From contig JAFMDF010000002.1 in assembly GCA_017857395.1 (NCBI GenBank), positions 1 through 64,000 on the forward strand: a DNA stretch of 64,000 nt. Direction: 5' to 3'. Under the pieces are notes generated by a model. It saw only the letters and a list, made by a program, of their open reading frames with translations, was not told the origin of the DNA and did not search any database. Shown one piece after another: positions 1 through 64,000 of the stretch. Positions within the stretch are counted from its first letter, which is position 1. Each line of letters opens with the position of its first letter. This DNA comes from Bacteroidota bacterium. Its GTDB lineage: Bacteria > Bacteroidota > Bacteroidia > Chitinophagales > Saprospiraceae. The position numbers were made by a program, and so were the translations under genes.

Positions 1-159
1 ATTATTTTGATAATATTTTATTTTATTAACTAATTTTGGGCGAACCTAGCGAATTATAGCAAAAATAAGTGAAAATTATGAATTAGTCCTTTCTTTTTCG
101 ATGAAAATTATGGGATTGACTATTATAAAAGATATGCTTCAAAAGGAGGGCAGCAATCA

Positions 160-285
160 ATGGGTCAGATATCTAAGTCCTTTGGGTCGAATGAATTTGG
201 TGATAATTCTAACGTTACAATCGATTTAAAAGCGTCAATTAAAGCATTTGTAGAGACGGTTCTGGAACCAGAAGTTCTTGCTTAA
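160..285 (+). CDS. Small ORF, 41 codons, possible remnant or small protein
   Basis: An ATG at 160 opens a 41-codon frame ending in TAA at 285. A purine-rich AAAGGAGGG lies at 142-150, about 9 bases before the ATG, which is unusual because most genes here have no clear Shine-Dalgarno sequence. The same frame is open further upstream to a stop at 79-81 and contains a stretch with Tyr, Lys and Gly, so this could instead be the tail of a broken longer gene. The product is not recognised; it has no membrane segment. A long hairpin follows at 289-387. Confidence 0.25.
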   Translation: MGQISKSFGSNEFGDNSNVTIDLKASIKAFVETVLEPEVLA

Positions 286-288
286 TGT

Positions 289-388
289 TGAGGTAGCTTA
301 ACATGCTGACCGAGAATTCCCGATTTGCTAAATTTTTCAGAATTTAGTAAATCTTCCTATTCTCAATTAGCCTATTAAGCTACCTTTG
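289..388. repeat. Long imperfect inverted repeat (hairpin, about 100 nt)
   Basis: Nested complementary blocks fold onto one another. GGTAGCTTAA near 292-301 pairs with TTAAGCTACC near 376-385. GAGAAT near 312 pairs with ATTCTC near 358-363. GATTTGCTAAATT pairs with AATTTAGTAAATC around a six-base loop. It lies between the small ORF and the DMT permease gene. It could be a terminator, a structured RNA or a miniature mobile element; the sequence alone does not decide. Confidence 0.6.
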
Positions 389-450
389 CAAATCGTAAAA
401 TCGCTTAAAACAAAACGGTTTTCCGATACCGAAAAAATTACCTTTAAGCG

Positions 451-1383
451 ATGAGCAACACTTTCCGAAACAGTTATCTATTTGCTGCCATTATTACGGT
501 AATCGGTGCGATTCTTTTTTCCACCAAAGCGGTATTGATAAAGTTAGCTTATCAACATCCAATTGATAGTTTATCTTTACTAGCGCTACGGATGCTATTC
601 TCCCTACCCTTTTTTATCGGTATTTTAATATTCAGAAAGAATGAAGCTATCGACTTGCCAATAGCTCGTGGAGATTGGTTAAAAATGGCAGCGATTGGTA
701 TGTCGGGTTTTTACTGTGCGAGTTATTTAGATTTTATTGGCTTACAATATATTTCTGCCAGTTTAGAACGCATGGTTTTATACATTTATCCAACCTTAGT
801 GTTACTCATTTCTGCTATTGCATTCAAACAAAAAATTTCTAAAATTCAATACATCGCCCTAGTACTTTCTTATATTGGCGTCGCTATTATTTTTTCTGGT
901 AAAATTTCTACCGTTGGTAATAGTAATCCATTATTAGGGGCATTTTTTGTCTTTTTTGCTGCTTTAACCTATGCTATTTTTCTAGTAGGAAGTGGACAAT
1001 TATTACCAAGAATTGGCACTCGTCGATTCACTTCTTATTCCATGATAGCTGCGGCTGTTGCTGTACTGACTCATAATAGTATTGCTAATGGATTTGATTT
1101 ATTAAAATATCCACTAGAAATTTATGGAATTGTTTTATTCATGGCCATCTTTGCAACCGTCGTCCCTACCTTTATGATTGCAGAAGGGATTCGTATTATT
1201 GGGGCTAATAACTCATCTATTATTGGGGCTATCGGACCTGTTTCTACCATTGTATTAGCTTATTTTCTACTAGGAGAGCGCTTATATCCTCTACAGATAT
1301 TAGGTACTTTATTTGTCATTTCGGGCGTTTTATTAATAACTTTGAATAAAAACAAACAACGGCTGAATAGTAAATCTATATGA
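451..1383 (+). CDS. DMT-superfamily permease, EamA family
   Basis: A 310-residue, very hydrophobic protein with about ten membrane helices arranged as two EamA repeats (about 12-150 and 165-300), the usual layout and length of inner-membrane drug/metabolite transporters. An early helix segment ISTKAV-like stretch and a loop with TRRF between the halves fit the family. Substrate cannot be told from sequence; family members export amino acids, nucleosides or other metabolites. The stop codon overlaps the start of the next gene by four bases (ATGA at 1380-1383), so the two are probably translated together. Confidence 0.85.
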   Translation: MSNTFRNSYLFAAIITVIGAILFSTKAVLIKLAYQHPIDSLSLLALRMLFSLPFFIGILIFRKNEAIDLPIARGDWLKMAAIGMSGFYCASYLDFIGLQYISASLERMVLYIYPTLVLLISAIAFKQKISKIQYIALVLSYIGVAIIFSGKISTVGNSNPLLGAFFVFFAALTYAIFLVGSGQLLPRIGTRRFTSYSMIAAAVAVLTHNSIANGFDLLKYPLEIYGIVLFMAIFATVVPTFMIAEGIRIIGANNSSIIGAIGPVSTIVLAYFLLGERLYPLQILGTLFVISGVLLITLNKNKQRLNSKSI

Positions 1384-2396
1384 AACGACTTTTCTTTTTT
1401 ATAATAATTGGTTCTAGCTTATTCTTTTCCTATTGTCAAGATACAGCGGAAGCAACCGAAGAAGTTACAGCAAATACTAACTTATCTACAACGGGTAATC
1501 CTGCTATTGACGGTTTAAGCGTTGCTATTGCAGATAATCCTAGTGACCCAAGTTTGTATGCTAAACGTGCCGATATGTTTTACCAGAATGAAGGCTACGA
1601 TGAGGCAATTAGTGATTTGCAAAAAGCATTGAGTTTTGATTCCACCAATGTCGATTATTTGCATTTATTAGCGGATGTTTATTTGGATTATTATCAATCC
1701 TATCCTGCAATTAATACGATGATGAAAGCGGCAACGTTATACCCAACAAGAATTCCAACGCTTTTAAAATTATCCGAATTTCAGCTAATTTTAAAACAAT
1801 ACGATAAGTCAATTAATACAATTAATGAAGTTTTAAAATTAGAGCAATTAAATGCAGAAGCTTATTTTATGCTCGGTTTAAATTTTAAAGAACAAGGTAA
1901 TATTGACCGTGCAATGGGCAGTTTTCAAACGGCTGTGGAAAACAACCCTGATTTGGTGGACGCTTGGATTAATTTGGGGCAACTACATGCCGAAAAAGGA
2001 AGCAATCTTGCTAAGTATTATTTTGAGAATGCGGTCAAAGTAGCACCAAATAATATTACTGCATTACACGCCAAAGCAGAATTTTTGCATTTTTCCGATG
2101 ACCGACAAGGCGCTATTGAAACCTATCGACAAATCAATAATATTGACCCTGATTATTCAGAATCTTTATTTAATACAGGCATTATTTATTTAGAAATGGA
2201 TTCTTTAGCACAAGCAAAAAAGCATTTTAATATGGCGGTTGTAACATCGCCTACTTATATTATTGCTTATTATTATCGAGGATTAGTCTTGGAGATGGAA
2301 GGTAATATCGCTAGTGCTAAAAAGGATTACCAGACGGCTTTAAATTTTAATCCTGAATTTGTTCGTGCGCAGGAGGCTTTGGCTCGGTTAAAGTGA
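1380..2396 (+). CDS. TPR-repeat lipoprotein
   Basis: 338 residues. The N-terminus is a lipoprotein signal: basic MKR, a hydrophobic stretch, then FSYC with Cys19 as the likely lipidated residue, followed by an acidic Thr/Glu linker. From about residue 40 to the end it is a run of tetratricopeptide repeats (for example around 60-90, 160-190 and 295-325 with the A..Y..A....P pattern). TPR solenoids bind peptides or assemble complexes. It is likely anchored in an envelope membrane facing the periplasm. It overlaps the EamA gene by four bases. The partner is unknown. Confidence 0.8.
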   Translation: MKRLFFFIIIGSSLFFSYCQDTAEATEEVTANTNLSTTGNPAIDGLSVAIADNPSDPSLYAKRADMFYQNEGYDEAISDLQKALSFDSTNVDYLHLLADVYLDYYQSYPAINTMMKAATLYPTRIPTLLKLSEFQLILKQYDKSINTINEVLKLEQLNAEAYFMLGLNFKEQGNIDRAMGSFQTAVENNPDLVDAWINLGQLHAEKGSNLAKYYFENAVKVAPNNITALHAKAEFLHFSDDRQGAIETYRQINNIDPDYSESLFNTGIIYLEMDSLAQAKKHFNMAVVTSPTYIIAYYYRGLVLEMEGNIASAKKDYQTALNFNPEFVRAQEALARLK

Positions 2397-2522
2397 TTAT
2401 GAAAAATATCTCTAGCCAATTTTGTTGTTTTTCTTTTGATTCTAGTTTAATAATAATGTTTTGAATAAAAATTCTATTTGAATCCTTATATTAGCTGATT
2501 AATAAAAATAGCTTCAATAAAT

Positions 2523-4040
2523 ATGAAACCCAAATTATTCACGATACTTATTCTAGTTTTTGCTTACAGCTTAACAACCTTCGCCCAAATAAAAGGCAAA
2601 AACCTAGACGACCTAGCCCATAAATACGCCACCGAATCCTTTGACCGACTCTATGAATTATTGTCCATTCCCAATGATGCGCATTACCCAAAAGACATCG
2701 AACGAAACATCCAATGGTGTGAAAAGGAATTCCAAAAAAGGGGATTTGCTACTAACCGCTTAGCAACAGAAACTGTTCCTTTGTTATTAGCAGAACGCAA
2801 AAAAGAAGGAGCAGATAAAACGGTTTTAATCTATTTGCAGATTGATGGACAACCAGTTGATAAAACGAAGTGGTTTCAAGAAAGCCCTTGGAAACCTGCC
2901 TTAAAACAAAAGGATACAAATGGCGAGTGGCAAGAAATTGATTGGCAAAATATCCACACCAATTATAATCCAGAATTAAGAGTCTTTGCTCGGTCTACGG
3001 CTGATTCTAAGGGCGCCGCTAATGGTTTTTTGGCGGCCTTGGATGCGACTAAGGGCATCGCTCAACCCAATTTTAACATCAAAGTCATCATGGATTTTGA
3101 AGAAGAATTAGGTTCGCCAGAATTACCAAAAGCGGTGGATAAATATAGCAAAGAATTAGCGGCAGATATGTTAATTATTTTTGATGGCCCACGACATATT
3201 TCTAACCAACCTACGTTAACTTTTGGCGCAAGAGGTATTTCCGAAATTACCTTAACCGTATTTGGCCCAAGAACACCTCAGCATAGTGGACATTACGGCA
3301 ATTATGCACCCAATCCTGCTGTTCGATTAGCGCAACTCATTGCTTCTATGAAAGATGCAGATGGTCGAGTCACCATTCCTGGATTTTATGATGGCATACA
3401 TTTGGATGAAGCAACTAAAGCAATCTTGGCAAAAGTACCAGATGATGAAAAAGTTATCCAAAAAAGTATAGGCATTGCAGCACCCGATAAAGTAGGAAAT
3501 AATTATCAAGAAGCCATTCAATATCCCTCATTAAATGTTCGAGGTATGCGGTCAGGTTGGGTCGGAATTCGTTCTCGAACGATCGTGCCAGCTACAGCGA
3601 CTGCTGAAATTGATGTGCGCCTAGTGATGGAAAGTGACCCTGAGTGGTTATTGGGTTTGGTACGTAGTCATATTCAAGCCCAAGGCTATTATGTAGTCGA
3701 TAAAGAACCAACAGAAGCAGAGCGCATGAAGTACAACCGCATTGTTTTTATGCGAGCAGTAACTTCTTATCGAGCTTATCGAACAGCGTTTGATTCAACA
3801 GTTGGTTTATGGTTGGATAAAGCATTGACTAGAGCTTTTGGACAAACGCCAATTAAAATTAGAAATAGCGGTGGGTCGATTCCAATTTCTCCTTTTGTCA
3901 CCACTTTAGGCATTCCTGCGGTGACCGTTCCTATAGTAAATCGAGATAATAACCAACATAGTCCAAATGAGAATCTTCGATTGGGTAATTATGTGGATGG
4001 CGTGAAGACTTATATTGCGGTATTGACGGAGCGATTGTAA
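2523..4040 (+). CDS. Secreted M20-family metallopeptidase-like protein
   Basis: 505 residues with a Sec signal peptide ending near TTFAQ (about residue 22). The M20 layout is clear: metal site 1 region YLQIDGQP at 104-111, Asp161 in STADSKG, the EEE-G-S block at 193-198, a lid domain, GGSIPIS near 450 and a C-terminal His in NQHSP. M20 enzymes are di-zinc peptidases or deacylases. The canonical first ligand in GHxDVQP is His; here the aligned residue is Gln106, while Asp108 is kept. The metal site is therefore altered, and activity is uncertain. A perfect inverted repeat follows the gene. Confidence 0.8.
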   Translation: MKPKLFTILILVFAYSLTTFAQIKGKNLDDLAHKYATESFDRLYELLSIPNDAHYPKDIERNIQWCEKEFQKRGFATNRLATETVPLLLAERKKEGADKTVLIYLQIDGQPVDKTKWFQESPWKPALKQKDTNGEWQEIDWQNIHTNYNPELRVFARSTADSKGAANGFLAALDATKGIAQPNFNIKVIMDFEEELGSPELPKAVDKYSKELAADMLIIFDGPRHISNQPTLTFGARGISEITLTVFGPRTPQHSGHYGNYAPNPAVRLAQLIASMKDADGRVTIPGFYDGIHLDEATKAILAKVPDDEKVIQKSIGIAAPDKVGNNYQEAIQYPSLNVRGMRSGWVGIRSRTIVPATATAEIDVRLVMESDPEWLLGLVRSHIQAQGYYVVDKEPTEAERMKYNRIVFMRAVTSYRAYRTAFDSTVGLWLDKALTRAFGQTPIKIRNSGGSIPISPFVTTLGIPAVTVPIVNRDNNQHSPNENLRLGNYVDGVKTYIAVLTERL

Positions 4041-4053
4041 TATGAAAAGCATT

Positions 4054-4127
4054 AATTATAAGTAGTTTAGGTTTCTAGCCTGAATGGTATTTTATATTTA
4101 GGCTAGAAACCTAAACTACTTATAATT
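4054..4127. terminator. Perfect 28-bp inverted repeat between convergent genes, likely bidirectional terminator
   Basis: Arms at 4054-4081 and 4100-4127 are perfectly complementary over 28 bases around an 18-base loop. The right arm contains the stop codon of the convergent DUF1080 gene. T-rich tracts follow on the plus side. The arm text (GTAGTTTAGGTTTCTAGCCTG) resembles that of the extragenic repeats at 8129 and 11239, so it may be a degenerate member of the same repeat family used as a terminator. Confidence 0.7.
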
Positions 4128-4878
4128 TTCTAATTTTAAGATTCCTAAATCGAATATCATTCCCCCAACCTTGCAAGCCAATATGTCCTTTGGGAGAAGT
4201 AGCGAAATATGCCTGATTAAAATTACTATTTGCCATTAATTCCTTCCATTCTGGAGAATTCCAATCGTATTCAATGCATAATTTTCCATTCAACCAATGT
4301 TCGACATGTCCTTTTTCAACTTTAATTCTTGCCTTATACCATTTACCTTTACCAATAGCGGGATTAATAATGCCATCGTATAAATTGAAAGCATCGCCTG
4401 TCAAATGTTTGTGCATAAAGTCTGCGCCTTGGGTATTGAGGTAGGTTTGATTATCGACCAATTGATATTCAGGAGCACTCTGATAAATAGGTTGCCCCTC
4501 AATTTCTTTTACAAAATAAAAAATCCCACTATTAGCAGCTTCGGTTAAATTAAATTCTAGGATTAATTCAAAATCATCGTATTGTTCTTTAGTAATCAAA
4601 TTATCTGTACCATGTCCAACAATTTCTCCAGCTCTAGCTTGCCAAGTTTTAGGTAATTTACCATTCAAATTATACCCTTTCCACTTATCCAAAGAACGTC
4701 CATCAAATAATAATTGCCAACCATCTTTAATTTCCTTTTCGGTAATACTATTTGTTAGTGCTACCACTTCAATAGGTTTTTTTATTACTTTTTCAGTAGC
4801 TTTTTTTTCTGGTTGATTTTGGCAAGCAAAAGTTAAAAAAGTACTGATAATAAATAAACAGAGTGATTTGAATTGCAT
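4120..4878 (-). CDS. DUF1080 (3-keto-disaccharide hydrolase type) lipoprotein
   Basis: 252 residues. The lipoprotein signal ends at TFAC, with Cys19 lipidated. From about residue 53 (GWQLLFDGRSLDKW) to the end it matches the DUF1080 concanavalin-like fold, with the typical DGRSL, GEIVG, FELILEF and GHIGLQ elements. Family members act in the periplasm on 3-keto-glycosides made by Gfo/Idh dehydrogenases. None of those partners is here; the nearest candidate is the divergent MFS transporter at 5081. Function in this organism is inferred from the family only. Confidence 0.82.
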   Translation of the reverse strand: MQFKSLCLFIISTFLTFACQNQPEKKATEKVIKKPIEVVALTNSITEKEIKDGWQLLFDGRSLDKWKGYNLNGKLPKTWQARAGEIVGHGTDNLITKEQYDDFELILEFNLTEAANSGIFYFVKEIEGQPIYQSAPEYQLVDNQTYLNTQGADFMHKHLTGDAFNLYDGIINPAIGKGKWYKARIKVEKGHVEHWLNGKLCIEYDWNSPEWKELMANSNFNQAYFATSPKGHIGLQGWGNDIRFRNLKIRKL

Positions 4879-5080
4879 TATTTTTATTTTAAAAATGAGG
4901 ATAGTTGGTTCGTTTAAATTTAAAAAACAGGATGCTTAGTGTCAAAAATACCCAAAGTTATTTAATAATTGATTAATTTCGATTTTTAGAATTTAAAATT
5001 TTGGAAACAAGGCAATAATCCGTATCATTGACGGAATTTAATTTATGCAATCATTTTCAAAACGAATAATCTAATTTAAG

Positions 5081-6289
5081 ATGACGAACGAAAAAAAATT
5101 ATTTTATGGTAGTTGTTTTGCCTTAATTACAACTGCGCTTTCCTTTAGTTTGAGAGCAGGTGTACTGCCTCAAATACAGGGCGAACTCGGATTAACAGGT
5201 GAACAATTGGGCTTTATTAATCAAATGTGGTTTTTAGGTTTTCCAATTGCTATGGTGATTGGTGGATTGGTCTACCATACAGTAGGTGGAAAGAGAATTA
5301 TGCAATTTGCTTTTTTAGCCCACATGCTTGGTATTATCCTGACCATTTATTCGGGTAGCTATACGGTGTTGCTTATTTCTACCTTGTTAATTGGTTTAGG
5401 AAATGGTTGTACAGAAGCAGCTTGTAATCCGATGATTGCAGATACCTACGAAGGAAACATGATGAGTAAGATGATGAATCGGTTTCACATGTGGTTTCCT
5501 GGTGGAATAGTAATAGGTAGTTTGTTATCTAAATTTATGACAGATGGTGGAGTTGGCTATCAAATGCAGTTAGCGATGATGGTTATTCCGACTTTGATTT
5601 ATGCTTACTTATTTATGACTTCAGACTGGCCAAAAGCAAAAGTGGCAGAAGCGGCTTCTATTAGTAGTAATTTCAAAGCGATGCTGTCTCCTTTATTCTT
5701 GTTTATGGCGGCATGTATGGCATTGACGGCTATTTCAGAATTTGGTCCACAACAATGGTCTAGTTTGATATTGGCCAAGAGTGGTGCGCAACCCATGTTA
5801 ATTTTAGCTTTAGTAACGGGTGTCATGGCAGTTGCTAGATATTTTGGTGGGGAAATGGTGCATCAGTTTAATACAACAGGTGTATTATTAGGTTCAGCTA
5901 TTTTAGCGGCGATAGGCGTTTATTTATTAAGTACGCAAACAGGTACCATGGCTTATGTAGCTGCTTTTGTCTTTGCACTAGGTGTAGCTTATTTCTGGCC
6001 AAATATGATTGGTTTTGTAGCAGATTATATTCCAGAAAGTGGGGCTTTAGGAATGTCCATAGTAGGCGCTGTAGGGATGTTTTCTACTTCTATTTTTCAG
6101 CCTATTATTGGTGGATGGATTGATAGAGATATTGCAACAACAGCGGCTACAGGTTTAACTGGGGATGAATTGGAATTAGTCGCTGGGCAAGCGACTTTAG
6201 GGACAATGGTTACTTTTCCAGCTATCCTGATTGTAGCGTTTACTATTCTTTATTTTTGGATGAAAAATCGAACACCAGCTACTGCTTAA
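5081..6289 (+). CDS. MFS transporter
   Basis: 402 residues with about twelve membrane helices. The loop after helix 2 carries GGKRIMQF, a weak form of the MFS A-motif, and helix 4-5 contains GLGNGCTEAACNP and FPGGIVIGS, typical of sugar-type MFS carriers in Bacteroidota that often sit near DUF1080 genes. Substrate is unknown; a sugar or glycoside is a reasonable guess from the divergent DUF1080 neighbour. The gene stands alone and is followed by a strong terminator. Confidence 0.8.
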   Translation: MTNEKKLFYGSCFALITTALSFSLRAGVLPQIQGELGLTGEQLGFINQMWFLGFPIAMVIGGLVYHTVGGKRIMQFAFLAHMLGIILTIYSGSYTVLLISTLLIGLGNGCTEAACNPMIADTYEGNMMSKMMNRFHMWFPGGIVIGSLLSKFMTDGGVGYQMQLAMMVIPTLIYAYLFMTSDWPKAKVAEAASISSNFKAMLSPLFLFMAACMALTAISEFGPQQWSSLILAKSGAQPMLILALVTGVMAVARYFGGEMVHQFNTTGVLLGSAILAAIGVYLLSTQTGTMAYVAAFVFALGVAYFWPNMIGFVADYIPESGALGMSIVGAVGMFSTSIFQPIIGGWIDRDIATTAATGLTGDELELVAGQATLGTMVTFPAILIVAFTILYFWMKNRTPATA

Positions 6290-6320
6290 ATAAATATTGA
6301 AAAATAATTCTTTAGTAATA

Positions 6321-6375
6321 AAAGCCTCTTGTGTCAGTTTAAGTATCTCCTAGATGAACACACAAGAGGCTTTTT
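6321..6375 (+). terminator. Rho-independent terminator after the MFS gene
   Basis: Arms AAAGCCTCTTGTGT (6321-6334) and ACACAAGAGGCTTT (6358-6371) pair perfectly over 14 bases, followed by a T run. It sits 31 bases after the MFS stop codon. Confidence 0.85.
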
Positions 6376-6807
6376 TATGTCTATTCCTTCCTTTACAACA
6401 TCGAATCGAATAATAGCTTACCTCAAGCGATTCTCTATGGAATCCCTACAAATAATAAACTGTGTTACCTCGAAGTAAGAAAAGCACCATCTTTGTTTTA
6501 TGATTGAATGCCTCAACAAGTTTATTTTTTGAATATACTAGTGATTCATGATTAAGCGCATTAAGGGTAAAATAAGTAATAGCTTTTATTTTTTGCAACC
6601 AATTGTTTGTTAGGAAACTGTACCAGCTACCAACTTTTTACTGCCTATTGCATTAGGTCTATTATTTACAAAATAAAAACATCCTTTTTATAAAAGTATC
6701 TCTTAGACTGTTTTATCTTTGAGTTCGATTCAAAAAATGCTATAATACAATTAAACAGGAATGCTATTAAAAATAGTCAACCTATTTTAAACTATAAAAC
6801 TACACGA
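6376..6807 (+). promoter_or_regulatory. Intergenic region with a likely murA promoter
   Basis: No convincing gene in this stretch. A perfect Bacteroidota -7 box, TATCTTTG, lies at 6714-6721, giving a leader of about 80 bases to the murA start at 6808. No clear -33 TTG is seen at the right distance. A GAGTTCGATTC just downstream resembles a tRNA T-loop by chance, but no cloverleaf can be built around it. Confidence 0.4.
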
Positions 6808-8127
6808 ATGCCATCAGAATCTTTTAAAGTTGTCGGCGGACAAAAACTAAAAGGAAGTATTACCCCTCAAGGAGCTAAAAATGAAACCTTACAAATTTTA
6901 TGTGCGGTCTTATTGACGGACAAAAAAGTGACCATTACAAATGTCCCTGACATTATTGATGTTCAACGTTTAATTGCCTTGCTCAAAGGTTTAGGCGTAA
7001 AGGTGAAAAAGAAGGCGGAGGATACTTATACCTTTCAAGCAAAGAATGTAGATTTAGATTTTTTTGAATCGCCCGAATTTCAGAAAGATGCTAAGAAGAT
7101 TAGAGGTTCAGTTATGTTAATCGGCCCTTTATTGGCTCGATTTGGTAGAGCCTTTTTACCTAAACCTGGTGGCGATAAAATTGGTCGTAGGCGATTGGAT
7201 ACGCATTTTATTGGTTTCCAGAAACTAGGCGCTATTTTTAATTATGATGATAAAAAAAGTTGTTATCATATTGAAGGGTCTAAACTAAAAGGGACTTTTA
7301 TCTTAATGGATGAAATTTCTGTGACAGGTACCGCAAATATTGTACTAGCAGCCGTTTTAGCCAAAGGCACCACTCAGATATATAATGCTGCTTGCGAACC
7401 CTATTTACAGCAACTATGCAAAATGCTCAATCGAATGGGCGCAAAAATTTCGGGTATTGGGTCTAATTTATTGACCATTGATGGAGTTAAATCCTTAAAA
7501 GGAACAAATCACCGTATTCTACCCGATATGATTGAAATCGGTAGTTTCATTGGTTTAGCAGCAATGACAGGGTCAGAAATTACCATTAAAGATGCCGCAG
7601 TCAAAGAATTGGGAAATATTTTATCCGTCTTTCGACGAATGGGCATTCAAATGGATATTCAAGGAGACGATATTTATATTCCACCTCAAACACATTACGA
7701 GATCCAAACTTTTATTGATGGGTCAATTATGACCATTTATGATTCACCTTGGCCAGGATTTACGCCTGATTTGATGAGTATTATTTTAGTCATGGCAACA
7801 CAGGCTAGAGGTAGTGTGTTGATTCATCAAAAGATGTTTGAGAGTCGCTTATTCTTTGTCGATAAATTGATTGATATGGGCGCTCAAATTATTCTTTGTG
7901 ACCCACATAGAGCAACCGTTATTGGTTTGGATAGACGTTACGCATTAAAGGCAATAGAGATGACTTCGCCCGATATTCGAGCAGGTGTTTCTTTATTAAT
8001 TGCAGCCATGTCTGCTAATGGAACTAGTGTTATTCATAATATTCAGCAAATTGACCGAGGGTATCAAAATATTGATAAACGATTAAACGCTTTAGGCGCA
8101 GATATTCAACGGGTGGTTATAGCTTAA
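6808..8127 (+). CDS. murA: UDP-N-acetylglucosamine 1-carboxyvinyltransferase
   Basis: 439 residues, the normal length. It transfers enolpyruvate from PEP to UDP-GlcNAc, the first committed step of peptidoglycan synthesis, in the cytosol. The start KVVGGQKLKGSITPQGAKNE and the GPLLARFG/PGG region are characteristic. The residue equal to the catalytic Cys115 of E. coli is Asp123 here (PGGDKIG instead of PGGCAIG). Asp at this site is known in natural fosfomycin-insensitive MurA proteins, so this enzyme is predicted to be insensitive. The gene appears monocistronic, followed by an extragenic repeat. Confidence 0.95.
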   Translation: MPSESFKVVGGQKLKGSITPQGAKNETLQILCAVLLTDKKVTITNVPDIIDVQRLIALLKGLGVKVKKKAEDTYTFQAKNVDLDFFESPEFQKDAKKIRGSVMLIGPLLARFGRAFLPKPGGDKIGRRRLDTHFIGFQKLGAIFNYDDKKSCYHIEGSKLKGTFILMDEISVTGTANIVLAAVLAKGTTQIYNAACEPYLQQLCKMLNRMGAKISGIGSNLLTIDGVKSLKGTNHRILPDMIEIGSFIGLAAMTGSEITIKDAAVKELGNILSVFRRMGIQMDIQGDDIYIPPQTHYEIQTFIDGSIMTIYDSPWPGFTPDLMSIILVMATQARGSVLIHQKMFESRLFFVDKLIDMGAQIILCDPHRATVIGLDRRYALKAIEMTSPDIRAGVSLLIAAMSANGTSVIHNIQQIDRGYQNIDKRLNALGADIQRVVIA

Positions 8128-8128
8128 A

Positions 8129-8275
8129 AACTGGTAGCACAGGCTTCAGCCTGTCCTGTTCAGCGACCTTTAGGTTGGTGCTGTATAGTTCAATTTTTCG
8201 TTTGGGTATTTTATCTAAACAAATCAAGGTCTAAAGACCTTGGAACGGAACAGACTAAAATCTGTGCTACCAGTT
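8129..8275. repeat. Extragenic palindromic repeat unit made of small hairpins
   Basis: Outer arms AACTGGTAGCACAG (8129-8142) and CTGTGCTACCAGTT (8262-8275) are perfectly complementary. Inside are further mini-hairpins with short loops: ACAGGCTTCAGCCTGT (8139-8154), ACCTTTAGGT (8168-8177 region), AGGTCTAAAGACCT (8227-8240) and CAGACTAAAATCTG (8251-8264). A shorter relative lies after uvrA at 11239-11274, and fragments occur at 11323-11370. The whole unit lies between murA and uvrA. Confidence 0.75.
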
Positions 8276-8343
8276 AAACATACCTGCTTGAATTGAGTTT
8301 CTATTGAAAAGAAAGTAAATAAGTTTTCGCAACTCGCACAACT

Positions 8344-11223
8344 ATGGCTACTACCACAGAAAAAAAGATTTCAAAAAAAAAGAAAACCACTTTTAAAGGC
8401 GCACCCGAACAACAATTCATTGAGGTCATTAGCTCAAGGGTACATAATTTAAAAAATGTAACGGTTAAAATTCCTCGCAATAAATTAGTTGTAATAACAG
8501 GAATTAGTGGAAGCGGGAAATCGTCCCTTGCCTTTGATACGATTTATGCGGAAGGGCAGCGTCGATATATGGAAACTTTTTCTGCTTATGCTCGCCAGTT
8601 TATTGGGGAAATGGAACGACCTGATGTAGAAAAAATATTAGGTTTAAGTCCTGTAATTTCTATCGAGCAAAAAACGGTTGGTAGAAGCCCTCGTTCGACG
8701 GTAGGAACGATTACAGAAGTCTACGATTTCCTTCGTTTATTATATGCTCGAATTGGAGAAGCCCATTCTTATAAGACAGGGAAGAAGATGGTTAAATATA
8801 CCGAGGAGCAAATTTTAGACCATATTTACCATCATTTTGCAGATAAAAAAGTATCTATTCTAGCGCCCGTCGTGAGAGGTAGAAAGGGGCATTATCGAGA
8901 ATTATTTGACCATACTAGAAAACAAGGATATACCAAAGTAAGAGTAGATGGGGAAATTTTGGAATTAACTCCTCGCATGCAAGTAGACCGTTATAAGGTA
9001 CACGATATTGAAGTGGTTATCGATCGCTTAAAAGTTACAGAAGAACGGAGAGAACGCCTAGTAGAGTCCTTGAAAACAGGAATGAAATTAGGCAATGGGT
9101 TGATTATGTTGATGGAAGGCGAAGCCAATGAAATTTACCCTTATAGTCGACATTTAATGGATGCCGATTCGGGTATTTCTTATGAAGAACCTTCTCCTAA
9201 TACTTTCTCTTTTAACTCTCCTTATGGGTATTGTCTCAATTGTAAAGGCTTAGGAAAAGTAGATAAAGTAGATTTAGAAAAAGTCATGCCTGACAAAACT
9301 AAATCTATTGAAGAACAAGGTATTGTTCCCTTTGGAGAAGTGCGAGATACCATGAACTTTAAGCAATTAAAAGCCATTGCTAAAAAATATAAATTCACTT
9401 TTAAGACGCCTATTAAAGACATTCCAGAAGTCGCCTTAAATACCATTTTGTATGGCGGTGATGATAATGTAAAAGTGGATATTCGATATGGTAAAAAAGA
9501 ATATAGTTATGATTTAGCTTTTGATGGGTTGGTTAAAATGTTGAGCCGTTGGTATGCAGATACCTCTTCGGAAAAGATTAGGCGCTGGGCAGAAGAGTTT
9601 ATGATAGTCGATACTTGTCCAGAATGTGAAGGGCAGCGATTGAAAAAAGAATCGCTTCATTTCAAAATAAAAAACAAAAATATTTCGGATGTTTCTGAAA
9701 TGGATTTAGTGCCTTTGAGTGAATGGTTAGCAGATATTGAAGATGATTTATCGGAAAGACAAGCGGTTATTGCCAAGGATATTTTAAAAGAATTGCGGTT
9801 ACGATTAGGCTTTCTATTGCACGTTGGATTAACTTATTTATCGCTTAATCGACCTGCTAGAACCCTTTCTGGTGGAGAAGCGCAACGAATTCGATTAGCC
9901 ACTCAAATTGGTTCTCAATTGACGGGCATTACTTATATTTTAGATGAGCCAAGTATTGGTTTACACCAAAGAGACAATCAAAAATTAATTGAAGCCTTAC
10001 GGGAATTAGCAGAAATTGGCAATTCTGTCTTAGTAGTTGAGCATGATAAAGATATTATGTTGGCTTCTGATTATTTAATTGATTTAGGGCCAGGCGCAGG
10101 AAAATTTGGGGGAGAGTTAGTAGGAGAAGGGATTCCAAAAGATTTTATTAAAAATAAAACCATTACTGCCGAGTATCTAAATAATGTGCGACGCATAGCT
10201 ATTCCTGAAAAGCGCCGAAAGGGGAGTGGGGAAAAAATAGTATTGAAAGGGGCAACAGGAAATAATTTAAAGAATGTAGATTTAACGATTCCATTAGGTA
10301 CTTTTTGTTGTATTACAGGGGTTTCTGGTAGTGGAAAATCTACGTTAATTAATGAGACGCTTTACCCTATTTTGCGACAACATTTTTATAAAAGCAGAAA
10401 AAGACCACTTCCTTATAAATCTTTTAAAGGATTAGAACATTTAGACAAAGTTATCGAAATTGACCAGTCGCCAATTGGTCGAACCCCTCGGTCAAATCCA
10501 GCTACGTATACAGGGGTTTTTACTGAAATTAGGAAGTTATTTACCAAACACCCAGAATCTTTAATTAGAGGCTATAAAGCAGGGCGTTTTTCTTTCAATG
10601 TGAAAGGTGGACGTTGTGAAACTTGCCAAGGTGCAGGAAAGCGAGTCATTGAAATGAATTTCTTGCCTGATGTGCAAGTAGAATGCGAAACTTGTTTGGG
10701 CAGACGCTATAATCGGGAAACCTTAGAAGTTTTATACAAAGGAAAATCTATTTCTGATGTTTTAGACATGACAGTGGATGAAGCAGTTGTTTTCTTTGAG
10801 AATATTCCTAAGATTTATCGCAAAATGAAGACTTTGCAGGATGTTGGATTGGGCTATATATCTCTAGGACAACAAGCAACTACTTTATCAGGAGGAGAAG
10901 CACAACGAGTAAAATTATCTGAAGAATTATCCAAAAGAGCAACAGGAAAAACACTTTATATCTTAGATGAGCCGACAACGGGTTTGCATTTCCAAGATAT
11001 TGAACATTTATTAACGGTGCTTAATAGATTGGTCGATAAGGGCAATACGATTGTGGTGATTGAGCATAATATGGATGTCGTCAAAGTCGCTGACCATATT
11101 GTGGATATTGGCCCAGAAGGTGGAAATGGTGGTGGAACGATTGTTTGTAAAGGAACACCTGAGCAAGTGGCTAAGCATAAAGGCAGTCATACCGCTCGGT
11201 TTTTGAAAGAAGAATTGTACTAA
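8344..11223 (+). CDS. uvrA: Excinuclease ABC subunit A
   Basis: 959 residues, with a Lys-rich N-terminal extension of about 20 residues. UvrA is the damage-sensing ATPase of nucleotide excision repair and works as a dimer with UvrB. Both ABC modules are complete: Walker A GISGSGKS at 53-60 and GVSGSGKS near 660, two LSGGEAQR signatures, and two LDEP Walker B motifs. Zinc-finger cysteine pairs are present (CLNC, CPEC, CETC and CETC). The gene stands alone; uvrB is 28 kb downstream. A hairpin terminator follows directly. Confidence 0.97.
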   Translation: MATTTEKKISKKKKTTFKGAPEQQFIEVISSRVHNLKNVTVKIPRNKLVVITGISGSGKSSLAFDTIYAEGQRRYMETFSAYARQFIGEMERPDVEKILGLSPVISIEQKTVGRSPRSTVGTITEVYDFLRLLYARIGEAHSYKTGKKMVKYTEEQILDHIYHHFADKKVSILAPVVRGRKGHYRELFDHTRKQGYTKVRVDGEILELTPRMQVDRYKVHDIEVVIDRLKVTEERRERLVESLKTGMKLGNGLIMLMEGEANEIYPYSRHLMDADSGISYEEPSPNTFSFNSPYGYCLNCKGLGKVDKVDLEKVMPDKTKSIEEQGIVPFGEVRDTMNFKQLKAIAKKYKFTFKTPIKDIPEVALNTILYGGDDNVKVDIRYGKKEYSYDLAFDGLVKMLSRWYADTSSEKIRRWAEEFMIVDTCPECEGQRLKKESLHFKIKNKNISDVSEMDLVPLSEWLADIEDDLSERQAVIAKDILKELRLRLGFLLHVGLTYLSLNRPARTLSGGEAQRIRLATQIGSQLTGITYILDEPSIGLHQRDNQKLIEALRELAEIGNSVLVVEHDKDIMLASDYLIDLGPGAGKFGGELVGEGIPKDFIKNKTITAEYLNNVRRIAIPEKRRKGSGEKIVLKGATGNNLKNVDLTIPLGTFCCITGVSGSGKSTLINETLYPILRQHFYKSRKRPLPYKSFKGLEHLDKVIEIDQSPIGRTPRSNPATYTGVFTEIRKLFTKHPESLIRGYKAGRFSFNVKGGRCETCQGAGKRVIEMNFLPDVQVECETCLGRRYNRETLEVLYKGKSISDVLDMTVDEAVVFFENIPKIYRKMKTLQDVGLGYISLGQQATTLSGGEAQRVKLSEELSKRATGKTLYILDEPTTGLHFQDIEHLLTVLNRLVDKGNTIVVIEHNMDVVKVADHIVDIGPEGGNGGGTIVCKGTPEQVAKHKGSHTARFLKEELY

Positions 11224-11238
11224 ATTTAAGTGGCAGAT

Positions 11239-11280
11239 AACTGGTAGCAAAGCCTTCAGGCTTTACTACCAGTTTTTTAT
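11239..11280 (+). terminator. Terminator after uvrA, short copy of the extragenic repeat
   Basis: AACTGGTAGCAAAG and CTTTACTACCAGTT form a near-perfect stem (11239-11274) enclosing CCTTCAGG, followed by six T. It shares the AACTGGTAGCA arm with the repeat at 8129, so an extragenic repeat seems to serve as the terminator. Confidence 0.75.
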
Positions 11281-11306
11281 TTTTAGATAAACATTATTAT
11301 TTATAT

Positions 11307-11314
11307 TAATTTTG
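11307..11314 (+). promoter_or_regulatory. Possible -7 promoter box for the M14 peptidase gene
   Basis: TAATTTTG fits TAnnTTTG and would give a leader of about 65 bases that contains two small hairpins, ACAGACTTTTGTCTGT (11323-11338) and CCAGCTTAAAATCTGG (11355-11370). No clear -33 element. Confidence 0.35.
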
Positions 11315-11384
11315 TGCGTCACACAGACTTTTGTCTGTCATTCCTAACCATTCTCCAGCTTAAAATCTGGACTATATTTTAGAC

Positions 11385-13877
11385 ATGAAATCATTTTTGA
11401 CCCTTGTGCTATCCTTAGTTTTTACAATCTGTGCTTTTAGTCAAATCCAATCTCCTGACGATTTTTTTCAAGAAAAATTAGGCAGTCATTTTTATCCACA
11501 TCACTTGATTGTAGATTATTTTGAGCACGTTGCTGCCAATAGCCCGCAAGTAAAATTTGTGGAATATGGCAGAACCAATCAGAATAGACCACTAGTTTTA
11601 GCCTTCGTTTCTTCTGCAAAAAACATCACTAATTTAGAAGCAATTCGAACCAACAATTTAAAAAGAACAGGGTTAATAGAAGGGAAAGCGGACGAAGACA
11701 ATCAAGCGATTGTTTGGTTGAGTTTTGCGGTACATGGTAATGAAGCTAGTTCGCCGAATGCAGCAGTTAAAACTTTGTATGAATTAACCAATGGAACGAA
11801 TGAAGCTGCAGTTAAATGGTTAGAAAATACAGTTGTGATAATTGACCCAACGGTAAATCCAGATGGTTATTCTAGGTACACCGATTGGAATAGAAATGTT
11901 TCCAATAAAATACTGACCACCAATCCACTTTCCAGAGAACATCAAGAACCTTGGCCAGGAGGTCGAGTGAACCATTATCAATTTGATTTGAATAGAGATT
12001 GGGCATGGGCAACACAAGTAGAAAGTCAGCAAAGAATTCCATATTACCGACAATGGATGCCACATATTCACGTAGATTTCCACGAACAAGGACATAATAG
12101 CCCTTACTATTTCGCACCAGCTGCAGCACCTTATCACGAATACATTACGGGTTTTCAAAGAAGCTTTCAAACAGAAATTGGGAAGAATAATGCCAAATAT
12201 TTTGACCGTGAAGGCTGGATGTATTTCACCAAGGAACGCTTTGATTTATTATATCCAAGTTATGGAGATACTTATCCAACTTTTAATGGGGGAATAGGAA
12301 TGACTTATGAACAAGCAGGACATGGACGGGCAGGAAAAGGAATTGATTTAGCGAATGGGGATACTTTAAGATTAATTGATAGAATCAATCACCATACGAC
12401 TACCGCTTTATCGACTATTGAAATGAGCTCAATAAATGCCAAGAGATTAGCAGAGAACTTTAGCAATTATTTTCAAAACACCGCTAAAAAACCAACAGGA
12501 AAATATACCACCTTTGTTATTACAGGTGATAACTCACTGGATAAAATTAAGCGCATTACTAAATTATTAGATTTACATCAAATCCAATATGGTAGAAGTA
12601 CAAAGGGACAAAAGGTAAAAGCGCACGATTATGTAACTGGAAAAGAAACAGAAATTCGATTAAGTAGCAATGATTTAGTGATTAGTGCCCATCAGCCAAT
12701 GTCTGTTTTAACACAGGTTTTGTTTGATCCAGAAACATTTGTAGAAGATTCTATTACTTATGACATTACTGCTTGGTCTTTGCCTTATGCACATGGCTTG
12801 AAAGCCTATGCAAGTACTCAAAAAATCCAACCAGATGCTTCTTACGATTTTGCGACACCAATGCCGCAAATGATAGATGACAATCCATACAGTTATATTT
12901 TTAAATGGGAATCTTTGGACGATGCGGCTTTCTTGGGCGCCATGATGAAAAAAGGAGTCAGAGTACGTTGCGCAAGTAATCCATTTACTATCAATAATCA
13001 GAAATACCCTTCAGGAACTTTGATTGTTAATCGAGCAGATAATAAACATGTTTCAGGTGGATTCAACCAAGCGGTTCAAGCAACAGCTTACGAATTTCAG
13101 CGAAAATTAACGACTACGCCAAGTGGATTTTCTCAAAGCGGGGCAGATTTTGGTTCTGCCCAAATGAATTTATTGGATGCCCCAAAAGTGTTGCTTGTAT
13201 ATGGTGATAAAGTTAGTACCAACTCTTATGGACAAGTATGGCATTATTTTGAAAACACCATTAAATATCCTTTTGTAGCAATCAAAAGCGACCAATTAAA
13301 TAGTACCAACTTAGCAGATTTCAATACGGTTATTTTAACTGATGGACGTTATTCTGGCATTCCTGATAAATTAGGAGATTGGGTAAAAGGCGGCGGTAAA
13401 ATAATCGCTATGGGTAGTGCTATCCGAAGTATAGCAGGCAAAACAGGCTTTAAAATCAAAAGTAAAGACGCAGATAAGAAAAAAGCAGATACTCTGGCAG
13501 CCAAAGTAAAAAAATATGCTGACCAAGAAAGAAATTTTATCAAAAGCTTTATTCCTGGCGCTATTTTTAAAACCAAAGTGGATAATACACATCCATTAGC
13601 TTATGGTTTACCCGATTATTATTTTACACTAAAAACAACAAATCGTAACTACGAAGTCAGTGAAGATTTGTGGAATGTTGGGTATATCGATAAACAACCA
13701 ATGTCTATGGGTTTTGTGGGGTCGAAAGCGATGAAGCAAGTAGAAGAATCAGTTGTTTTGGCTGCGCAATCTATGGGACGAGGGAATGTGGTTTATCTAG
13801 TGGATAATCCTTTGTATCGGGCTTTTTGGGAACAAGGGGCTTTTGTGATGGGAAATGCTATTTTTTTGGTGGATTAG
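11385..13877 (+). CDS. Secreted M14-family zinc carboxypeptidase
   Basis: 830 residues with a Sec signal peptide ending near CAFSQ (about residue 20). The M14 zinc site is visible: HGNEAS near 116-121 supplies His and Glu, HVDFHEQG near 228-235 supplies the third ligand, and MTYEQAGHG near 308 carries the catalytic Glu. The C-terminal half (about 370-830) resembles a glutamine-amidotransferase-like fold seen in large Bacteroidota M14 proteins, with FKTKVDNTHPLAYG and a late VYLVDNP strand. It probably degrades peptides in the periplasm or outside the cell. No known partner is adjacent. Confidence 0.85.
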   Translation: MKSFLTLVLSLVFTICAFSQIQSPDDFFQEKLGSHFYPHHLIVDYFEHVAANSPQVKFVEYGRTNQNRPLVLAFVSSAKNITNLEAIRTNNLKRTGLIEGKADEDNQAIVWLSFAVHGNEASSPNAAVKTLYELTNGTNEAAVKWLENTVVIIDPTVNPDGYSRYTDWNRNVSNKILTTNPLSREHQEPWPGGRVNHYQFDLNRDWAWATQVESQQRIPYYRQWMPHIHVDFHEQGHNSPYYFAPAAAPYHEYITGFQRSFQTEIGKNNAKYFDREGWMYFTKERFDLLYPSYGDTYPTFNGGIGMTYEQAGHGRAGKGIDLANGDTLRLIDRINHHTTTALSTIEMSSINAKRLAENFSNYFQNTAKKPTGKYTTFVITGDNSLDKIKRITKLLDLHQIQYGRSTKGQKVKAHDYVTGKETEIRLSSNDLVISAHQPMSVLTQVLFDPETFVEDSITYDITAWSLPYAHGLKAYASTQKIQPDASYDFATPMPQMIDDNPYSYIFKWESLDDAAFLGAMMKKGVRVRCASNPFTINNQKYPSGTLIVNRADNKHVSGGFNQAVQATAYEFQRKLTTTPSGFSQSGADFGSAQMNLLDAPKVLLVYGDKVSTNSYGQVWHYFENTIKYPFVAIKSDQLNSTNLADFNTVILTDGRYSGIPDKLGDWVKGGGKIIAMGSAIRSIAGKTGFKIKSKDADKKKADTLAAKVKKYADQERNFIKSFIPGAIFKTKVDNTHPLAYGLPDYYFTLKTTNRNYEVSEDLWNVGYIDKQPMSMGFVGSKAMKQVEESVVLAAQSMGRGNVVYLVDNPLYRAFWEQGAFVMGNAIFLVD

Positions 13878-13991
13878 CAAAATAAAAACAAAGGAAAAGA
13901 AACGCTCTAAAGTTAATAGTGTGTGTTGGTACTTATTCTCTTTAACCTTAACTTTGGGAACAAATCCAGAAAATTTAAAGCATTTATTACC

Positions 13992-14393
13992 ATGAAAAAA
14001 ATTGCGATTACTTTAGTAGCTTTATTTACAATTAGTTGTTTAGCTATTAGTCAAAGTATTATTGTCAGCGAAACGCCTGCTATTACCCAATTGGTAGAAA
14101 AGCATATCGAGTTGAATCGAGCTAAGTTAACGATAGATGGTTGGCGGATTCAATTATTTGCAACGACAGATAGAAGTAAATTAGAAGGCGCAAGAGGCAC
14201 TTTTATTAATCGCTACCCAAATATTCCCGTAGATTGGGTGCATGCAAGTCCTTGGTATAGACTAAGAGCAGGTGCATTTGCGACTAAATTAGAAGCGACA
14301 AGAATGCTTAATAGTTTGAAAATATATTATCCTGATGCTTATCTGGCAAAAGATAAAATTAAGACAGCGGAATTATTAAATTCTAGGATTTAA
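13992..14393 (+). CDS. Small secreted SPOR-like domain protein
   Basis: 133 residues from the ATG at 13992, chosen because it begins a good signal peptide (MKKIAITLVALFTISCLAISQ); the frame stays open upstream to 13923 without a sensible N-terminus. After the signal, the pattern DGWRIQLFATTDR ... YRLRAGAFATKLEATRML ... YYPDAYL is that of a SPOR domain, which binds denuded glycan strands of peptidoglycan. It lies 67 bases before rodA, which supports a role at the cell wall. The match is by pattern only. Confidence 0.7.
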   Translation: MKKIAITLVALFTISCLAISQSIIVSETPAITQLVEKHIELNRAKLTIDGWRIQLFATTDRSKLEGARGTFINRYPNIPVDWVHASPWYRLRAGAFATKLEATRMLNSLKIYYPDAYLAKDKIKTAELLNSRI

Positions 14394-14460
14394 GAACTTA
14401 TCAATGTGCTGTTGCGGGTTATCAATTTCTTGTTAACTCGCAATTTGCAACTCGTAAAAT

Positions 14461-15867
14461 ATGAAATTTACACCAACTGGTATTAATCGTGGCTTAGATT
14501 GGACGACCTTTTCGCTATACTTATGTTTAGTATTGGTAGGCTGGCTAATGATTTTTACGGTCGGTTATGAGGAAGGGTATCACGGTATAAATGATTTCTT
14601 AAGTAGGCCGGTAGGTAAGCAGACGATTTGGATAGGACTTTCATTTTTAGGTATGTTTTTACTGTATTTTATCGACTGGAAATTTTTTCAAACCTTTTCT
14701 TATTTGTTTTATATCATAGGACTTGTCCTCTTGATTTTAGTTCTTTTCTTTGGTAAAAAGATAAATGGCGCTAATTCTTGGTTTTTTTTAGGCGGTATAT
14801 CTTTCCAACCTTCAGAGTTGGCTAAATTAGGTACTTGTTTAGCCTTGAGTAGTTATTTAAGTTCTTTTAGCACTTCCATGGAAGTTTTTAAACACCAAGT
14901 AATTGCAGTTGGATTATTTGTTGTACCCATGTTTTTAATATTATTACAACCTGATGCTGGCTCTGCTTTAGTTTTTACTTCCTTCATGATTGTATTATAT
15001 CGTGCAGGATTAAGTGCTAATATCTATATCATTGGTGCATTTGTGGGTACTGTTTTCATTTTGGCGCTAATGTTTCCTCCCTTAAACATTATATTAGGCT
15101 TAACCTTAGTGATGATACTTGCGCTGTCATTAGGTTTTAAAAAGAAGAGAGACCCTATTTTAATAACTTTAGTAGTAGCTGCAGGAACAATTTATTTAAC
15201 AATAATAGAATTGATACAATATGCATTACCGCTTGCATTGATTGTTTTTGCTGCTTATAGTTGGTTGGAATGGCAAAATAGAAAAGAGCGACTTGTAATG
15301 GTTTTATTAGGAGGGCTAATGATAGGGAGTGTACTTGTTTTTACCGCTAGTTATGCTTTTAATAACATTCTGGAAAAACATCAACAAGAACGAATTAATG
15401 TGTGGTTGAATCCAGGGAAAAGTGACCCTAGAGGCGCATTATATAATGTAAATCAATCAAAAATGGCGATTGGTTCTGGAGGGGCACAAGGAAAAGGTTT
15501 TTTGAAAGGTGTCATGACTAAATTAGAATATGTACCAGAGCAATTTACAGATTTTATTTTTTGCACCATAGGAGAAGAACAAGGTTTTGCAGGTAGTTTT
15601 TCTATTATGGTTTTATTTTTTTTACTACTCTATAGATTAGTCATGATTGCTGAACGGCAACGCTCGAACTTTTCTCGCTTTTATTGTTACGGAATCGCAG
15701 GCATTTTATTTATCCACTTTTTTATTAACATTGGGATGACGATGGGATTAATGCCCATTATTGGGATTCCATTACCCTTTATTAGTAAGGGTGGGTCTTC
15801 TTTATTAATTTTTTCCTTGATGATTGGTTTGGTGCTAAAATTAGATAGTAATCGGTTTAGGATATAA
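14461..15867 (+). CDS. rodA: Rod-shape SEDS glycosyltransferase RodA
   Basis: 468 residues and about ten membrane helices. It belongs to the FtsW/RodA/SpoVE family, which polymerises lipid II into glycan strands with a partner penicillin-binding protein. Family signals are FQPSELAKLG, LLQPDAGSA, the long loop with GSGGAQGKGFLKG, DFIFCTIGEEQGFAG and the C-terminal GIPLPFISKGGSSL. The call of RodA over FtsW rests on the closing motif and lack of a division cluster, not on certainty. A middle extra segment (about 215-285) makes it longer than E. coli RodA. The upstream neighbour is the SPOR-like gene. Confidence 0.88.
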   Translation: MKFTPTGINRGLDWTTFSLYLCLVLVGWLMIFTVGYEEGYHGINDFLSRPVGKQTIWIGLSFLGMFLLYFIDWKFFQTFSYLFYIIGLVLLILVLFFGKKINGANSWFFLGGISFQPSELAKLGTCLALSSYLSSFSTSMEVFKHQVIAVGLFVVPMFLILLQPDAGSALVFTSFMIVLYRAGLSANIYIIGAFVGTVFILALMFPPLNIILGLTLVMILALSLGFKKKRDPILITLVVAAGTIYLTIIELIQYALPLALIVFAAYSWLEWQNRKERLVMVLLGGLMIGSVLVFTASYAFNNILEKHQQERINVWLNPGKSDPRGALYNVNQSKMAIGSGGAQGKGFLKGVMTKLEYVPEQFTDFIFCTIGEEQGFAGSFSIMVLFFLLLYRLVMIAERQRSNFSRFYCYGIAGILFIHFFINIGMTMGLMPIIGIPLPFISKGGSSLLIFSLMIGLVLKLDSNRFRI

Positions 15868-15950
15868 ATAATTATTTAGAATAGAGCGCAGAGATTACAG
15901 AAAAGAGACATCAAACGAAATAATAATCATTCTCTCCATAAATATTTCCC

Positions 15951-15958
15951 TATTTTTG
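15951..15958 (+). promoter_or_regulatory. Possible tgt -7 box just before the start codon
   Basis: TATTTTTG matches TAnnTTTG and lies only four bases before the tgt ATG at 15963. If used, transcription would start at or next to the A of the ATG, giving a leaderless mRNA. Confidence 0.35.
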
Positions 15959-15962
15959 CTAG

Positions 15963-17093
15963 ATGAAGTTTACGATATCACATACGACTAAAGATTCTGC
16001 TGCTCGTGCAGGAGTTATTGAGACCGACCATGGTAATATTCAAACACCTATATTTATGCCTGTTGGTACGGCAGGTACGGTAAAAGGTATCCATCAACAT
16101 GAATTACATAATGAGATTAAAGCACAAATAATTTTAGGTAATACTTATCATTTATACCTTCGACCAGGGATTGACATTATACAAAAAGGAGGAGGTATCC
16201 ATAAATTTAATGGCTGGAATAAACCTATTCTAACAGATAGTGGAGGCTATCAAGTTTATTCCTTAAGTGGTCGCCGAAAAATAAAAGAAGAAGGGGTCAC
16301 TTTTGCTTCTCATATTGATGGCTCTAAACATTTTTTTAGCCCTGAAAGAGCCATCGATATACAGCGAACAATTGGCGCAGATATTATTATGGCTTTTGAT
16401 GAATGTACGCCTTATCCCTGTGATTATCACTATGCTAAAAGGTCGATGAAGATGACTCATCGTTGGTTAAAAAGATGTATTAAGCATTTTGATAGTACAG
16501 AACCTCATTATGGATATAACCAGACATTCTTTCCAATAGTACAAGGAAGTACTTATCGTGATTTGCGAAAAATATCAGCAGAAGTAATTGCGGAAGCAGA
16601 CCAACCCGCTAATGCCATTGGTGGATTGTCTGTAGGAGAACCAGCAGAAGAAATGTATGAAATGACGGAATTGGTTTGTGGTATTTTACCTAAAGATAAA
16701 CCTCGGTATTTAATGGGTGTTGGAACGCCTGCTAATCTTTTAGAGTGTATTGATTTAGGAGTAGATATGTTTGATTGTGTCTTACCTTCTCGAAATGCGA
16801 GACATGGTTTATTGTACACGAAAGAAGGATTTATGAATTTTAAAAATGCAAAATGGAAAGACGACTTTTCTCTAATAGATGAAAATAGCACCTGTTCTAC
16901 TAGCCGTTTTTACACAAAAGCATATTTAAGACATCTCATTACGACTAAAGAATTACTAGGCGCTCAAATTGCGACTTTACATAACCTAACCTTTTATTTA
17001 TGGCTAACAGGAGAAGCAAGGAGACAGATTGAACAAGGGACATTTAAAACATGGAAGACAGAAATGGTTGAGAAAGTACAAAGGAGGTTATAA
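15963..17093 (+). CDS. tgt: tRNA-guanine (queuine) transglycosylase
   Basis: 376 residues, standard length. It exchanges guanine-34 for preQ1 in tRNAs with GUN anticodons. The TIM-barrel core is well kept: LTDSGGYQVYSLSG, DECTPYP, GGLSVGEP, MGVGTPANLLE and MFDCVLPSRNARHG with its nucleophilic Asp. The C-terminal zinc site CxCxxC..H is mostly lost: the aligned residues are Ser309, Cys311, Ser314 and His340. From memory, related Bacteroidota proteins also lack this site, so the enzyme may fold without zinc. It lies 95 bases after rodA and 41 before a nucleotidyltransferase gene. Confidence 0.93.
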   Translation: MKFTISHTTKDSAARAGVIETDHGNIQTPIFMPVGTAGTVKGIHQHELHNEIKAQIILGNTYHLYLRPGIDIIQKGGGIHKFNGWNKPILTDSGGYQVYSLSGRRKIKEEGVTFASHIDGSKHFFSPERAIDIQRTIGADIIMAFDECTPYPCDYHYAKRSMKMTHRWLKRCIKHFDSTEPHYGYNQTFFPIVQGSTYRDLRKISAEVIAEADQPANAIGGLSVGEPAEEMYEMTELVCGILPKDKPRYLMGVGTPANLLECIDLGVDMFDCVLPSRNARHGLLYTKEGFMNFKNAKWKDDFSLIDENSTCSTSRFYTKAYLRHLITTKELLGAQIATLHNLTFYLWLTGEARRQIEQGTFKTWKTEMVEKVQRRL

Positions 17094-17134
17094 GAATAGC
17101 CAACCGTAATTAATCCACTGCTAAAGAAAAAATA

Positions 17135-18130
17135 ATGAAAGCCATTATCCCAGTAGCTGGCGCAGGAACGCGCTTAAGACCATTAACTTATACACAACCT
17201 AAACCGCTTATTCCTATTGCTGGTAAGCCCATTATTTCTTTCATTATCGACCAATTGGTATCGGTTGGGATAACAGAATTTGTTTTTATCATTGGTTATT
17301 TAGGGGAAAAAATAAAATTATATGTAGAAGAACAATATCCTGATTTAGAAAAGGAATTTGTTTTTCAAAAAGAAAGATATGGTTCAGGACATGCTATTTG
17401 GAGTGCACGAAAGGTATTGAAAGGAGTAGATGAAGCAATTATTGTTTTTGGAGATTCTATTCTAGATATCGACTTTAAAGCATTTATGGCGACCAAGCAT
17501 TCTTGTTTAGCTATCCGAAAAGTAGTAGACCCTAGAGATTTTGGGGTAGTTGAATTTGATGATAAAGATAAGGTCGTTCGATTGGTTGAAAAACCTAGAA
17601 TTCCTAAATCTAACATGGCTATGGTTGGTTTGTATAAAGTTAAAGAATTGCCTTTATTATTAAAATCCCTAAGTCATAATATTAAGAATAATATCAGAAC
17701 GGGAGAAGAATTTCCATTAACAGATGGTTTAATGAGAATGATAGAAAAAGGAGTGCCTTTTAGTACGATAGGTGTAAATAGTTGGTATGATTGTGGAAAA
17801 ATTTCTATTCTGCTGGAAACGAATGCTACACTTTTAGACAAAAAAGGATATGCTTCTGCAAATTTACCGCCTTATGATAATACCATTATCATCAATCCTG
17901 TCAGTATAGGAAAAGATTGTGAACTTAGAAATTCTATTATTGGTCCTCACGTAACAATAGGAGAAAATACTAAAATAAGTTATTCCATTGTAAAAAATTC
18001 TATCATAGGAAACTATGCCGCCATTAAAGAAGTGATTTTACAGAATTCTGTAGTCGGTAATGATGCAGGGATTACGGGGTTGCGACAAAGCCTAAACATT
18101 GGAGATAATACGGAAATTGATTTTAGCTAA
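17135..18130 (+). CDS. Sugar-1-phosphate nucleotidyltransferase
   Basis: 331 residues. The N-terminal NTP-transferase domain begins with GAGTRLRPLTYTQPKP, the nucleotide-binding signature, and VFGDSILD carries the metal Asp. Residues about 250-331 are hexapeptide-type repeats of a left-handed beta helix (for example NSIIGPHVTIGENTKISYSIV). This arrangement is that of glucose-1-P thymidylyltransferase or mannose-1-P guanylyltransferase relatives; which sugar and nucleotide are used is not visible. It makes an activated sugar for glycan synthesis in the cytosol. It is 41 bases downstream of tgt and probably co-transcribed. Confidence 0.85.
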   Translation: MKAIIPVAGAGTRLRPLTYTQPKPLIPIAGKPIISFIIDQLVSVGITEFVFIIGYLGEKIKLYVEEQYPDLEKEFVFQKERYGSGHAIWSARKVLKGVDEAIIVFGDSILDIDFKAFMATKHSCLAIRKVVDPRDFGVVEFDDKDKVVRLVEKPRIPKSNMAMVGLYKVKELPLLLKSLSHNIKNNIRTGEEFPLTDGLMRMIEKGVPFSTIGVNSWYDCGKISILLETNATLLDKKGYASANLPPYDNTIIINPVSIGKDCELRNSIIGPHVTIGENTKISYSIVKNSIIGNYAAIKEVILQNSVVGNDAGITGLRQSLNIGDNTEIDFS

Positions 18131-18264
18131 AAGTTAAAATATTAAAAAAAAAGTGTCTATTGACGCACAGAATCGTCTTAATAACGTTGTGTAGGTATAA
18201 AGAGCAGATATATTTTACTTTTTATAAAAACAACAAGGTTATTTTTCAAACAAAAATTAAAAAG

Positions 18265-19212
18265 ATGAAAAAGAAATTTCAACTCGTTTTTTTATTATTA
18301 ATATCCATACTAACTATAACTTTCGCCCAAGTTTCTGAGGAAGAGAAAGCAATGAGTCAAGGTATTCATAATGCAGTAGTTGTGAATATTCCAACCACCA
18401 CGACTAAAATTGCCGAAAAAGTATGGAAAAATTATGCTAAACAATTTAAGGGAAAAACGAAGAAGAATAGAAAAGCAGAAGAATGGAAAACGACTGGTGG
18501 GAAAATTGCTGGAATTGGAGGTTCAGAACCTTTAACAATTTATACACAAATACAAAGTAATAATGAAGATGTAGAATTATCGCTTTGGATTCCAATGACT
18601 GAAAGCTATTTATCAGCTACAGATTACCCAGATGCTTATGAAGAAGCTGAGAAATTATTAAATGAATATGCTTTAGAGGTTAGGATAGAAACAGTCAAAC
18701 AAGAATTGAATGGAGAAGAAAAATCTTTAAGTAAACTAGAGAAAGATTTAAAAAAATTAAAGAAAGATAATGAAGAATATCACAAGAATATAAAAAATGC
18801 GGAAAAGGACATTGAAAATTCAGAAAAAGGATTAGTTCAAAATGCAGAAGATCAGCAAATAGCCGTTAAAAATGTTCGAATAGCCGAAGATTTTTTCGCT
18901 ATACAAAAGGATAGTTTAGAAGAAATGCTATCAAATGTTACTTCTAAAGGAGAAAAAAAGACGCTTAAAAAATCCATTAGAGGAGAAGAAAAAAAGGTAA
19001 AAGGAGTTAAGAGCATACAGAAAAAGGAAGAAAAAGAAGAAAAGAAATTGAGAAGAACCATAGAAAATGCAAAGAAGACAATAAAAGAATCGAAAGAAAA
19101 AATCGTTACCAATGAGAAAGATCAAGAGAATAAGGTAACCGAAATTGCAAAGCAAAAAGAAGTCGTAGAAGAAGTAGAAAGTCGATTAAAGCGATTATAT
19201 GACTATAAATAG
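18265..19212 (+). CDS. Secreted coiled-coil protein of unknown function
   Basis: 315 residues from the ATG at 18265, which begins a clear signal peptide (MKKKFQLVFLLLISILTITFAQ); the 35 codons upstream in frame do not look like protein. A small globular part with a GGKIAGIGGSEPLTIYTQI segment (about 60-120) is followed by a highly charged Lys/Glu coiled coil from about 150 to the end. It looks like a Bacteroidota family that I cannot assign. The very A-rich coding strand creates long but false antisense frames. The downstream hairpin is shared with the convergent DUF4290 gene. Confidence 0.75.
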   Translation: MKKKFQLVFLLLISILTITFAQVSEEEKAMSQGIHNAVVVNIPTTTTKIAEKVWKNYAKQFKGKTKKNRKAEEWKTTGGKIAGIGGSEPLTIYTQIQSNNEDVELSLWIPMTESYLSATDYPDAYEEAEKLLNEYALEVRIETVKQELNGEEKSLSKLEKDLKKLKKDNEEYHKNIKNAEKDIENSEKGLVQNAEDQQIAVKNVRIAEDFFAIQKDSLEEMLSNVTSKGEKKTLKKSIRGEEKKVKGVKSIQKKEEKEEKKLRRTIENAKKTIKESKEKIVTNEKDQENKVTEIAKQKEVVEEVESRLKRLYDYK

Positions 19213-19246
19213 TAGCCTGTAAACTGCTGCTATGAAAGATTTAAAA

Positions 19247-19287
19247 AAAGCCTCTTATGTATTGTAACATAAGAGGCTTTATTATTT
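19247..19287. terminator. Bidirectional terminator between the coiled-coil gene and the DUF4290 gene
   Basis: AAAGCCTCTTATGT (19247-19260) pairs with ACATAAGAGGCTTT (19267-19280) with a six-base loop, A-rich before and T-rich after, so it can serve both strands. Confidence 0.85.
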
Positions 19288-19360
19288 GTAGTTTTAGTTA
19301 AACTTACTTATTTCATGCTTGAATTAATTCAAGCAGAATGTTGATAATGAGCAGGCTTAT

Positions 19361-20080
19361 TTATCGCCTTCTACCACCGCCATGACTTCTTCGCTTATTA
19401 GAATAACGATCTCCCCCTCTGTGGTCTCGGTCGTTTCTATCTCCACGATCGCGGTAATCTCGGTCACCTCGATAGTCTCTATCACTGCTTTTCTTTCGCT
19501 TTCTAGCATCTGCTAAATTATCGATAGATATTTCTTCTGCTAGTATTAATTTACCTTCAGAAAGCGACAACAAATCGTTCTTAATGACTTCATCACTCAC
19601 AAAGTGCTCTCTATTCCAGGTCTTATAAGCTAACTTCATATAAGAACCAATCACTTTAGTAAAGCCTGCCCTAATGGGACCTTCTTCCATTGTAACCGCT
19701 TTTTTTATGAGTTGCGTAACATTATTTCCATAATGTCTAAACCTAGCCACAGATTTTGGATACGGCACTATTTCAGGTCGTTTCTTTATATCTTCAGGCG
19801 TAGGAATAATACCACTTGGAGGCGTTACTTTTAAATCATATTCTGCAATTCTAAAGATATGTTTCCACAATTTTTCTTTATAATCTTCAATATTTCGATT
19901 CTGCGGATGCATTTGATACATTAAATCAATCATTCTTTCTACAAAAGCCTGCCTCAACTCATCATCTTCTATGGTCTTCGAATGAAGGATTAACCGTTGG
20001 ACATTTCGTCCATATTCAGGAATAACTAATAATTCTCTTTGAGAATTGTATTCCATATTTAAAGCATTATCTATCATCAT
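19361..20080 (-). CDS. DUF4290 family protein with Arg-rich tail
   Basis: 239 residues. Residues about 9-190 match the DUF4290 pattern of Bacteroidota (EYNSQRELLVIPEYGRNVQ at the start, then helical segments and MKLAYKTWNRE). Function is unknown. The last 45 residues are low complexity, rich in Arg, Asp and Gly (repeats of DRDYRG and ending GGGRRR), like RNA-binding tails. The Met at residue 9 (20056) is a possible alternative start, since homologues begin near it. The gene lies 31 bases downstream of glmS on the same strand and is probably in its operon. Confidence 0.8.
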   Translation of the reverse strand: MMIDNALNMEYNSQRELLVIPEYGRNVQRLILHSKTIEDDELRQAFVERMIDLMYQMHPQNRNIEDYKEKLWKHIFRIAEYDLKVTPPSGIIPTPEDIKKRPEIVPYPKSVARFRHYGNNVTQLIKKAVTMEEGPIRAGFTKVIGSYMKLAYKTWNREHFVSDEVIKNDLLSLSEGKLILAEEISIDNLADARKRKKSSDRDYRGDRDYRDRGDRNDRDHRGGDRYSNKRRSHGGGRRR

Positions 20081-20111
20081 ATCTTTAGTGATTAATTCTG
20101 TATTAGCTACC

Positions 20112-21950
20112 TTATTCCACAGTTACCGATTTAGCTAAATTTCTAGGTTGGTCAACGTTACAACCTCGCATAACCGCAATGTGATAAGATAATAATTGAA
20201 GCGGGATAGAGGCAATTAAAGGTGTTAGAGGCTCTTCCGTTTCAGGTATTTCAATTGTATAATCTGCTATTTTGCTAATTTCTTTATCGCCTTTTGCAAC
20301 GATAGCAATGACGACTCCTTTTCTAGCCTTAACTTCTTGAACATTACTAGCAATCTTTTCATAAGCACTTTTATTAGTAGCAATGACGACGACTGGCATG
20401 TTTTCATCTATTAAAGCAATAGGGCCATGCTTCATTTCGGCAGCAGGATAGCCTTCGGCGTGGATATAAGAAATTTCTTTTAATTTCAAGGCACCTTCTA
20501 AGGCAATAGGGAAATTATATCCTCGTCCTAAGTATAACGCATTAGGTGCATCTTTAATTTCACCCGCAATATACTGTATTTGTGAGTTGATGGCTAATAC
20601 TTCACCTACCTTTTCTGGAATTTTAGCTAATTCTGTTACTAATTGATTAAAATAAGCATCAGAAATGGTTTTTTTCTCCTTAGCAAACATTAATGCTAAC
20701 ATAGTCAATAGCGTGACTTGTCCAGTAAAAGCTTTGGTAGAAGCAACGCCAATTTCTGGACCAACATGTATGTAACAACCCGCATCTGTAAATCTAGCAA
20801 TAGAAGAACCTACCACATTAACGATGCCAAAAGTAGCAGCGCCTCTTTCTTTAGCTAACTTCAAAGCAGCCAGCGTATCCGCAGTTTCGCCAGATTGAGA
20901 AATTGCAATTACTACATCTTTTTCTGTAATAACAGGGTTTCTATATCGGAATTCAGAAGCATATTCTACTTCTACAGGAATTCGCACTAAATCCTCAAAT
21001 AAATATTCCGCAATTAAACCTGCATGCCAAGATGTTCCACAACTAACGATGATAAATCTATCCGCATTGAGCATTTTTTCTTGCAGTTGTTTTACGCCCC
21101 CTAAACTTACCCAACCTTCTTCTGCGTTCAACCTACCCCTCATACATTCCGCAATCGTATGTGGTTGCTCATTTATTTCTTTTAACATGAAATAATCATA
21201 CCCTCCTTTTTCCAAGGCTTCAATCTCCATTTCCAATTCTTGGATAAATGGTGTTTGCAATTCATTATTAATGGACATAATAGAAATCTCTCCATTCCTT
21301 TTTACCGTTACGATCTCTTCGTCTTTTATATAAATTACTTTTTTAGTATACTCAACAATTGGTGTGCCATCAGACGCTAAATAAAATTCATCCTCTCCAA
21401 TTCCAACGACCAAAGGACTGGACATACGAGCTGCTACTAATTTGTCAGGTTCATTTCTATCCATTACCACGATAGCATAAGCACCAACAACTTTAGTTAA
21501 AGCAATTCTAACAGCTTCCTCTAGAGAGAGACCATCTGCGTTTTGGACTTCTTCTATTAAGTTAACTAATACTTCCGTATCTGTCTCACTTTTAAAAGTA
21601 TGCCCTAATTTTTTTAGTGCTTCTTTTAGTACTGCATAATTTTCAATAATGCCATTATGCACCAAAGTTAAGCGACCACTACTTGAAGTATGTGGATGGG
21701 CGTTGGTATCATCTGGTTTTCCATGAGTTGCCCATCGGGTATGTCCAATTCCAATTGTTCCATGCGTTGATTTTTGGTCAACAAAATTTTCCAATTCTTG
21801 GACCTTACCTTTTCTTTTGTAAACGTTTAGTTTTCCATTTAGAAGTGCAACACCTGCACTATCATACCCTCTGTATTCTAATCTTTTGAGTCCTTTAATT
21901 AGAATTGGATATGCTTCTTTTTTGCCTAAATAAGCTACAATGCCACACAT
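20112..21950 (-). CDS. glmS: Glutamine-fructose-6-phosphate aminotransferase (isomerizing)
   Basis: 612 residues from the ATG at 21950. This start is chosen because the mature enzyme needs Cys as its first residue and MCGIVAYLG starts here; an upstream in-frame start 21 codons earlier would bury it. The enzyme makes glucosamine-6-phosphate from fructose-6-P and glutamine, the entry into peptidoglycan and LPS sugars. The glutaminase domain covers about 1-220 (GHTRWATHG, HNGIIEN). Two SIS domains follow (SCGTSWHAG, ISQSGETADTL) and the C-terminus ends in the typical DQPRNLAKSVTVE. It is followed by DUF4290. Confidence 0.97.
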   Translation of the reverse strand: MCGIVAYLGKKEAYPILIKGLKRLEYRGYDSAGVALLNGKLNVYKRKGKVQELENFVDQKSTHGTIGIGHTRWATHGKPDDTNAHPHTSSSGRLTLVHNGIIENYAVLKEALKKLGHTFKSETDTEVLVNLIEEVQNADGLSLEEAVRIALTKVVGAYAIVVMDRNEPDKLVAARMSSPLVVGIGEDEFYLASDGTPIVEYTKKVIYIKDEEIVTVKRNGEISIMSINNELQTPFIQELEMEIEALEKGGYDYFMLKEINEQPHTIAECMRGRLNAEEGWVSLGGVKQLQEKMLNADRFIIVSCGTSWHAGLIAEYLFEDLVRIPVEVEYASEFRYRNPVITEKDVVIAISQSGETADTLAALKLAKERGAATFGIVNVVGSSIARFTDAGCYIHVGPEIGVASTKAFTGQVTLLTMLALMFAKEKKTISDAYFNQLVTELAKIPEKVGEVLAINSQIQYIAGEIKDAPNALYLGRGYNFPIALEGALKLKEISYIHAEGYPAAEMKHGPIALIDENMPVVVIATNKSAYEKIASNVQEVKARKGVVIAIVAKGDKEISKIADYTIEIPETEEPLTPLIASIPLQLLSYHIAVMRGCNVDQPRNLAKSVTVE

Positions 21951-22311
21951 AATGTTGGGGATTATTTGGTTTAAAAATATTTTGTTAATGAAAGTGTATA
22001 GAAGGAGAAACAACCACTATTTAGCCTTAAGTGTTTTTGCTAGGAGATTAATTGTACGTATGTTATCTAAATTATACTAGATTAGAACCAAAATGATTCA
22101 TGTTAATAAGTACTTTACTAAAAAAATTAGATAACGAAATAAGTAGATGAAAAAGATAACTTCGTAATAGTTATCTTTGAGGGGATGGTAAAGTTAAATT
22201 GAGAGGTGGTGTTTTCTGAGTTCCTGCTACAAATATAAGTAAGATAGCGTTAAAAAGAAAGGTTCTACTTCTTTTTAACGCTATCTATAAAAAATAGTGT
22301 TATTTTCTGTC
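21951..22311 (-). promoter_or_regulatory. Upstream region of glmS, with a possible promoter and a terminator of the DUF4270 gene
   Basis: An inverted repeat (22242-22259 with 22269-22286, 18 bases each) lies just beyond the DUF4270 stop codon and is likely its terminator. Directly downstream on the minus strand, TATATTTG (plus-strand 22230-22237) fits a -7 box for glmS and would give a leader of roughly 270 bases. No glmS-ribozyme-like pattern was noticed. Confidence 0.45.
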
Positions 22312-23691
22312 TTACAATTCAGTATAGGTTAAGTTTAATTTTAATGGATGGACAGGATGGTTTGGCCCGTAAAAGATAACCCTAGAAGGGTCTGAGGGTT
22401 TAGGAGGTAATTGAAAATAAAAACTAGTTTGTTCTACACCTGATGAAAGATTAAATCCATTTGCTGAAGTACCTTCTATAATTTGTTGAAAATAACCTGA
22501 AATATTTATTTTATATTTAGTAAGTGTAACGCCATTTTGAGTTTCAACAACAGGAATACCTCCAAAAACTTCTGTTCTAATAGATGTATTTGCAAAAAGC
22601 GCTGATCGAACATCAGATAAAATTTCCTTATCGTCATTAGCTAATAGAGAAGCGACTATTTGTTGAGTTAAGGGATAAAGGGTATCTTCACCAATAGTAG
22701 CTACGGTTAGTTCTAATTCTGCTTTATTGACGACAATGTTTTCTAATCCATCTAATTTCGGAAAAGTTATTTCTGTATTAGCGCCTGCCATTCCTTGAAG
22801 GAATAATAAGCTATCTGAACCGTTAGTTATAAAGGGTTCAACAAAAGAACCTGCTTGATTTTTAGTAAAACTTAATGCTCTTGCATTCCCCGCATTGAAA
22901 TCAAGTTGGAATTCTTTAAGTTCTCCACCAGCTTTATAATAAAGGCTAATTCGGCTAATCGTATTGCTGAAATCAAAACTTAATAAACCAGAATTGGTAG
23001 CTGCTATTGGGCGGATATGTATTCCTTTAAAGGCATTTTGAAAAGCTACATCACCTTGATAAATAGCCGTATCACCAAATATTGCAGTTAGTTCATCGGA
23101 ATTCAAATGAATTCTTACATGTGGATCTGCCGAGAGTGTATCCCCATCAACGTTATTAGTCGTATATTCTCGAATCATTACTCGCTCATCAAAAGCAGGA
23201 ATGAAATTAAGTGAACCAATTGCTGTCTCTCCAGTTAGAAAAGTCTGATCAGAAAAATAATCAGCTATATTTGACATATCTTCTGCTATTTGGTAAACTT
23301 CTAACCCATATTCCTCCGCTATATTTCCATATCCTCCGAGTGTATCATAAGCTAAACTAAGGACAATGGAGTCAAAAGTTCTAATGTCAAAACTAGGAGG
23401 AATTTGGGCACCTAAAGCAATTTGTGTGTAAATACTAGCTTCTGTTATGCCCATTAGAGGGTCTTTAAAATTACCAAACAAATGTCTGGTTAATTGTAAA
23501 GCAGCAAATGGACTATAAGTTTGAAGAGCTGTACCATCAAATGATTTTGCTTGGATGGGAACTTCATCAGTAAATTGCAAATTAGCTTGATCCTCTTCTA
23601 ATAACTCTGAGCCAATTAAAGCGGGGTCAGAACACGAAAAAAAAACGGCAAATGCCAGTAATATGAATAATTGAAAACTTTTATACTTCAT
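22312..23691 (-). CDS. DUF4270 lipoprotein
   Basis: 459 residues from the ATG at 23691. This start gives a clean lipoprotein signal (MKYKSFQLFILLAFAVFFSC, Cys20); the longer reading adds 19 basic residues before it. The body matches DUF4270 (early DPALIGSELLE, repeated beta-rich segments such as LSFDFSNTISRISLYYK). The family is common in Bacteroidota and its function is not established. In many members of the phylum it lies next to the GT5-like protein and panC, as it does here. Confidence 0.82.
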   Translation of the reverse strand: MKYKSFQLFILLAFAVFFSCSDPALIGSELLEEDQANLQFTDEVPIQAKSFDGTALQTYSPFAALQLTRHLFGNFKDPLMGITEASIYTQIALGAQIPPSFDIRTFDSIVLSLAYDTLGGYGNIAEEYGLEVYQIAEDMSNIADYFSDQTFLTGETAIGSLNFIPAFDERVMIREYTTNNVDGDTLSADPHVRIHLNSDELTAIFGDTAIYQGDVAFQNAFKGIHIRPIAATNSGLLSFDFSNTISRISLYYKAGGELKEFQLDFNAGNARALSFTKNQAGSFVEPFITNGSDSLLFLQGMAGANTEITFPKLDGLENIVVNKAELELTVATIGEDTLYPLTQQIVASLLANDDKEILSDVRSALFANTSIRTEVFGGIPVVETQNGVTLTKYKINISGYFQQIIEGTSANGFNLSSGVEQTSFYFQLPPKPSDPSRVIFYGPNHPVHPLKLNLTYTEL

Positions 23692-23907
23692 TTTTTTGCT
23701 AATAAATTCGATTATCGGATGAATCCTCTTCCTTTTTGAAAGGTTCATTCATTGAAAAAGTACACAATGGTACTGCTTATTTTTATTTTAATAGCTAATT
23801 CACGCTAATCTTAAAATAAGATTAACATAGCTTGGAGGCTAGATACTGGATAACTTATAATTGGGTTATGTTTTAAAATGGAGTTGTTAGTATCGCCTAA
23901 AAATAAA

Positions 23908-23949
23908 ACGAGGAATAATGATGCTTATTGAATGCTCATTATTCCTCGT
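23908..23949. terminator. Hairpin after the GT5-like gene
   Basis: ACGAGGAATAATGA (23908-23921) pairs perfectly with TCATTATTCCTCGT (23936-23949). It lies about 25 bases past the stop codon of the minus-strand GT5-like gene. Confidence 0.75.
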
Positions 23950-23974
23950 CTAAATAAATATGTATTAATATCCG

Positions 23975-24796
23975 CTAGGATACAGTTTCTTCTTGTTCTA
24001 GTAATGATTTGTAAAAGTTGACATAAGCGGACAAGTATGCTTCAGGACTTTGATACTCTAAAACAGGCTTACCTTGTTCTTTTACCGTATCTACAATATC
24101 ATCTTCATATCCTTCACTTCCAATAATCAATGCATCTGAAAATGCGACTGCTCCATTTAATAAAGAAATTTCATCTGTACCAAAAGATGCTAAGTCTGCT
24201 GCTTCTAAATCGTTAATAGAGGCTTTTGTAATGAAATTCTCTGAGAAAACATTGGCTACTTGATTAAAATAAACGGAAGTAATTACCTTTGAATCTTGGA
24301 ATAAAGGCTCAGATTTATAAGCCGTCTTCAAGTAAAGTGGGAGTAAACTAGTCATCCAACCATGACAATGGACTATATCTGGTGCCCATCCAAATTTCTT
24401 TACCGTTTCAATGACTCCTTTACAGAAGAAAATCATTCTGTCAGGATTATCTTTAAAAGCATTGCCATCAGCATCCTCGAAAGTGGCTTTACGCTTAAAG
24501 AAATCTTCGTTATCAAGGAAGTAAACTTGCATTCTCGCACCTTGGACAGAAGCAACTTTAATGATTAAAGGAAAGTCATCATCATCAACAATGATATTCA
24601 TTCCTGAGAGACGAACTACTTCATGAAGGCGATGTCTGCGCTCATTAATAGTTCCAAACTTTGGCATTAAAATTCTAATTTCCATGCCTTGTTCCTGAAT
24701 ATGCTGGGGTAATCTTCTTGCAATTTCAGAAATTTCAGAAGCGACCGTGTATGGATTCATCTCCTGGGTTACAATCAAAACCTTCGTCTTACTCAT
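23975..24796 (-). CDS. GT5 (glycogen/starch synthase) catalytic-domain-like protein, half length
   Basis: 273 residues. It matches only the N-terminal GT5 half of glycogen synthase (VLIVTQEMNPY..., LMPKFGTI, DIVHCHGWMTSLLPLYLK); a full enzyme is about 480 residues with a second GT1 half. The ADP-glucose-binding KTGGL motif is replaced by VASEI, with Val18 at the Lys position, and HCHDW reads HCHGW. Synthesis of glycogen is therefore unlikely. Databases often name such proteins glycogen synthase. The protein lies between DUF4270 and panC, a conserved neighbourhood, which hints at a role still unknown. Confidence 0.8.
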   Translation of the reverse strand: MSKTKVLIVTQEMNPYTVASEISEIARRLPQHIQEQGMEIRILMPKFGTINERRHRLHEVVRLSGMNIIVDDDDFPLIIKVASVQGARMQVYFLDNEDFFKRKATFEDADGNAFKDNPDRMIFFCKGVIETVKKFGWAPDIVHCHGWMTSLLPLYLKTAYKSEPLFQDSKVITSVYFNQVANVFSENFITKASINDLEAADLASFGTDEISLLNGAVAFSDALIIGSEGYEDDIVDTVKEQGKPVLEYQSPEAYLSAYVNFYKSLLEQEETVS

Positions 24797-25247
24797 TCAA
24801 ACCAATTATTTAATTGAACAAATGCGGTTTCTCAAAAGTCTTTATTCCAATAAAGTGTCAACCTTTGATGAACCAAGTACTGCTTAAAAAATTCAAGTTT
24901 AGGATATAAATTCAAAACCAAAGGCTCTTAAAGTGTTATTGAGTTTCAATTTTATCATTGTATTTGAATTTTTTGTTGCTGTTGTAAATGACTTTTCTTA
25001 CAAATATTGGGCTTTTAACACATTTGTTACCCCAAATTTTAGTTCATCTCATTTCAAACAGGAATGCAAAAATAGCATAAAAAAGGCACTTTTGGCTAGT
25101 TTCTGCCTGTCAAAATGCGTTAAACTCTAGTTAATAGACCGTTTTGGGGTAGCTTTTAATCGAAATGATGCTTTTTTACAATTCATTTCCTCATTTTTGC
25201 AGCAAGATTTATTTTCTAACACTCAAAAAATAAAGACAAATTTCCCT
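24797..25247. other. Divergent intergenic region, GT5-like / panC
   Basis: AT-rich stretch between divergent genes. An open frame at 24933-25130 has Phe-rich, low-complexity content and no start context, so it is not called. CATTTTTG at 25192-25199 is one base off a -7 box and would serve panC. Nothing else is recognised. Confidence 0.4.
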
Positions 25248-26111
25248 ATGCTATTACTTAAAAGTGTTGAAGAACTACAGATAGTTCTTCAAAAAAAACG
25301 ACAAAAGGGATTAAAGATTGGTTTTGCGCCTACCATGGGTGCTTTACATCAAGGACATGCTTCTCTAATTAAAAAAGCGAAGTTAGAGAACGATATTTGT
25401 GTATGCTGTATCTTTGTCAATCCTACTCAATTTAATGATTCTAAAGATTTAGATAAATATCCTCGGACAGAGGGAAAAGATATTAAAATATTAGTAGGTT
25501 TGGATAATGATGTGCTGTTCTATCCGACTGTTGATGCAGTTTACCCTAAAGACCTACATATCCCAATTTTTGATTTTGGGCAAGTAGACAAAGTAATGGA
25601 AGGTAAATTTCGACCGGGGCATTTTGATGGGGTTGTAGAAGTAGTCTATCGACTAATAGATATTGTGCAACCAGATAGATTATATATGGGCCAAAAGGAT
25701 TTTCAGCAATTTACGTTGATTCAGCACATGTTACAGCAAATGCAGTCTAGTACTAAACTAGTCGTTTGCCCAATTATTAGAGAGGTAGATGGCTTAGCCT
25801 TAAGTTCTAGAAATGTGAGACTAACTCCCGAAAATAGACAAAATGCACCTATTATTTCTGAAATTTTACATGGCCTGAATGATTGGTTGACTAATGGGGG
25901 ATCTATCAAAGAGGCAGAAGCAAAAGCAATTACTCAATTAAACGAAATGCCTGATTTTAGACCAGAATATTTAGAAATTGTCGATGGATATACTTTACAG
26001 CCGATTGAGCAAATGGAAGATTCCGATTATGTAGTTGTTTGTACGGCTGTATGGGCAGGAGGTGTTCGATTGATTGATAATGTTATTTTGAAGGGAGGTC
26101 AACAAAAATAA
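25248..26111 (+). CDS. panC: Pantoate--beta-alanine ligase
   Basis: 287 residues from the ATG at 25248; the TTG at 25197 would add 17 residues not expected in the family. The enzyme joins pantoate and beta-alanine using ATP, the last step to pantothenate and so to coenzyme A. Motifs are PTMGALHQGH (about 28-37, HIGH-type), FVNPTQFND, GQKDFQQFTLIQ and the LALSSRN loop. A methionine at the start of MLLLKSVEELQ fits homologues. panD is not seen nearby. It diverges from the GT5-like gene. Confidence 0.95.
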   Translation: MLLLKSVEELQIVLQKKRQKGLKIGFAPTMGALHQGHASLIKKAKLENDICVCCIFVNPTQFNDSKDLDKYPRTEGKDIKILVGLDNDVLFYPTVDAVYPKDLHIPIFDFGQVDKVMEGKFRPGHFDGVVEVVYRLIDIVQPDRLYMGQKDFQQFTLIQHMLQQMQSSTKLVVCPIIREVDGLALSSRNVRLTPENRQNAPIISEILHGLNDWLTNGGSIKEAEAKAITQLNEMPDFRPEYLEIVDGYTLQPIEQMEDSDYVVVCTAVWAGGVRLIDNVILKGGQQK

Positions 26112-26169
26112 AATGGAAGCTTAAATAAACGCAAGATATAGGAGATACCTAATTAAACGATAAAGAAAT

Positions 26170-27114
26170 TTGGAAAGAATAATCGGCAGATACGAAGGAA
26201 AAGAAAAAGGACCATTACTGATTTGTCTAGGAAGCATTCATGGCAATGAACCTGCTGGTACAAAAGCATTAGAATTAATGTTTAAAATGCTAGAAGTCGA
26301 ACCTATTACAAACCCTAGTTTTAATTTTAAGGGTAGATTATTAGGGGTAAGAGGTAACTTAAGAGCTATTCAAGCAGGTAAGAGATATTTAGAAAAAGAC
26401 CTAAACCGACAATGGACAGTAGCTAATGTCAATCGAGTGATGCTAGCTGATAAATCCAACTTAAGAGCAGAAGATTTGGAGATTCGAGAAATTATGGATT
26501 TGATTAATGCTGAAATAGCAGCTTATCAACCCGAAAAAATAGTTCTTTTAGATTTACATACAACTACAGCTTTTGGCGGTATTTTTACGGTCGTTACAGA
26601 TGATGTGGAAAGCTTAAAAATAGGAATTGAATTACATGCGCCTGTTATTAGAGGTTTACTCAAGGAGGTTAAGGGCACTTTGCTACATTATTTTAATCAA
26701 GAAAATATAGGTGTCCCTACAGTTGCTGTTTGTTTTGAATCTGGGCAACATAATGAACAATTATCGATTAATCGAGCGATTGCTGCTATTACCAATTGCA
26801 TGCGAACGATTGGGTGTGTTCGTGCAGCCGATGTCGAAAACCAGCATGATCAATTATTAATGGAATTTTCTAAAGGTTTGCCAAAAGTGTCTCAATTAAT
26901 TATGACCCATTCTATTGGAGAGACCGATGAATTTGTGATGCGGTCAGGGTACAAAAATTTTCAAACCGTTAAAGAAGGTGAAGCGGTAGCAGATGATAGA
27001 AAAGGCCCTATTATAATTAAGAAAGATAGCTTATTATTAATGCCCCTTTACCAAAAGCAAGGAAATGATGGCTTCTTTTTAATTGAGTCCGTAGATACCG
27101 AATTTGGATTATAG
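26170..27114 (+). CDS. Succinylglutamate desuccinylase / aspartoacylase family zinc hydrolase
   Basis: 314 residues starting with TTG at 26170. An in-frame TAA lies at 26161 just upstream, and the zinc motif SIHGNEPAG begins only about 19 residues in, so no ATG start is possible and the TTG is needed. Further signals are LDLHTTTAFGG and CFESGQHN, which supply the third zinc ligand and the catalytic Glu. The family removes acyl groups from amino acids; the substrate is not evident. A hairpin terminator is next, facing the convergent metF. Confidence 0.78.
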   Translation: MERIIGRYEGKEKGPLLICLGSIHGNEPAGTKALELMFKMLEVEPITNPSFNFKGRLLGVRGNLRAIQAGKRYLEKDLNRQWTVANVNRVMLADKSNLRAEDLEIREIMDLINAEIAAYQPEKIVLLDLHTTTAFGGIFTVVTDDVESLKIGIELHAPVIRGLLKEVKGTLLHYFNQENIGVPTVAVCFESGQHNEQLSINRAIAAITNCMRTIGCVRAADVENQHDQLLMEFSKGLPKVSQLIMTHSIGETDEFVMRSGYKNFQTVKEGEAVADDRKGPIIIKKDSLLLMPLYQKQGNDGFFLIESVDTEFGL

Positions 27115-27115
27115 C

Positions 27116-27165
27116 ATAAAAAAGGCGGTTTGTATATTTTATTAAAATACAAACCGCCTTTTTAT
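27116..27165. terminator. Bidirectional terminator, deacylase gene / metF
   Basis: AAAAAGGCGGTTTGTAT (about 27119-27135) pairs with ATACAAACCGCCTTTTT (27147-27163) around a short AT loop. A run before and T run after fit both strands. Confidence 0.85.
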
Positions 27166-27189
27166 AATATCTTTTATTTCCTAAAAAAA

Positions 27190-28146
27190 CTAGTAAACCT
27201 TTTCGACAATTCGTTTGATTGTGTCCACATCTCCCATTGTATAATAATGCAAACAAGGAGCACCTTTGGCTTTTAGTTCTTTAGATTGATGAATCAACCA
27301 TTCAACACCTACTTCCTTTCTAGCTTTTCCATCCTTAGCGGCTACAATTGCGGCTGCTAATTCTTGAGGTAAATCCAAATGAAATAATCTTGGAATTGAA
27401 TTTAGTTGATATTTCTTGGTTAATGGCTTAAGTCCTGGCACAATTGGTACATTAATACCCATTGCCCTGCATTTATCTACAAATTCAAAATAGTACTTAT
27501 TATCAAAAAACATTTGGGTGACGATATAATTCGCTCCAGCATCTACTTTTTGTTTGGCAAATGCTAAATCACTTTCTAAATTTGGCGCTTCAAAATGTTT
27601 TTCTGGATAACCTGCTATACCGATGCAAAAATTGGTTTTTTCTCCATTTTCAATATTATCATCTAAATATTTTCCATTGTTCATATCCTCAATCTGCTTC
27701 ACCATATCTATTGCATAAGGATGTCCGTCTTTTTCTGGAATAAATTTACCATCAAATTTTCTTGCATCGCCTCTTAATGCTAAGACATTATTAATATCGA
27801 GAAAATTTAAATCAATTAATACATTTTCCGTTTCTTCTTTCGTAAAACCACCGCAAATTAAATGAGGCACTGCATCTACGCCATAGCGGTGCATAATAGC
27901 TGCACAAATACCTACTGTCCCAGGTCGTTTGCGAATGGCTGTTTTTTCATAATAGCCCGTTGTTTTTTTGACATAAACAAATTCCTCTCGGTGATAAGTA
28001 ACATCAATGAAAGGTGGTTTAAATTCCATTAAAGGGTCTAAAGTATCAAAAATAGCTTTCATACTTCCTCCTTTCAGTGGAGGTAATACTTCAAAAGAGA
28101 TTAGCGTATTGCCGTTGGCGTTATCAAAATAGTCTGTTACTTTCAT
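27190..28146 (-). CDS. metF: Methylenetetrahydrofolate reductase
   Basis: 318 residues. It reduces 5,10-methylene-THF to 5-methyl-THF with FAD for methionine synthesis. The TIM-barrel pattern is typical: SFEVLPP at 18-24, PPFIDVTYH, HLICGGFTKEE, LALRGD, IGIAGYPEKH, YIVTQMFFDNKYYFEFVDKCRAMG and PIVPGLKPL. The length is that of bacterial MetF, without the regulatory domain of eukaryotes. It diverges from purD. Confidence 0.95.
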   Translation of the reverse strand: MKVTDYFDNANGNTLISFEVLPPLKGGSMKAIFDTLDPLMEFKPPFIDVTYHREEFVYVKKTTGYYEKTAIRKRPGTVGICAAIMHRYGVDAVPHLICGGFTKEETENVLIDLNFLDINNVLALRGDARKFDGKFIPEKDGHPYAIDMVKQIEDMNNGKYLDDNIENGEKTNFCIGIAGYPEKHFEAPNLESDLAFAKQKVDAGANYIVTQMFFDNKYYFEFVDKCRAMGINVPIVPGLKPLTKKYQLNSIPRLFHLDLPQELAAAIVAAKDGKARKEVGVEWLIHQSKELKAKGAPCLHYYTMGDVDTIKRIVEKVY

Positions 28147-28521
28147 GATGATTTTTTAACAAAAAAATAGTTCAGTTCTGATTTTTGAAATTTAGCCTAT
28201 GGTTGGTTAAAGAGAAGGATTGAATTAGTGATTAATTCTTCTCAAGTATTTATTTAAGTTCGCAAAGATAAGGAATTCCTTTTTTTGTATTGACTGATTT
28301 CAGTCAAAAGTATCCTTTCTACAAAACCATTCTTTATTCATAAGTCTTATTCCTAAGATTGTTTCATTTTTGTATAATTCCTTTTTTAGAAAAATAATTC
28401 CGTATCCAATTAAATTCCTTTACTTTTCACTTCACAGCTCGTTTGGGTAAACTATCTTTGTGCCTTCTTTCAACTATAATTCAGATAACTATTTTAGAAT
28501 ATCCTTTTAATAACCATTCAA
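28147..28521. promoter_or_regulatory. Divergent promoter region, metF / purD
   Basis: Two perfect Bacteroidota -7 boxes face outward: TATCTTTG on the plus strand at 28453-28460 for purD (leader about 58 bases), and CAAAGATA at 28263-28270 (TATCTTTG on the minus strand) for metF (leader about 110 bases). No convincing -33 TTG at standard spacing for either. Confidence 0.5.
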
Positions 28522-29790
28522 ATGAATATTTTAATTCTTGGAAGCGGCGGTAGAGAACACACTTTCGCATGGAAAATTAGCCAAAGTTCACTCTGTAATC
28601 AAATATATATTGCGCCTGGTAATGCGGGAACTCAACAACATGGGACTAATGTAGCTATCAATCCTATGGATTTTGAAGCCGTTAAAAAGCTAACCATTGA
28701 TAAAAATATCAACCTAGTTTTAGTTGGACCAGAAGCACCTCTAGTAGCAGGTATATATGACTTCTTCAAAAAAGATGCTGATTTGCAAGATATACCCGTC
28801 ATTGGGCCATCTGCTAAAGGGGCGCAATTAGAAGGTAGTAAGGCATTTTCTAAAGCTTTTATGGCGAAAAGAAATATTCCTACCGCAGGTTATCGAGAAT
28901 TTACCCAAGCAACGATTCAAGAAGGACTGGCTTATATTAATCAACAAACACCACCAATCGTTTTAAAAGCAGACGGATTGGCGGCAGGAAAAGGGGTACT
29001 GATTTTGAATGATGTGGAGGAAGCAAAAATGGAATTTTCTGCGATGTTGGATGGTAAGTTTGGGGCAGCCAGTGAAAAAGTGGTCATTGAAGATTTTTTA
29101 GATGGTATTGAATTTTCAGTTTTTGTCTTGACCGATGGTAAAGATTATAAAGTCCTACCAATTGCTAAAGATTATAAACGTATTGGTGAAGCCGATACTG
29201 GATTAAATACGGGAGGAATGGGCGCAATTTCACCTGTTCCTTTTGTGGATGAGGTATTAATGCAAAAAGTAACCCAACGCATTATTATTCCAACGGTCAA
29301 AGGAATAGCAGCAGATGAATTAGATTATAAAGGATTTGTTTTTATTGGCTTGATTAAAGTTGGAGATGAACCTTATGTTATCGAATATAATTGCCGAATG
29401 GGTGACCCTGAAACGGAAGTCGTTTTACCTCGATTAGAAAATGACCTGTTGGAATTATTAGTCGCTTTAGCGGAAGGGAAATTGAATGAAATAGATATTA
29501 AAATTTCTGAAAAAGCAGCAACGACGATTATGTTAGTTTCTGGTGGTTATCCAGAAACTTATGAGAAGGGTAAAGTAATAACGGGTTTTAATAAAGTGAC
29601 AGATAGTATTTTGTTTCATGCGGGGACTAAGCAAGCAGGCGACGATATAGTAACCAACGGCGGTCGGGTTTTGGCGATTACTTCTTATGGCGATGATTTT
29701 AAATCAGCTTTAGCTATTTCTAATAAGAATGCAAATTTGATTGAATTTGATAAAAAGAATTATCGGACTGATATTGGGTTTGATTTGTAA
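28522..29790 (+). CDS. purD: Phosphoribosylamine--glycine ligase
   Basis: 422 residues, standard length. The cytosolic ATP-grasp enzyme joins phosphoribosylamine and glycine in purine synthesis. The N-domain begins ILGSGGREH; VLVGPEAPL follows near 70; the ATP-grasp part has LKADGLAAGKGV near 155; GFVFIGLIK and EYNCRMGDPETE carry the metal ligands. No fusion to other pur domains. Two linked genes downstream are for the cell wall, not purines, so it is probably separate. Confidence 0.97.
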   Translation: MNILILGSGGREHTFAWKISQSSLCNQIYIAPGNAGTQQHGTNVAINPMDFEAVKKLTIDKNINLVLVGPEAPLVAGIYDFFKKDADLQDIPVIGPSAKGAQLEGSKAFSKAFMAKRNIPTAGYREFTQATIQEGLAYINQQTPPIVLKADGLAAGKGVLILNDVEEAKMEFSAMLDGKFGAASEKVVIEDFLDGIEFSVFVLTDGKDYKVLPIAKDYKRIGEADTGLNTGGMGAISPVPFVDEVLMQKVTQRIIIPTVKGIAADELDYKGFVFIGLIKVGDEPYVIEYNCRMGDPETEVVLPRLENDLLELLVALAEGKLNEIDIKISEKAATTIMLVSGGYPETYEKGKVITGFNKVTDSILFHAGTKQAGDDIVTNGGRVLAITSYGDDFKSALAISNKNANLIEFDKKNYRTDIGFDL

Positions 29791-29876
29791 TTCAGTTTCA
29801 AATATTTAAATGAATAATAAACGCTTGCCAATTAGCTGATTATCATAACTGGCAACGGTTAACTGGCAACTGGAAA

Positions 29877-32345
29877 ATGACTTATTCCATTCAACATATT
29901 TTAGAAATCATAAATGGCCAATTATTAAATAATGTCTTATTGGATACACCAATAGAACGCTTACTTTTTGATTCTAGACAGTTAGTTTTCCCTAAACGCA
30001 CCTTATTTTTTGCGTTTAAAAGTAATCGACAAGACGGACATCAATTTATTTCGGAATTATATAAACAGGGGGTCAGAAATTTTATTATTACCCAAAAAAT
30101 AGAACCTAAAGCCTTTCCAAAAGCTAATTTTATTTTTGTTAAAAATAGTATTAATGCGCTCCAAAAATTAGTGACCTACCATCGGCAGCAATTTTCTTTC
30201 CCTATTATTGGTGTTACAGGAAGCAATGGAAAAACCATTGTCAAAGAATGGCTTTTTCAATTATTAAACCCTGATTTTAAAATCGCTAGAAATCCTGGTA
30301 GTTATAATTCACAAATTGGTGTGCCACTTTCTGTCTGGCAATTAGGGGAGACGCATAATTTAGGCATTTTTGAGGCGGGTATTTCTCAGACCAAGGAAAT
30401 GAAAAAAATTGCTACGGTCATTAATTGTACCATTGGCATTTTTACCAATATTGGAGAAGCGCATAATGAAGGTTTTGTCTCTAAAAAGCAAAAAATAAAA
30501 GAAAAAATAAAACTATTCAAACACGCTGATACGGTTATTTACTGCCGAGATAATAAATTGATAGACAGATTGTTCCAAAAAAAGAAACAAAAAGAAAAAT
30601 TATTTACTTGGTCAGCTAAAAAGAAAGCGGATTTACAAATTCTAACTATTAAAAAAGAAGCTACTAAAACAATTATTACGGCACTTTATAAAAACCAATC
30701 TTTTTCTTTTGCTATTCCTTTTATTGATGCTGCTGCTATAGAAAATGCTATTCATTGTTGTGCGACCATGCTGCTACTAGAAATTTCTTTTGAGCATATT
30801 CAAAAAAGAATGCTGCTTTTAGAAGCAGTATCGATGCGACTGGAATTAAAGGAAGGCATCAATAATTGTACGATTATTAATGATAGCTATAATTCAGATT
30901 TAACTTCTTTAGAACTAGCCTTAAATTTTGCAGCAAAACGGACGGGTACTAAACAGTTAATCCTATTCCTTTCAGATATTTTACAAACTGGTTTATCTGC
31001 TGAGGTTTTATATGAAAAAGTAGCAAAATTGATACTAGCCAAGAAAGTGAATCATTTATATGCGATTGGACAGAAAATAGAAGTAATAAAAAATTACTTG
31101 CCTCGACATTTTAAAGTTTCCTTTTTTAAAAATACCCCTACTTTTTTAAAACAATTCAATCCGCAAGATTTTCAAAAAGACACTATTTTACTAAAAGGTG
31201 CTAGAGTTTTTCAATTTGAAAAAATTGTCAACCGTTTTGAAGAAAAAGTACATAAAACTGTTTTAGAAGTTGATTTAAGTGCAATTGCCCATAACTTAAA
31301 AGTTTATGGAAAATATTTAAAAGCTAACACCAGATTAATCGCAATGGTTAAAGCTTCTGCTTATGGAAGTGGAGCGGTAGAGGTCGCAAAGATTTTAGCA
31401 TTTTATAAAGTCGATTATTTGGCAGTTGCTTATGCGGACGAAGGAATAGAGCTAAGAAAAGCAGGAATTCAACTGCCTATTATGGTTTTGAATCCAGAGG
31501 TAGCTAGTTTTGCCGCCCTAGTTCGGTATAATTTAGAACCAGAGATTTATAGTCTTGATTTATTGCAGCAATTATTAACATTTCTTACCGATACGCAGTC
31601 AATTAACATTCATATAAAATTAGACACTGGAATGCATCGCTTGGGTTTTGAAAAAGAGCAATTGTCTGATTTACTAGCTCTTCTAAAGAATAATATTTCT
31701 ATTCATGTACAGACAGTATTCTCCCATCTAGCGGCAAGCGATATGGAAGAACACGATAACTTTACACAAATTCAAGTTGCTCACTTTCTGGAAATGTATG
31801 AACAACTTTGTCTTGGTTTACAATATCGACCTGCCCGACATATTCTAAATTCAAGCGGAATCCTCCGTTTTTCACAATACCAGTTTGAAATGGTACGTTT
31901 GGGAATTGGACTATATGGTATTGATGGTAGTGAAATTGTACAGCAAGAACTTAAAGTTGTTAATACTTTAAAAGCAACGATTTCTCAAATCAAACAAGTA
32001 GATAGTAAAGATACGGTTGGGTATAATCGAAGTGGAAAAATAAACCAAACAAAAAGAATAGCCACTATAAATATCGGTTATGCAGATGGTTTAGCTAGGA
32101 AAGCGGGTAACGGAAGATATGCAGTTTCCGTACAAGGAAAAGAAGCACGAATTATTGGAAATGTTTGTATGGACATGTGCATGATAGATGTGACGGATAT
32201 TGCAACGGCTAAAATTGGAGATGAAGTTGTCATATTTGGTAGTAACCCAACAGTAGTTGATTTGGCAAATTGCTTAGAAACGATTCCTTATGAAGTGTTT
32301 ACAAGTGTCTCCAATAGGGTAAAACGTATCTATTTTAGAAGCTAA
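29877..32345 (+). CDS. Bifunctional MurF (D-Ala-D-Ala adding ligase) / alanine racemase
   Basis: 822 residues, a fusion known in Bacteroidota. Residues 1 to about 455 are MurF, which adds D-Ala-D-Ala to UDP-MurNAc-tripeptide: P-loop GVTGSNGKT near 111-120, FTNIGEAHNEGF and NDSYNSD. Residues about 460-822 are the PLP-dependent alanine racemase, which makes D-Ala: Lys492 in MVKASAYG binds PLP and Tyr716 in VGYNRSG is the second catalytic residue; MCMDMCMIDV closes the site. The fusion couples D-Ala formation to its use. Start ATG at 29877; the stop is 138 bases before the parvulin cluster. Confidence 0.95.
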   Translation: MTYSIQHILEIINGQLLNNVLLDTPIERLLFDSRQLVFPKRTLFFAFKSNRQDGHQFISELYKQGVRNFIITQKIEPKAFPKANFIFVKNSINALQKLVTYHRQQFSFPIIGVTGSNGKTIVKEWLFQLLNPDFKIARNPGSYNSQIGVPLSVWQLGETHNLGIFEAGISQTKEMKKIATVINCTIGIFTNIGEAHNEGFVSKKQKIKEKIKLFKHADTVIYCRDNKLIDRLFQKKKQKEKLFTWSAKKKADLQILTIKKEATKTIITALYKNQSFSFAIPFIDAAAIENAIHCCATMLLLEISFEHIQKRMLLLEAVSMRLELKEGINNCTIINDSYNSDLTSLELALNFAAKRTGTKQLILFLSDILQTGLSAEVLYEKVAKLILAKKVNHLYAIGQKIEVIKNYLPRHFKVSFFKNTPTFLKQFNPQDFQKDTILLKGARVFQFEKIVNRFEEKVHKTVLEVDLSAIAHNLKVYGKYLKANTRLIAMVKASAYGSGAVEVAKILAFYKVDYLAVAYADEGIELRKAGIQLPIMVLNPEVASFAALVRYNLEPEIYSLDLLQQLLTFLTDTQSINIHIKLDTGMHRLGFEKEQLSDLLALLKNNISIHVQTVFSHLAASDMEEHDNFTQIQVAHFLEMYEQLCLGLQYRPARHILNSSGILRFSQYQFEMVRLGIGLYGIDGSEIVQQELKVVNTLKATISQIKQVDSKDTVGYNRSGKINQTKRIATINIGYADGLARKAGNGRYAVSVQGKEARIIGNVCMDMCMIDVTDIATAKIGDEVVIFGSNPTVVDLANCLETIPYEVFTSVSNRVKRIYFRS

Positions 32346-32413
32346 CTTGTTAAAGATACTTTAAAGTCTAATTAGAATAAGCGGCAATAGCCGACTTTAC
32401 ACTTATATTTTGC

Positions 32414-32421
32414 TAATTTTG
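32414..32421 (+). promoter_or_regulatory. Possible -7 box before the parvulin cluster
   Basis: TAATTTTG matches TAnnTTTG and would give a leader of about 60 bases to the first parvulin gene at 32484. No clear -33 element. Confidence 0.35.
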
Positions 32422-32483
32422 TATCCTTTTGGTCTTTTGTTGAAAGACTAAAATGGCTATTTATTTTAAATCCTTTTATTCAG

Positions 32484-34439
32484 ATGATGAAGCAGTTTGT
32501 ATTATTTGTTTTGGTCGCTTTGTTTTTACCACTAGGCATCAATGCACAAAATGAAGACCCTATCCTTTTTTCGGTAAAAAATAACCCAGTTCATGTTTCT
32601 GAGTTTTTATATATTTATTCTAAAACGAACCGAGATAAAGCAGATTTTTCTAAAGCTTCCTTGGAAGAGTATTTAGACTTATATACTAAGTTTAAATTAA
32701 AAGTCCAGCGAGCAAAAGACATGAAATTAGACACTATTCCTGCTTTGCAACAGGAATTGGCGGGCTATCGAAAGCAATTAGCAGATTCTTATTTATTGGA
32801 TAAAGAGGTAACAGAGAAATTAATAAGAGAAGCTTATGATCGTTCTTTGAAAGATATTAAGATTAGCCATATTATGGTTTCGCTTAAAAAGAATCCAACA
32901 TCACAAGATACCCTTCTTGCATATAATCGAATTATGCAAATTAAAGGTAAATTAGACGGTGGTTCTGATTTTGTTAAAGTAGCTAAATCTTTATCAGATG
33001 ATAAATCTGCTAAAACTAATAATGGAAGTTTAGGATATTTTACTTCTCCATTTCCTAATGGTTTTTACGACTTTGAGTCTGCTGCGTATTCCTTGCCTAA
33101 AGGACAATATTCGCAGCCAGTTCGGACGCCAATTGGTTATCATATTATTCGAGTGGAAGATGTTCGACCTGCCAGAGGAGACATGGAGGCAGCTCATATT
33201 CTAATTAGGAAAGATGCACAAAATCCTAAAGCGGATATCGATAGTGTTTACCAACAATTAGAGAATGGTTACGCATTTGAAGAAGCGGCAAAAACTTATT
33301 CTGCCGATAAAAAGACGGCTAGTAAAGGAGGATATATTGGTTTCTTTGGTATTAGTAAGTATGAAAAGAATTTTGAAGATGCTGCTTTTGCATTGACAGA
33401 AGATGGTGCTTATACAAAACCAATACAAACCTTAGCGGGTTGGCACATTATCAAAAGAATTAGCCGCAAAGCTGCTCCTGACTATGATAAAGCAAAAGCT
33501 CGTTTAAAAGCAAAAATCCAAAAAGATGCTCGCTTTGACTTGGCTAAAAGTGCGATGGTAGAGCAGATAAAAAGAGAAAATGGTTTTAAATCTATGAGTG
33601 GCCCAATCAGCCGATTTGGCGCTAGTCTGGATAAAGAATTTTTAACCTACCGTTGGCAAGCACCTAAAACACCTTCTAAAGAAGTCATTTTTGCTTTAGG
33701 CAAGGATCAATATACGATGGCTGATTTTACGACTTATTTGCAAAAAGAATCTCGAAAGAGAATGCAAATGGCAAAGTCAGGAACGGTAGTAGATGCTTTA
33801 ACTAGTTTATATAAAGATTACGTTACGGAAACAGCCTTAAAATATGAAGAACGGAATTTAGAGGCTAAATATCCTGACTTTAAGGCTTTGATGCGAGAAT
33901 ATGAAGAAGGTATTTTATTATTTGAAATTACTAAGAAGGAAGTTTGGGACAAAGCTTCTCAAGATACAACTGGTTTAAGGAATTTCTACCAAAAAAATAA
34001 GCAAAAATATAAGTGGGGCAAACGAGCGGTGGTTAGTACTTATACATTAAATGATGCGGCTCACTTATCGGATAAAGTTGGCAAGTTTGCACAGAAGAAT
34101 GATCCTGCTGCTGTTCTGGCGAAGTATAATAAAGATGGAAAAGAACCAGTCTCTCAACAAGAGACAATTGTAGAGCGAGGCCGAAATAAAAAAATAGACG
34201 CTTTAGATTGGAAACCGGGAGCACTTTCTAAAATGGAAATGGATAGAAAGAATAAAAAAATCACTTTTATGAAAGTGGAAAAAATTCTTGACCCTAGTAC
34301 TAAAAAATTAAATGAAGCGAGAGGTTATGTCGTAGCAGATTATCAAGATTTTTTAGAAAAACAATGGTTAACAGAATTGAAAAAAGCCTATAAAGTACAA
34401 ACGAATAAAAAAGTTTTTAAAGGCTTAGTTAAGAAATAA
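32484..34439 (+). CDS. Periplasmic peptidyl-prolyl isomerase, two parvulin domains
   Basis: 651 residues with a signal peptide ending near GINAQ (about 22). An N-terminal helical chaperone part is followed by two parvulin domains, starting about 130 (DIKISHIMVSL) and about 238 (MEAAHILIRKD), each ending in the GWHIIK or GYHIIR pattern, then a long Lys-rich C-terminal region of unclear fold. Such proteins aid outer-membrane protein folding. First of three linked genes; gaps of 96 and 18 bases follow. Confidence 0.88.
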   Translation: MMKQFVLFVLVALFLPLGINAQNEDPILFSVKNNPVHVSEFLYIYSKTNRDKADFSKASLEEYLDLYTKFKLKVQRAKDMKLDTIPALQQELAGYRKQLADSYLLDKEVTEKLIREAYDRSLKDIKISHIMVSLKKNPTSQDTLLAYNRIMQIKGKLDGGSDFVKVAKSLSDDKSAKTNNGSLGYFTSPFPNGFYDFESAAYSLPKGQYSQPVRTPIGYHIIRVEDVRPARGDMEAAHILIRKDAQNPKADIDSVYQQLENGYAFEEAAKTYSADKKTASKGGYIGFFGISKYEKNFEDAAFALTEDGAYTKPIQTLAGWHIIKRISRKAAPDYDKAKARLKAKIQKDARFDLAKSAMVEQIKRENGFKSMSGPISRFGASLDKEFLTYRWQAPKTPSKEVIFALGKDQYTMADFTTYLQKESRKRMQMAKSGTVVDALTSLYKDYVTETALKYEERNLEAKYPDFKALMREYEEGILLFEITKKEVWDKASQDTTGLRNFYQKNKQKYKWGKRAVVSTYTLNDAAHLSDKVGKFAQKNDPAAVLAKYNKDGKEPVSQQETIVERGRNKKIDALDWKPGALSKMEMDRKNKKITFMKVEKILDPSTKKLNEARGYVVADYQDFLEKQWLTELKKAYKVQTNKKVFKGLVKK

Positions 34440-34535
34440 GACAATAATAGAAAGTATAATTTACGGCTATTGATTAGTAGTAAACTGTGCAGCTAAGAAC
34501 TGTCTACTCTTTTATCATTCACAACCTATAAACGA

Positions 34536-35411
34536 ATGTCGCTAAACCATACTAGTGTTTGGTTTTCAATTATTATAGGCATTTTATTTTTTGCCTGTCA
34601 AACTACACCTTCCGTTGATGCAGTAACAGATAAGGTATTGGCTACTGTTCAAAATAAGTCCCTTTATCTCTCCGAATTAGATGGGATGCTTCCAGATGAT
34701 ACAAGCCCTGAAGATAGTGTTAAAATTATCAACGCTTATGTCGAACGATGGATTAGAAAGAGTTTATTAATGCAGGAAGCAGAAAGAAATATTCCTAAAG
34801 ATTTGAATATTGATGAACTGGTAAGAGATTATCGAGCATCTTTAGTTCAGCATACTTATGAACAGATGCTAGTAGAGCAAGAGTTGGATTCCTTAATTAC
34901 CAAGCGAGAATTGAATGAGTTTTATGAACGCAATAAAGAGCAATATCAATTAGATGCGCCGATTATTCGTTGTAATTTCATTAAAATTCCACAGGATGCT
35001 CCGGACTTACCTGCAATAAGAACGCTTTGGCAAGCGAATAAAACGGAAGACCAACAAAAAATATTAGACCTTTGTAATAGAAATGCAACAGAATATTTGT
35101 TAGCAGATAGTATTTGGTATAAAGTAGATTTAATTGCTAAGGAACTTCCAAAAGGAACAATTAGTAGTAATAATATTGGAAGTCGAAAAGCCTTTACGCT
35201 TCAAGATAATGATTTTTTTTACTTTTTTCGTTTATTTGAGTTAGTCAACCGAAAAGAGATTGCGCCTTTATCCTATATAGAAGACCAAGCAGCGAAAGTG
35301 ATTTTGCATAGAAGAAAAATAAAATTACTAGAAGAAAAAAAAGAGGAACTTTATGAGCAAAAAACAAACCAGATAAAGGTTTTTCCTTTTGCTCCAGTTG
35401 CTGAAAATTAA
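34536..35411 (+). CDS. SurA_N-like chaperone lipoprotein without a parvulin domain
   Basis: 291 residues. The lipoprotein signal ends in FFAC with Cys21 the likely lipidation site. Residues about 40-120 resemble the N-terminal chaperone segment of SurA (VLATVQNKSLYLSELDGML, then a long helix). The usual parvulin signature is not visible in the middle, so it is likely a holdase or scaffold rather than an isomerase. The position between two parvulin genes, with only 18 bases before the SurA gene, indicates an operon and a joint role in the periplasm. Confidence 0.75.
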   Translation: MSLNHTSVWFSIIIGILFFACQTTPSVDAVTDKVLATVQNKSLYLSELDGMLPDDTSPEDSVKIINAYVERWIRKSLLMQEAERNIPKDLNIDELVRDYRASLVQHTYEQMLVEQELDSLITKRELNEFYERNKEQYQLDAPIIRCNFIKIPQDAPDLPAIRTLWQANKTEDQQKILDLCNRNATEYLLADSIWYKVDLIAKELPKGTISSNNIGSRKAFTLQDNDFFYFFRLFELVNRKEIAPLSYIEDQAAKVILHRRKIKLLEEKKEELYEQKTNQIKVFPFAPVAEN

Positions 35412-35429
35412 ACCGTTCATTTTAATAAT

Positions 35430-36797
35430 ATGAAAAATAGTATCATTCTTGTTTTTACCTTTTTACTAATGGCTCAGTTTAGCTTTAGTCAAGGAGTCGT
35501 CATTGATAAGGTAATTAGTAAAGTTGGAGGGGAGTTAGTTTTGCTTTCTGAATTAGAAGAACAATTTGCTTATGCCGCTAGTCAGAAAGAAGGAGGAATT
35601 CCTCCAGAGGCTAAATGTGTCATTTTAGAACAGATTCTAGCCCAAAAGCTTTTATTGAATCAATCTAGGCTAGATAGTATTGAAGTGAGTGAAGATGAAG
35701 TAGAAACCCAAATGAATGCTCGATTTGACCGGATTTTGCAGATGATGGGAGGCGATGTCACTCAATTTGAATCATTTTATGGACAATCGATTCCTCAGGC
35801 TAAAGAAACTATGCGAGCAGAATTAAAGAATCAATTATTGACGGATAGAATGCGGTCGGAGGTGCTGAATTCTATCAATGTAACTCCTTCAGAGGTAAAA
35901 GCTTTTTTCGATAGAATTCCTAAAGATAGTTTACCTTATTTTAGTTCAGAAGTGGAAGTCCGAGAGATTGTCATGAAACCAGAAGTCAATGCAGAACAAG
36001 ATAGATTGGCTAGAGAAAAGCTAGAAGACATTAGAAAACGAGTAATAGAAGGGGGAGAAGATTTTGCAGATTTAGCTCGTAAATTTTCTGACGATCCTGG
36101 TTCTGCCAGATTAGGTGGTGATCTAGGAATGACTAAAAGAGGAAGTTTTGTTCCCGAATTTGAAGCGGCAGCTTATAATTTAAAGAATAAAGATTTTTCA
36201 AAAGTGATTAAATCTGAATTTGGTTATCACTTTATTCAATTATTAGAAAGAAGGGGGAATTCTATTTATACACGACATATTTTAATTAAACCAGAAATTA
36301 CAGAAGCGGATTTGGAATTAACTATTCAAAGGTTGGATAGTGTAAGAATGTTAATAGCATCTGATTCTATTACCTTCTCTGTTGCCGTAAAAAGGTACTC
36401 TAATGATAAAGTTCAGAGTTATAATAATGATGGTTTAATTGTAAATCCTCAATCAAATAATGCTATTTTTGAACAAGGAGATTTAGATACAGATATATAT
36501 TTTACCATTGACAGCATGGAAGTTGGACAAGTTTCGGCGCCCTTTATGTACTTAGACCCAAGAGGCGAACAATTATTCAGAATCGTTATGCTTCAGTCTC
36601 GTACAAAACCTCATATCGCAAGTTTGGCGACAGACTATTCTAAAATCCAGAAAGCAGCAGTGAATGAGAAAAAGTCTGAATATATCACCAATTGGGTAGA
36701 TGATAGAGTTGAGGCAACATTTATTGATATTGATAAAGAATATATAGGCTGCCCTTCCCTAGGAAAATGGTTAAAAGGTACAACTATTAAACCCTAA
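35430..36797 (+). CDS. SurA-type periplasmic chaperone / peptidyl-prolyl isomerase
   Basis: 455 residues with a signal peptide ending near QFSFSQ. The N-terminal SurA segment (VIDKVISKVGGELVLLSELEEQ) is followed by a clear parvulin domain from about 170 (EVREIVMKPE, FSDDPGSARLGGDLGM, FGYHFIQLLERRG) and a second, weaker one from about 285 (YTRHILIKPE). SurA delivers unfolded outer-membrane proteins to the BAM complex. The gene closes the three-gene cluster and is followed by a terminator. Confidence 0.9.
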   Translation: MKNSIILVFTFLLMAQFSFSQGVVIDKVISKVGGELVLLSELEEQFAYAASQKEGGIPPEAKCVILEQILAQKLLLNQSRLDSIEVSEDEVETQMNARFDRILQMMGGDVTQFESFYGQSIPQAKETMRAELKNQLLTDRMRSEVLNSINVTPSEVKAFFDRIPKDSLPYFSSEVEVREIVMKPEVNAEQDRLAREKLEDIRKRVIEGGEDFADLARKFSDDPGSARLGGDLGMTKRGSFVPEFEAAAYNLKNKDFSKVIKSEFGYHFIQLLERRGNSIYTRHILIKPEITEADLELTIQRLDSVRMLIASDSITFSVAVKRYSNDKVQSYNNDGLIVNPQSNNAIFEQGDLDTDIYFTIDSMEVGQVSAPFMYLDPRGEQLFRIVMLQSRTKPHIASLATDYSKIQKAAVNEKKSEYITNWVDDRVEATFIDIDKEYIGCPSLGKWLKGTTIKP

Positions 36798-36817
36798 ATT
36801 TATCTATTAGAATGAGT

Positions 36818-36868
36818 ATTAAGAAAGCGGCTAGGTGAATGATTCATCTAGCCGCTTTCTTAATTTTT
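36818..36868 (+). terminator. Terminator of the parvulin cluster
   Basis: A stem of 23 bases (36818-36840 with 36842-36864, two mismatches) contains AAGAAAGCGGCTAG and CTAGCCGCTTTCTT, with a T-rich run after it. Confidence 0.85.
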
Positions 36869-36932
36869 AGCCTAACTATTGTAACCAAATAAATAATTTT
36901 GTAATTTTATGTAAAATTTTTGATTACAAACA

Positions 36933-37535
36933 ATGATAAATTCAACAATATTAGATTATTTTCCGTTTTGTACGCTCCAAGGTGCGGATAGCTCGATGAT
37001 TAATAAATCTCGCATTGAACAATTAACTTTAAAAAATGCACCATTACCAATCCTTCGTATAGCAACCATGATTAAAAGGCATTTGGCGTTTTTACAAAAC
37101 GGTGGTGCTGGAGGGAAGTGGAAAATGATTCATATTAAAGGAATCGTTTTAGCGCTCTATTTTGGTCCCGAAGTTACAACAGGGGAACAGGCAAATTTTG
37201 AGTTACAACAATTGCCGAATGGAGTGAATTTGAAAGAAATTATTTTACCCTTTGCTAATTTCTGTTCGAGTAAGATAGAGCAAGTCAATTTTCAGTCGGC
37301 TGATTTATCTTATAGTGTTTTTACAGATGTTTTTGCTAAAAATGCCTGTTTCCAAAATGCTAATTTAGCCTATGTTGATTTTACTAGGGCAGATTTAGAA
37401 AATGCTAACTTTGCTAATGCTAACCTTGTTGGCGCAGACTTTGAAAATTGTAATTTGAAAGGGGCTAATTTTAAGGGAGCTAATTTGAGTAAAACAAGAT
37501 TTCCTGGGGCAGATTTAACGAATGTGTATATATAA
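36933..37535 (+). CDS. Pentapeptide-repeat protein
   Basis: 200 residues. From about 105 to 200 it carries pentapeptide repeats of A(D/N)LxxANF type (for example ADLENANFANANLVGADF), which form a right-handed beta helix. The N-terminal 100 residues are not recognised; they include a GGAGGK stretch near 57-62 and KMIHIKG. No signal peptide, so it is cytosolic. Some relatives mimic DNA and bind gyrase, others are of unknown role; nothing here decides. Its stop codon lies within the stem of a terminator. Confidence 0.8.
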   Translation: MINSTILDYFPFCTLQGADSSMINKSRIEQLTLKNAPLPILRIATMIKRHLAFLQNGGAGGKWKMIHIKGIVLALYFGPEVTTGEQANFELQQLPNGVNLKEIILPFANFCSSKIEQVNFQSADLSYSVFTDVFAKNACFQNANLAYVDFTRADLENANFANANLVGADFENCNLKGANFKGANLSKTRFPGADLTNVYI

Positions 37536-37574
37536 AAAAACGGTATTTGTTTGACAAATACCGTTTTTTTATAT
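37530..37574. terminator. Bidirectional terminator, pentapeptide gene / TPR gene
   Basis: Perfect 20-base arms at 37530-37549 and 37555-37574 with a five-base loop; A7 and T7 runs on either side of the CGGTATTTG core suit both strands. The left arm contains the stop codon of the pentapeptide gene. Confidence 0.88.
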
Positions 37575-37594
37575 GGTAACTTTTATTAAGAGAA

Positions 37595-38632
37595 TTAAGC
37601 AAATTCTGCCATCAATTTTACCGCTTTTTTAGATCCCAACTTAGCAGCTTGTTTCCAATCCTTTACAAAACCTTTCTTTCCTGCTTTTTGAAGGGCAATA
37701 CCTCTATAAACTAAAGGATCTGATTCCAGCACATTCTCCGCAGTTTCTTGCTCTAGCTTTACTGCTTCATTAAATGCCGCAACAGCTTCTGGATAGTTAC
37801 CTAATTCCAGTAAAGTTTGCCCGTATTTAGTGAAGATATATTTTTTCCATTTATTATTAGAATCACCGGGCAAAAATTTTCTTAGAGAAAATAGCTTGAA
37901 TTCTAAAGATGCACCTTGAAAATCACCTGTCTTTGCTAAACATTCTCCCTTAATTCGGCGTGATTTCCAATAAATAGATTGTAATGGAATAGATTTCTTA
38001 ATACTCTGATCTAAATCTTGAACAGCTTTATCTAATTCTCCTTTTAGAATATAAATATTAGCTCTTCCAAAATAAGGGTCAGAATTATTTGAATAGATAT
38101 TGATGCTTTTTGTAAAATCATACAAAGCATCATTATAATTTTTTAATTGATAGTTGATAAAACCTCTTCTTTCATAAGCTTGCGCATGACGCTCATACTT
38201 TAAAATGGCTGTATTCAATGCATCCATTGCTTCCTTCTCCTTTCCTTCTTCTTGCACTAATTGCCTTCCTTTACGGAAAGCTTTTACTGCCATCTTATCA
38301 CTATGCGGTTCAATGATTACATGTTCTTTTATCTTACCATGTTCTATTGCCCAGCCACTCATTTGGCCAGCAACAGCGAATTGAGCAAGATATTCTAGTA
38401 AATTAACCGTTCCTTTCCATTTCTTATTGGAACTGTGAATAACTACTCTAGGTAAATTGACACAAGCTTTTGCTTCAACGAAAAGTTCTTCTTCGTCGAA
38501 TAGTACGTCGTTTTTGTAATAATTTTCTATTCGGCGTAAGTACATTTTGTGTACCTTTTTGTAGCTTTTTTCGCTACCAAATTCGAGACACCCTTTGAAA
38601 ATAATTTTTAAACTTTGATCCTTCACTACCAT
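37595..38632 (-). CDS. Cytosolic TPR-repeat protein
   Basis: 345 residues, no signal peptide or membrane span. An N-terminal alpha/beta part of about 115 residues (KGCLEFGSEKSYKKVHKMYLRRIENYY, then IIEPHSDKMA) is not recognised. Residues about 115-330 are TPRs (AYERRGFINYQLKNYNDALYDF-type units). It probably acts as an adaptor. It lies alone between two intergenic regions and points away from uvrB. No partner is suggested. Confidence 0.72.
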   Translation of the reverse strand: MVVKDQSLKIIFKGCLEFGSEKSYKKVHKMYLRRIENYYKNDVLFDEEELFVEAKACVNLPRVVIHSSNKKWKGTVNLLEYLAQFAVAGQMSGWAIEHGKIKEHVIIEPHSDKMAVKAFRKGRQLVQEEGKEKEAMDALNTAILKYERHAQAYERRGFINYQLKNYNDALYDFTKSINIYSNNSDPYFGRANIYILKGELDKAVQDLDQSIKKSIPLQSIYWKSRRIKGECLAKTGDFQGASLEFKLFSLRKFLPGDSNNKWKKYIFTKYGQTLLELGNYPEAVAAFNEAVKLEQETAENVLESDPLVYRGIALQKAGKKGFVKDWKQAAKLGSKKAVKLMAEFA

Positions 38633-39496
38633 GATACCGTTGTTTTTAGAGGACTTTTATACCGTTTTTGTTCTATTATCATTCTATTTTCCCTTCTATT
38701 TAAGAAATTTTCTCAGATTTTGTTGATTGAGTAAGGAATAACCTTGGTTTATCTCAACCTTTTATTATTAGTCCCTCATAAATAACTGGGCGTAGTATTT
38801 TGTTTGATTTTAGTTGAATATAATTCGTTTGCCTAACGATTTAGTAATTAATACTAACAGGCAAAAGGAATGGCCTTAATTTAATGTTGCACTCCGTTTT
38901 CTCGTGTATGTTTACTTAATTTATTTCTTGTCCCTGGATTAAAGATGTATTCTTCTTGATATGTTAGGACTTATTGTAAGGTTAGTTTCACCTAAAACAG
39001 CTACAAATATAGTCTTTATAAACTATAAAATCAACTAAATTTTATTTTTTTTGCTTCTAAATGACTAATAATCAAGGAGAAAGCTATTTTTTTACTTTTC
39101 TAGTGAACCTTTTTCTTATTTAAAGAGTACGAAATCGCTATAAAAATGACCTGTTACTAATACATTTAAAATATTTGTATTCAAATATTTTAAAGAGTAA
39201 ACCTTGTTACACGAATGAGAATTTGGTTTATTTTTTATTTGGCATATAGATATTCTTAATAAATACTAGAATGACTACTTTATTATTTGAATAGTAAAGT
39301 AGATTTTCTTTTTCTCGTTCAAATTTCTTTCACCTTCCTTAACTCCTCTTTTTTATTTATTTTTACAATCAAAGAAGGATCTATAAAAAGTATTCAGATT
39401 TTGACTTTTCTTTTGGTCTTTTTCAATTAAGTACTCCATTCATTTTAAATAAATGAAGTACTTGTTACTTCAAATACTTACTTATCACAACATAAA
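38633..39496. other. 864-bp AT-rich intergenic region upstream of uvrB
   Basis: No protein frame can be supported. Three inverted repeats are visible: TTTAAAATATTTG / CAAATATTTTAAA (39165-39177 with 39182-39194), CTACTTTA / TAAAGTAG (39275-39282 with 39295-39302), and AAGTACTCCATT / AATGAAGTACTT (39429-39440 with 39452-39463), the last ending 33 bases before uvrB. These could be operators, attenuators or RNA hairpins. No tRNA or known riboswitch was recognised. Confidence 0.5.
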
Positions 39497-41509
39497 ATGG
39501 GATTTAACTTAAGTTCTCCTTTTAAACCAACAGGTGACCAGCCTCAAGCGATTCAACAATTAATTGAAGGCATTAATGCTGGTGATACCGCCCAAACATT
39601 ATTAGGGGTAACAGGTTCTGGTAAGACCTTCACAATGGCAAATGTCATTAAAGAATTAAATCGACCAACCTTAGTATTAACCCATAATAAGACCCTTACT
39701 GCTCAATTATATGGAGAATTCCGAGAATTCTTTCCTGATAATGCGGTAGAATATTTTGTCTCTTATTACGACTATTATCAACCAGAAGCATACATTATGA
39801 CTTCTGATACTTTTATAGAAAAAGATTTACAAATAAATGAGGAGGTTGATAAACTTCGATTGAGAGCAACTTCTTCACTTTTGTCCGGTCGAAGAGATAT
39901 TATCATTGTTGCTTCGGTTTCTTGTATTTACGGGATGGGAAATCCAGAGGATTATAAAACAGGGATTATTCGGTTGCATAAGGGATTAGTCGTTACTAGA
40001 AATACCTTTTTGTACCAATTGGTTGGGATTTTATATTCTAGAACAGAAGTGGACTTTAAGAGGGCTACTTTTAGGGTTCGTGGAGATACGATTGACATCA
40101 ATTTGCCTTATGTAGATTATGGTTATAGAATCACCTTCTTTGGAGATGAAATTGAAGATATTGAGCGAATAGAAATTGAAACGGGAAAAAGAATTGAATC
40201 TTTAGAAACAGCGGCTATTTTTCCTGCAAATTTATACATTGCTCCTAAAGATAAGATGAATCAAATTCTTCGAGATATTGAAGATGAATTATATGCTCAG
40301 CAAAAATACTTTGAACGAGAGTCTCGACTTACAGAAGCGCAAAGGATTAAAGAGCGGGTGACTTTTGATTTAGAAATGATGCGAGAATTAGGCTATTGTA
40401 ATGGGGTAGAAAATTATTCTCGATATTTTGATGGCCGTAATCCAGGCAATCGTCCTTTTTGTTTACTTGACTATTTTCCAGACGATTATTTAATGATTAT
40501 TGACGAAAGTCATGTAACGATACCACAAGTTAGAGGAATGTGGGGTGGCGATAGAGCAAGAAAACTCAATTTGGTCAATTTTGGTTTTCGACTGCCTTCG
40601 GCAATGGATAACAGACCTTTAAATTTTACAGAATTTGAAACTTTAATCAATCAAGTCGTCTTTGTAAGTGCAACGCCAAGTGATTATGAATTGGAGCAAA
40701 CAGGCGGTGTATTTGTAGAACAAATTATTAGACCAACAGGCTTACTAGATCCACCAATCGAAGTGCGACCAAGCATGAATCAAATTGACGATTTATTAGA
40801 TGAAATTCACCAAAGAATTGAAAAACAAGAACGGGTTTTAGTAACGACTTTGACCAAAAGAATGTCAGAAGAATTAAGTAAATATTTTGCTAAAGTCAAT
40901 TTAAAATGTCGCTATATTCACTCAGAGGTTGATACGATGGAACGGGTTGAAATTCTCAGAGATTTACGATTGGGTGTTTTCGATGTTTTAATTGGTGTTA
41001 ATCTTTTAAGAGAAGGGTTAGATTTACCTGAAGTCTCTTTAGTAGCTATTTTAGACGCAGATAAAGAAGGTTTTTTAAGGAATGATAAATCGCTTACCCA
41101 AACAGCGGGACGAGCGGCAAGAAACGTGAATGGTTTAGTTATTTTTTATGCGGATAAAGTAACGGACTCTATGCAACGGACCATTGATGAGACTATTAGA
41201 AGACGCTCTATACAAATGGCATATAATGAGAAGCATGGTATTACACCTAAGACTGTTACTAAGACGAGAGAAGAAATTATGAGCCAAGGATCTATACTAG
41301 ATATCCGAGGTAGTAAAACGAATGCCTACATCGAACCTGATGAGTTAAGTATTGCAGCTGACCCGATTATAGAATATATGACCAAAGATCAAATTGCAAA
41401 AATGGTTGCGGAGACAGAACGAAAAATGAAGAAGGCAGCTAAGGAATTAGACTTCATTTCTGCTGCTCAGTATCGAGACGAATTATTTGCGCTGAAGAAA
41501 AAATTATAA
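39497..41509 (+). CDS. uvrB: Excinuclease ABC subunit B
   Basis: 670 residues, standard length. UvrB is the DNA-unwinding and damage-verifying helicase-like subunit that receives DNA from UvrA. Visible: Walker A GVTGSGKTFT near 38-47, the beta-hairpin YYDYYQPEAY near 91-100, IDESHVTIPQ as motif II, NLLREGLDLPEVSL, QTAGRAARN, and a C-terminal UVR motif (AKELDFISAAQYRDEL) for UvrC binding. The start MGFNLSSPFKPTGDQPQAI fits homologues. The gene is preceded by a long AT-rich region with hairpins. Confidence 0.97.
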   Translation: MGFNLSSPFKPTGDQPQAIQQLIEGINAGDTAQTLLGVTGSGKTFTMANVIKELNRPTLVLTHNKTLTAQLYGEFREFFPDNAVEYFVSYYDYYQPEAYIMTSDTFIEKDLQINEEVDKLRLRATSSLLSGRRDIIIVASVSCIYGMGNPEDYKTGIIRLHKGLVVTRNTFLYQLVGILYSRTEVDFKRATFRVRGDTIDINLPYVDYGYRITFFGDEIEDIERIEIETGKRIESLETAAIFPANLYIAPKDKMNQILRDIEDELYAQQKYFERESRLTEAQRIKERVTFDLEMMRELGYCNGVENYSRYFDGRNPGNRPFCLLDYFPDDYLMIIDESHVTIPQVRGMWGGDRARKLNLVNFGFRLPSAMDNRPLNFTEFETLINQVVFVSATPSDYELEQTGGVFVEQIIRPTGLLDPPIEVRPSMNQIDDLLDEIHQRIEKQERVLVTTLTKRMSEELSKYFAKVNLKCRYIHSEVDTMERVEILRDLRLGVFDVLIGVNLLREGLDLPEVSLVAILDADKEGFLRNDKSLTQTAGRAARNVNGLVIFYADKVTDSMQRTIDETIRRRSIQMAYNEKHGITPKTVTKTREEIMSQGSILDIRGSKTNAYIEPDELSIAADPIIEYMTKDQIAKMVAETERKMKKAAKELDFISAAQYRDELFALKKKL

Positions 41510-41526
41510 GAGATAAAGAAAAAGTG

Positions 41527-41568
41527 AATTTACATGCTTCTTTGACTCAAGAAGTATGTAAATTTATT
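41527..41568. terminator. Hairpin between uvrB and the CBS gene
   Basis: AATTTACATGCTTCTT (41527-41542) pairs with AAGAAGTATGTAAATT (41549-41564) with one G-U pair and a six-base loop. It lies between convergent genes. Confidence 0.7.
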
Positions 41569-41599
41569 TTATCTCACTGCTAAAGGGTAACTTCAAGAT

Positions 41600-42265
41600 T
41601 TACACATTCAAATAAGCCATCAAAGAATCATAACGTTCCTTAATCGTATTATTAAATTGTTCTTCTGAGAAAGTGGCTTTGATCGTATATTCAAATCGTT
41701 CAAAAGTAGAAATAATACTTCCCAAATCAGGTCGATTAATTTTTAAGGTTACATCAATTAACATCGAAGCCGATTCTAGGCTAGAGGTAACAAAAGAACT
41801 TAAAATAACAGCGCCTTCCGATTCGACGATTCTAGCAATTTCTGCCAAAGAATAATCTCTTCGATTGACTTCTAGTATAAGAATACTTCCTGGTTCTGTA
41901 AAAGAGCCAATATGGGCAAAATAATGAATTAAATCTTCTTGAGAAATTAGCCCTATATATTCTTCTTCCACATTCACCACAGGCATTAAAGTCAATTTCT
42001 GTTGAGATAAAACCTTAATGACTTCATACAAATGGTCATTCTCTTTCACGTAAGGTCGGTAAGTCGATAACCGATAGGAACCGACTGCTTCTTCTACATC
42101 AAAATTCAAAATATCATCTTCAGAAATCAACCCTAATAACTGTTTATTATTAACGATTGGTAAGTGTCGAACACCAAATTCATTCATAATAGACAAAGCT
42201 TCATTGCCTGAATCTGAAGTTCGGAGTGGAATTATTTCATTAGAAACTAAAGTTTTGGCTAACAT
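41600..42265 (-). CDS. CBS-pair protein with ACT-like C-terminus
   Basis: 221 residues. Two CBS motifs occupy about 1-60 (PLRTSDSGNEALSIMNEFGVRHLPIV) and about 75-130 (VIKVLSQQKLTLMPVVN); such pairs bind adenosine nucleotides. From about 135 an ACT-like segment follows (SILILEVNRRDYSLAEIARIVESEGAVILSS), a small-molecule-sensing fold. No catalytic domain. It is last of a minus-strand series with the TM2 protein and hydrolase; the gaps (65 and 226 bases) make a single operon possible but not certain. Confidence 0.8.
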   Translation of the reverse strand: MLAKTLVSNEIIPLRTSDSGNEALSIMNEFGVRHLPIVNNKQLLGLISEDDILNFDVEEAVGSYRLSTYRPYVKENDHLYEVIKVLSQQKLTLMPVVNVEEEYIGLISQEDLIHYFAHIGSFTEPGSILILEVNRRDYSLAEIARIVESEGAVILSSFVTSSLESASMLIDVTLKINRPDLGSIISTFERFEYTIKATFSEEQFNNTIKERYDSLMAYLNV

Positions 42266-42329
42266 AGTAGTTTGATTAAGTTGTTTGTAAAAAAACTTTA
42301 GTGTGTCATCTCATTTATTAAGGGTGAAA

Positions 42330-43109
42330 TTATCTTAGTAATCTTCGTTTTTGAGCAGCAAATTCTTCTTCTGTTAAAAAACCTTTCTCTCTCAATTCTC
42401 CCAATTTTTTAATCTGTTCTAGTAAATCCGTAGAAATACTTGGTTCTTCTATAACAGTAGGTGTTGGAATAGGTTCTTCCTTCGCTGGCATATCTAAACA
42501 ATAACCATTTTTAACAAAATCCTCAAAGCTATCTTGAATCCTTAAATAGGCTAAGGCGTCATGCTCTTTAATTTTGTCAAAATCAACAAAGCCGTTTTTG
42601 ACGGCAAAGTCTAAATGATTTAAAGCTTTGCCCGCTTGTTCGGTAATAGAATAAGCACAAGCTAAATTAAAATGTACCGCTATGTCTCTTGAATCTACTG
42701 CCAAGGCCTTTTTAAAGTCCTCAATAGCACCTTCAAAATCGTAGTCTTTATATTTTTGAACACCACTTAATTTAAATGGGTTCTTTTTCCTAGTAGCAAC
42801 GGGAGCTTTTCTGCGGGGGGCGGAAGACGGTCTTTGACGATTGGGTGGTCGGCGTCGATCTCTACCAGTAGCCCTTCTGCGAGCGGTTTGCTCATAATGG
42901 GCTTCTTTGGTATTATATTTGTCATCAAAATCTTCTTGGTTCATCGTCAAGAACATAACAGCATCAATTAGACCAAGAATTGCAGAAACACCTGTAAATA
43001 GCAAAATTATATATAAAATACCCAATTTAGTCTGTCCTAAATAGAACCGATGTATTCCTAACGACCCTAAAATGAGCGCTAGTAACCCTGCTAATGTTTT
43101 ATCTTTCAT
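42330..43109 (-). CDS. TM2 - TPR - SHOCT domain membrane protein
   Basis: 259 residues in three parts. Residues 1-62 are a TM2 domain with two membrane helices (LALILGSLGIHRFYLGQTKLG). An Arg/Pro-rich linker follows at about 73-110. A TPR-like pair lies at about 114-165 (KYKDYDFEGAIEDFKKALAVDSRDIAVHFNLACAY). The last 32 residues are a SHOCT motif (LGELREKGFLTEEEFAAQKRRLL). The combination suggests a membrane-attached scaffold; the partner is unknown. Confidence 0.78.
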   Translation of the reverse strand: MKDKTLAGLLALILGSLGIHRFYLGQTKLGILYIILLFTGVSAILGLIDAVMFLTMNQEDFDDKYNTKEAHYEQTARRRATGRDRRRPPNRQRPSSAPRRKAPVATRKKNPFKLSGVQKYKDYDFEGAIEDFKKALAVDSRDIAVHFNLACAYSITEQAGKALNHLDFAVKNGFVDFDKIKEHDALAYLRIQDSFEDFVKNGYCLDMPAKEEPIPTPTVIEEPSISTDLLEQIKKLGELREKGFLTEEEFAAQKRRLLR

Positions 43110-43335
43110 GCGATACCGTTCGATTAAATTATCTTTTTAGCAATTATTCTTGTTCTATATTCTAGAGGCTAAAAGTATCAAATAAGTTATATAAATTCAA
43201 GTTTCATTTGATATTTAGCCATAAGGATTGAATATTAAAGGAATTCCTGTCTGTCAATAGGTAGAAAATATTTATTTCCTAAGTCGTCCGTTATAAAAAT
43301 CAACAACCTTAATAACTAAACGACATCCCTTAGAT

Positions 43336-44097
43336 TTAAGTTAAAAAATTAGTAACTAAATTTAATAATTCTTTAGGTGCTACTGCGTGTACCCAATGTC
43401 CTGCGTTTGCAACCGTTTCTAGTTTAGCCGTTGGAAAAAAGGTTTTTATTTGCGTTAAATCTTCGTCTTGAATATAATCTGATGCGCCGCCTCGAATAAA
43501 TAAAGTTGGATTATCAAACGTTTCTTCACTTTCTATAGCTTCTAAAATCTGTCCATAATTTTGATGAATAACTGGCAAATTCATTTTCCACTTATAGCCT
43601 CCTTTTTTATCATTCGTTAGGTTTTTTAATAAAAACTGTCGGACACCAAAATCAGGTATCTTGCTTTCTAAAGCAGCGGCTGCTTGTTTACGACTGGTAA
43701 TGGTGGATACGTCTAAAGAAAGGAGTGCTTCAAAAATAGTTTGATGACCGCCTTCATAAGCCTTTGGTGCGATATCCACTACAACTAATTGATTCACTAA
43801 ATCGGGATAAGTTAAAGCAAATTGCATCGCTGTTTTTCCGCCCATCGAATGACCAATAATATGCGCCTCATAAATCCATTGACTTTCCATAAAGGCTTGC
43901 AAATCATCCGCCATTACTTCGTAGTTAAAAATGTCCTCATGTGGAGAACGTCCATGATTGCGCAGGTCAATAATATAAACGGAATAATGTTCCGCTAATT
44001 TTTTAGCAATCGTTTGCCAATTATCCAAGGTGCCAAACAACCCATGTAAAATAATAATGGGGTAACCTTCTCCAAATGATTTGTAATTTAATTCCAT
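43336..44097 (-). CDS. Alpha/beta hydrolase, YbfF-like esterase family
   Basis: 253 residues. Oxyanion loop HGLFGTLDNW near 18-27, nucleophile Ser84 in GHSMGG, and the catalytic His in NAGHWVHAVAP near 237. DLRNHGRSPH is typical of the YbfF group, whose members hydrolyse short acyl esters, including acyl-CoA in E. coli. No signal peptide, so cytosolic. The true substrate is unknown. It is followed by the TM2 gene on the same strand. Confidence 0.85.
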   Translation of the reverse strand: MELNYKSFGEGYPIIILHGLFGTLDNWQTIAKKLAEHYSVYIIDLRNHGRSPHEDIFNYEVMADDLQAFMESQWIYEAHIIGHSMGGKTAMQFALTYPDLVNQLVVVDIAPKAYEGGHQTIFEALLSLDVSTITSRKQAAAALESKIPDFGVRQFLLKNLTNDKKGGYKWKMNLPVIHQNYGQILEAIESEETFDNPTLFIRGGASDYIQDEDLTQIKTFFPTAKLETVANAGHWVHAVAPKELLNLVTNFLT

Positions 44098-44132
44098 TTA
44101 TAAAGTTGAAGTACAGACCACCAAAGGGCTTC

Positions 44133-44152
44133 AATCCGATAGCTATCGGATT
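44133..44152. repeat. Perfect 20-bp palindrome with GATAGCTATCGG core
   Basis: AATCCGATAGCTATCGGATT is a perfect palindrome between the hydrolase and the PorE-like gene. The core GATAGCTATCGG recurs at 58097-58108 in the palindrome cluster, so it is probably a dispersed extragenic element. Confidence 0.6.
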
Positions 44153-44176
44153 TGGAGTCTCTAGTTGAAGATAGCG

Positions 44177-46147
44177 TTACCTAGTAACAAACTCCGTCCG
44201 TCGATTATTTTTACGTCCTGCTTCCGTATCATTCGTATCAATAGGTTCATTTTCCCCAAAGCCTTTATAACTCAATCTTTCGGCTGAAATGCCTTGTTCG
44301 ATTAAATAATCAGCTACCGCTTTAGCTCGAATTTCCGATAAACTTAAATTTTCTGTTGTAGAACCTACGTTATCGGTATGCCCATTAATTTGAATTTTTA
44401 AAGTAGTATTTGTTTCTAGAAGCGTTTTCAATCTATTTAATTCTGTTAAAGAACCAGATTTTAATTCCGCAGAACCAGACTCGAAAAATACATTTTTTAG
44501 AATAATTGGTTGTGATGCTATTGGATTCTCCGTTACTACGTCAGTAGGAACAGGCTGCAATTTTATTTTTAATAAATAAGGGGTTTGCAAACTACTTGAT
44601 TCTGATAATTCAAAATTTTCTGAATGGAAAAGGTATTTTTCTTTATTAACATTGAGCGCATAATTTCCACCCATTGGTAAACAAGTTAAAAAATTACCCT
44701 TATCGTCCGTTTGGGAAGTAGCAAAAATTTCATCCGTTATTAAATTGATGACTTCGATTTTAGCATTCGCTAATTTTTGAGTCGTAACAGCATCTTTGAC
44801 TGTCGCTTTCACATAAGTAACTGGAGTAGGGCGCAAAGCTTCTGGCATCTCAAAAGTAAACAAATCTGGTTGTCTTCTAGAAGTTAACTTTTCGGCCTCC
44901 TCTTCTGGTAAATTATCTTTTGTGAAATAAGCAGTTGTCCCATCTAAAGTAATAAATAGTGCCCCTTCATTACCTTTGGTATTAATTGGATAGCCTAAGT
45001 TTTGAGGCGTACCCCATTTTTCACCTGCTCTTCTAGCAAGAAATAAATCGTAGCCGCCCATTCCTTCATGCCCTGAGGACATAAAATATAAAGTCTTACC
45101 ATCTGGATGAAAAAATGGAGATTCATCATTAGCAGGTGTATTGATAGTTGGCCCTAAATTAGTAGGGTTACTCCATTCTCCTTGTACATTTCTTATAGAC
45201 CGCCATATATCTCTCCCGCCTAAAGTACCTTTTCGATTACTAGCATAATACAAAATATTCCCGTCCGCAGATAGAGAAGGTTGAGACTCCCAACCACGTG
45301 TATTAATTGGTTGCCCCATATTTTCTGGTTTTGACCAAATAGCTCCTTTCTTTTCTGAAAAATATAAATCACATCCACCATAACCGGTTCGGTCGCTACA
45401 TCTCACAAAAACAATTAAATTGCCATCGGCTGAAATATATTGCGACCCTTCGTTTTCTGGTGTATTGATATCTACTATTGGTTCAGGTGTGCCCCATTGT
45501 CCGTCTATTTTTTTACTGATAAAAACATCTTCATCTCCTCTGATTCTCCTAGTAAAAACCAAGGTGTTTCCTTCTGCCGTAACAGAAGGTAAATATTCTG
45601 GAAAACCCGTATTGACCGTTTTGTCTAAAGGTTGTGGATTAAATGGGACAGGATTTTTTAAGGCTTTCGCAGCAAATTGACTATTCTGTAAATACTGTTT
45701 TGCTTTCGTCTTTAATTTTTCACTTCTACTCTCTGCTTTTAAGAAACTATTGAAATACGTAATGGCATTTTCAAAATCATTGGTTTCCCAATTAGCTAAC
45801 CCTAGATAATAATAGGTGGAACTTTTATACGTAGGGTCAATTTCAATCACTTTTGCCAACTCCGCTTTCGCTGGTGCAAATTTCTTTTGATTAAAATAAA
45901 TACCTGCTAATTCGTAATGGGCATCAATAAAATCAGGGGCTATTTTAATCACCGTCTTATAATCTTGAATGGCTTTATCGATCAAGCGATTTTTTTTGTA
46001 TTGATTCGCTCGATAATATACTTTTTTCGTTTTTCCAGTTGCGGTCTTTTTAGTCACATAGTTTTGGCCATAGCTTGAAATATTCAAGACGAATAGTAAA
46101 CTAAAACAAAACAAGTATTTATGGATAATTCGATATGCTTTTTTCAT
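44177..46147 (-). CDS. OmpA-family envelope protein with TPR and beta-propeller (PorE-like)
   Basis: 656 residues from the ATG at 46147, the first that gives a proper signal peptide (MKKAYRIIHKY, then a hydrophobic stretch to SSYGQ); a TTG start 6 codons upstream is possible. Order: TPRs about 35-145; PD40-type propeller blades about 180-420; a carboxypeptidase-regulatory-like domain about 445-530; and an OmpA C-terminal domain about 545-655 (INGHTDNVGSTTENLSLSEIRA, GFGENEP) that binds peptidoglycan. This order equals that of PorE of the type IX secretion system, but paralogues with other roles are common, so the name is not certain. Confidence 0.82.
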   Translation of the reverse strand: MKKAYRIIHKYLFCFSLLFVLNISSYGQNYVTKKTATGKTKKVYYRANQYKKNRLIDKAIQDYKTVIKIAPDFIDAHYELAGIYFNQKKFAPAKAELAKVIEIDPTYKSSTYYYLGLANWETNDFENAITYFNSFLKAESRSEKLKTKAKQYLQNSQFAAKALKNPVPFNPQPLDKTVNTGFPEYLPSVTAEGNTLVFTRRIRGDEDVFISKKIDGQWGTPEPIVDINTPENEGSQYISADGNLIVFVRCSDRTGYGGCDLYFSEKKGAIWSKPENMGQPINTRGWESQPSLSADGNILYYASNRKGTLGGRDIWRSIRNVQGEWSNPTNLGPTINTPANDESPFFHPDGKTLYFMSSGHEGMGGYDLFLARRAGEKWGTPQNLGYPINTKGNEGALFITLDGTTAYFTKDNLPEEEAEKLTSRRQPDLFTFEMPEALRPTPVTYVKATVKDAVTTQKLANAKIEVINLITDEIFATSQTDDKGNFLTCLPMGGNYALNVNKEKYLFHSENFELSESSSLQTPYLLKIKLQPVPTDVVTENPIASQPIILKNVFFESGSAELKSGSLTELNRLKTLLETNTTLKIQINGHTDNVGSTTENLSLSEIRAKAVADYLIEQGISAERLSYKGFGENEPIDTNDTEAGRKNNRRTEFVTR

Positions 46148-46390
46148 AAAATAGTTTAATGACAAAACGGAGAAATCAAGAGAACTAATATAATAACACC
46201 TCAGTAGCCAATTCTTTCGCTAAAGAAATGTTAAAAATCCTTGCCTATCAATGTTTTAAGTTAAATAATAGCATTTTCTTTAATTAAAATCCGCTTCGAT
46301 AATTATCGGTCTGTTTTTTGCATTAACTAAGTTGGCGTAGATTACTCTCTCTTTCCCCAGACATATAAACAGTTATTGCTAACATCGACT

Positions 46391-47215
46391 ATGAAAAATT
46401 TATGGTTTTACCACAATCTTACTTTTTACTATACATTATTCCTGTGTATTAGTTTAAGTTGCTCGCTTACTGGACAAACACCTAAAGCTACTTTTGTTAA
46501 ACAAAATGGTATCCAAAATGATATTCCCAAAAGTTTAGAACGAAAATTTAGACGAGATGCGGCACGATTGGCCTTAAGATTAGAAGCACAAAAAGAAGAT
46601 TTAAGGTATTTAAATGTGGGTATTCCTCAACCGACTATTGAGATGGTTTATAACTTGCTAACCCAAGTCTATAGTGGTGATGAAACTGCCAAATCTATTG
46701 CTAAGTGCAATGTCCACACCTTTCCTAATCCATCCATCGACCAATTAGTAATTATTTACGAAAAAGATATTGACTGGGCAGCGCCATTAAGAGATGGCAT
46801 CAGCGAAACAGAGAATGCAACGCTTAATGACCTCTTAGATGAATATGAATTAGTTATTGAAAAGCATGTTCCTTGGAATGACACGGAAGATGCTTTAACT
46901 ATTCGCTCCAAAGCACCTTTAAATATGGCAGCCTTAGCGAGCGAATTTGAAGAAATTGAAGGCATTGTAGATATTGATTTGGGTGTACCTAAAGTAGCAG
47001 GAAATGATATTGCATTGAACCGATTCCAAGATGGTTGGGAGATTCAGTATATTTTAAAATTTGGTTCTTTTACCAATGGAAAAGGAAAACAGCATGTTTG
47101 GAAGTATCAAGCATTAGATGACGGAACCATTCAATTTATCGAAGAAAGTGGAAGTCCTATCCCAACTTGGATGCGATGTCATACAGCCGGAGATTTATTA
47201 GTTTTTAGAGGATAA
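46391..47215 (+). CDS. Secreted protein of unknown function
   Basis: 274 residues from the ATG at 46391 (MKNLWFY); a TTG five codons earlier is less likely. The N-terminus is hydrophobic with SLSCSLTGQ, so it may be a lipoprotein (Cys near 24) or be cut after TGQ. The rest is soluble, with segments KSLERKFRRDAARLALRL and an alpha/beta body ending in WMRCHTAGDLLVFRG. No family is recognised. It diverges from the PorE-like gene and stands alone. Confidence 0.65.
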   Translation: MKNLWFYHNLTFYYTLFLCISLSCSLTGQTPKATFVKQNGIQNDIPKSLERKFRRDAARLALRLEAQKEDLRYLNVGIPQPTIEMVYNLLTQVYSGDETAKSIAKCNVHTFPNPSIDQLVIIYEKDIDWAAPLRDGISETENATLNDLLDEYELVIEKHVPWNDTEDALTIRSKAPLNMAALASEFEEIEGIVDIDLGVPKVAGNDIALNRFQDGWEIQYILKFGSFTNGKGKQHVWKYQALDDGTIQFIEESGSPIPTWMRCHTAGDLLVFRG

Positions 47216-47308
47216 AGAGTTGGAGGTTTCCCGTTACGAGTTCTTTTAGTTATAAATTGGAACGAGTTTTTTTTAATGGAGTTTACAGCGTTTTAAAACA
47301 TAAAGAAA

Positions 47309-47337
47309 ATTCGTGGGGTAAATAAATTCGTGGGGAA
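47309..47337. repeat. Short direct repeat TTCGTGGGG x2
   Basis: TTCGTGGGG occurs at 47310-47318 and again at 47327-47335, 17 bases apart, with AAATAAA between. A decayed version of the pair (CGTGGGAAAATAAATCCATGGGGAA) lies at 51541-51565. Confidence 0.4.
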
Positions 47338-48144
47338 TCAACTAAAAATCTGTTCCCATTTTTTATATAAATCAGGGGCGACTGCTCGATATTTTTCTGG
47401 ATGTGTAAAAAATAAAGTGCCACTTACCACAATTGGGTCAATTTCTGAAAGCCCAATAATACCTTCAATACTTTCTTTCGAAAATCCACTTATTTGATTT
47501 AATTTTTGCCAGTAAGCAGCTTCCAAACTTGGATATATTTTATTGGGGTAAGACAATTGATAAGCCTTAATATATTCGTGCAAAACTAAATTATAACACT
47601 GCTGTGGTTGTAAGAAAGACCACATCACTTGCTGTGCGGAAAAAAGCAAAACGCCATCTTCTTCAAAAAGCTCAGAAGCATGTAATTGTTTAGGGAATTG
47701 GGGAGAAGGAAAAGGGGTCGTGTAGACAACGATTCGCTCAAATTTTGGTAATAAAAAATTTGCTTGTTTAAGGGTCATCTGGACAGCATTCGCAGCGATA
47801 ACGCCTTTAATATCTTCTGGTAAATTTTCCCAACCCATTGGCATAAATTCTACTGCCATCATATAGAGTGCCATACGGTTTCTAAATAGTTTTTTATCAC
47901 TCAAAGACAGTTTATTATAAAAAGAATGATTTTGTATGAGTAAATTTCTCATTGGTTTATCAATCTCAGGTGGATTTCGGTTGTACCACCACCAATTTAT
48001 CTGAGGGCTAAAGGTGTAAATAATAGCTAAAAGGAGGACAAAAAATATAATATAAATGGAGAAACTTTCATCAACCTCTAGTGTTAAATAAGCAAATACA
48101 GCCGTTAATATTAAAAATGGTATAGAAATAACTCTAGCAGGCAT
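47338..48144 (-). CDS. MtfA-like (zinc-dependent peptidase family) protein with altered active site
   Basis: 268 residues. Two membrane helices at about 5-22 and 29-46 are followed by a cytosolic domain of the MtfA/DUF980 type (FRNRMALYMMAVEFMP..., ANAVQMTL, FERIVVYTTPF, LVLHEYIKAYQ). In MtfA the zinc motif is HExxH; here it reads HEYIK, His189-Glu190 with Lys193 in place of the second His. The expected zinc site is therefore broken, and it is probably a binding rather than a cleaving protein. It diverges from the citrate synthase gene. Confidence 0.75.
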   Translation of the reverse strand: MPARVISIPFLILTAVFAYLTLEVDESFSIYIIFFVLLLAIIYTFSPQINWWWYNRNPPEIDKPMRNLLIQNHSFYNKLSLSDKKLFRNRMALYMMAVEFMPMGWENLPEDIKGVIAANAVQMTLKQANFLLPKFERIVVYTTPFPSPQFPKQLHASELFEEDGVLLFSAQQVMWSFLQPQQCYNLVLHEYIKAYQLSYPNKIYPSLEAAYWQKLNQISGFSKESIEGIIGLSEIDPIVVSGTLFFTHPEKYRAVAPDLYKKWEQIFS

Positions 48145-48161
48145 ATAATTTATGATTTTGG

Positions 48162-48193
48162 TTGTTACTTTCCCTCATAGATGTGTATTTTTG
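48162..48193 (+). promoter_or_regulatory. Promoter for citrate synthase
   Basis: TTG at 48162-48164 and TATTTTTG at 48186-48193 are 21 bases apart, matching the Bacteroidota -33 TTG / -7 TAnnTTTG arrangement. The leader to the ATG at 48379 would be about 180 bases. Confidence 0.5.
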
Positions 48194-48378
48194 TGAATCT
48201 CGAACTCCGCAAAAGATTAAAATTAGTAATTAAATACTACTCAAACGTTTTTTGTCCCGATAAATTTCCAAGAATATAGCTTATTATAGTAAGATAATTT
48301 TTTGAAGAAAGACTCAACGTTTTTGCTCATTTTTTGTAATTAATAGAAAGAACTAATAAAATAAAATATTAAATATAG

Positions 48379-49692
48379 ATGGACTTACTAAAACAGAAAT
48401 TTCACGAGAAATCCGCCAAACTTAGAACTGAATTAAGAGCCTTGATTAAAGCCAATGGCAGTCAAGTCGTTGGTGAAGTAACATTAGGGCAGGTTTTCGG
48501 TGGAGCAAGAGGTATTAAAACGATGGTTTGGGAAACGTCTTCCCTAGATGCGGAAAAAGGTATTCGTTTTAGAGGTTATTCTATTCCTGAATTAAGAGAA
48601 TTATTACCGAAAATACCAGGTGGAAAAGAACCCTTACCAGAAGCATTATTTTGGTTGATGCTAGTTGGTGAAATTCCAACAGATGAAGAGACGGCTTGGT
48701 TGACAGCAGAATGGAGAAAGCGAGCAGGTGTTCCTGAGCATACTTTTAAAGTATTAGAAGCATTACCAGAGGGCACGCACCCAATGACACAATTTACAAT
48801 TGCGATTAATTCTTTGCAAACAGAAGGTATTTTTGCCAAGCGATATGCAGATGGCATGAATAAGCTAGACTATTGGGACGCAACTTATGAAGATGCTATG
48901 AATTTGGTAGCAAAATTACCAAGAGTCGCAGCTTATATATACCGCAGAACTTACCATAAAGGAAAGCATATTGCACCAGATCCAACACAAGATTGGTCAG
49001 GTAATTTTGCGCACATGTTGGGTATTAAAGGAGATGACTTTAAGAGTTTAATGCGTCTTTATATGACGATTCATGCGGATCATGAGGGAGGAAATGCTTC
49101 TGCACATACGGTGCATTTAGTTGGTTCTACCTTAAGTGACCCTTATTTATCTTTGGCTGCGGGCATGAATGCTTTAGCGGGCCCGTTACATGGATTGGCA
49201 AACCAAGAAGTGATTAAGTGGGTATTCAAAATGATTGAGGAGATTGGTTCTACCAAACCTACGAAGGAACAAATTGCCGATTATGTTAATAAAACTTTAG
49301 CGGAAGGAAAAGTAATTCCTGGTTATGGTCATGCCGTTTTACGTCAGCCAGATCCTAGATTTACTGCGCAAAAAGTTTTTGCACAAGAGTATATTAAAAA
49401 CTCTGATATTGTAGAAGTTGTATGGAAAGCATTTGAAGTAGTGCCTCCAATTCTAAAAGGATTAGGAAAAGTGAAAAACCCATGGCCGAATGTAGATGCA
49501 CACTCTGGTGCTATTTTGGTACATTATGGTATGACAGAGTATAGTTTCTATACCGTACTATTTGGTGTTTCTAGAGCTTTAGGTGTAGTTGCTGCACAAT
49601 GCTGGTCAAGAGCATTAGGGTTACCTTTAGAACGACCAAAATCTGTTACTTCTGAATGGATTAAAGAAGTAGCGGGTGTTTTAGCAGAATAA
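48379..49692 (+). CDS. gltA: Citrate synthase, mitochondrial/eukaryotic type
   Basis: 437 residues. It condenses oxaloacetate and acetyl-CoA, the entry step of the TCA cycle. The sequence follows the type I form found in mitochondria rather than the GltA hexamer of E. coli: an N-terminal KQKFHEKSAKLRTEL helix, VFGGARGIKTMVWETSSLDAEKG, the catalytic His in GPLHGLANQE, PGYGHAVLRQPDPR with the second His, and the catalytic Asp in VDAHSGAIL. Related forms occur in parts of the Bacteroidota. No mitochondrial targeting segment, as expected. Followed by four hairpins. Confidence 0.95.
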   Translation: MDLLKQKFHEKSAKLRTELRALIKANGSQVVGEVTLGQVFGGARGIKTMVWETSSLDAEKGIRFRGYSIPELRELLPKIPGGKEPLPEALFWLMLVGEIPTDEETAWLTAEWRKRAGVPEHTFKVLEALPEGTHPMTQFTIAINSLQTEGIFAKRYADGMNKLDYWDATYEDAMNLVAKLPRVAAYIYRRTYHKGKHIAPDPTQDWSGNFAHMLGIKGDDFKSLMRLYMTIHADHEGGNASAHTVHLVGSTLSDPYLSLAAGMNALAGPLHGLANQEVIKWVFKMIEEIGSTKPTKEQIADYVNKTLAEGKVIPGYGHAVLRQPDPRFTAQKVFAQEYIKNSDIVEVVWKAFEVVPPILKGLGKVKNPWPNVDAHSGAILVHYGMTEYSFYTVLFGVSRALGVVAAQCWSRALGLPLERPKSVTSEWIKEVAGVLAE

Positions 49693-49723
49693 AATGAATT
49701 TTCCTTTTAAGGTACTTATAATG

Positions 49724-49893
49724 AAAAAGCCTTCCATCTAATGATAAGATGGAAGGCTTTTTTATTTTCCAGTAATTTCCCATTACTGGAAAACTTTTGG
49801 TTTTAACAACATCTCCAAAACAGAAAGAAGTGATAAGTTGGAGTTCACTTATCACTTCTTAAGGTAGGGAAATGGTATATAAAGGTATACCAT
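49724..49893. terminator. Four hairpins in a row after citrate synthase
   Basis: H1, arms 49724-49739 and 49747-49762 (16 bp, then T run) is a strong terminator. H2, arms 49765-49776 and 49782-49793 (12 bp). H3, arms 49825-49838 and 49847-49860 (14 bp). H4, arms 49872-49879 and 49886-49893 (8 bp). All stems are perfect, and they are not copies of each other. Confidence 0.7.
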
Positions 49894-50238
49894 CGAAATG
49901 TTTAATATAAAATGCAAGTTGAGTAGGCTCAAAGCATTTTCTCATAGTTATGTTTAATCTTCCATATTAAATATACTGTAAAAAATAGGACTCTTCCAAA
50001 TATTTAAGCCAATAATTATTTGGTTTAAATTACATTTTTAAAATTAAAATTCGTAAAATATTTATATAATATTGGTTTCATCTCCTCTTTCTTCATTAAT
50101 TTTTTAAAAAAAGTCGATTCTTTAACACTAATATTACTAAAAAATACTATCTTAGAGTAGTTATTAAATACGGGATTAAGACTCAACCATTTGATATTTC
50201 CAATTGTCAATAAATTTTTGTCTTTAATCACTACCAAT
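49894..50238. other. AT-rich region before the HhH gene
   Basis: No supported gene. A minus-strand frame at 50025-50237 is AT-biased, lacks a domain and overlaps the HhH upstream region, so it is not called. No clear promoter box is seen. Confidence 0.35.
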
Positions 50239-51408
50239 ATGAAAACAAATCTAAAAGACTATGCTCATTTTACAAAAGCTCAAGTAAAAGGCATTTTTGT
50301 ACTCGCCAGTATCACTTTACTTTTTTTTATTTTGCCTAAGATTAATTCAAAACTCGCTACTCAAGGAGTGACGGATTTTTCTAAATTCGAAGAAGAGATT
50401 ACAGAATTTGAAACGGCATTAGAAAAAAAGGATGTAGACTCCCCTAGAAGAAACGAGAAACTGCCTAACGCTAATGCTACACTTTTTAGTTTCGACCCGA
50501 ATACTGTCTCCAAAGAAAATCTACTGGCCTTAGGTTTGTCTACTTCGGTGGCAACTACCTTTGTTAATTTTAGGAACAAAGGGTTTAAATTTTACAAAAA
50601 AGAAGATTTAAAAAGAGTTTACGGTATCAAAGAGACTGATTATCAAAGATTAGTACCTTATATAAAAATTGCTAAACCTAAAAAAACTCCTTACTCAAAA
50701 AAGACTAACAAAACTAAAAAACAGCCTAAGCAAAAGGGGCTAACCCCTTTTAAATTTAATCCAAATGAAGCGGATAAAGCTACTTTATTAAGATTGGGGC
50801 TTTCGGGTAAAGTAGTTCAAACGATTATCAATTATCGTAATAAAGGAGGGCGATTTCGGAAAAGAGAAGATTTGAAAAAGGTCTACGGTTTATCAATAAC
50901 TAATTATTTGACTTTAGTAGAATACATTGACTTACCTGAAAAAATAATTCCAATTGCTGAAAAAGGAATAATTCCTAAGGATATACCGCAAAGTTTTGAT
51001 AAAACAGCATCCATCAAAATAGACATTAATAATAGTAGCGTTGAAGATTGGAAACAACTAAAAGGGATTGGAGAAATAACAGCTAAACGAATTGTCAATT
51101 ATAGAGATAAATTAGGCGGCTTCCTATCTATTGACCAACTCAAAACAACATATAATATAGCAGACAGCACCATTGATAAAGTAGCTCATCAATTAATATT
51201 GACACCTATAACCCATAAAATTCCTATTAATTCAATTTCCGCAGAAGCGTTAAAATTACATCCTTACATCAAAAAGAAACAAGCCTACCTCCTTATTAAT
51301 TATCGAACAAACCATGGCGCATATACTCGTCTGGAAGACTTAAAAAAAGTCAAAGCCCTTCCGCCTGATTTTATAAAACGGATTGCACCTTATTTATCTT
51401 TTGAATAA
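50239..51408 (+). CDS. Membrane-anchored helix-hairpin-helix protein, four repeats
   Basis: 389 residues from the ATG at 50239 (MKTNLKDYAHF); the TTG at 50191 would add 16 hydrophobic residues. One membrane helix lies at about 16-34. It is followed by four ComEA-like HhH units with the INSA-type start and the NYRxxxGxF..xEDLKxV pattern (units near 85-145, 175-235, 265-325 and 325-385). HhH units bind DNA without sequence preference, so a role in DNA uptake is possible, but no com genes are near. A similar protein set exists in many Bacteroidota. Confidence 0.8.
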   Translation: MKTNLKDYAHFTKAQVKGIFVLASITLLFFILPKINSKLATQGVTDFSKFEEEITEFETALEKKDVDSPRRNEKLPNANATLFSFDPNTVSKENLLALGLSTSVATTFVNFRNKGFKFYKKEDLKRVYGIKETDYQRLVPYIKIAKPKKTPYSKKTNKTKKQPKQKGLTPFKFNPNEADKATLLRLGLSGKVVQTIINYRNKGGRFRKREDLKKVYGLSITNYLTLVEYIDLPEKIIPIAEKGIIPKDIPQSFDKTASIKIDINNSSVEDWKQLKGIGEITAKRIVNYRDKLGGFLSIDQLKTTYNIADSTIDKVAHQLILTPITHKIPINSISAEALKLHPYIKKKQAYLLINYRTNHGAYTRLEDLKKVKALPPDFIKRIAPYLSFE

Positions 51409-51725
51409 TGATAGAAAACGATGAAATAGAAATGATCAACGATAAACCTAAAAATCATTGAGCGTTAATAGTTATATTTTAGAAATTTGAATACTTATTT
51501 TGGGTTTCTCCTAAGTGAAAAACCCGAGATATTAACTATCCGTGGGAAAATAAATCCATGGGGAAGAACAAGTCGTGGTAATTAGTTACCAAGCAGAGCT
51601 TGGCACTACAGTAATTCGTCGATAATTCTTCTTGCTTTGCCGAGCAAAATCGTTTTTTGCAGTAGAAGGCACTAATTTAGTTATCGTTATTAAAAAAGTA
51701 ATTCGCATCATAAAAACTAATTAAC
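51409..51725. other. Intergenic region with decayed palindromes
   Basis: Contains the decayed CGTGGGG pair (51541-51565), CCAAGCAGAGCTTGG (51589-51603) and a GC-rich mini-hairpin TTTGCCGAGCAAA (51636-51648). These look like remnants of the extragenic repeat family. No gene is seen. Confidence 0.4.
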
Positions 51726-51938
51726 ATGTTTATTTTCCTATTAATTGCATTGGGCGTTGTCCTTTTCGGTTCTTGGTTGTACGCCATTATCGAAATTATC
51801 TCCGATGACTATAAAAGTGACACAGATAAATTATTATGGTTCTTGTTGGTTTTCTTTTTGCCCTTTGTTGGGACAATTGTTTATTTCTTGATTGGTAGGG
51901 ATAAAGTGAGTTTGCCACCAGAAAAAGAATATGTATAA
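51726..51938 (+). CDS. Small PLDc_N (phospholipase D nuclease N-terminal type) membrane protein
   Basis: 70 residues with two membrane helices, about 2-22 and 38-58. The pattern LWFLLVFFLPFVGTIVYFLIGRDK is that of PLDc_N, a domain found before PLD nucleases and also as stand-alone small proteins such as this one. No nuclease part follows in frame. It ends in PPEKEYV. Role unknown. A terminator follows. Confidence 0.75.
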   Translation: MFIFLLIALGVVLFGSWLYAIIEIISDDYKSDTDKLLWFLLVFFLPFVGTIVYFLIGRDKVSLPPEKEYV

Positions 51939-51981
51939 GTACTCTAAAAAGTAAATGAACCCAAATCAAATGATTCTCGAC

Positions 51982-52010
51982 AAAAGCTGCCCATAAGGGC
52001 GGCTTTTTTT
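51982..52010 (+). terminator. Rho-independent terminator after the PLDc_N gene
   Basis: AAAAGCTGCCC (51982-51992) pairs with GGGCGGCTTTT (51997-52007), one G-U pair and a four-base loop, then a T run. TAGCTTTG at 52012-52019 right after it fits a -7 box for the next gene. Confidence 0.8.
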
Positions 52011-52043
52011 ATAGCTTTGCATTTTTTTTAGAAAAGTGATTAT

Positions 52044-52691
52044 ATGCTAACGACAACGGTTAAAGCGAGTAGTATTTCCAACTTAACGGATGCCCGATAT
52101 TTTGCGGCATGGCATGTGGAGTGGTTAGGTTTTGATTTGACGGCTGCTGGATTAGCCGTTTTACCTTTGCAAGAAGTAAAAGAAATAAAAGATTGGATTG
52201 AAGGGCCGAAGATAGTAGGAGAATTAGCTATTTTAGACGTCGAAGAAAGTCAACAGATTATTGATTTTCTTTCCTTAAAATATATTCAAGTAGGCATGCA
52301 TACGCCCGTTGAATACCTCAATAGCTTAAACGTTGATGCTATTATTAAAGAAGTGATTATTGAACCGTCCACTACTATTGCCGAAATGAAAGCACATTTG
52401 AGTACTTACTTTGATTATGTCGATTATTTTTTAATCAATTTTGATAAAAATAATTTAGACTGGGCTAGCATCAAAAAAGGAACAACGTTATCTGTTGCAC
52501 AATTACAAGAAATTTGCCAGCAATATGAAGTATTTTTAAATATTGATTTTACCCCCACCAATATCGAAAAAATATTAACGACCATTCAGCCACTAGGTAT
52601 TTCTGTCAAAGGAGGAATGGAGGAAAAAGTAGGACTTAAATCCTATGATGAGTTAGATGATTTATTTGAACTACTGGCAGAAGAAATTTAA
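52044..52691 (+). CDS. TrpF-like (phosphoribosylanthranilate isomerase fold) protein, catalytic residues lost
   Basis: 215 residues. The start VKASSISNLTDARYFAAW aligns with KICGITNLEDA of TrpF, and the end GISVKGGMEEKVGLKSYDELD aligns with the phosphate-binding SSGVE..PG loop. In TrpF the Cys of KICG is the base; here it is Ser9. The general-acid Asp aligns with Asn132 in FLINF. So tryptophan synthesis by this protein is unlikely. No other trp gene is nearby. A specialised binding or repurposed barrel is possible. Confidence 0.7.
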   Translation: MLTTTVKASSISNLTDARYFAAWHVEWLGFDLTAAGLAVLPLQEVKEIKDWIEGPKIVGELAILDVEESQQIIDFLSLKYIQVGMHTPVEYLNSLNVDAIIKEVIIEPSTTIAEMKAHLSTYFDYVDYFLINFDKNNLDWASIKKGTTLSVAQLQEICQQYEVFLNIDFTPTNIEKILTTIQPLGISVKGGMEEKVGLKSYDELDDLFELLAEEI

Positions 52692-52706
52692 GGTAGGATA
52701 AAATAA

Positions 52707-52775
52707 GGCAGCCCCTCTTTAAAATATTCAAAATTCATACGTTGAAAAACTAGTGAGAATAACAAGGGGCTGCTA
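52707..52775 (+). terminator. Possible terminator after the TrpF-like gene
   Basis: GGCAGCCCCTCTT near 52707-52719 can pair with AAGGGGCTGC near 52764-52773 across a loop of about 44 bases. The rest of the 363-base gap up to GH3 holds a hairpin TAGGTCTTT / AAAGACCTA (52917-52925 with 52938-52946) and no gene. Confidence 0.45.
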
Positions 52776-53054
52776 TTAAGTTTTTAAGTCATTAAGCTTT
52801 ACACAAAACGGACACCCTCCTAAATCCGCTGCCTACAATTAAAAAAAATATTTTTTCTATTAATTTTTCCTTTAGCGACTAACTAGCAATTGGGTAATTT
52901 AACTACTTTTAATCTATAGGTCTTTACTATAAAAACGAAAGACCTACATAAACCGTACTTTCACCGTTTGATACGATGAAATTTGTTAGCAGTACTTATT
53001 TTACATCGAAATAACTGAAGCCTAACTTTAATTTCTACACCCACACCGTCACAG

Positions 53055-54581
53055 ATGAAGGAAAGAATCAATAAAATAATGCGTTGGTATTTAAAACAAC
53101 GGATTGGTCGGATTCAAAAATTCATAAAAAATCCGCATGAAGTACAAGCACAAGTACTCAGGGATTTGATTGAAGCAACCAAGCATACACAATGGGGTAA
53201 ACAGTTTGGCTATCGAAGTATTAAATCATACGAAGATTTTGCCAAGCAGGTGCCTGTATCAAGTTATGATGAGTTGAAACCCTACATTCAAAAAATGATG
53301 CATGGGGAGAAAGATATTCTGTGGAGTGGACAAGTTAAATGGTTTTCAAAATCTTCGGGTACGACTAGCGATAAAAGTAAATTCATTCCTGTAACAGATA
53401 GAAATTTATTTTCTAACCATATTCGGGGCAACTGGGACACAATGTCCATGCTCTACCATAATAAGCCTGATGCCAGGGTTTTTGCCGATAAAAATTTATT
53501 ATTAGTTGGTAGTTTAAGTCAATTTGACGCCTATCCTAAAACGACAATTGGCGATATTTCTGCAATTATGGCACATCGCATGCCTGCCGTTGGTCGCCCA
53601 TTTTATGCGCCTGATTTCAAAACGGGCTTGATGAGTGAATGGGAGGAAAAAATTGAGCGAACAGTCGCTTTGACTAAAGATGACCCTGACTTATATATGA
53701 TAGCAGGTGTACCTACTTGGAATATCGTTTTATTTAGAAAATTATTGGAAGTAACGGGAAAAGAAAACATTCTAGAAGTTTGGCCAAACCTAAGTGTTTA
53801 TGTACATGGTGGTGTCGGATTTGCACCTTATAAAGAACAGTTTAAGCGATTTTTGCCAAAAGATGATTTTGTGTATATGGAAGCCTATAATGCCTCCGAA
53901 GGTTTCTTTGCGACCCAGCAATTTTTAGGCGATGAGGATATGTTATTGCTTTTAAATAATGGCGTTTATTATGAGTTCCTTCCGATGGAAGAATGGGATA
54001 GTGAGCACCCAATAGCGATTCCTTTAAAAGAAGTAGAGATTGAAAAAAATTATGCGATGTTGATTAGTACCAATGCTGGTTTATGGCGCTATCGACTTGG
54101 CGACACGGTTACTTTTACGTCTAAATACCCTTATAAAATAAAAATTACTGGTCGAACCAAACAATTTATTAATGCTTTTGGCGAAGAAGTCATGGTCGAG
54201 AATACCGACAAGGCGGTTGCTTTGACTTGTGATGAAACTCGTTCGATTGTTTCCGAATATACGGTAGCTCCTATTTATTTTTCTAAAAATGGAAAAGGCG
54301 GACATCATTGGTTAGTAGAATTCGAAAAAGCACCAGAAAATTTATTGGATTTCACTAAAAGACTAGACAAAAATCTACAGCAAATCAATTCAGATTATGA
54401 AGCCAAGCGCTATAAAAGCATGGCATTGGAGCAATTGCGTATTTCTGTTTTGCCTAAAGATACTTTTCATAATTGGATGCGGGCTAGAGGTAAATTTGGC
54501 GTGCAAAATAAAATACCTCGACTGGCAAATCATCGGCAGTATTTGGAGGAAATTTTGCAGATGGTTAAGGAGAATGCTTAG
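53055..54581 (+). CDS. GH3-family acyl-adenylate ligase-like protein
   Basis: 508 residues, usual for bacterial GH3 proteins. All three nucleotide motifs are present: SKSSGTTSDKSKFIP near 108-122, YNASEGFFATQ near 277-287 and LWRYRLGDTV near 344-353. Plant GH3 enzymes join acids such as indole-acetate or jasmonate to amino acids; bacterial substrates are mostly unknown. Cytosolic. Its stop codon overlaps that of the convergent Clp-like gene by three bases. A functional link to that gene is possible but unproved. Confidence 0.88.
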   Translation: MKERINKIMRWYLKQRIGRIQKFIKNPHEVQAQVLRDLIEATKHTQWGKQFGYRSIKSYEDFAKQVPVSSYDELKPYIQKMMHGEKDILWSGQVKWFSKSSGTTSDKSKFIPVTDRNLFSNHIRGNWDTMSMLYHNKPDARVFADKNLLLVGSLSQFDAYPKTTIGDISAIMAHRMPAVGRPFYAPDFKTGLMSEWEEKIERTVALTKDDPDLYMIAGVPTWNIVLFRKLLEVTGKENILEVWPNLSVYVHGGVGFAPYKEQFKRFLPKDDFVYMEAYNASEGFFATQQFLGDEDMLLLLNNGVYYEFLPMEEWDSEHPIAIPLKEVEIEKNYAMLISTNAGLWRYRLGDTVTFTSKYPYKIKITGRTKQFINAFGEEVMVENTDKAVALTCDETRSIVSEYTVAPIYFSKNGKGGHHWLVEFEKAPENLLDFTKRLDKNLQQINSDYEAKRYKSMALEQLRISVLPKDTFHNWMRARGKFGVQNKIPRLANHRQYLEEILQMVKENA

Positions 54582-57500
54582 AATAATTCCCCATCCAAAA
54601 AACCTTCAAATTCCTTATCCTTATGTTCCAATAAAGGCGAAGCAAAATCTTCTTTATGAATATCTAAAGACCATTTCTCCTGCTTATCTTCTAAAAATTG
54701 AGGATAATAAATCCGTTTAATTGGAATTTTATTATAAAACTCTTTGCGGTGAATGCCATCAGGAATAGAGCCAATTTCAGCAGTCACTTTTACTAAAAAA
54801 CGTTTATCCTCTGGCGGATTTTCTGTTTTGAAAAAATGCAAGCCGCTTTCGCCCTTAAAAAATAAATTTGCACAAGCGCCTTCTATTTTAAAAATGATAC
54901 CGCAAAGAATATCACCATTTTCAGGAGTTATAAATTTAGATTTTGCAGGTTCTGCAAAATCTATCGTCACATATTCTTTTTTTTGATAACGACCTTTTAA
55001 TAGCTCTCCAATTTTATTATCTCCTTGAAAAGGAATCGTAGCCTTATACAAATCTTCTCGATACCAAATTGTTTTTAGAGCTATTTTAAATCCTTTTTTA
55101 TAGGCAATTTGCGTGTATAATTCTTTTAATTTTTGGGCATCTAATCCATAAATCACTAAAAAGGTTTTATTCCCAGCTAGATTGATACGACTATTTAATT
55201 CGATTTTAAACTGAAATAAATCTTTCTGCCAAACCTTTAATTGGTCAGCAATCGTCGCATCGTAAGTAGTCAAGCCCATATAAGCCATGGATACTGCTTC
55301 TTCCTGTTGTTCAATCCGTTCCTTTAAGTCCCGTAAATGTTCTTTTGTTTCTAATAAATAACTGTAGCGTTCTGCATTTTGCTGGTTACTCCAGAATTTA
55401 TCACTTGATTTTTTCTTCTTTCTTTCTAAAATTTCTATCTCACTCAATAAACGAATAAAGGCACTTCCTTCTTCTAATTTAGCCATTCTCCGCCTCAATT
55501 CACTTGCATGATCGGCGTAGTCAATTTTTTCTAATTCTTCTAATAATAAATCTAGTCCTAGTGGGTCTGCATCTATTTCTATAACTATCTTTTCGGCTAC
55601 GACGGCTATATTCGCAATTAATTGGTCTTCATTGTCATACGAATTTAATTCTTGTGCTAAAGGGATAATCAATTGCTCTTTGATGGTTCGTTGTAATTGC
55701 CTTGCTCCATATTCTGGGCTATAGCCAATTTTAGCTAAATGGTCATAAACGTCTTCTGCTAAAGTTAATTCTAACCGTCGAAATTGAATCCCTTCCAATT
55801 TTTTAAATAGGTCGATTTCTCTTTCTACTACATAATGAATCACTTCGCTAGACAAAGGCGCAAAAGGAATCACTTCATCAATTCGACCGACTAATTCTGG
55901 CCTAAAAAATTGTTGTACCGCACTCATAAAATGAGTCGTTACGGCTTCTTCATCGACTGATTGTTTTAAACTAATTCGATTCCCTTGCAAATTAGCTGCC
56001 CCAATATTAGAGGTCATAATAATAATCGTGCTACAAAAATTAACCAACTTTCCACTACTATCCGTCAATCGACCTTCACTTAATACTTGTAATAATAAAT
56101 CAAAGAAATTAGGATGTGCTTTTTCAATCTCATCAAATAATAAAACACAAAAAGGCGCTCTACGAACCGCCGCAGTTAATAAACCATCGACCCCATAACT
56201 TAAACCCGTCAAGCGCATGACAGAATAAGGGTCAGCATATTCACTCATATCGAAACGCACCATTTTATCTCGATTGCCAAACATGAATTTGGCTAAGACC
56301 TTTGCCAATTCTGTTTTTCCAACGCCTGTTGGTCCTACAAATAATAAGGAGGCAATAGGTTTACCTGTTTTAGTTAAAGCCGTTTTTACGGAAGCCAATA
56401 AATCAACGATGCTATTAACGGCACGTTCTTGTCCAAAAACATTATTGTTAAAATCTTGCTTGACTTTCGTTGGATTCATCGGTACTTCAGGGTCCACCAT
56501 AAATAAAGGCATACCTGTTTCTTCGCAGAAATATTGGAGTATTTCTGAACGGTCTAAAATTCTACTTTTTTCTTTTCTATCAACCGCCTTTTGATTGATT
56601 AAAATACTTTCTAAAAAACGAATCGGTTTGCCTGGTAAACCCGCATAAGGCGTAAATCGTCGATTCAATCTCAAGGTCTCTCTAATGGCTTCGGTCTCAA
56701 TATTAATGCGCCGAGTACTCGCTAAATTTTGTACTTTTTTTACAATGATTTCTTCTAATTCTTTCCGAGGTTCTTCTAAGCGAATAATTTGGAAAAAAGA
56801 TAAATAATTAGGGCTGCGCAATTCGATTCTTGCCATTTCTTCCTCCGTACATTCTGAAATCAAAGTGACTTCCCCTCGACCAATAAAAGAGCGCATATAG
56901 TCCGCCATACTTACACTATTGCCTTCGTATTGTCCGACCTCAAATAATTCCATAAAATTTCGGACAAAGAGCACATCCTTCGTACTAGCCAATTCTTTAC
57001 AGACGATAGCTAGTCCATCTTGCCATCCTGTATTTCCCGTTAATTCCTTAATCATGACCGAAGCAGTTGTTTCCCAAAAATCGCCTTCAATTTTTCGGTC
57101 TTTTTTCTGCCGCACCATTTCCCAGACCAAAGCCGTTTTGCCAACTCCCGATGCGCCAACCAATAAGACATTTCTATTAAATTTACCTTTTAAGGCTTTT
57201 TCTAATTGTTTGAGTGTTTCTTTTCGACCATAAACAACTTGACGGTCTATCTTTATTTGATGCGCAATTTTAGGTAATAATAAATCTTGTTTGCCATCTT
57301 GTAAAGCCTCCAATTCCTTTAGGTTTGGAAACTGAAAGTCTATATTTTGCTGCTCCATTTCTACCGCATCATGCCAAATACTGGCAATAATAGCATGAAC
57401 GGATTTTAATCGTTGTTTCCGAGCAAACTCCAAATGAATGGCATCTGCTAAGTTTTCTATTAATTTATCTATACTGTTGGCAAAAGTTTCAATACCCAAA

Positions 57501-57841
57501 ACTGGTACGATTCCCCAATATCCTTTGTCTCCTAACTCATTGAAAAAAAAGTCAAATACTAATTCAAAAGCAGGATAACTAATGCCATCTTTAGCGGCCT
57601 GTAGACTAATCTCCACTTTGTCTTGCTGATAATCCCCTTCTACATATTCATTTAAAATCTGCTGATAATCGCCTTTATTCAGTATTTTTTGCTGAAAAAC
57701 TTCGGCATATTTGCCTGCTAATAAATGGAACGATTCGTTTAGCCGAATAGCATCCGCATCCATCATCGGTACCCGAATGGTATTTTCCTGAAAGAAAGAC
57801 AATTTGAAAGCATAAAAAGGAATGGAAATCGTATAAGCCAT
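54578..57841 (-). CDS. Clp-type AAA+ ATPase with a C-terminal release-factor PCRF-like domain
   Basis: 1087 residues. 1-200: unrecognised N-domain, not the Clp_N repeat. About 200-440: first AAA+ module, Walker A GASGVGKT (229-236); the Walker B acidic pair is replaced by Arg294-Asn295 (VRNFMELF for IDELHTL), and the Arg-finger region is also changed, so hydrolysis is unlikely. About 465-755: second module, intact: GPTGVGKT (503-510), LLFDEIEKAH (567-576), TSNIGA (610-615), GAR at 712-714. About 775-1025: helical hairpin, then LVIYGLDAQKLKELYTQIAY-KKGFKI and FKGESGLHFFKTEN, which by eye follow RF1/RF2 (IHAGAGGTEAQ-DWA..RGFK and ETGVHRLVR). The GGQ domain is absent. Function unknown; probably an unfoldase-like machine with a ribosome- or protein-binding tail. 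Confidence 0.8.
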   Translation of the reverse strand: MAYTISIPFYAFKLSFFQENTIRVPMMDADAIRLNESFHLLAGKYAEVFQQKILNKGDYQQILNEYVEGDYQQDKVEISLQAAKDGISYPAFELVFDFFFNELGDKGYWGIVPVLGIETFANSIDKLIENLADAIHLEFARKQRLKSVHAIIASIWHDAVEMEQQNIDFQFPNLKELEALQDGKQDLLLPKIAHQIKIDRQVVYGRKETLKQLEKALKGKFNRNVLLVGASGVGKTALVWEMVRQKKDRKIEGDFWETTASVMIKELTGNTGWQDGLAIVCKELASTKDVLFVRNFMELFEVGQYEGNSVSMADYMRSFIGRGEVTLISECTEEEMARIELRSPNYLSFFQIIRLEEPRKELEEIIVKKVQNLASTRRINIETEAIRETLRLNRRFTPYAGLPGKPIRFLESILINQKAVDRKEKSRILDRSEILQYFCEETGMPLFMVDPEVPMNPTKVKQDFNNNVFGQERAVNSIVDLLASVKTALTKTGKPIASLLFVGPTGVGKTELAKVLAKFMFGNRDKMVRFDMSEYADPYSVMRLTGLSYGVDGLLTAAVRRAPFCVLLFDEIEKAHPNFFDLLLQVLSEGRLTDSSGKLVNFCSTIIIMTSNIGAANLQGNRISLKQSVDEEAVTTHFMSAVQQFFRPELVGRIDEVIPFAPLSSEVIHYVVEREIDLFKKLEGIQFRRLELTLAEDVYDHLAKIGYSPEYGARQLQRTIKEQLIIPLAQELNSYDNEDQLIANIAVVAEKIVIEIDADPLGLDLLLEELEKIDYADHASELRRRMAKLEEGSAFIRLLSEIEILERKKKKSSDKFWSNQQNAERYSYLLETKEHLRDLKERIEQQEEAVSMAYMGLTTYDATIADQLKVWQKDLFQFKIELNSRINLAGNKTFLVIYGLDAQKLKELYTQIAYKKGFKIALKTIWYREDLYKATIPFQGDNKIGELLKGRYQKKEYVTIDFAEPAKSKFITPENGDILCGIIFKIEGACANLFFKGESGLHFFKTENPPEDKRFLVKVTAEIGSIPDGIHRKEFYNKIPIKRIYYPQFLEDKQEKWSLDIHKEDFASPLLEHKDKEFEGFLDGELF

Positions 57842-57882
57842 AAATTTGTCTAGACGCTAATAAAAATATGCTGATAAAACAC

Positions 57883-57918
57883 CAAATTTAAGACTTATTT
57901 GGAATACTTTTACAAAAA
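57883..57918 (-). promoter_or_regulatory. Promoter of the Clp-like gene
   Basis: On the minus strand, TTTTTG (57913-57918) and TAAATTTG (57883-57890) are 22 bases apart, close to the -33/-7 arrangement. The leader would be about 40 bases to the ATG at 57841. Confidence 0.5.
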
Positions 57919-57937
57919 TTGCCTCAACGACAAATAA

Positions 57938-58681
57938 TTGTTTTTTATGAATTGGCCATCTAGAAATAAGTTTTTTGGTACTTTGTTAAGTGCTTCCAGA
58001 ACTTTAAGTTCTGGAAGCACTCTATACAGAATAGGGACGAAGCTACGCTCCTTGATATCATTTCTGAAAATGTTTTGCTATAGACAGGGGCATCCAGATA
58101 GCTATCGGGATACTTTTTTGGTATTTTCTAAGGAGCAGCGCTCCGAAACCGTCTGTAGAAATAAATTTGCTTACAAGATTTCCCTAAAGGAGCGTAGCTT
58201 CGACACCATCAAACCTAGGATAAACTTAAGCACCTTAAATACTAGAAACACGCCACTTAAAACAAGAAATAGCCTGAAGTTATCGCTCTGGATAGGATGC
58301 TTATTAATATGCTCTCTATTTGCCTGTCATGATAAAGCTGCTTTAACACAAGCATTAATAGCCGAAACTGTCACCCAAAAAGTAGCCAGTCATCAAAGAA
58401 AAAAAATAGCGACTTGTAAAAGGGAAGCATTAGCCGAAGCTTTAGAAATAGCCGATTCTGTGATGATTAAATTGGCGTTAAGCAAAGTAGATACAAGTGG
58501 TCAAGGCAATCGACCCTTAAAACCTGCTCGCCCTGAGTTAGATTTGCCTGTTGATACAACTCCGATAAAACCTTTATTTGAAGATACGATTATACGCTTG
58601 GAAGATACTGCTGTATTATTGGAGAAACCTAAATTGATGGAAAAAGATACTTTATTGAAAGACACCATAAAAAAAGGGTGA
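57938..58681 (+). CDS. Small lipoprotein whose 5' part is interrupted by palindromic repeats
   Basis: The frame is open for 247 codons, but only the last part looks like a protein: a lipoprotein signal LKLSLWIGCLLICSLFAC lies at residues 113-130, far from any N-terminus, followed by a charged 117-residue body rich in Asp, Thr and Pro. Between 57990 and 58202 the frame runs through palindromic repeats that do not look like coding sequence. No ATG, GTG or TTG lies directly before the signal; CTG at 58274 is the best-placed codon. So the real start is unclear: CTG, or an original start lost when the repeat came in. Function unknown. Confidence 0.5.
   Translation: MFFMNWPSRNKFFGTLLSASRTLSSGSTLYRIGTKLRSLISFLKMFCYRQGHPDSYRDTFLVFSKEQRSETVCRNKFAYKISLKERSFDTIKPRINLSTLNTRNTPLKTRNSLKLSLWIGCLLICSLFACHDKAALTQALIAETVTQKVASHQRKKIATCKREALAEALEIADSVMIKLALSKVDTSGQGNRPLKPARPELDLPVDTTPIKPLFEDTIIRLEDTAVLLEKPKLMEKDTLLKDTIKKG
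57990..58202. repeat. Cluster of nested palindromes (extragenic repeat)
   Basis: GTGCTTCCAGAACTT / AAGTTCTGGAAGCAC (57990-58004 with 58006-58020) is a perfect 15-bp hairpin. CGAAGCTACGCTCCTT (58038-58053) is perfectly complementary to AAGGAGCGTAGCTTCG (58187-58202). Between them lie ATCCAGATAGCTATCGGGAT (58092-58111, near-palindrome sharing GATAGCTATCGG with 44133) and GGAGCAGCGCTCC (58131-58143). It overlaps the open frame of the following lipoprotein gene. Confidence 0.7.
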
Positions 58682-58687
58682 CAATTT

Positions 58688-58730
58688 ATTCCAAATCACC
58701 ATAATTTTCAAAATCATGGTGATTTGGAAT
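58688..58730. terminator. Hairpin after the lipoprotein gene
   Basis: ATTCCAAATCACCATAATTTT (58688-58708) pairs with 58710-58730 with one mismatch. It follows the lipoprotein stop codon by seven bases. Confidence 0.65.
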
Positions 58731-58771
58731 CCTATAATGCACTATTGAAAAAATAATAACCCTTTAAATGA

Positions 58772-58807
58772 AAAGACCTCCAAGTTTTTAAAAAATTTGG
58801 AGGTCTT
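58772..58807. terminator. Terminator of the cysteine desulfurase gene
   Basis: AAGACCTCCAAGTTTTT (58773-58789) pairs with AAAAATTTGGAGGTCTT (58791-58807), one G-U pair. It lies about 35 bases past the minus-strand stop codon, followed by T bases on that strand. Confidence 0.7.
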
Positions 58808-58841
58808 CAATGTAAAATGACGGAGTTCTTTTTTGCTATTA

Positions 58842-59987
58842 TTAAGCCACCATCTCTTTTTTGATTTCAATAATATTTTTCAACTTTTCAAGTAAAAAAT
58901 CGACTTCTTCTTTTGTGTTAAAATGAGAAAAAGAAAAGCGAATGGTTCTTCTACCTGCTGCCGCATTAATGCTTTCTAAAACATGCGACCCTTTTTCTGC
59001 CCCGGAACTACAAGCACTTCCACCAGAAGCACTAATCCCTGAAATATCTAGATTCAACATCATCATATCCGACTTCGGATGCGGCGGAAAAGACACACTT
59101 AAAACGGTATACAAATAATTTTCTTGGCAACCATTGAATTGAATATCCTCAAAATTCTGAGTCAATTGGTCTTTTAAATATTGGCGTAGACCATTTATAT
59201 GGGTATGCCTTTCTTCCATTCCTGCTATCGCCATTTCTAAAGCTTTAGCAAGCCCTACAATGCCATAAAAATTTTCTGTTCCACCTCGCATATTGCGCTC
59301 TTGCGCACCGCCATCAATATAAGGTTTAATCATAGAGTCCCCATTGATGTAAACAAAACCAACGCCTTTAGGTCCATGAAATTTATGTGCTGAACCAGTT
59401 AGAAAATTAATTTTTGTTTTTTCCACATCAATAGGAAAATGTCCCATTGTTTGGACGGTATCTGAATGATATAATGCATCATGCGCCTGACAAATATTCG
59501 AGATTTTATCCATATCGGCGACAGTCCCGATTTCATTATTCGCATGCATCAAAGACACCAACGTCTTTTTATCAGAATTTTCTAATAAGATATTTAATTG
59601 GTCGTAGTCTACTCTTCCACATTTGTCAATATCCACAAATTCCAAAGTAATGTCATGTGTTTTTTCTAAGCTTTCAATTGGATGTAGCACACAATGGTGT
59701 TCCATTCTAGAAGTGATAATTCGTTGAACGCCCAAATCTCTAACGGAGCATTTCAAAGCCATATTTGTAGACTCTGTTCCACCAGAGGTAAAGAATATTT
59801 CTCCTATGGAAGCATTTATGGAATTGGCAATCGACTTTCTAGCTTTTTCAATAATCGAACGAGCCGTTCTACCCTCTCTGTGAATAGAAGATGGATTTCC
59901 AAAATTTTCTCGCATCACCTTAGTCATCGCTTCAATTACAATAGGGTCTAAAGGAGTTGTTGCGGCATTATCAAAATAAACTCTCAT
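58842..59987 (-). CDS. Cysteine desulfurase, NifS/IscS family
   Basis: 381 residues. This PLP enzyme frees sulfur from cysteine for Fe-S clusters, thiamine or tRNA thiolation. Lys202 in SAHKFHG binds PLP and Cys326 in SGGSACSSG carries the persulfide; HSDTVQTMGH and NRMRGGTEN-type (here RNMRGGTEN) loops are present. The active loop with SACSSGAEKGSHVL is the group I type. No iscU or other partner is adjacent. The start MRVYFDNAATTPLD is typical. Confidence 0.92.
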   Translation of the reverse strand: MRVYFDNAATTPLDPIVIEAMTKVMRENFGNPSSIHREGRTARSIIEKARKSIANSINASIGEIFFTSGGTESTNMALKCSVRDLGVQRIITSRMEHHCVLHPIESLEKTHDITLEFVDIDKCGRVDYDQLNILLENSDKKTLVSLMHANNEIGTVADMDKISNICQAHDALYHSDTVQTMGHFPIDVEKTKINFLTGSAHKFHGPKGVGFVYINGDSMIKPYIDGGAQERNMRGGTENFYGIVGLAKALEMAIAGMEERHTHINGLRQYLKDQLTQNFEDIQFNGCQENYLYTVLSVSFPPHPKSDMMMLNLDISGISASGGSACSSGAEKGSHVLESINAAAGRRTIRFSFSHFNTKEEVDFLLEKLKNIIEIKKEMVA

Positions 59988-60083
59988 CGAAACTGGTTTT
60001 ATTTATATTCATAATGGACATTCTTGTCCGTGTTTTGGTTAGGTGAAACCTTATAAGCAAAGTGCTTGTATTATAGTTCCCTA

Positions 60084-60091
60084 CAAAGTTA
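60084..60091 (-). promoter_or_regulatory. Possible -7 box of the cysteine desulfurase gene
   Basis: CAAAGTTA, that is TAACTTTG on the minus strand, lies about 97 bases before the ATG at 59987. No clear -33 element. Confidence 0.35.
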
Positions 60092-60220
60092 CCTCAAATA
60101 AAAATAAAAGCTATCATATACATGTTGAAAAGTTCATGCATTTTTAAAAGGTAGTAATTACTAGCTTTATCTGTATCTTTACACTTTCAAAATTATCAAT
60201 ACTTTGATTCAACCTTAGCA

Positions 60221-61060
60221 ATGGAATATAGAAGAAGAAAACAGCAGAATACCCACAAGAAGGATAAAACCACTTATGGTCCATTTAATCCAAGGGCGAC
60301 TAATCGTTTATTAACAAAGGATACAGTTGCTTTAAGTGATTTAGGAGATGATATTCGTTTGAATAAATATGTGGCGCATTGTGGAATATGTTCTCGTAGA
60401 AAAGCGGATGAATACATTAAACAAGGTTTGGTCAAAGTAAATGGGAAACTTGCAAATGAGCCGGGTATTCGCATCAAACCAACCGATGAAGTGCAATATA
60501 AAGGGGCGATTATCAAACCAGAAGTTCGTCGAATTTATGTGTTGATGAATAAACCTAAGGGGACTATCACTACTTCTAGTGATGAAAAAGGTAGAAAAAC
60601 AGTCATGGATTTAATTGGTACAGATGTTAAGGAACGAATTTTTCCTGTCGGACGGTTAGATAGGGAAACAACGGGTTTATTAGTTTTGACCAATGATGGA
60701 GATTTAGCTAAAAAATTATCGCATCCGAGTTATAATGTCAAAAAGATTTATCACGTCATTCTCGATAAACCTGTGGTCAAAAACGATTTACAAAAAATAA
60801 GAGAAGGGCTAAACCTAGAAGATGGCAAAGCAATAGTAGATGGAATTGATTACGCTCGTAATAAAGGAAAAAATGAAGTGGGGATAGAAATCCATATTGG
60901 TAAAAACCGAATTGTCCGCCGTATTTTTGAACATTTAGGCTATGAAGTTATAAAGTTGGATAGAATGTATTATGCTGGTTTGACGAAAAAAGATTTGCCT
61001 AGAGGTCGATATAAATTTATGGATGAGAAGGAGATTATTATGCTGAAGCATTTTATCTAA
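60221..61060 (+). CDS. RluB/RsuA-type pseudouridine synthase
   Basis: 279 residues. An extra basic N-terminus of about 40 residues precedes an S4 RNA-binding domain (about 46-95, IRLNKYVAHCGICSRRKADEYIKQG) and the synthase domain with VLMNKPKG and the catalytic Asp in GRLDRETTGLL near 147. The enzyme makes a pseudouridine in rRNA, usually 23S position 2605 for RluB; which base is not visible. Preceded by TATCTTTA (60174-60181), one base off a -7 box. The macro-domain gene follows 35 bases later. Confidence 0.9.
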   Translation: MEYRRRKQQNTHKKDKTTYGPFNPRATNRLLTKDTVALSDLGDDIRLNKYVAHCGICSRRKADEYIKQGLVKVNGKLANEPGIRIKPTDEVQYKGAIIKPEVRRIYVLMNKPKGTITTSSDEKGRKTVMDLIGTDVKERIFPVGRLDRETTGLLVLTNDGDLAKKLSHPSYNVKKIYHVILDKPVVKNDLQKIREGLNLEDGKAIVDGIDYARNKGKNEVGIEIHIGKNRIVRRIFEHLGYEVIKLDRMYYAGLTKKDLPRGRYKFMDEKEIIMLKHFI

Positions 61061-61095
61061 AAACGGCGTACGATATCGTAGGTTAAATTGGTATC

Positions 61096-61551
61096 ATGAA
61101 AACAGTTCAAGGAGACCTAATAAAATTAGCATTAGCTGGAGAATTCGATGTAATCGTTCATGGTTGTAATTGTTTTTGTACCATGGGTGCAGGGATAGCT
61201 AAAACTATTAAACAAAAGTTTCCAGCCGCTTATCAAGCAGATTTAGCAACGGCTAAAGGTAAAAAATCTAAACTTGGGCAAATTAGTTATGCGACCGTTG
61301 AATTGGCAACCAATAAATTAATTGTCGTGAATGGATATACTCAGTATCATTGGAAAGGCTCAGGGGTAAAAGCAGATTATGTAGCTATTCGGCAGGTTTT
61401 TAAAGCCATCAAAGATAATTTTTCAGGCTTACGGATTGGTTATCCAGCAATTGGTGCAGGTTTAGCAGGAGGCGATTGGTCGATTATTGCCAAAATAATC
61501 GAAACAGAATTAGCAGGAGAAAACCATACCTTCGTAGAATATAAGAAATAA
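61096..61551 (+). CDS. Macro-domain protein (ADP-ribose binding or hydrolysing)
   Basis: 151 residues, a single macro domain. The ligand loop 1 is HGCNCFCTMGAGIAKTI near 24-40, and loop 2 is YPAIGAGLAGGDW near 115-127. Macro domains bind ADP-ribose and remove it from proteins, nucleic acids or small molecules; the CxxxMGAGIA form is nearest to the Poa1/TARG1-type and bacterial one-domain members. No ADP-ribosyl-transferase is seen nearby, so a toxin-antitoxin role is not supported. It is 35 bases after the pseudouridine synthase and likely co-transcribed. Confidence 0.85.
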   Translation: MKTVQGDLIKLALAGEFDVIVHGCNCFCTMGAGIAKTIKQKFPAAYQADLATAKGKKSKLGQISYATVELATNKLIVVNGYTQYHWKGSGVKADYVAIRQVFKAIKDNFSGLRIGYPAIGAGLAGGDWSIIAKIIETELAGENHTFVEYKK

Positions 61552-61818
61552 ATAGAAAAACAGCCTAACTAACAGCGACATTAGGAACAAAACCCTAACT
61601 TTGCAGGCTTTAATAGCTAGGCGAAATTTAATTTTCAATTTTCAACCACTTTCGAGTATTGAAGATGTGAAATTAAAACTAAAAATAGCCATTCAGATTC
61701 CTATCGAAATTGGTTTTAAGAATGGCTTTAATAGCTAAAAGAAAAATATAGCGAATAATTTAATAATTAGATGTTTAGTTGAATTTATCGTTCATCATTC
61801 ATCGTTCATCATTCCAAA
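61552..61818 (+). promoter_or_regulatory. Leader of pheS with a promoter box and hairpin
   Basis: TAACTTTG at 61596-61603 is a perfect -7 box, giving a leader of about 210 bases. Within it GGCTTTAATAGCTA occurs twice (about 61606 and 61723), AGCCATTC and GAATGGCT (about 61688 and 61717) can form a hairpin, and a TTG-start frame (61601 to about 61738) ends with GFKNGFNS. These could be leader control elements, but no known pattern is matched. Confidence 0.35.
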
Positions 61819-62850
61819 ATGACGGTATTCGAAAATTTACAGCAAATCATCAAAGATATTGAGGCGGCTCAGCCAGCAGATTTAGCGGCATTGGAGCAAT
61901 TTCGAATCAAATATCTAGGCTCTAAAAACATTATCAAACCTTTATCTAAAGGCTTTCGAGAAGTACCGAACGAGCAGAAAAAAGAATTTGGGCAATTATT
62001 AAATAAAGCCATTCAAACGGCAGAGCAAAAGTTTCAAGCACTAAAAGATGGCTTGGAAACAGTTGCGGATGAAGCAGGAGGAGAAGACTTGGATTTGACT
62101 GCACCAGGAGAAGCAATTGCTTTAGGTTCTAGACATCCTGTGTCTATCACCATGAATCGCATCATTGATATTTTTGCTAGAATTGGATTTGCCGTAGCAG
62201 AAGAAAGAGAAATTGAAGACGACTGGCATAACTTCACGGCGATGAATACGCCAGAAGACCACCCTGCTAGAGATATGCAGGATACCTATTATCTAAAAGA
62301 TAGTACTTCCATGTTGTTGAGAACGCATACGTCTTCCGTACAGGCAAGAACGATGACGACTCAAGAACCACCGATAAGAATTATTGCACCGGGTCGAGTG
62401 TATAGAAATGAAACCATTTCTGCTCGTTCGCATTGTCAGTTCCATCAAGTAGAAGGCTTGTATATTGATAAAGATGTATCTTTTGCAGATTTAAAGCAGA
62501 CCTTATTATACTTTGCAGAGGAAATGTATGGTGTTGGTTCAAAAATCAGATTGCGTCCTTCTTATTTTCCTTTTACAGAACCTAGTGCAGAAATGGATGT
62601 TTCTTGCTTTATCTGTAATTCGAAAGGATGTAACGTTTGTAAATATACAGGTTGGGTAGAGATTTTAGGTTGTGGCATGGTAGATCCTCAAGTATTAGAA
62701 AATTGCGGGATTGATTCAACGGTTTATTCTGGATTTGCTTTTGGAATGGGCGTAGAACGACAAGCAATGATGCAATACGGGATTAATGATATTCGATTAT
62801 TATTTGAAAATGATGTTCGATTTTTGCAGCAGTTTCAGTCTGCTTTGTAG
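61819..62850 (+). CDS. pheS: Phenylalanine--tRNA ligase alpha subunit
   Basis: 343 residues. The alpha subunit charges tRNA-Phe together with PheT, which is not in the window. The N-terminal coiled coil spans about 1-85 (FRIKYLGSKNIIKPLSKGF). Class II motifs are present: motif 2 with LLRTHTSSVQARTM, IIAPGRVYRNETISARSHCQFHQVEG, and motif 3 with GFAFGMGVERQAMMQYGI. CFICNSKGCNVCKYTG is a Cys-rich insert, likely metal-binding. The gene is followed by a small hairpin and hisS. Confidence 0.96.
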   Translation: MTVFENLQQIIKDIEAAQPADLAALEQFRIKYLGSKNIIKPLSKGFREVPNEQKKEFGQLLNKAIQTAEQKFQALKDGLETVADEAGGEDLDLTAPGEAIALGSRHPVSITMNRIIDIFARIGFAVAEEREIEDDWHNFTAMNTPEDHPARDMQDTYYLKDSTSMLLRTHTSSVQARTMTTQEPPIRIIAPGRVYRNETISARSHCQFHQVEGLYIDKDVSFADLKQTLLYFAEEMYGVGSKIRLRPSYFPFTEPSAEMDVSCFICNSKGCNVCKYTGWVEILGCGMVDPQVLENCGIDSTVYSGFAFGMGVERQAMMQYGINDIRLLFENDVRFLQQFQSAL

Positions 62851-62881
62851 TTGATAGCTTATTAATTATTGAATTATAGCT

Positions 62882-62906
62882 ATGCCAAATTTTAAAAATT
62901 TGGCAT
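62882..62906. terminator. Short hairpin between pheS and hisS
   Basis: ATGCCAAATTTT and AAAATTTGGCAT pair almost perfectly around one or two bases, with T-rich sequence after it. Probably the pheS terminator. Confidence 0.6.
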
Positions 62907-63025
62907 ATTTCGACTCATTCCTACCAATAAAACCTTTCACATAAAAATTTAAAGCCAAATCTATTCGGTGAGATACATCCACTTTTAGATGTTAAATTTT
63001 AAATTTTGAATTTTAGATTTCATTC

Positions 63026-64000
63026 ATGAAGCCAAGCATACCAAAAGGCACGAGAGACTTTACGCCAGAACAAGTGTCCAAAAGAAATTACATTTTCGAT
63101 ACCATCAAAAAAGTATTTATCAAATATGGCTATCAGCCAATTGAAACACCTGCGATGGAAAGTTTGTCGACTTTGACAGGAAAGTATGGAGAAGAAGGCG
63201 ATAAATTATTATTCAAAGTGTTGAATAATGGAGAATTTTTAAATAAAGCAGACAAGCAAGCAATTGCAGATGGCAATTCCGCTAAACTGATTCCGTCTAT
63301 TTCTAAAAGAGGATTACGATACGATTTAACCGTTCCTTTTGCCCGCTTTGTGGTGATGCACCAGAATGAGATTTCCTTTCCTTTTAAACGATACCAAATT
63401 CAACCAGTTTGGCGAGCAGACCGCCCACAAAAAGGTCGATACCAAGAATTTTATCAATGTGATGTAGATGTCGTTGGTTCTGATTCTTTGATGTATGAGG
63501 CGGAATTGGTACAGATTTATGATGAAGTCTTTGCGACTTTAGGCGTAAATGCAGAAATCAAAGTCAATAACCGAAAGATATTAGAAGGTATCGCAGAAGC
63601 TGCTGGTATTTCTGACCAGTTTATGGATATGACGATGGCTATTGATAAGTTGGATAAGATTGGGATAGAAGGGGTTCGGAAAGACTTAGCAGGAAGAGAC
63701 ATTGCTGAAACAGCGATTGATAAAATAGAAAAAATGTTAGGCGTCACTTCTTTAGCGCCTTTAAAAGAATTATTTGCAGATAGTCCTACGGGCCTTAAAG
63801 GCATTGAAGAATTAGAAGCTTTCCACAGTTATTTTGATTTAAAAACACCGACAAATGAAGTCGTGTTTGACATTACTTTAGCAAGAGGTCTGAGTTATTA
63901 TACAGGCTGTATTTTTGAAGTAAAAGCCAAGGATGTCAAAATGGGCAGTATTGGCGGTGGTGGACGATATGATGATTTGACAGGCAACTTTGGATTAAAA
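63026..64000 (+). CDS. hisS: Histidine--tRNA ligase, N-terminal part (runs off the window)
   Basis: The ATG at 63026 opens a frame with no stop up to base 64000, giving 325 codons. It charges tRNA-His in the cytosol. Signals are KGTRDFTPEQ near residue 7, RYDLTVPFARFV, motif 2 around QIQPVWRADRPQKGRYQEF, and the histidine-specific ARGLSYYTGCIFEV and GGGGRYDDL near the end. The usual length is about 420-460 residues, so the anticodon-binding domain lies beyond the window. Confidence 0.95.
   Translation, partial: MKPSIPKGTRDFTPEQVSKRNYIFDTIKKVFIKYGYQPIETPAMESLSTLTGKYGEEGDKLLFKVLNNGEFLNKADKQAIADGNSAKLIPSISKRGLRYDLTVPFARFVVMHQNEISFPFKRYQIQPVWRADRPQKGRYQEFYQCDVDVVGSDSLMYEAELVQIYDEVFATLGVNAEIKVNNRKILEGIAEAAGISDQFMDMTMAIDKLDKIGIEGVRKDLAGRDIAETAIDKIEKMLGVTSLAPLKELFADSPTGLKGIEELEAFHSYFDLKTPTNEVVFDITLARGLSYYTGCIFEVKAKDVKMGSIGGGGRYDDLTGNFGLK

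Follow-up and report, generated by a model that had tools for sequence, protein, structure and literature searches.

What does a relative of TrpF do once the TrpF active site is gone? The question is raised by an open reading frame (ORF) in the stretch of Saprospiraceae DNA analysed here, 64,000 nucleotides long and referred to below as the window. It was first posed by a first-pass annotation of the interval 52068-52439, which runs from the first base of the Ser9 codon to the last base of the Asn132 codon and is not the whole gene. The features needed for the argument are listed below. Conservation counts in the list, and in the text unless another base is given, come from a joint alignment of the family with a reference set of 48 TrpFs (25 of the type nearest to the family and 23 of the Bacteroidia type), and are based on 80 of the 106 family rows, namely those of at least 195 amino acids.

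51726-51938: upstream flank, a PLDc_N protein of 70 amino acids
51982-52007, forward strand: hairpin with a T run after it, in the gap that separates the PLDc_N gene from the gene of the TrpF relative (-17.7 kcal/mol, z -3.5)
52044-52691, forward strand: the ORF, a TrpF relative without the TrpF active site (215 amino acids, ATG start)
52068-52070, forward strand: Ser9 codon, in the column of the catalytic Cys (Cys in 48/48 TrpFs and 0/80 family rows)
52080-52100, forward strand: N-L-T-D-A-R-Y, start of helix alpha1 (L14, A17 and R18 in 80/80 family rows and 25/25 nearest active TrpFs)
52194-52205, forward strand: W51-I-E-G54, end of helix alpha2 (W and G in 80/80 family rows and 25/25 nearest active TrpFs)
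52221-52223, forward strand: Glu60, end of strand beta3 (71/80 family rows, 0/48 active TrpFs, 47 of which have Val)
52437-52439, forward strand: Asn132 codon, in the column of the general-acid Asp (Asp in 48/48 TrpFs; Asn in 23 and Asp in 22 of 80 family rows)
52542-52547, forward strand: Ile167-Asp168 in place of the beta7 Gly-Gly (both Gly kept in 0/80 family rows)
52611-52640, forward strand: beta8-alpha8 loop, G-G-M-E-E-K-V-G-L-K, residues 190-199 (from the family and joint alignments)
52641-52679, forward strand: helix alpha8, residues 200-212, acidic (median net charge -5 in the family, -2 in the nearest active TrpFs, 0 in the Bacteroidia type)
53055-54581: downstream flank, a GH3-domain protein

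The hairpin between the PLDc_N gene and the ORF is read as a terminator; none of 200 shuffles reaches its energy, and it is absent from the list of a consensus terminator scan. A promoter-like motif, TANNTTTG, at 52012-52019 was given no weight, as it has 98 copies in the window against 96 expected. Farther out, a protein with four helix-hairpin-helix matches is encoded upstream (50191-51408, forward strand), likewise in the relatives L004-L007, and a ClpB-like AAA+ protein of 1087 amino acids occupies 54578-57841 on the reverse strand.

TrpF homology and the active-site columns

The ORF protein scores 29.8 bits against the Pfam model PRAI (PF00697), above the curated cut-off of 22.7, and the same model matches 36 of 58 family members at E values up to 0.01. 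The four NCBIfam TrpF models listed give 15.9-35.5 bits against cut-offs of 172-216 (35.5 against 215 for the best of them), which is below the equivalog level. In a profile-profile comparison, the family profile aligned over its full length with six TrpFs of related genomes (99.3%, E 7e-21). Further, a profile of 58 members searched against solved structures found the Thermotoga TrpF at E 4.8e-15 (1dl3) and 7.7e-15 (1lbm), and all seven chains below E 0.001 are TrpFs. HisA and PriA share the barrel class of TrpF and carry out a related reaction; neither has a chain among the solved structures listed for the family profile up to E 10. Judged by these profiles, the ORF protein is a TrpF homologue, beyond chance; the first-pass annotation had named a profile search without any TrpF relation as grounds for abandoning its reading, and the relation was found. 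As for an eight-unit barrel, the profile aligns with TrpF from end to end, a fold model computed from five sequences (the window protein and those of L004-L007) has a mean pLDDT of 41, too low for use, and 19 of 106 members have at most 185 amino acids.

The columns counted are those that we take to be the residues of TrpF catalysis and phosphate binding, the beta7 Gly-Gly being assigned to the phosphate. The annotation had described a TrpF-fold protein without both catalytic residues, with Ser9 under the Cys of the KICG motif and Asn132 under the general-acid Asp, and both profiles and alignments bear this description out. Cys fills its column in every reference TrpF and in no family row. Asp fills the acid column in all 48 TrpFs, and the family has Asp in 22, Asn in 23 and Glu in 11 of its 80 rows; one pairwise phmmer alignment puts Asp134 of the window protein there, and the multiple alignments put Asn132. 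The Arg column (48/48 TrpFs) retains Arg in 3/80 family rows and is Ala in the window protein, and the His column (47/48) retains His in a single row and is Gly. Each beta7 Gly is present in 48/48 TrpFs; the first is kept in 0/80 and the second in 7/80 family rows. None of the 80 rows keeps the beta8 Asp or the beta8-loop Ser, each again in 48/48 TrpFs; the window protein has Ser and Gly190 at these positions. Over seven columns (Cys, Arg, His, Asp, the two beta7 Gly and the beta8 Asp), 47 of the 80 family rows keep no residue and 33 keep one. Judged by its residues, the ORF protein is not a working TrpF.

Two further statements of the annotation fared less well. The phosphate loop was said to be kept, which is true of Glu193, Gly197 and Lys199 in the beta8 loop and untrue of the beta7 Gly-Gly and of the loop Ser. 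The protein was also suggested to bind a phospho-sugar or to be a sensor. A phosphoribosyl ligand is unsupported: the Arg, His, beta7 and beta8 columns are mostly or wholly lost, as counted above, and what constraint is left is concentrated in alpha1, alpha8 and the end of alpha2. Pseudoenzymes in general are conserved homologues that have lost their catalytic residues while the gene was kept. A literature search by titles and abstract starts, with subscription journals mostly outside its coverage, found no paper on a TrpF pseudoenzyme or on such a family.

Family distribution and the tryptophan pathway

With the window protein alone as the query, matches were obtained in 138 of 150 Saprospiraceae genomes. 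Five of these, counted by search score alone, have a best E value above 1e-5 (G012, G069, G101, G105 and G119), and for G012, G069 and G105 the TrpF search gave no TrpF match. A profile search of the remaining 12 genomes gave matches in seven, of which five are family members by reading of the sequences (G004, G024, G044, G088 and G145); the matches in G077 and G129 were dropped as family members, the sequences being ordinary or K-I-C-C TrpF. The total is thus 143 of the 150 Saprospiraceae genomes sampled, and members occur in other Bacteroidia too. In a class-wide search, 100 of 395 genomes had a match: 84 matches (hand count) start at profile position 13 or earlier, close to the N-terminal signature, 36 of which were read individually (L108-L143), and the other 16 start at position 21 or later and resemble ordinary TrpF. 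One match per genome is usual, with two contigs matched in G059 and G075. A search of viral contigs confirmed no relatives there.

The 106-row alignment was built from loci chosen non-randomly, for long contigs and a spread of score, and excludes duplicates of a locus already included, L078-L107, active TrpFs and members identified afterwards. L14, A17 and R18 are invariant in the 105 of its rows with a letter there, W51 is present in 106/106, and G54, E193, G197 and K199 are present in 105, 101, 103 and 87 of 106, respectively. Between the window gene and its relative in L004, dN is 0.09 and dS 0.78 (dN/dS about 0.12), which implies that most protein changes are removed, that is, purifying selection among close relatives. 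The neighbouring GH3 gene, compared with the same relative, has a dN of 0.027 and a dS of 0.91, so its protein changes more slowly. A stop codon interrupts two of the listed matches (G121 and G134). Three of the five members added by the profile search (L181, L184 and L185) are very degenerate, 147-162 amino acids long, with little left beyond A-R and W-x-E-G-P.

The genome that carries the ORF has other TrpF-like genes. The annotation had asked for a second, complete trpF, and one is present (L001, 120.7 bits) that retains Cys, Asp and Gly-Gly. The K-I-C-C type is represented by a third TrpF-like gene (L002:536-1204, 80.3 bits), which also has Cys, Asp and Gly-Gly; this type was observed in other Saprospiraceae as well, alongside the ordinary TrpF. 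The remark that no other tryptophan genes lie near holds for TrpC, the sole trp gene looked for: a TrpC-like ORF is found in none of 81 family loci, window included. Adjacency to trpC is usual for TrpF, though not obligatory, and the family gene lacks it throughout these 81 loci.

Among the 150 Saprospiraceae genomes, 29 have no TrpC match, 26 have no TrpF match at E 1e-9, and 25 have neither. A single-sequence search finds the family in 19 of these 25 genomes, against 119 of the 125 others (Fisher p 0.006). Many genomes that lack the pathway have thus kept it, but at a lower rate than genomes that have the pathway. Put as misses, the figures are 6/25 against 6/125; two of the six, G044 and G145, hold a degenerate member by profile, which brings the misses down to 4/25. 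An example is G057, a genome in two contigs and 99% complete, which has no TrpC or TrpF match and a clear family member (E 1.8e-40). On this pattern of presence and absence, the family gene is independent of tryptophan synthesis, and its near-universal retention, even in many genomes that no longer make tryptophan, implies that it probably has some other job. For annotation, the consequence is that a widespread Bacteroidia protein can pass the Pfam cut-off as a tryptophan enzyme though its residues disagree. In three of 30 genomes (G879, G887 and G889) a family member is the sole PF00697 match, so that pathway predictions can be wrong.

Origin of the family and remaining constraint

A phylum-wide search with the family profile found, outside the class, TrpFs with complete active-site columns at 124-175 bits. 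They carry the family signature A-R plus W-x-x-G, which is shared partly by choice, as these TrpFs were selected by their match to the family profile. TrpC lies directly before 14 of the 14 nearest-type TrpFs that were fetched with wide flanks; the Bacteroidia-type TrpF is near TrpC in 4/4 (L144-L147) and 13/16 (L151-L166) loci. When the family rows were scored against four TrpF profiles, all 106 scored best with that of the nearest active TrpFs (built from 25 sequences), with a median of 91 bits and 115 for the window protein. The medians are 18 bits with the Bacteroidia type (23 sequences), 42 with five other TrpFs (5) and 3 with the K-I-C-C type (9).

Trees agree with the scores in part. 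In a 42-row tree without K-I-C-C sequences, a branch supported at 99/93 separates the family and the nearest TrpFs from the other rows, and the family itself is recovered as a single group (100/100). In a 66-row tree that includes the K-I-C-C sequences, this branch is not recovered: the K-I-C-C rows are placed within the nearest TrpFs, for which a common group appears in 4% of bootstraps. A tree constrained to unite the family with the Bacteroidia type is worse by 7.25 log units (AU p 0.038). A duplication from the Bacteroidia-type TrpF was therefore set aside, weakly rejected by the AU test and more clearly contradicted by the profile scores. R18 and W51, once considered novelties of the family on a comparison with Bacteroidia and Thermotoga TrpF, were also dropped in that role because the nearest active TrpFs have both; in the joint alignment, the W51/G54 motif at the end of alpha2 is unconserved in the Bacteroidia-type TrpF.

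Two kinds of TrpF can thus be set beside the ORF protein. With the subtype that has N-L-x-D-A-R and W-x-x-G and stands after trpC in other classes (PF00697, EC 5.3.1.24), it is homologous over the full length and has L14, A17, R18, W51, G54, E193, G197 and K199 in common. It differs in that Cys, Arg, His, Asp, the beta7 Gly-Gly, the beta8 Asp and Ser are replaced, in that the ORF is away from trpC, and in that the middle of the barrel is shortened in some family members. The Bacteroidia TrpF (K-V-C-G-M type, here L001) is also homologous and occurs in the same genome, but its active site is complete and it is usually near trpC; the ORF protein scores 26.5 bits with this type against 115 with the nearest subtype. 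As far as sequences can tell, the closest relatives found are the complete TrpFs of the phylum's other classes, and the Bacteroidia have a different TrpF by trpC. These comparisons suggest, as the simplest history, that in Bacteroidia another TrpF displaced the older one of the phylum, which moved out of the operon and lost catalysis while its gene was kept.

Where constraint remains was examined unit by unit, with borders set by hand from the TrpF structure. The ratio of information content in the family to that in the nearest active TrpFs is 1.09 for alpha8, 1.01 for alpha1, 0.92 for the beta8 loop and 0.81 for alpha2, against 0.49-0.77 in the 13 other units measured (all strands and alpha3-alpha7); for these ratios the family was subsampled to 25 rows, and it is the more divergent set (mean identity 0.31 against 0.51). 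In the barrel geometry, alpha8, alpha1 and alpha2 are neighbours. Among the 19 of 106 rows with at most 185 amino acids, beta1-beta3, alpha1, alpha2 and alpha8 are full; the fill is 0.35 for alpha5 and 0.26 for loop 6. About 150 residues are probably too few for eight full barrel units. On a quickly built tree of 81 members, with 53 of its 94 inner branches open, the length class shifts 16 times.

Possible roles and neighbouring genes

We favour, with moderate confidence, the reading that the gene is a displaced trpF whose protein has lost catalysis and is kept for the contacts that it makes. The gene stands apart from trpC, and the TrpF active site is missing. The protein would work without TrpF chemistry: a face formed by the neighbouring helices alpha8 and alpha1 and the end of alpha2 would contact a partner or another copy of the same protein, and the barrel mouth and helices alpha3-alpha7 would be free to vary and to shorten. 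The nearest active TrpFs conserve these helices to the same degree, so the contact may predate the loss of catalysis; it may have been a second job of the old enzyme, left over once another TrpF took the reaction. A fuller version, which we consider possible but less likely than not, is that the ancestral TrpF already had a non-catalytic role on the alpha8-alpha1-alpha2 face and that only this role survived, the barrel having eroded mid-way to about 150 residues in many lineages with the face kept. Two observations speak against the contact reading. The signal in alpha8, alpha1 and alpha2 may be a plain folding need at the closure of the barrel, and Glu60, absent from all 48 active TrpFs, hints at a new pocket through its link to Lys7 and Gln82.

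Such a pocket is the subject of another explanation, in which the remodelled barrel mouth would have a new ligand, perhaps one with positive charge, or perform other chemistry via Lys7, Glu60, Gln82 and Glu103. We regard it as possible, if doubtful. Glu60 and Gly190 are present in 71 and 73 of 80 family rows and in 0/48 active TrpFs each, and Lys7 is associated with both Glu60 and Gln82 (Fisher 2e-6 and 3e-11). However, out of about 105 rows, 74 have Lys7 and 85 have Glu60, so that each is missing in many members, and the short members are without parts of beta5-beta6. The association of Lys7 may reflect shared ancestry, for which a control found at most 3 independent pairs on starred branches and so had no power; K7-E60-Q82, associated in the raw table, was for the same reason not adopted as a new catalytic set. 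The first-pass idea of a sensor or binder of phosphoribosyl compounds can point to the full-length TrpF homology and to Glu193, Gly197 and Lys199 of the beta8 loop, which are mostly kept. It nevertheless appears improbable in view of the beta7 Gly-Gly, the beta8 Asp and the Ser (0/80 each) and because, of 25 genomes that lack both TrpC and strong TrpF matches, 19 carry the family.

Decay of a functionless gene would account for a protein that changes faster than its GH3 neighbour (dN 0.09 against 0.027, same relative), for the 16 changes of length class and for the internal stops in G121 and G134. It would not account for a family found in 143 of 150 genomes, for L14, A17 and R18 in 105/105 rows with W51 in 106 and G54 in 105 of 106, or for a dN/dS of about 0.12 to L004, and we consider it very unlikely. 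Least credible of all is an ordinary TrpF that works with other residues. The window protein does exceed the Pfam PRAI cut-off, but a complete TrpF is encoded elsewhere in the genome, the best NCBIfam TrpF score is 35.5 bits where 215 is required, and the Cys is absent in 80/80 rows. If the history of a displaced enzyme is true, active and dead forms of one lineage in one phylum would offer a direct test of the roles of an enzyme other than its reaction. The shortened members would be natural experiments on how much of a TIM barrel is removable.

Among the loci compared, GH3 lies directly downstream in the window and L004-L007 alone. The direct neighbour seen most often is an alkyltransferase-like gene (PF01035), divergent and upstream in 20 of 79 loci (for example, L045, L047 and L123) and occurring in Saprospiraceae and other loci. 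Among 30 alkyltransferase-like ORFs near family genes, PAHRV or a close variant occurs in 25, PCHRV in one and no motif in four; the 20 TrpF loci examined contain no such ORF. The gene was not adopted as a partner. In the genome to which the window belongs, the PAHRV gene is on another contig. In seven loci outside the Saprospiraceae (L115, L117, L119, L121, L123, L125 and L130), a gene of about 220 amino acids (cluster c10), which presumably resembles TrmB, lies near the family gene.
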